A stretch of 21,848 nucleotides of DNA from a virus. Shown here piece by piece: positions 1 to 21,848 of this stretch. The notes beneath the pieces were generated by a model. The model had not been told where the DNA came from, searched no databases, and was given only the letters and a program-made list of their open reading frames with translations. The position numbers and the translations under genes were made by a program. The stretch lies in the IMG/VR virus record IMGVR_UViG_3300045738_001503, positions 1 through 21,848 of that record, one strand, 5' to 3'. Within the stretch, counting starts at the first letter, position 1; every line of letters begins with the position of its first letter.

Positions 1-3000
1 ATGGTTGGCGCTTATGTGAACTCAAAGCTCAGCGCCGCCGACGGCGACGGCGACGGCATCGTCGACTGGGGCGCCCTGGGCTCCGCCGGCCCGTCCGCGT
101 ATATAAACGAGCAAATAGCAGCAGAATACAGTAAAGAAATTAAAATTCTGCAGCTAGGAGCGTTAACTATTTTTGACGACCAAATATTTAAAAAGCCTTT
201 TCTATCCGATAATAAAAATAGATATGCGCATTTTCCTGGCAATATGGACAAATATTATCCGAGCGACAACAACCCGATCACGAATACGAGGAGCTATAAG
301 AAGCATAAAAATGTTTTATCTAGATCGTGGCCTTTGAACACAAAACTTAAAGATATTGATAACAGACCATGGGTTTGGTATTACATGATGATGGCGTATA
401 CTGGCATATTTCTTACAATAGATCACGACAACGAGGGCAACTACCCTAGACGTAGTTTTCCAAACACTTGGCTCCGGGACCATGATTTCTGGAATGATGA
501 ACTCGACCCGGCTTATCCGGATGCCCTTTACGACGGCACTAACTTTAAACCATACAATAGTGATTATGTAGACTGGTGGAAGCTATATGCGAAATCGTCC
601 GGTTTGAGAAAACTAGTAAAAATAGTTAGAAAAATTCTGCTGGAAACACAGTACTGGAGCAAGAAGAAGAGCAAGGAGGGGTTCTGGAACACCTCGAATG
701 GCTTCGGAAAAAAAGATAAGAATAACAAAACTTGGGAATTTAACCTTGCGATCGCTTTTATGGAGTTAACAATAGCAGAAGCGGCCGGCCTGCAATATGA
801 TAGAATAGGAAAATTCGACAACCTGCCAGATTATTTTTCAAATCCCAATAATGCCGTGATATTTGGGACTTATCAAAATCCAATGATCAATGTTAAAGCG
901 ATTGGTCAAGGAGCACAAGAACAGACATTCCCGCGCGGCTATTATGGCACCGTGAGCGTCCAATGGAAGAGGCCCTCTTCGATACCGGCTAGCAGTGGCA
1001 TCAAACAAAATCTCTGGATCATCAAGGACCACTACTATGGTGAGGTACATGACCTGAGCAAGACGGAGGCTGCCATCGCCGGTGGCCTGGGCGGTGACAA
1101 CGACCCCGCGGGCGGGGTCTACCTCCCTCTCGACGTTCTCGCGGCCGCCGCCGGCGCCGTCGACGAGGCCTTGAACGACAGCCCGGAACTGATCGCATAT
1201 AAAGGCGAACATGTCAGAACCGTCTCCGGACCGGGCGCCGTGGGCTGGATCGGCCGGATCCATGGCCATGTACTAAAAACTCTAACTGAAGGACACGGCG
1301 ACGCCGGCTTCAAACAAAATGGTCGTTGGAAAGATTATGAGTTTTATTACCCACACTTCTTAGCATTCGAAAGAATATTCAGAGACACTGAAAGTCCTTT
1401 GAATGCACCCCCACAACAAATAATTGAGAGCTTTTCTGGCGACGGCGAAAAAGTCAATAAAGAGTTGTATAACGCGCTAAGCTTCGTACCTGATAGTCTG
1501 ATGCCGCGGGCCTTGAGGGCAGAAGCTGGATCGGCGGGCCTCCAAGCGCGCCTTGTCGCCGATGCATCTAACATACAAAGCTCCGGCCTGTATAATCCAA
1601 ATATATTAAAATATGAGCTTCCTTCACTAATGGCCCGCGTAAAGCTTTTCGGTCCGGATGCGACGGCGCAGCAAATACAAGATGCTATTGGTGCGGCCAA
1701 TCCAGAAGCTCAGCTTTCTACGCTAGCAGATCAAATAGAAATAACAAATTTAGATAAAAGCCTTGTATACCAAAATACTATAACACCAATATCAGAAAAT
1801 TCTAATATTCAAATAAACGAAGTTAAGAATATATCAAAGCTTGTTAAAGGTACAGTAGCACCGTTTCCAGAATATCTAATTGAAGAGGCCGGCGGCGTTC
1901 GGGCTGCAGCGCACGCCGCGGCAGTGGCGGCGAACCTTAACGCCGCCTACGAGGCCACCGCCGCGACCACCGCGCAGTACGACTACGATCCGGGGGCGCC
2001 GACCGGGTACCCATCGGACGAAGGCGGCTACCTCGGCGGCGCATTTTTCATAAAATATCTCGACGAAGAAGAGTATAGTCTCGCCGATCAAAACGAGAGA
2101 AGCGCGGCACTTAACAAACAATTTGAAAATATTGTCGCCATGGAATTTCATGCATTTGATCTAAACAAATTAAAGGCAGTACTGACTACAGATGATCCTA
2201 AGTTCGCGGGAAATGGCTGGGTATACGATAGCATAAATCCTGTGCTGGACATGTACGAGGAACTCCCCAATCCTAAAAAGAAGACCCCGAAGGGCGCCCA
2301 TACCTCGGCCCAGAAAGATATCGCCCTCCTGCTGGCCGGCCTGAACGAGATGTTGACATCTGCTTATGAATATTCTATTTTCGTCACAGAACAAGAAATG
2401 TTAGTTTTATACGAAACTCTCAAGAACACCAGCCAAGAGGAATTCCTCGCCCTGGACACTGCCGCGGCCTACGCAGAATCCGCCGCGGCCCAGGCAGAAG
2501 CCTTAGAAGCTGCCGTGACGCCGGCTAAATATTTACCAGGAGATGCCACCATCCCGCCGGCCGTCATTGTCGCTGACAATAGAATTACAAATGAAACATA
2601 TAACTTTAACTTTGCCGGCAAATTAGCTCCAGATGTTCACGATTTGATAGAAAGCCTTTATCCAGGCGATAAATCTTTAAGCGCCAATTTCGCGAGTGAT
2701 TACAAAAAATTATACTCCGAAACCACCTTAGAACAAACAAATTACAAAGCACAAATATTTGGCCAATTGTTGTCTAAAAAACTAAACGACAAGCTACAAG
2801 AATACTTACCCTCTGGCCACGACTTTAACGAAGAAAAACTAGACAAAATCAAAGAATTTTTGACCATAGAGGGCTTTTCAGCGTTACAGTATGCATATTC
2901 GACGCAAATGTTTGCCAAAATGAAATCATCCAGGCTTCAAAATCGCAAGTTTATGAAAAAAGTGTGGAAGAAAATCCTAAAAAGTCCTTTGGTTAGCGAC

Positions 3001-6000
3001 GGTGTAGATCCCAGATGTGAGAAAGTTTTAGAGAAGATCGGTGTTCCGGGAGCGCTCTCTCAGAATACTGAGACGGACTTCTTTAAAATTGAAGAGATAA
3101 AACCAAAAATTATAGAATTTTATGAAAAGACACTTTGCAAAGACGTTTATGAGACTAAAACAGGCGGACAAGGTGCTACTCGTACTTCGTTATTGCAAGG
3201 TATGGTCAGATTGGTTATAAAAGTTTATACTCTAGAAATGTGTTTAGCTTCTGTAATCGCTTGGGACAGTTTTGATCTTGAAGATGTGTTTAAAGACACT
3301 GGAATGGCAGCGGTCGTCTTACAAAATATATCTCAAGATTTTGATATAGAATTCTTGTCTTTCTTCGCGACAGATATGTTAAGAAAAGAAAATAATTTAA
3401 CTGATATACAATTAGCAGAATTAAGATTAGGCGTTAACGGCGCGCCACAAAGTAGTATGGAATTTTTAATCGCCAAGGAAGCCGAAAGTATTTCTGGCAT
3501 TGTTAAAAGCATGTTCGTGAACAGTTTCCCGATTAGCACAGATTTACAAGTTTCCTTGCTAAAAAATTCTGATCCAGATTATATTCAGGACTTTTTAAGA
3601 GAGATCCCGGGCACCGCCCAGAACCTCATCGAGAATTATAATATTGAAAATTTTGCGGAAGCAGGCAGTATTACCGGAAGTAGCGGCCCCGGGGGCAGCA
3701 CCGGTGCCATTGAATGGATTTCGGATGTAAGAATACGAGACAACATTTATACTATGAATTACGGCTCGGGCATAAAAAATCTTTATGTTGGAATCGACGC
3801 GAATGTGGGCAACCTCCACTGGCGCGACAAAGAAGAAATAGATATATATGGATTATCACCAGAAAGAGGCGCAAGATCTCAAAATAACAAAAACTATTTT
3901 CACTCTTTACCGATGAATTGGTATCATGAACTAGTGGAATCCTATTACCCATATTCTGACTGGCAGAACTATGCCTGGAATTTAAATTCGGGTAATCCAA
4001 ATTACTCCACGGGCGAGAATTTTAATTCTTTCTATAATTCTCAACATTATATTTTTGGAAGGTCAGACGCATTCTCTTTTGAAAACAGCCCAGAGACAGT
4101 GCACGGAAACGAATTAAACAAAATTTTGGGCAATATAACTTTTGAGCCTTACGTTAGGATCGAAGATTGGGACGAGGGAGAAGAAAGAGATTTTGTAGCT
4201 GAAATTTACAGCAATCTTGATTCCAATGGAGAACCGTGCGACGAAGTTGTGTTGACAGCGACTTTTGATATCAAAGATTATTCAGATATTATAGATGAAA
4301 TCAACGATAAAAGAAAAGAAGAAAACAATGTTTTTAAAAGTCATATATACGATTACGTCCCTCTTCCTGTGTGGAGTCACTTTTATAATCGTTATTTCTT
4401 AAAAGCGATTAACGAGTCAGAAGCACTAACTGGCTTGTTCGACAATTTTGGTTTAAAGCCATTCTTCAAAAAGGTTAGTTTTGGAATGCGCATGAGCTAT
4501 TCAACTGCTAATCCAGAGTTGGACAAAGAGCCCTTAATCTCAAGTTTGGATACACGGTCATCAACGACACCTTTGAAAAAGGTTAAATCTATCCTAGGCC
4601 GTAGGCCGTATTTTTCTGGCGGAGATGAGCCCGACATGCTATACGAGCTACAAATACCAATTGTTGAAATAGAAAAAGAAGTTAAGTCAATTGATAGGAC
4701 ACAATCATTTGTTGTGGAAAATAGTGATTTAATTCCATTTAGCGAGTTAGGCGCTGGCATACAAGAAAATTGGTCTTTCCATCATTATAAAAATCCTCAC
4801 CAATTCTTCTATAACAATCTGGCCAACGGAATGCTACAAGAAATTAAAAATTCTCCTGAATTTAAATTAATGTACGACTATCTTTTCCCGATGAGAAGAT
4901 ATATGGCCATGGCATCGATTATGGCATCTGATGGGCTCTCCAAATTTATTCCCAATCCTACGGATATTTTAGATAAGACCAAACAATCGTTGTCCAACAT
5001 CATTGATAACATTTCAAATTCTACAGATTTTAAACACTTACCAGATCCAATAGCTAATTTATTGGCAGACCGCGCCATGCGTGCAGAAGCTGGAACGGCC
5101 GCCAAAGAACCTGATATGACTAAAGAAATCTTAAAGATTGTCCTCAGAACTCCGCTGCTTGTCCTCAAAGGATTCGTAGAAATTACAGATCCAGCTGTTA
5201 TAACTGCCAAGAGAATTATAGATATTTCAAGAATTATCGCTTCTCTTACCTTGGCTGCAATTAAACAAGGCGTGGCAACTGCGAAAAGAATAATACAGTC
5301 CGGCATCGACGCTGCGAAACAAATTTTAAAGCAGTTAGAAATGCAGCTTAGTTTTGGAGTCGGATTTGCGAAGTCAGCTGCCGCGGCCTTGCCGAAAGTC
5401 ACGATTCCGGCCACCGCCGCAAGCACAGAAACAGTCCCGGCCCAGGCCGGCTTCGGGGCCGGCGGTGTGATTAAAAATGAAACAGGAGGGCCCTTATATA
5501 TACAAATAAGCAAGAACGGTGAACCTCATGATATTCATATTCCTATTGGAAAAGAATATACCCTACAGTCCGGAGAAAGTTTTGCCGGCTTCGATGCGAT
5601 GGAAAAAACTATCCCGGGCCAGCCTGGTGGACAAATAGACCTTGCTAGTCTCGTAGAAATTGATACAAGCGACGCAGATATTGCAAAATGGGTCTTTAAT
5701 ATAACTGATCCACCAACTGATCCATCACCTTTTGGCGATGACAAAAAAGCAGAAGAGCAATGGGAAGAATTTAAAACTGAGTTTGAAAATTTACGAGGCT
5801 TACTAGACGATTATATAGAAAGCAAGAATATGCTTAAAAAATTAGAAGAGAAAAAACGAGATCTAGAGGAAAATGCAGAAGAGGACATAGCAGAAGCAGA
5901 AAGAAGGTTAAAAGCCGCGTATCAATCTCCATATTTACTTCCAGGCATTTGGGCGGCCATGATGCCATCGGTTATTCCTTTCGGCGGCGGCGTCCACCCA

Positions 6001-6138
6001 TTCCCGATGCCTATACCGTTTGTAAGTACTGTTCCTGGCATGATTTATCTCGCTATACTATTTATAGATGCTATAGAAGAAAAAATGCACGACGACATGC
6101 AAAACGCAAAAGATCCAAATTGTGAGGATCAACTTTAG
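1..6138 (+). CDS. Giant virion-associated protein of unknown function, probably 5'-partial
   Basis: An open frame of 2045 codons runs from the first base of the window to a TAG at 6136. The first codon is ATG but nothing upstream is visible, so the true start may lie outside. Residues 14-22 have the D-x-D-x-D-G-x-x-D spacing of an EF-hand or thrombospondin type-3 calcium loop. Most of the protein is Asn/Asp/Tyr-rich and matches no domain I can name. Residues about 1705-1790 form hydrophobic or amphipathic helices in which TAKRII occurs twice. Residues about 1915-1975 are a charged coiled coil, followed by a hydrophobic Pro/Gly-rich stretch (about 1977-2030) ending in an acidic tail. The gp25 gene starts 12 nt downstream, so a role in the tail or baseplate is likely from position. 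The C-terminal layout recalls unnamed giant proteins from marine phage contigs (memory, unverified). GC-rich islands break up the AT-rich frame. A tape measure role is possible but not supported. Confidence 0.85.
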   Translation: MVGAYVNSKLSAADGDGDGIVDWGALGSAGPSAYINEQIAAEYSKEIKILQLGALTIFDDQIFKKPFLSDNKNRYAHFPGNMDKYYPSDNNPITNTRSYKKHKNVLSRSWPLNTKLKDIDNRPWVWYYMMMAYTGIFLTIDHDNEGNYPRRSFPNTWLRDHDFWNDELDPAYPDALYDGTNFKPYNSDYVDWWKLYAKSSGLRKLVKIVRKILLETQYWSKKKSKEGFWNTSNGFGKKDKNNKTWEFNLAIAFMELTIAEAAGLQYDRIGKFDNLPDYFSNPNNAVIFGTYQNPMINVKAIGQGAQEQTFPRGYYGTVSVQWKRPSSIPASSGIKQNLWIIKDHYYGEVHDLSKTEAAIAGGLGGDNDPAGGVYLPLDVLAAAAGAVDEALNDSPELIAYKGEHVRTVSGPGAVGWIGRIHGHVLKTLTEGHGDAGFKQNGRWKDYEFYYPHFLAFERIFRDTESPLNAPPQQIIESFSGDGEKVNKELYNALSFVPDSLMPRALRAEAGSAGLQARLVADASNIQSSGLYNPNILKYELPSLMARVKLFGPDATAQQIQDAIGAANPEAQLSTLADQIEITNLDKSLVYQNTITPISENSNIQINEVKNISKLVKGTVAPFPEYLIEEAGGVRAAAHAAAVAANLNAAYEATAATTAQYDYDPGAPTGYPSDEGGYLGGAFFIKYLDEEEYSLADQNERSAALNKQFENIVAMEFHAFDLNKLKAVLTTDDPKFAGNGWVYDSINPVLDMYEELPNPKKKTPKGAHTSAQKDIALLLAGLNEMLTSAYEYSIFVTEQEMLVLYETLKNTSQEEFLALDTAAAYAESAAAQAEALEAAVTPAKYLPGDATIPPAVIVADNRITNETYNFNFAGKLAPDVHDLIESLYPGDKSLSANFASDYKKLYSETTLEQTNYKAQIFGQLLSKKLNDKLQEYLPSGHDFNEEKLDKIKEFLTIEGFSALQYAYSTQMFAKMKSSRLQNRKFMKKVWKKILKSPLVSDGVDPRCEKVLEKIGVPGALSQNTETDFFKIEEIKPKIIEFYEKTLCKDVYETKTGGQGATRTSLLQGMVRLVIKVYTLEMCLASVIAWDSFDLEDVFKDTGMAAVVLQNISQDFDIEFLSFFATDMLRKENNLTDIQLAELRLGVNGAPQSSMEFLIAKEAESISGIVKSMFVNSFPISTDLQVSLLKNSDPDYIQDFLREIPGTAQNLIENYNIENFAEAGSITGSSGPGGSTGAIEWISDVRIRDNIYTMNYGSGIKNLYVGIDANVGNLHWRDKEEIDIYGLSPERGARSQNNKNYFHSLPMNWYHELVESYYPYSDWQNYAWNLNSGNPNYSTGENFNSFYNSQHYIFGRSDAFSFENSPETVHGNELNKILGNITFEPYVRIEDWDEGEERDFVAEIYSNLDSNGEPCDEVVLTATFDIKDYSDIIDEINDKRKEENNVFKSHIYDYVPLPVWSHFYNRYFLKAINESEALTGLFDNFGLKPFFKKVSFGMRMSYSTANPELDKEPLISSLDTRSSTTPLKKVKSILGRRPYFSGGDEPDMLYELQIPIVEIEKEVKSIDRTQSFVVENSDLIPFSELGAGIQENWSFHHYKNPHQFFYNNLANGMLQEIKNSPEFKLMYDYLFPMRRYMAMASIMASDGLSKFIPNPTDILDKTKQSLSNIIDNISNSTDFKHLPDPIANLLADRAMRAEAGTAAKEPDMTKEILKIVLRTPLLVLKGFVEITDPAVITAKRIIDISRIIASLTLAAIKQGVATAKRIIQSGIDAAKQILKQLEMQLSFGVGFAKSAAAALPKVTIPATAASTETVPAQAGFGAGGVIKNETGGPLYIQISKNGEPHDIHIPIGKEYTLQSGESFAGFDAMEKTIPGQPGGQIDLASLVEIDTSDADIAKWVFNITDPPTDPSPFGDDKKAEEQWEEFKTEFENLRGLLDDYIESKNMLKKLEEKKRDLEENAEEDIAEAERRLKAAYQSPYLLPGIWAAMMPSVIPFGGGVHPFPMPIPFVSTVPGMIYLAILFIDAIEEKMHDDMQNAKDPNCEDQL
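31..99 (+). other. GC-rich in-frame island 1 (Asp/Gly/Ala coding)
   Basis: 57 of these 69 bases are G or C (83%), within a gene whose ordinary stretches can be as low as 27% (2701-2760). It encodes a Ser/Ala/Asp/Gly-rich segment that includes an alternating Asp-Gly run with the spacing of a calcium-binding loop. Codons end almost only in G or C. The frame is intact on both sides. Confidence 0.8.
1071..1170 (+). other. GC-rich in-frame island 2 (Gly/Ala coding)
   Basis: 77 of 100 bases are G or C. The segment encodes a Gly-Gly/Asp/Pro stretch followed by an Ala-rich run near residues 379-390, between Asn/Lys/Tyr-rich sequence of normal AT-rich codon use. High GC continues more weakly to about 1265. 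The high GC also opens a long spurious reading frame on the opposite strand. Confidence 0.8.
1507..1536 (+). repeat. Copy 1 of the decapeptide repeat RA[LM]RAEAG[ST]A
   Basis: Residues 503-512 read RALRAEAGSA. A near copy, RAMRAEAGTA, lies at residues 1691-1700 of the same protein. The shorter AEAGS also occurs at residues 1219-1223, and EEAGG at 628-632. Most of these sites are followed by flexible, GC-rich coding sequence. A maturation-protease site is one possible reading; shared linker sequence is another. Confidence 0.5.
1888..2040 (+). other. GC-rich in-frame island 3 (Ala-rich)
   Basis: About 75% of the bases are G or C (112 of the 150 bases 1891-2040). The segment encodes an Ala-rich stretch with clustered His/Ala, then an Asp/Tyr/Gly/Pro-rich stretch ending in Gly-Gly. 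It starts right after the EEAG motif at residues 628-631 and returns to AT-rich coding at about 2045. Confidence 0.8.
5071..5100 (+). repeat. Copy 2 of the decapeptide repeat RA[LM]RAEAG[ST]A
   Basis: Residues 1691-1700 read RAMRAEAGTA. They match the copy at residues 503-512 at eight of ten positions, with conservative changes (L/M, S/T) at the other two. The two copies are 1188 residues apart and use partly different codons, so this is not a recent DNA duplication. Confidence 0.5.
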
Positions 6139-6142
6139 GGGG
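6137..6142 (+). promoter_or_regulatory. Shine-Dalgarno for the gp25-like gene, overlapping the upstream stop
   Basis: AGGGGG begins inside the TAG stop of the preceding giant gene and lies 8 nt before the ATG at 6151. It is the strongest ribosome binding site in the window and fixes the gp25 start. Its overlap with the stop codon points to coupled translation. Confidence 0.7.
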
Positions 6143-6150
6143 CATAACAA

Positions 6151-6546
6151 ATGAACGGTATCGGGCCAAAATTACCACTACAAAGAGACGATGTAAATGG
6201 CAACTATACACTCATTACTAGTTACGCCGAAGAGATAAAACAAAATTTTAAAAACCTTCTTTTAACTTCACCAGGTGAAAGAATGATGAATCCGGATTTT
6301 GGTGTTGGTTTAAGAAGTTTTTTATTTGAACCGGCACAAAAAGTAACCGGGATGATTAGACAAAGAATAGCAAGTCAAGTTTCTAGATATATGCCGTTCA
6401 TAAGAGTAAATAAAATACTTTTTAATCACGGGCTTGATCCTTCTACATCGGCCGATTCAAGTGTCCTATCCATAATCATTGAATATGAAGCTCCTAGTAT
6501 AAATTTGCAGTCTAGCTTGCAGATACAAGCTGAGGATATAAACTAA
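6151..6546 (+). CDS. gp25: Baseplate wedge protein, gp25 / gpW family
   Basis: A 131-residue protein of the length usual for T4 gp25 and P2 gpW. In contractile-tail phages, family members sit in the inner baseplate wedge, bind gp6/gpJ and help nucleate the sheath. The family signature is at residues 40-55: a Ser-Pro-Gly-Glu-Arg turn, then N-P-x-F-G-x-G-L-R. In T4-like and P2-like relatives the same region reads pGer..P.fG.gl. The N-terminal 30 residues lead into a helix (Glu-Glu-Ile-Lys-Gln-Asn-Phe-Lys) that precedes this turn in relatives. The start at 6151 follows a strong AGGGGG site with 8-nt spacing. The stop TAA at 6544-6546 directly abuts the next ATG. Despite the historical lysozyme label for this family, no catalytic residues can be argued from the sequence. 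A structural role is the confident call. Confidence 0.94.
   Translation: MNGIGPKLPLQRDDVNGNYTLITSYAEEIKQNFKNLLLTSPGERMMNPDFGVGLRSFLFEPAQKVTGMIRQRIASQVSRYMPFIRVNKILFNHGLDPSTSADSSVLSIIIEYEAPSINLQSSLQIQAEDIN
6532..6536 (+). promoter_or_regulatory. Shine-Dalgarno for the gp6/J-like gene
   Basis: GAGGA lies inside the last codons of the gp25-like gene, 10 nt before the ATG at 6547. The start codon directly follows the gp25 stop, so this site supports that start and suggests translational coupling. A TATAAA string at 6537-6542 lies right after it; I take that as chance. Confidence 0.6.
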
Positions 6547-8343
6547 ATGCCAAAGAAAAGTAAAAAATTAATAAAATACACCGATCGAGAATTTAATGAC
6601 ATCAAAAAAAGCTTGGTGAATTATGCGCAAAGATATTATCCTGATGTGCACAAAGACTTTTCTGAGGCTTCTTTTGGCTCGTTGATGCTGGATACGGTAG
6701 CATATGTCGGTGACATGCTTTCTTTTTATTTGGATTATCAAACAAACGAATCGTTTCTAGATACTGCAATCGAATATAACAATATTTTAAGATTAGGAGA
6801 GCAAGTGGGATATAAACAACCTCTTAGATCTAATTCGTTTGGTCTGGTGTCCATATATGTTATCGCCCCCGTGACATCCGGCGGATCATCTCCAGACGCT
6901 GATTATTTACCTGTTTTAGTCAGAGGCAGCAAGTTCTCCACTACCGCCGGCCGAATTTTTTCTTTAATAGACGATATTGATTTTGCAAACCCCGACAATG
7001 AAGTCGTTGTAGCTACTTCTAATTCACAAGATGGAAAACCAACATCGTACGCTGTAAAAACAATAGGCAGAGTTATTTCCGGAGAAGTAAAAACCGAAAC
7101 TGTAAGTGTTGGCAATTTCACAAGATTTTTGACAATTCCACTGTCAGATCCAGATATTACGGAGATCGTGTCTATCACGGACTCCGAAGGTCATGAATAT
7201 TTCGAAGTTGATTATTTATCACAAGACACAATATTCAGATCAGTTGTGAACAAAGATTCAGAGACCAGAAGATATATACCGGATGTTATGGTAACAACTT
7301 CTGTGCCAAGAAGATTTACTGTTTTTAATAGTTTTGGAACAATAAATATTAAATTTGGCTATGGTTCGGAAGAAAACCTCAAAACAGATAACACAATTCA
7401 CCCATCAAACGTTGTATTAAAGATGCATGGTAGAGATTACGAAACTGACAGAACATTCGATCCTTCAAAATTGGTAGAGACAAGCAAATTTGGCATTGCA
7501 CCGGCAAACACAATTCTTACTATAACATATAGAACGAACACAGTCGAGAACGTGAATGTCGCTTCACGAGCCCTTTCTGAGGTCGTTCAGCCTCTTTTTG
7601 TTTTTAGTTCTAACGCCACAAATAATTCAAAAATAGCGACTGTTCGCGATAGTTTGGAAGTAGTTAACGAATCACCGGTTATAGGGGACATATCTTTACC
7701 TACAGTTTCTGAATTAAAACAAAGAGTTAACGATGTTTTCTCTTCGCAAAACAGAGCAGTAACTGCTAGTGATTATGAGGCCTTGGTTTACAGGATGTCC
7801 CCTAGGTTTGGTTCAGCGAAGAGGGTTAAAATATACAGAGACCATGATTCTTTCAAGAGAAACTTAAACTTGTATGTTTTGTCCGAAGACGCCGATGGAA
7901 AATTTATGACAAGCAACCAGTTACTAAAGAACAATATAAAAACTTGGCTTAACCATTATAGAATGATAAACGACACAATTGACATATTAGATGCCAGAAT
8001 CATCAATATTAAAATTAATTTTGTCGCAGTCGTTGATTATAACCAGGATAAAATAGGCGCCTTGACAGCAGCAATAACGGAAATAGAAGAAATGTTTGAA
8101 CAGAAAATGGATATCGGACAGCCGGTATATATATCAAAAATATATGATGTTTTAAATAACTTAGATGAAATTGTTGATGTAACAGACGTGAAAATAACAA
8201 ACGAGACAGGAGGTTTATATTCCGACCAGGCATTGAATCTTAAAGAATACATTTCCGCAGATGGGAGAATTTTATACGCTCCAGAAAATACAGTTTATGA
8301 AATAAAATATCCTGATTTAGATATTAAGGGAACTATTAGATAA
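6547..8343 (+). CDS. gp6: Baseplate wedge protein, gp6 / gpJ family
   Basis: A 598-residue protein, close to T4 gp6 in length. In T4, gp6 dimers form the ring of inner wedges that holds the baseplate together and carries it through the contraction switch; P2 gpJ is the shorter counterpart. Residues about 10-90 are the typical N-terminal segment: Y-T-D-R-E-F, then acidic helices with G-S-L-M-L-D-T-V-A-Y-V-G-D and F-Y-L-D-Y-Q-x-N-E. This region is shared with gp6-like proteins of large marine myoviruses. Residues about 255-285 form a beta segment around a F-G-x-G motif. Residues 399-412 carry the Baseplate_J hallmark N-R-A-V-T-x-x-D-Y-E followed by a long basic strand. The C-terminal third alternates helix and strand as in gp6. 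The gene directly abuts gp25 and overlaps the next ATG by one base (TAATG). Confidence 0.94.
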   Translation: MPKKSKKLIKYTDREFNDIKKSLVNYAQRYYPDVHKDFSEASFGSLMLDTVAYVGDMLSFYLDYQTNESFLDTAIEYNNILRLGEQVGYKQPLRSNSFGLVSIYVIAPVTSGGSSPDADYLPVLVRGSKFSTTAGRIFSLIDDIDFANPDNEVVVATSNSQDGKPTSYAVKTIGRVISGEVKTETVSVGNFTRFLTIPLSDPDITEIVSITDSEGHEYFEVDYLSQDTIFRSVVNKDSETRRYIPDVMVTTSVPRRFTVFNSFGTINIKFGYGSEENLKTDNTIHPSNVVLKMHGRDYETDRTFDPSKLVETSKFGIAPANTILTITYRTNTVENVNVASRALSEVVQPLFVFSSNATNNSKIATVRDSLEVVNESPVIGDISLPTVSELKQRVNDVFSSQNRAVTASDYEALVYRMSPRFGSAKRVKIYRDHDSFKRNLNLYVLSEDADGKFMTSNQLLKNNIKTWLNHYRMINDTIDILDARIINIKINFVAVVDYNQDKIGALTAAITEIEEMFEQKMDIGQPVYISKIYDVLNNLDEIVDVTDVKITNETGGLYSDQALNLKEYISADGRILYAPENTVYEIKYPDLDIKGTIR

Positions 8344-9893
8344 TGGCGATTAAAAAATATAAAGCGACAAAAGACAATACGTTAACTAACGCTTATAAGC
8401 TAGATCTGTCCACCCGCGCCACCGGTTCTAACATGGGCGCTTCTGATATTTTGGAGGTATTTTCGATTTATGGCCAGCAAACTACAAGCTCTGCTGAACT
8501 ATCAAGGACCTTGTTAGAATTTCCGATTAGTACCATATCTACAGATAGAACAGCCGGCACGATTCCTGCGTCCGGAAGTGTTAATTTTTATTTAAGGGTC
8601 TACAATGCGAGACATTCCGAGCAATTACCTAGCAATTTCACGGTTAATGTTATGGCTGTTTCGCAGTCGTGGCAAGAGGGAATTGGCCTGGACATGGAAT
8701 CGTATAAAGATGAAGTTAAAGATTCGATTGAGGGCTCAAATTGGACAAATAGACAAAAAACGACAGCATGGGGAAAGCCTGGTGGCGATTACCATTCTTC
8801 TTCATATGTTGCAGGCGAAACAATGCCGAATTATACATACACTTTTGATGAAGGGTATGAAGATATAGAACTTGATATCACTGCGATGGTAGAAGAGTGG
8901 GCGGCGAGCACTCAGACAAACAATGGTTTGGCCGTGTTTCTGACGTCGAGCCAAGAGGCGTATGTATCTAATTCTTCCGGAGTAGATTCCGGACCCGTTT
9001 TACACAATACGGCCGGCCAGAAGACAAGTTATTATACAAAAAGGTTTTTCTCAAGATCTAGCGAATTTTTCTTTAAAGTTCCGGCGATCGAGGCCAGATG
9101 GGACTCTAGAACAGAAGATCAGCGAGGATACTTTTTTTACAGTAGTTCTTTGGCGCCTGCAGTAGACAATTTAAATACAATTTATCTTTACAACTATGTT
9201 AGGGGGCAGTTAACGAACATTCCCGCAGTTGGAACCGGAGGAATACTGGTTAGTATATACTCTGGTTCTGCTACCGACGTTGCACCTTCTGGCTCCAAAT
9301 TAGCCCTTTCCGTCGGCGGCGACGTAGCTAGCGCCGCAGATCTGAATGTGACCGGCGGTTATGTTTCAGCCGGCATATACTCGGCTTCTTTTGCCTTCAC
9401 AGGTTCGACAACATTAAAAACTATATATGATGTTTGGCACAGCGGAAGTGTTGAATACAATACCGGCTCTATTAAGCCAAAAACACTTTCCTCTCCCAAT
9501 TGGAACACTTACGAACAATATGTTTCAAAAATAACCAATCTTAAGCCAAAATATGTAAAAGATGAGGAAGCAAGATTTAGGGTGTTCACAAGGCTAAAAA
9601 ACTTTAGTCCGACAATTTATAATGTTGCTTCTAAAGAAATTGAAAAAGAGATTATTCCAAGCGCATCATTCGAAATTATAAGAATGGTTGATGAAAAAAC
9701 GGTTATTAATAATTCTACTGGTAGCACAACTTATCATACATACTTATCTTACGATAATTCTGGAAGCTATTTTGATTTAGACATGTCTTTGCTAGAACCT
9801 GGTTACATGTATGGTGTTAAATTAAGTTATTATGTCGCCGGCCAGTGGAGAGACCAAGAAGAAATGTTTAAATTTAGGGTTGAAGATAATTAA
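8343..9893 (+). CDS. DNRLRE-domain virion protein, probably baseplate periphery or fibre attachment
   Basis: A 516-residue protein. Residues about 1-280 fit the DNRLRE (CBM96-like) beta-sandwich pattern. In order they show an N-terminal D-N-T-x-x-N-A run, N-M-G-A-S-D before a strand, an E-L-S-R-x-L-L-E-F-P strand, F-Y-L-R-V-Y-N, then S-W-x-E-G and W-x-x-P-G-G-D-Y. D-I-T-A-M-V-E-E-W follows, and the domain ends with a P-A-I-E-A-R-W-D strand. DNRLRE domains occur in secreted carbohydrate-related and surface proteins of bacteria; sugar binding here is inference. Residues about 280-516 look like further Ig-like or beta domains rich in Ser/Gly/Thr/Tyr. The ATG at 8343 shares a base with the gp6 stop, and AAGGG about 12 nt upstream is a weak ribosome site. 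The position right after gp6 is where T4 and P2 place wedge or tail-tip proteins. Four in-frame GCCGGC sites are present. Confidence 0.9.
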   Translation: MAIKKYKATKDNTLTNAYKLDLSTRATGSNMGASDILEVFSIYGQQTTSSAELSRTLLEFPISTISTDRTAGTIPASGSVNFYLRVYNARHSEQLPSNFTVNVMAVSQSWQEGIGLDMESYKDEVKDSIEGSNWTNRQKTTAWGKPGGDYHSSSYVAGETMPNYTYTFDEGYEDIELDITAMVEEWAASTQTNNGLAVFLTSSQEAYVSNSSGVDSGPVLHNTAGQKTSYYTKRFFSRSSEFFFKVPAIEARWDSRTEDQRGYFFYSSSLAPAVDNLNTIYLYNYVRGQLTNIPAVGTGGILVSIYSGSATDVAPSGSKLALSVGGDVASAADLNVTGGYVSAGIYSASFAFTGSTTLKTIYDVWHSGSVEYNTGSIKPKTLSSPNWNTYEQYVSKITNLKPKYVKDEEARFRVFTRLKNFSPTIYNVASKEIEKEIIPSASFEIIRMVDEKTVINNSTGSTTYHTYLSYDNSGSYFDLDMSLLEPGYMYGVKLSYYVAGQWRDQEEMFKFRVEDN

Positions 9894-9919
9894 AAATGTA
9901 TACAAAGTTGGGCTGATTT

Positions 9920-12900
9920 ATGGGCATTAAAGATCTATTTGACAAAGGACATTCTCTTAAATTTGTTAAAAACAAAACTAAAGAAGATCTTGCCGAGTCT
10001 GTAGAATCATATCGCTATATTGACGCATATAACGACAGGAAAGAGTTATTTCGTCCGGACGTAGATTTTGCTACTGCTTCGAACTTTGCTAGATTTGGAC
10101 TGGCAGAAGAATATTACGACACCGCTATAAAAAGAATATATGAAACATATCCTTATGACGGCTCCCAGGCAGAGAAAGTCGAGTGGGAAAACGAAAGCAC
10201 TTATCTAGATCTTTTTGTGTTTGAGAACGAATACCCTAGAACAAGCGGCTTTGTAACGATGAACTTGACATCATCTTTTACGGGTGATTTTAGTTCAAAT
10301 GTCAAATTATCAAGCGCGCCTCAATATGTGTTTTTAAAAGGTGGTCCACATCCCGACCCTGGTGGAGATTACAAAAGTGATTTCTCTGCCGGCCCCTCTA
10401 AAAAAGGTGTTTCGAAAGCTAACATTTATGATACGACCTATCAAAGAACTAATAACCTAGAGTTAGACTTAGCTAAGGGCGTTACTGTTGAGACGTGGAT
10501 GAAAAAAGAAGGTTGGGCTTCTACTGGCTCAGTACACCATGAATACATCTTTCACTCTTGGAATTCGGGCTCGACTACAAGTTCTGGTTCTTTGAGGACT
10601 TACGTCTATGGAGAAACAGACGATTCAAAAGGCCTTATACATTTAAGAGTGGTATCTGGTTCTACAGAACTAAGTTTCGACCATGATACGGGCCTGGACA
10701 CGTTGGCGGATAGCAGCTGGCATCATTATGCTTTGACAGCCAAGACTAGTGGAACAGATACCGTTTCCAGTCTATATGTTGACGGTGTTCATAAATCGAA
10801 ACTAACCTTATCCAGTACTACGATCAACGAAGTCACCGGCGCGATGATTGCTTCAATCGGTGGCCTCGTCGGGCCTCTGACTGACGCCGGCACCGTCGGA
10901 AAAGGTTGGGGCAATATAGTATCTGCTTCTTTCGACGAGTTCCGATATTGGAAAACAGAGAGGGACGCTCAGCAGATAGGCCGTTTTTACATCGATCAAG
11001 TAGGCGGTGGCACGAACACTGACAACGTGAAACATGATGACATAAACAACAAAGTATCCCTTGGAGTATATTATAAGTTTAACGAAGGCATTACGGGCCG
11101 TGCATCAACTGATTCTACAATATTAGATTATTCAGGAAGAATCAGTAACGGTACATTCGTGAACTATTCTTCAACGTGTAGAAACACCGGTTCTGCAATT
11201 GTCCTTTCTTCGGCCGCGACAAAAGAATTTTTAGATCCAATTGTTTATTCTTATCACCCGAGTGTAAAGAGCCTGCTTGCGGACAAAAAAGCTAGAGGTT
11301 CGATGCATGACCACGAGAATGCATCGTCTCTTTACAAATCGATGCCGGCGTGGATTGCCGAACAAGACGAGTCAGAGACTAAAAACTTAAAATTCTTAAC
11401 TCAGATAATGGCTAGTTTCTTCGATGATCTGTATCTTCAAATAGAGAAATTACCTAGATTAAAAGACATAAACTATCCAGATGACACTTCTTACGAGAAA
11501 CCTTTACCTTTTGCAGAAAGATTATTAAGTTCACGAGGTTATGAAGCACCAGAACTTTTTGCAGACATGTCAGATTTAGCCAAATATCTTGAGAGAGACG
11601 AAAAGAAGTTATTCGAAAAGAAGCTTTATGAAGTAAAAAATATTATATATCAAAACATTTATAACAACCTTTCTTATATTCAAAAATCAAAAGGAACTTT
11701 TAAGTCGTTAAGAAACTTTTTGAGGTGTTTTGGCGTTGACGAAGAATTAATAAAGCTAAATATTTATTCTAATAATGATATTTATGAGTTGAAAGACAAC
11801 ACGACGAACACCAGTGTTCAAAAATCTTATATTGATTTTGATGATGCAGAGACTAGACTTTCATCTTCCGCCGGCAGTTACAGCAATGCCTACAGCGCAA
11901 CGGCGTACCAATACTATGATTCTACCGATTCTAATTCTCTTTCTTACATTCCTGCCGCCACGGAGTCCCTGCTGACCGGTGCAATGATGACAATCGAAAC
12001 AGAAGTTGTTTTTCCAAAAAGATCCATTGTAGATGACAACAACTACAAGCTCTTTCCTTCACTTTCATCTTCTATTTTCGGACTCCACGCATGCGCCGCT
12101 TCCAACACAGACTTATCTTTTGATTCTTCGGACACAATTAATTTCAATGTGTATGCTTCAAAACCAGACGACGACCCAAGAAACGTAAAGTTTGTTTTGT
12201 CGGGATCAAGCGTTTTTTCCCCGATAGAAAACTCGAATACGTACGCCGGTACTTATGATAATGAAAAGTGGAATTTGGCATTTCGCTTGCGACCAACAAA
12301 AGCATCGACAGACACATCTCCTACACTAAATTTTAGCGTGGGCTTTTTACTTCCAACTGCGTCGGCATATACGTACGAGCTTTACGGGGTAAATTATGTA
12401 TCAAACATTTTACAAAATGAGTTTACCGTATCTGGTACGATGAGCCTGGCAAACGCGACCACGTTCTTCACACAACCAAAAAGGATATTTTTGGGCTCCG
12501 ATCGTACAAACTTTACTGGCTCTGTAGTGTCCTATTCGGATGTTAAAGTTTCGTCGACACGCGTTTGGCTGGATTACCTCTCTAACGACACGATCAAGGC
12601 CCACGCCAAAGATCCCAACTCTTACGGTACCCTGCAACCTTATAGAAATGCCAATGATTCTTTAAACACAAATTTTGTTCCTCAAATTTCAACTTTGATT
12701 TTAAATTGGACTATGGACAATCTAACAGGATCTGACGCGTCAGGCCAATTCTTGATCGAAGACTTCGCCTCTGGATCGACCGATCAAAAGTTGAAATTTG
12801 GAGATCACTGGGCCTCACCAATTTCCAGATACAATTATTCCGGCCGCGGCGATAATTTTGTCGCAGATGCTAATTTAGCTAATCAGGCTATAGATATAGA

Positions 12901-15694
12901 TTTTGTCCAATCAGCTAAGTTAAAACTACCAGAGGTCGTAAATAGTGACGACATGATAAAGATTTTAACGCAGCAAGATGAAATGGTGTTTACTAGGGAC
13001 ACAAATTATGTAGAACATTATTTGTCTGTAGAAAAAAGCATGTATCAAACAATTTCTGAAGAAATGCTGCGCTTTTTTGCCACTGTCAGCAACTTTAACA
13101 ATTTAATTGGTGAGCCAGTAAATAGATACCGGCCATTTTACAAGAAAATGCAAAAGTTACGAGAACTTTTCTTCGAAGGTGTCGAGAATGACAGGCTAGA
13201 TTTAGAGAAGTTTATAGAATATTTTAAATGGATCGACGATGCTATAACAATAATGATCGCGCAGCTTATACCTCTATCTTCTAATAATACAGAATTCTTA
13301 AGAAATATGGTCGAAAGTCATATTTTAGAAAGAAATAAATATTGGACAAAGTACCCAACTTTAGAAGTTAAAACAAAAAGTCCTGCGGCCTCATTAAGGG
13401 GTATCGAGGAATTAAAATATAGTTGGAAGTTTGGTCATGCTCCTTTGTCGCCGGCCGAGAATACAAATCAAAATCAAAATTGTTTATGGTGGAAACAAAG
13501 GGCCGAGAGAAACGATGTGCTCTCGTCTGGAGATACAAGTGTAGACAGTAATAAAAACGATATATTAAAGATAGTGATCACAGAAGTCACAGGCTCAGAA
13601 CCTACCTTGTTAACAGCCGCGTCGGTCAAATATGACAAGAGTTATTATGACATCAGAAGTCTTGCGCGCCCGATTGAATTAGAAGTTAAGAGATCTATTA
13701 ACTTCAAAGGCGGCGGCAATTCTCTGAGCAATATGACTCATGATTACTATAAAAGTGTTATGAAGTGGGGGAGCGACGATGATTTTATTTTCCTGGATAT
13801 TGATAACGAAATAAAAGATACTGTTTGTGATGATCAAGAGACACCCCCGGAGCTGGAAAAGAAAAAGTTTAAGATTCAAGCGTTAACCATGCTGGCAGAG
13901 GAGACTGCAGATTCAAATGCACAAGGCACCGGTAAAAATGATCTAAAGTATACAGACGCTAAAAGTACCTTACTGCTTCCTTTCAGTATATATTCATCTT
14001 CGATAGACGTCGCGGGCTATCAGGCTCTATATTCAAGTCAAATTGGTATAGATTTTACTAATTTGCATGAAGATAAATACGGTTTTGATGCTGAAATTCC
14101 CATGCAAGGGCCCTTCACCGAGAAATATGTTGGCGGCATGCAGCACCGCCATGTGGGACTCAATCAAGGATCGGATGATCGCTCAACGCGTCCTGAAGGC
14201 TGGCACTTACAAGAATTTTTAGATACTACTGAAACAGAATACATTATACCACCCGAGTTCTTCACCGACGCGACGACAACTGCTACAACTGATGTTTCTA
14301 TCCTTGTTTTACCAGAAGGATCAGTAGCAGGAGACCCAAGTCCATATGAATATTGGAGGAATGGCGCCGGCGCAGATAATCCATGGACTTTTCTATCTGG
14401 CCCAACACCATCCGCCGGCACAGGCCCAAATTCTGGTAAATATGCATATTGTGAAGTACTGCCGTCAAAAGTTGGGCAGACGTTTAGTTTGGCGACTCCT
14501 TTAATAGACTTAACAGAAGTAAAAAATGAAGAGGTCTATATAAGCTTCCGATATCATATGCACGGACTAGGTATGGGCAATTTAAAAGTCCAAGCCTCAA
14601 CAGATCGTAATTTCGAGTCTGGTGTGGAAGATCTTTTGGTTGATTGGGATGGCTCCACCGACCCCGCCGGGAGATCAACTTATATGTCAGGACAGCAGCA
14701 CCTCCACGCTTCAGATTCTTTTACGCAGGCGCGCATATGGCCTACAACTGGCAACGGCCTTACAAACTGGTATGGGAAACGATTTTATATAAGATTTCTC
14801 TATACTGCTGGTATTTCTCACCTAGGCGATTGTGCGATTGATAACGTTGCTATGTGGAAAAAGACCGGCGGCGGTGTGCTCCAAAACGCCTTTAAATTAT
14901 TTAATCCAACATACGATGACCATAATAGACCCACCGCGTTATATACGCGAGATACAATAGCAAAGCGACCAGTCAATATTCGCAATATTCAAATGACTGG
15001 AACTTCACCCACAAAAGCAGGAAATTATCTTGATAGATACGAGTATGTTAATACCACCAGCCCAGAAGCCAATGATCCTTATTTTGTTAAAAATACGGCA
15101 CAAATCACGAAGACCACGACCTTGTACACCGCCGGCAGCATTCAGGCGATTCTCTCCATGCCGCCGACGGCCGTCCCGATGGTGTCTCCTACTGGATACA
15201 ACCCTTTGTTTACTTTACCTGATCGAACCTTCTTAACTGGAAGTATAAGGAACAGAACTAGAATTAAAACAAGATTTAGTTCGCCAGGCGGCTTTGAAAC
15301 ACTTTCAAGAGGCTTTTTAGATCCTGCTCACGAAACTTTTTCCCCCAATAATGCTTTAACTTTTAGAAACGCCTGGCCTAGAAAAGTGTATAATTCACAG
15401 TTACAAGCACATCAAGGACAATACGGTGTTAGTACACATAACACAGCCACAGCACGCGTCTTTGGTTCCGAGGCCGTAGGCTCGATCAATTCAAGCGATT
15501 ACACGATCTCCGGAGATGCGTCAAAACACAAGATACACAGGAATAATATTGAAAGGCTGGAGTTGTCCGGCTCAACAACGGACTTTATTGGGATGACTGT
15601 TATAACTGCATCTTTTTTTGACAACGCCTTTGTTTCTCACATGATACCAAGAACGGACCAACAAACAAGATGGATAACAGCGTCGATAATTTAA
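9920..15694 (+). CDS. Giant LamG/tail-protein-I-like/MAM mosaic baseplate protein
   Basis: A 1924-residue modular protein. The N-terminal 100 residues carry an acidic/aromatic region with D-V-D-F-A-T-A-S-N-F-A-R-F-G and Y-P-Y-D-G-S. Residues about 180-362 form a LamG/ConA-like jelly roll: V-T-V-E-T-W-M, then S-S-W-H-H-Y-A-L-T, V-D-G-V-H-K and F-D-E-F-R-Y-W. Residues about 480-625 are helical and hold K-G-T-F-K-S-L-R-N-F-L-R near residue 591, like the R/K-K-G-T helix of P2 tail protein I. Residues about 689-905 form a second jelly roll ending R-V-W-L-D-Y-L-S. A long helical block follows (about 1030-1150). Residues near 1395 carry a Q-G-P-F-T-E-K motif shared, from memory, with marine phage LamG proteins. 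Residues about 1470-1650 are MAM-like. The start lacks a clear Shine-Dalgarno. Position two genes after gp6/J suits a gpI or gp7 role, with jelly rolls as surface-binding decorations (inference). Confidence 0.9.
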   Translation: MGIKDLFDKGHSLKFVKNKTKEDLAESVESYRYIDAYNDRKELFRPDVDFATASNFARFGLAEEYYDTAIKRIYETYPYDGSQAEKVEWENESTYLDLFVFENEYPRTSGFVTMNLTSSFTGDFSSNVKLSSAPQYVFLKGGPHPDPGGDYKSDFSAGPSKKGVSKANIYDTTYQRTNNLELDLAKGVTVETWMKKEGWASTGSVHHEYIFHSWNSGSTTSSGSLRTYVYGETDDSKGLIHLRVVSGSTELSFDHDTGLDTLADSSWHHYALTAKTSGTDTVSSLYVDGVHKSKLTLSSTTINEVTGAMIASIGGLVGPLTDAGTVGKGWGNIVSASFDEFRYWKTERDAQQIGRFYIDQVGGGTNTDNVKHDDINNKVSLGVYYKFNEGITGRASTDSTILDYSGRISNGTFVNYSSTCRNTGSAIVLSSAATKEFLDPIVYSYHPSVKSLLADKKARGSMHDHENASSLYKSMPAWIAEQDESETKNLKFLTQIMASFFDDLYLQIEKLPRLKDINYPDDTSYEKPLPFAERLLSSRGYEAPELFADMSDLAKYLERDEKKLFEKKLYEVKNIIYQNIYNNLSYIQKSKGTFKSLRNFLRCFGVDEELIKLNIYSNNDIYELKDNTTNTSVQKSYIDFDDAETRLSSSAGSYSNAYSATAYQYYDSTDSNSLSYIPAATESLLTGAMMTIETEVVFPKRSIVDDNNYKLFPSLSSSIFGLHACAASNTDLSFDSSDTINFNVYASKPDDDPRNVKFVLSGSSVFSPIENSNTYAGTYDNEKWNLAFRLRPTKASTDTSPTLNFSVGFLLPTASAYTYELYGVNYVSNILQNEFTVSGTMSLANATTFFTQPKRIFLGSDRTNFTGSVVSYSDVKVSSTRVWLDYLSNDTIKAHAKDPNSYGTLQPYRNANDSLNTNFVPQISTLILNWTMDNLTGSDASGQFLIEDFASGSTDQKLKFGDHWASPISRYNYSGRGDNFVADANLANQAIDIDFVQSAKLKLPEVVNSDDMIKILTQQDEMVFTRDTNYVEHYLSVEKSMYQTISEEMLRFFATVSNFNNLIGEPVNRYRPFYKKMQKLRELFFEGVENDRLDLEKFIEYFKWIDDAITIMIAQLIPLSSNNTEFLRNMVESHILERNKYWTKYPTLEVKTKSPAASLRGIEELKYSWKFGHAPLSPAENTNQNQNCLWWKQRAERNDVLSSGDTSVDSNKNDILKIVITEVTGSEPTLLTAASVKYDKSYYDIRSLARPIELEVKRSINFKGGGNSLSNMTHDYYKSVMKWGSDDDFIFLDIDNEIKDTVCDDQETPPELEKKKFKIQALTMLAEETADSNAQGTGKNDLKYTDAKSTLLLPFSIYSSSIDVAGYQALYSSQIGIDFTNLHEDKYGFDAEIPMQGPFTEKYVGGMQHRHVGLNQGSDDRSTRPEGWHLQEFLDTTETEYIIPPEFFTDATTTATTDVSILVLPEGSVAGDPSPYEYWRNGAGADNPWTFLSGPTPSAGTGPNSGKYAYCEVLPSKVGQTFSLATPLIDLTEVKNEEVYISFRYHMHGLGMGNLKVQASTDRNFESGVEDLLVDWDGSTDPAGRSTYMSGQQHLHASDSFTQARIWPTTGNGLTNWYGKRFYIRFLYTAGISHLGDCAIDNVAMWKKTGGGVLQNAFKLFNPTYDDHNRPTALYTRDTIAKRPVNIRNIQMTGTSPTKAGNYLDRYEYVNTTSPEANDPYFVKNTAQITKTTTLYTAGSIQAILSMPPTAVPMVSPTGYNPLFTLPDRTFLTGSIRNRTRIKTRFSSPGGFETLSRGFLDPAHETFSPNNALTFRNAWPRKVYNSQLQAHQGQYGVSTHNTATARVFGSEAVGSINSSDYTISGDASKHKIHRNNIERLELSGSTTDFIGMTVITASFFDNAFVSHMIPRTDQQTRWITASII
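14327..14869 (+). other. MAM-like jelly-roll domain within the 1924-residue protein
   Basis: Residues about 1470-1650. Trp1489 starts a W-T-F-L-S-G-P strand, then a Gly-rich turn and A-Y-C (Cys1511). A T-P-L-I-D-L strand follows, then the diagnostic Y-H-M-H-G-x-G-M-G-N-L at residues 1545-1555. The domain closes with G-D-C-A-I-D-N-V-A (Cys1638), like the G-D-x-A-[IL]-D-D of MAM domains. Only two cysteines are visible where animal MAM domains usually have four. MAM domains mediate protein adhesion in animals and occur in some bacterial secreted enzymes; receptor binding here is inference. Confidence 0.65.
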
Positions 15695-15730
15695 GGTATA
15701 ATCTAATTATATGATGAGGTTAAGATATAA
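15695..15730 (+). promoter_or_regulatory. 36-nt gap with candidate promoter and ribosome binding site
   Basis: This is the longest gap in the window. TATAAT lies at 15697-15702, and ATAACA at 15674-15679 (inside the end of the preceding gene) matches four of six bases of the -35 consensus with a 17-nt spacer. GAGG at 15716-15719 lies 11 nt before the ATG at 15731 and is a plausible ribosome site. TATAAATG at 15726-15733 is one base off the T4 late promoter octamer but overlaps the start codon, so it cannot be the promoter for this gene's usual leader. No hairpin terminator is visible. Confidence 0.3.
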
Positions 15731-18700
15731 ATGGCTTTAAGTGGATCATTAAATTTTCTAAGCGCGAGTATAACAGGATCAAACAATATTAATGTGGACT
15801 TTGTTGGTTTAAACACGTTAATTGTTGATCCAATGTCTAGGTCTTCTAATCAATTAGGACATGAATTTACCAGTGACTCATCATTATATTATAATAATAG
15901 TGTCGACGCCCAGGGCGGAATACAAGCAACAGCAACTGTCACCATTACTGATCTTACTGAAATCAATAATGGTGATAAAGTCAACTTAATCGCTACTGAT
16001 ACTACCTCTCATGATTTTACAGCCGGCTCCATCGCCGGCGCCGGAACATGGGTCGCTGAAACAAATAATAATACAACGGCCACTAATTTAGCAGCGCAGA
16101 TTAATGCAAATGCAAAGTTTACTGCTTCTGCCGCCAGCGCCGTCGTTACAATCACCCAAGCCACGGTCGGCACCACGGGCCCCGATGGCAATACCACTAT
16201 TACTCTCACAGATTCTGGAGCTGCTGGTATGTCTAAAACAGATTTTACCGGTGGTACTAACAATTCAATACAGCCTAATCAGCTAAACAGCTTGTTATTA
16301 AATCGTAACGGCCCTTATCAGCACCCTTCTTGGAAGCAATACAGAGGCGGAGAACATCCTGTTGCGAGAAAGTTGCGCCTTAACAACACAATGTCAATTG
16401 ATGCAACTTTTGCTGATTCTATTGCTCGTGAACAGCAAAAGAAACAGCTAAGAGACAAACTGGAAAACGATATACATGAGGACGTAAACAAACATTTTGA
16501 ATCTCTGAATACCTCTTTAAGAGACGCGTCCACCTCAAATCCAAAATTATATCAGCAGCCATCGCTTCAACAGTATTATGAACCATCTGTATTAAAGGCG
16601 CAGAAACCTTTTATATATGATGTGCTACCGGGCAATTTTAGAGTTCGTTCAACTTTAATGAACCAGATGGTATTTTTTGAGAATAAAGAGATAAATCAAG
16701 CGCTTAACATAGCTGGAACCGATCGGTATACGAGTTCGTTTTCTGGAGTACCGACAAAACGACCAAAACAAGAATATTATAATCTTATAACAGCCGCCAA
16801 AGATCACGGCGCTCACGGATTTATATATTCTGAAACTATTTTTCCTAAATCAATCAACGCTTTTAGACCCTACAAATTACAGAAGCTGTCTTATGAAGAA
16901 ACTAGCGGAACAGGCGCAAATGGATACGACAGAGCAGTTAACAGAAGTTTTTGGAGAGATTCTCAGCCTTCGTTGTCTTCCAGCATTTCGTCTGATGGTA
17001 CTTCACGGTTAAGAACAAATAGCGTTGCGCTAAACTCGCAAGATGTTATTCAAACAATAACGAATCTGAGCGCCTCCAACTACGAGGGTTATTACAACTT
17101 GCTACCCCCGGGCGGCGGCGGCCGATCTGGAGGTGCCCCTCTGGAGTGGAATCACACGTATTACTTTATGGAGCCTGGAATAATTGTGCATCATGGAACC
17201 GATACAACAACCGGATCCGTCGGCGCCGATGGCCTTCCAACTGTAGATGTAGAATCATCAGGAGCATTTGTTACTTTAGAAAGTTATCAACCTCATCCAA
17301 TTTCTCTTTTGAGCATGTGGCCTCTTGATCCTCGACCTGATATTTATAGTTCACCGATTTATCCCTATTTGACTTCAAGCCATGGCGGAAAAGGACTGCA
17401 GATCGGCCTTACTCCGCACAGGATGAAAGAGGCCGTCTCGTTGATCGACGGGTCCACGGGCGCCTCGACAATATACTACTTTCAGACAATCTCGCCTGTA
17501 TTTGATAAGGTAACAAAGATGACACCCGAAGAGACCCCTGTCCACGTCTATGGCCCCTCGACGGGCGACTACGACGGAGCGTACCCGAACCGTTTATACC
17601 AGGTCCTGCCGAACGCAACCGCCTCTTATGGACAAATTCAGAATTTAATGACAGGCGCCGCTGGTGAACTGGTTTATAGTACGAAGCCGACAATGTTCTT
17701 CCACAAAACCGGGTCAGAGGACAACGATATTCTAGGTTATCATGCCCAAACCGCATCTTTACAATATAACAGACATACTTTTCCATACAATACACCATTT
17801 TATGCCACAAACAAGGTGAGAGGTAGAAATCCATTCTACAATTCATATTCTGACTTTGCACAAGACATGAAACTCATTGGTCGCGATTATAGTTATGTGC
17901 CGGAGTATAAGACAGCCGACAGTCTAAAATATTATTATGAGAGATATTTTAAGGGTAAGCTTGATGATAAGTTGCATACTGAGATTTCTTTAACTAAAGA
18001 TTTTGATCAGAAAAAATCTTATGATTCTTTTTATGACTCACAGGCTGGTACAGAGGCGCTAGGATCCGGAGGATCCGTGAGCACGCTCAGTGCCGCTAAA
18101 ATAATAAAAAGAAATGTAGAATTTCCAACTTCAAGGCATCCAAAAGATTTTAAACTAAATTTTCTAACGATCGATGGCGCTTTCGTGACAGCCAGCGCAG
18201 ATGTCGAGAACTTTTCCGGATCTTCTGAAAGCCCGACAGCGTTTAAATATGTGAGCTTGACAAAAACAACCGAGGTCTCTACCTTGAAGGACCAACTGGG
18301 GTATTCGGATACCAAGATCGCGATTAGCCATCTACAAAATTCTTCTGGAACAATTTTTAATGAGGCATTTTCTCACACAGATACTGGTGAAATGTCTAAC
18401 CTTCTTGCGAAGCCACTAAACAAAACTTTTGATACAATCCCGCGTAGAATAACATTCACTGCCCATGGGCTTAAAAAATTAAGACCAGAAAAGAACTTTT
18501 ATCCAGTTACAAAAACTGTTGACGTGGGTAACAAATTTAAACAATTTATATACAATAATTTACAAGAGGGCCTGGTTCCGGAACATGGTGACGGACAAAC
18601 AAATGACAGAATAGAACAAGAAGGTCAAAAAAACGGCCAGTTACAGTCATTTTTGGAACCATTTTTTGCGCCAGGCATTTTATACAATTCAATAAAATCA

Positions 18701-21478
18701 GGCATAGCTGTAGATTATCCTGTTTATAGCAAAAAACCAACTTATTTCGCGCCATGGATGTTCTTTAGCGGCTCCTTAAACGCAACCAACATCATTAGCA
18801 AGAACGCCGCAGACTATGGATCCGTCTCTACCACCGATAGATTTAGTATTTCGATCACGTCTTCTTTTAATTATGGCGGGTTTTATATGCTTGGTGCATC
18901 GAGAAGTATCCCAGCTATTTTGAATTCGGCCCCGGATTTTAGAATGCCTTTCGAAGCGCTTTATAACACCAGTATACTAAAAAAGAAATTTAGCTTGCAA
19001 AGCGCCGCGTCGGCAGAAAAAATTTATTTAACTACAGATTTTCTCGACTTAGACATAAATTACCCTGAAGGCACCGCTACAACTGGCTCTGCCGCTGATC
19101 ATGCCGGCAATGCAGCTGAGCACCCCGGCGCCGCATATACGTACACAGGTCCCCACGGACAGTTACGAAGTGTGGACGACAATAATACCGATCAGTTCCT
19201 ATATGAATCTTCGGTTAACAACTTCTTGTGCGAGACTATGAACTTTTTCTTGAAAGATCAAGATGGTATGTCTGGTTTAAAGCTTCCAGTGATTGTGTCT
19301 GACTACAGAAAAGATAACAATATTAATTTGGAGGCTGACAATTCGTACGCCATGGAAGTATCTTTGGAAATGGGCAAACATCAAGTGCTTTGTGAAGGCC
19401 CCCGAAATGCCGGCGTTGGCGGCGGAAGTTCTGTTAACAATGATTATGCCAATGATAACTTAGATGCTAGCATGAGAGGGTACCTTTATGGTCCACCTGT
19501 AGAAATTGTACGAATGACCGGTTCAGTGACTACAACGGTTACAGAAACTTATAACGAGTCGACCGGGCTTATAGAAAGAGCGGATCCTGCGATTGCTTCC
19601 GATCTAAAATCAGATGGCACGTTCTCGGGCAACGGAGATTATGAGTCTTATTTTGCCGCGAATCTTCAAGACCCGGCCTACCAAACCTACACACCACCAT
19701 ATTTTTATGGTAAAAGTAGCATTGTCGTCGCCGCACAAAGTACTAGTGATATAACAACGTGGGACAACATGTTTAAAGAAACAGACAATAGTTCTTATTA
19801 TTTAGAAAGTTATGTAACTGGAACAGTACAAGATTCTTTATGTGTTGGCCTCCCCGCTTCCGGATCGACATCTGGACTTTATTCAACTCGTATGAAGCTA
19901 AACAGTAGTGTTGACGTGTTTAACAGGGCAAAAATAAATTATGTTAGGCCAGATATGGATATAGCGGCGTCTGCTTGGTATGTAAACCCAAAGTGGGTCT
20001 GCCCGGTATTAGATTTTTCCTCTTCGTATACTGCTGTAACAAACAAGGAACGGCAAGGATTGCTCCAAGAACAAAAAGAAACAATTTCGTTTGTTACAAA
20101 CTCTTTTCACGATACAACAACTGGCCGCGGCCTGTGGGGCGGATATGGGTCAGACCCCTATGATAATATTGTACAAAAAGAGATTGAAGCTTTGGACAAC
20201 ATGCCAAGTCTCTCCATTAACAAGGGCCTGTTTCTAAAAATATCGGATTTGCCAAATAATAAATTTTATAAGGTGAATCTGTCTACTTATAAAACTGATC
20301 TCGGCGTTCCCTCGTCTGGATATTTTATAAACAAAACGACAACTAGTGAAAGCGAAGCTACAGGCGCTCTGTCTCAAACGTTAGGTTTCCACGGCGCCGC
20401 AAAAACTATAGGTGAAATGGCCGATTCAAAAACAATTTCTGAGGCCCTCGTTGTTATACCTTATTTTGACAAACCTGTACAACTTCGAGGCGATGAGTCT
20501 GTTCCTTCTGGGGAACTATTTGTTACTAGAGAAATAATTCCTGGTAAATATTTCTTGCCCATTCATAAGATGCTTTTTGAAAATCTTTTGTCGATGGCCC
20601 TGGCAAAGAGGAAATATGGAGTAGACGAATTAATTGGAGAGTTTACCTCCGAGATCCCCGGCGTGGCGCTCGTCCACGGGAAGGTCAACACGTTGACAAG
20701 AAGAGATCATCTGGGTTTTGAATCGAGCCACTCATATACGTCGGCAACCACTACAGATGCTTTCCGCATGATCGAAACAATTTTGGGTGATGAAGAAAAA
20801 GGCATTCCCGGGTATGAATTGCCGGTTGAACTAGACTTTATAAACTATAGACAGTCACATTTTAGTGAAAAATCGAATCGATTCGGGCCATTTCAGATGA
20901 TAGTAATACCATTTGAGCATGAGTTGAGCAAACAAGAACTAATAGATATATACCAAGGAATTATGCCGGAAACTAGTTTGTCGTTTGAAAAGGCGGTTGC
21001 TTCGTTTAGTTTAAACCTTTCTCCGAACAACCGTCATACTTGGATGCCAAAAACAAAGGGATTCAAATCTGTTGGAACCGCTCCTGGAAAAAGCCTGCAG
21101 TCAATCAATCCAGCAAACTTTTTGGATCCTAGTTATTTATACTGCGATAAAGAATTAAGAAATCATGCTTTACCAGGCGACAAAAGCTCTGAATGGATAA
21201 AAACATCTAGAGACTTTTATAAGAATTTAAAATTTATGACTTTTAAAATCAAACAAAGAGGTATCAAAGATTATCAAAACTACAAAAATAGGCAAATAGA
21301 AAGAGCAGTTCTTGAAAGAACAAAGTTAAGACTACCAGATATTAAAAAAGAAGAGCTTGGTCTAGGTTTCAACACAGACAAGACTCTGCGCGATGTGCTT
21401 GGATATAATTGGCCATATGACGACTTTTCTTTAATGGAGGCATTCAAACTGGACATCCAGGTTGAGATAGAGGAATAA
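15731..21478 (+). CDS. Giant virion protein of unknown function with an inserted beta domain
   Basis: A 1915-residue protein, Ser/Tyr/Asn-rich and probably mostly beta. The first 60 residues (starting M-A-L-S-G-S-L-N-F-L) lead to an apparent domain insertion at about residues 64-176. The main body resumes with L-N-S-L-L-L-N-R-N-G-P-Y at 185-196 and then W-K-Q-Y-R-G-G-E-H-P-V-A-R. Residues about 225-255 are a Lys/Glu/Gln-rich helix. Further on are F-F-A-P-G-I-L-Y-N-S-I-K-S-G-I-A-V-D-Y-P, and near the C-terminus Y-N-W-P-Y-D-D-F-S-L. I recall these motifs from unnamed marine phage virion proteins but cannot verify that here. No enzyme motif, signal peptide or membrane segment is visible. The gene follows a 36-nt gap and overlaps the next gene by one base. 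A structural role next to the LamG/MAM giant is likely; a more specific function is not supported. Confidence 0.88.
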   Translation: MALSGSLNFLSASITGSNNINVDFVGLNTLIVDPMSRSSNQLGHEFTSDSSLYYNNSVDAQGGIQATATVTITDLTEINNGDKVNLIATDTTSHDFTAGSIAGAGTWVAETNNNTTATNLAAQINANAKFTASAASAVVTITQATVGTTGPDGNTTITLTDSGAAGMSKTDFTGGTNNSIQPNQLNSLLLNRNGPYQHPSWKQYRGGEHPVARKLRLNNTMSIDATFADSIAREQQKKQLRDKLENDIHEDVNKHFESLNTSLRDASTSNPKLYQQPSLQQYYEPSVLKAQKPFIYDVLPGNFRVRSTLMNQMVFFENKEINQALNIAGTDRYTSSFSGVPTKRPKQEYYNLITAAKDHGAHGFIYSETIFPKSINAFRPYKLQKLSYEETSGTGANGYDRAVNRSFWRDSQPSLSSSISSDGTSRLRTNSVALNSQDVIQTITNLSASNYEGYYNLLPPGGGGRSGGAPLEWNHTYYFMEPGIIVHHGTDTTTGSVGADGLPTVDVESSGAFVTLESYQPHPISLLSMWPLDPRPDIYSSPIYPYLTSSHGGKGLQIGLTPHRMKEAVSLIDGSTGASTIYYFQTISPVFDKVTKMTPEETPVHVYGPSTGDYDGAYPNRLYQVLPNATASYGQIQNLMTGAAGELVYSTKPTMFFHKTGSEDNDILGYHAQTASLQYNRHTFPYNTPFYATNKVRGRNPFYNSYSDFAQDMKLIGRDYSYVPEYKTADSLKYYYERYFKGKLDDKLHTEISLTKDFDQKKSYDSFYDSQAGTEALGSGGSVSTLSAAKIIKRNVEFPTSRHPKDFKLNFLTIDGAFVTASADVENFSGSSESPTAFKYVSLTKTTEVSTLKDQLGYSDTKIAISHLQNSSGTIFNEAFSHTDTGEMSNLLAKPLNKTFDTIPRRITFTAHGLKKLRPEKNFYPVTKTVDVGNKFKQFIYNNLQEGLVPEHGDGQTNDRIEQEGQKNGQLQSFLEPFFAPGILYNSIKSGIAVDYPVYSKKPTYFAPWMFFSGSLNATNIISKNAADYGSVSTTDRFSISITSSFNYGGFYMLGASRSIPAILNSAPDFRMPFEALYNTSILKKKFSLQSAASAEKIYLTTDFLDLDINYPEGTATTGSAADHAGNAAEHPGAAYTYTGPHGQLRSVDDNNTDQFLYESSVNNFLCETMNFFLKDQDGMSGLKLPVIVSDYRKDNNINLEADNSYAMEVSLEMGKHQVLCEGPRNAGVGGGSSVNNDYANDNLDASMRGYLYGPPVEIVRMTGSVTTTVTETYNESTGLIERADPAIASDLKSDGTFSGNGDYESYFAANLQDPAYQTYTPPYFYGKSSIVVAAQSTSDITTWDNMFKETDNSSYYLESYVTGTVQDSLCVGLPASGSTSGLYSTRMKLNSSVDVFNRAKINYVRPDMDIAASAWYVNPKWVCPVLDFSSSYTAVTNKERQGLLQEQKETISFVTNSFHDTTTGRGLWGGYGSDPYDNIVQKEIEALDNMPSLSINKGLFLKISDLPNNKFYKVNLSTYKTDLGVPSSGYFINKTTTSESEATGALSQTLGFHGAAKTIGEMADSKTISEALVVIPYFDKPVQLRGDESVPSGELFVTREIIPGKYFLPIHKMLFENLLSMALAKRKYGVDELIGEFTSEIPGVALVHGKVNTLTRRDHLGFESSHSYTSATTTDAFRMIETILGDEEKGIPGYELPVELDFINYRQSHFSEKSNRFGPFQMIVIPFEHELSKQELIDIYQGIMPETSLSFEKAVASFSLNLSPNNRHTWMPKTKGFKSVGTAPGKSLQSINPANFLDPSYLYCDKELRNHALPGDKSSEWIKTSRDFYKNLKFMTFKIKQRGIKDYQNYKNRQIERAVLERTKLRLPDIKKEELGLGFNTDKTLRDVLGYNWPYDDFSLMEAFKLDIQVEIEE
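15920..16258 (+). other. Apparent inserted Thr/Ala-rich beta domain of about 113 residues
   Basis: Residues 64-176 of the 1915-residue protein. It begins A-T-A-T-V-T-I-T-D-L and has a D-x-V-N-L-I-A-T-D strand and a helix T-N-L-A-A-Q-I-N-A-N-A. It continues V-V-T-I-T-Q-A-T-V-G-T and G-N-T-T-I-T-L-T, and closes D-F-T-G-G-T. That strand/helix/strand order with a terminal F-T-G-G matches a repeating domain I recall from large marine phage structural proteins. Composition (Thr, Ala, Gly) and local GC differ from both flanks, and the flanks read as one continuous domain without it. Confidence 0.6.
18062..18076 (+). repeat. Tandem GGATCC pair encoding GSGGS
   Basis: Two GGATCC hexamers three bases apart are read in frame as Gly-Ser-Gly-Gly-Ser, a flexible linker in the 1915-residue protein. 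It resembles an engineered linker, but the flanks read continuously and no vector sequence is nearby. Confidence 0.5.
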
Positions 21479-21848
21479 TGGAATTTTTTAATAAAAAAGA
21501 AGAAGTAATTGATCTAAGATTAACGCAATTTGGACGTTATATGCTGTCCAAAGGGAAACTGCAGCCAACCTACTATTCTTTTCACGATGATAATATTTTG
21601 TATGATATAGAAAAGACCGGCATCTCTGAAATACAAAACGATAGCGAGGCAAGGATAGTCGAAACTCCCACTATGCATCATCAAGTTTCTATTTCTTCGC
21701 TTGAAAAAGAGTTTAATAACAATTATAATAAGATAATTTCCGGAAAAGCCACCGCGACGTCGGAAGACGTACAGAGAACCGCAGAAAAAAGTTATGCGTT
21801 ACCTAATTTTTTGGGGACTAGCGACGTGAATTCTGAATATTCGCCTTC
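21478..21848 (+). CDS. Unknown virion-region protein, 3' end beyond window
   Basis: The ATG overlaps the previous stop by one base (TAATG), with GAGG at 21470-21473 as a close ribosome site. 123 codons are read without a stop to the window edge. The N-terminus reads M-E-F-F-N-K-K-E-E-V-I-D-L, then T-Q-F-G-R-Y-M-L-S-K-G-K and Y-Y-S-F-H-D-D-N-I-L-Y-D. Later come E-T-P-T-M and S-S-L-E-K-E-F, and the visible part ends near G-T-S-D-V-N-S-E-Y. I recall this N-terminal pattern from proteins of unknown function that sit in the same place in marine phage contigs, but cannot check it here. No catalytic motif, signal peptide or membrane segment is visible. One-base overlap with the giant gene suggests translational coupling and a shared virion role. 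Confidence 0.85.
   Translation, partial: MEFFNKKEEVIDLRLTQFGRYMLSKGKLQPTYYSFHDDNILYDIEKTGISEIQNDSEARIVETPTMHHQVSISSLEKEFNNNYNKIISGKATATSEDVQRTAEKSYALPNFLGTSDVNSEYSP

Follow-up and report, generated by a model that had tools for sequence, protein, structure and literature searches.

The window, that is, the whole stretch of 21,848 nucleotides analysed here (an uncultured tailed phage; IMG/VR virus record IMGVR_UViG_3300045738_001503), encodes on its plus strand a gp25-like baseplate wedge subunit (6151..6546; phrog_261, E 4e-15; phrog_43, E 3e-11) and a gp6-like baseplate wedge subunit (6547..8343; phrog_219, E 2.5e-17), the latter with 32% identity to the baseplate wedge protein of phage immuto. 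The next ORF (8343-9893) contains a stretch resembling a disaggregatase-related repeat domain (PF06848, E 8e-6, under the cut-off), and lies between gp6 and the protein considered here. That protein, which we call the carrier, is encoded at 9920..15694 (plus strand), has 1924 aa and is probably a distal-tail or baseplate-periphery protein; its homologues are likewise placed after gp6-like ORFs in the relatives L001-L003. The conserved core of the carrier (approximately residues 445-1150; 11252..13366, plus strand) is common to proteins near gp6 in the isolated phages Mel-JY01 and immuto, which match it with E-values of 6e-7 and 5e-8, respectively, using hhalign, and which in both phages are encoded a few genes after gp6. 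The carrier had no match among the PHROGs, and its comparison with the single T4 sequences gp6-gp12 by hhalign gave nothing convincing (gp7, E 0.71); in the literature on immuto, we found no paper promising experimental data on the carrier homologue. It is from the synteny with gp25 and gp6 that we infer the carrier to be a baseplate component. The initial annotation of this DNA had placed a MAM-like domain near the C-terminus of a protein two genes after gp6, a position that the PHROG matches of gp25 and gp6 bear out.

Sequence evidence for a MAM-like domain

The MAM-like jelly-roll domain lies at 14348..14863 (plus strand), as supported by a Pfam match, an AlphaFold2 model and fold matches in the PDB; MAM is most familiar from proteins of animal cell adhesion. 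The surrounding stretch 14327-14869 is an open reading without stops, and contains two motifs that align to MAM proteins: YHMHGLGMGNL (14552..14584, plus strand), which corresponds to the central strand in the MAM pattern, and GDCAIDNV (14825..14848, plus strand), the closing strand that reads ...DIAIDDV in MAM. The ORF (9920-15694, plus strand), the coordinates of this stretch and both motifs had been described correctly beforehand.

When the 181 aa of the stretch were searched against Pfam-A, MAM (PF00629) was the sole family found, with an E-value of 1e-4 and a score of 22.6 bits, which falls short of the 26.4-bit curated cut-off; the match covers only positions 11-100 of the 158 in the profile, and the second half of the domain has no match to it. 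Searching the PDB with phmmer returned MAM-bearing proteins only, with the scavenger receptor SR-C as the best match (E 2e-5) and MDGA1, enteropeptidase and neuropilin-1 at E-values of 0.016-0.22, which are weak on their own. We further analysed a family alignment of 25 distinct viral MAM-like domains. The Pfam MAM profile is matched by 23 of these 25 homologues (best E 1.5e-7), and among ten homologues scored singly at least three exceed the 26.4-bit cut-off (L002, 28.4; L023, 28.3; L057, 27.8 bits). Conversely, a profile of the 25 members finds MAM chains in the PDB at E-values of 7e-7 to 2e-4. The central Y-H-M-x-G and closing A-I-D strands align to those of SR-C and neuropilin-1 and are conserved across the family. 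The MAM resemblance of the window domain exceeds chance, and the domain is real.

Predicted fold

An AlphaFold2 model based on the 25-row alignment, which superseded an earlier model from three sequences (pLDDT 72), reached a pLDDT of 89.4 and a pTM of 0.85 and is nearly all beta. MAM chains rank first in a Foldseek search with this predicted model, and its alignment to the PDB with VIA-align 2 placed MAM domains in all of ranks 1-18, with Z-scores of 12.0-15.1. The best structural match of the predicted model is SR-C (Z 15.1), with 153 residues superimposed at 2.7 Å rmsd. By its predicted model, the window domain has the MAM jelly-roll fold. The initial annotation had proposed to check its claim by an HMM search against PF00629 and by comparing a structure prediction with MAM jelly rolls; the former found MAM, under the cut-off for the window domain itself, and the latter gave MAM as the 18 best PDB matches.

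Cysteines and calcium ligands

Two of the usual four MAM cysteines had been thought visible in the domain, which turned out to be wrong. The first cysteine (Cys54, in YAYCEV; 14450..14452, plus strand) is present in 23 of the 25 homologues, and the second (position 181, in GDCAID) is encoded at 14831..14833 (plus strand). Neither is at a canonical MAM cysteine position: both align to Ile in the SR-C MAM (YMYIE and SDIAIDDV), and the column of the canonical middle-strand CxxF cysteine contains no Cys in the 25 sequences. In the MAM domain of NRP1, four cysteines are disulfide-bonded, and animal MAM domains have two intramolecular disulfides (PMC5104691). Since its cysteines occupy non-canonical positions, the window domain is, as judged from the alignments, not a classical four-cysteine animal MAM. 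We also considered, and rejected, an obligate disulfide between the two window cysteines: among the 23 homologues that retain Cys54, 7 have I, V, A or L instead at position 181, and the two cysteines therefore do not form an obligate pair.

The calcium site of NRP1 comprises E651, D685, N691 and D796. An acidic residue occurs at position 20 in all 25 domains, and Asp184, found in 22 of the 25 homologues, aligns with D796 provided that the last strand has no gap (residue 191 of the model corresponding to residue 803 of the chain). In the 25-domain alignment, the variable loop that follows GTGP shows no conserved counterpart of D685. A partial calcium site in the MAM-like domain is possible.

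An optional module at a fixed site

Carrier homologues were collected by scans of IMG/VR, which yielded many metagenomic contigs; all close homologues are of this kind. Every confirmed MAM match sits in carrier homologues at the same site, and nearly all members share this one insertion site. The module as a whole consists of 220 aa (14225..14884, plus strand), made up of a linker and the MAM-like domain, and is optional. It is cleanly absent from L003, where the alignment continues on either side of a gap of exactly these 220 residues (window nt 14225-14884), and it is also absent from L052, which retains the rest of the C-terminus as L003 does. Outside these contigs, tblastn did not find the domain in the genomes of isolated phages, even at an E-value of 10 with an approximate, alignment-derived consensus as the query, and the PHROGs had no meaningful match to the set of MAM domains. 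No relative turned up in scans of bacterial and archaeal genomes, and therefore neither a host nor a cellular donor can be named.

Further optional modules occur in the carrier family: LamG domains and a second small module are present at other C-terminal sites of some homologues. Inserts matching Laminin_G_3 (LamG) are found near residues 1749 and 1890 (L011, E 1e-43; L031, 4e-25; L062, 7e-12), and some homologues have an insert of 135-167 aa near residue 1841. The window carrier itself has a probable LamG-like domain in its N-terminal part, with approximate limits of 10517..11000 (plus strand); its match to Laminin_G_2 is weak (E 0.14), and the profile columns of this region match a LamG-looking insert of L100 at E 7.5e-8.

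A mobile module of approximately 100-170 aa with a pattern around NLAAQINANAKF...VTITQATVGTTGNTTIT...KTDFTGG was observed in the window at about 15890-16260, near the beginning of the large ORF that follows the carrier. By eye, the same NLAAQINANAKF/VTITQATVGTTGNTTIT small module is seen in insertion sites of homologues (L015, L025, L026, L052 and L100); Pfam gave no match to the copies of L015 and L026. L100 and L104 (ORF 3537-11678) encode homologues of 2714 aa, in which several copies of the small module apparently break up a LamG-type insert.

Decoupled history of the module and its backbone

We compared the pairwise identities of 90-residue segments of the carrier with those of its core across the 22 MAM-bearing members. 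Most segments correlate with the core (r 0.45-0.75), whereas the MAM region reaches only 0.25 and 0.15 in its two halves; a low value is likewise found for the last segment, 1836-1925 (r 0.30). Fast divergence alone, without recombination, is the less likely cause of this low correlation, because segments about as divergent as the MAM region retain r values of 0.57-0.75. The closest relatives differ accordingly between the two parts of the protein. The window backbone (residues 1-1436) is nearest to L006 and L008, with 80% and 79% identity, whereas the modules of these two are only 58-59% identical to the window module; the modules of L026, L002, L057 and L060 are 66% identical to it, and their backbones 63-65% identical. 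AU tests (p 0.024 and 0.032) disfavour trees that join the window MAM with the MAMs of its backbone relatives, for groups that were taken from the backbone tree but named after both trees had been seen. Exchange of the module is apparently the simplest reading of these decoupled relationships.

Discussion

Phage tails are decorated with Ig-like, BACON and carbohydrate-binding domains. We consider it rather probable that the module described here is another such part: an optional, exchangeable MAM-like adhesion decoration on a baseplate-periphery protein, swapped by lineages. Its grounds are the predicted fold, the fixed site, the absence from two relatives and the decoupled relationships. For virion location, exposure, ligand and benefit, we propose the following. 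The carrier would sit at the periphery of a contractile-tail baseplate, with the MAM-like module exposed on the virion, where it would make weak, repeated and reversible contacts with glycans or proteins of the host surface during adsorption, acting jointly with LamG-type modules located elsewhere in the carrier. By swapping the module, lineages could follow changing host surfaces, much like the “evolved” Dit that gains carbohydrate-binding insertions. The initial annotation had likewise proposed surface binding; optional presence, decoupled evolution and the company of LamG domains fit adhesion without proving it. The stronger statement that the MAM-fold module is a swappable host-recognition part, exchanged with LamG modules at fixed sites of a baseplate-associated protein in a family of contractile-tail phages, we put forward tentatively.

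Of the alternatives, the one that survives best, unlikely as we find it, is that the module acts as a structural spacer or assembly contact between proteins of the virion, for instance by docking fibres or bracing neighbouring subunits, without contact with the host. A single insertion site kept in nearly all members is in line with such a role; however, L003 and L052 dispense with the module and keep the rest of their C-terminus, and the module has evolved decoupled from the very backbone that it would have to fit. We regard it as distinctly improbable that the domain is a generic jelly-roll (carbohydrate-binding, cleaved-adhesin or choice-of-anchor J) that resembles MAM by convergence rather than homology. 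Other folds do match the predicted model, with reelin at Z 11.0 and Eph ligand-binding, carbohydrate-binding and cleaved-adhesin structures near 10-10.7, while choice_anch_J is matched by three homologues (best 1.2e-5) and the MAM cysteines are absent; yet for 23 of the 25 members the sequence profiles choose MAM, with three of these scoring higher than the Pfam cut-off, and a gap of about 1 Z separates the MAM structures in ranks 1-18 from the folds that come next. That the motifs resemble MAM by chance, within an unrelated fold, as the window's own sub-threshold Pfam score might suggest, is hardly credible against the family-wide profile matches and the confident predicted model.

For the adhesion decoration that we prefer, part of the picture is familiar, as neither MAM domains in prokaryotes nor tail decoration are new. 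What is new is the clean absence of the module from L003 and L052, the decoupled sequence relationships, and the optional LamG domains and second small module at other C-terminal sites. The open-licence literature yielded no case of a baseplate-associated protein with a MAM-type module that is optional and apparently exchanged. If the module is an exchanged decoration, it would extend the phage tail toolkit by a new adhesion fold, and MAM-type folds would circulate among phages; in addition, relatives with and without the module would offer a natural comparison for what tail decorations do.

With animal MAM (PF00629; SR-C, enteropeptidase, neuropilin-1, meprin and RPTPmu), the phage domain shares, in its predicted model, the jelly-roll (Z 12-15), as well as the YHMxG central strand, the closing AID strand and invariant aromatic positions. 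In contrast to animal MAM, it has no Cys at the canonical column tested, its calcium ligand set is not clearly conserved, and it sits in a structural-type protein rather than a membrane or secreted protein. Given a 2007 ocean survey that reported MAM domains from marine bacteria (PMC1821046), the earlier label “eukaryote-like” goes too far, and matches of some homologues to two models known from bacteria also speak against it. InhA-like MAM (PF20773) and choice-of-anchor J (NF038128), which are known from bacteria, are of a related fold class; the former is matched by L048/L049 and the latter by the three members mentioned above, whereas the window domain itself matches neither. L048 and L049 are near-identical, divergent homologues whose MAM-like domain lacks the first cysteine.

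A further comparison is with the evolved Dit of skunaviruses, whose carbohydrate-binding insertions aid adsorption and restore infection of EPS-producing cells (PMC10688798). That protein differs from the window carrier, as does the tail type; the effect on adsorption was tested in skunaviruses. The place of the carrier in the tail is suggested by synteny. Common to both is an optional insertion, in Dit in a phage distal-tail protein, that is present in some relatives and absent from others.
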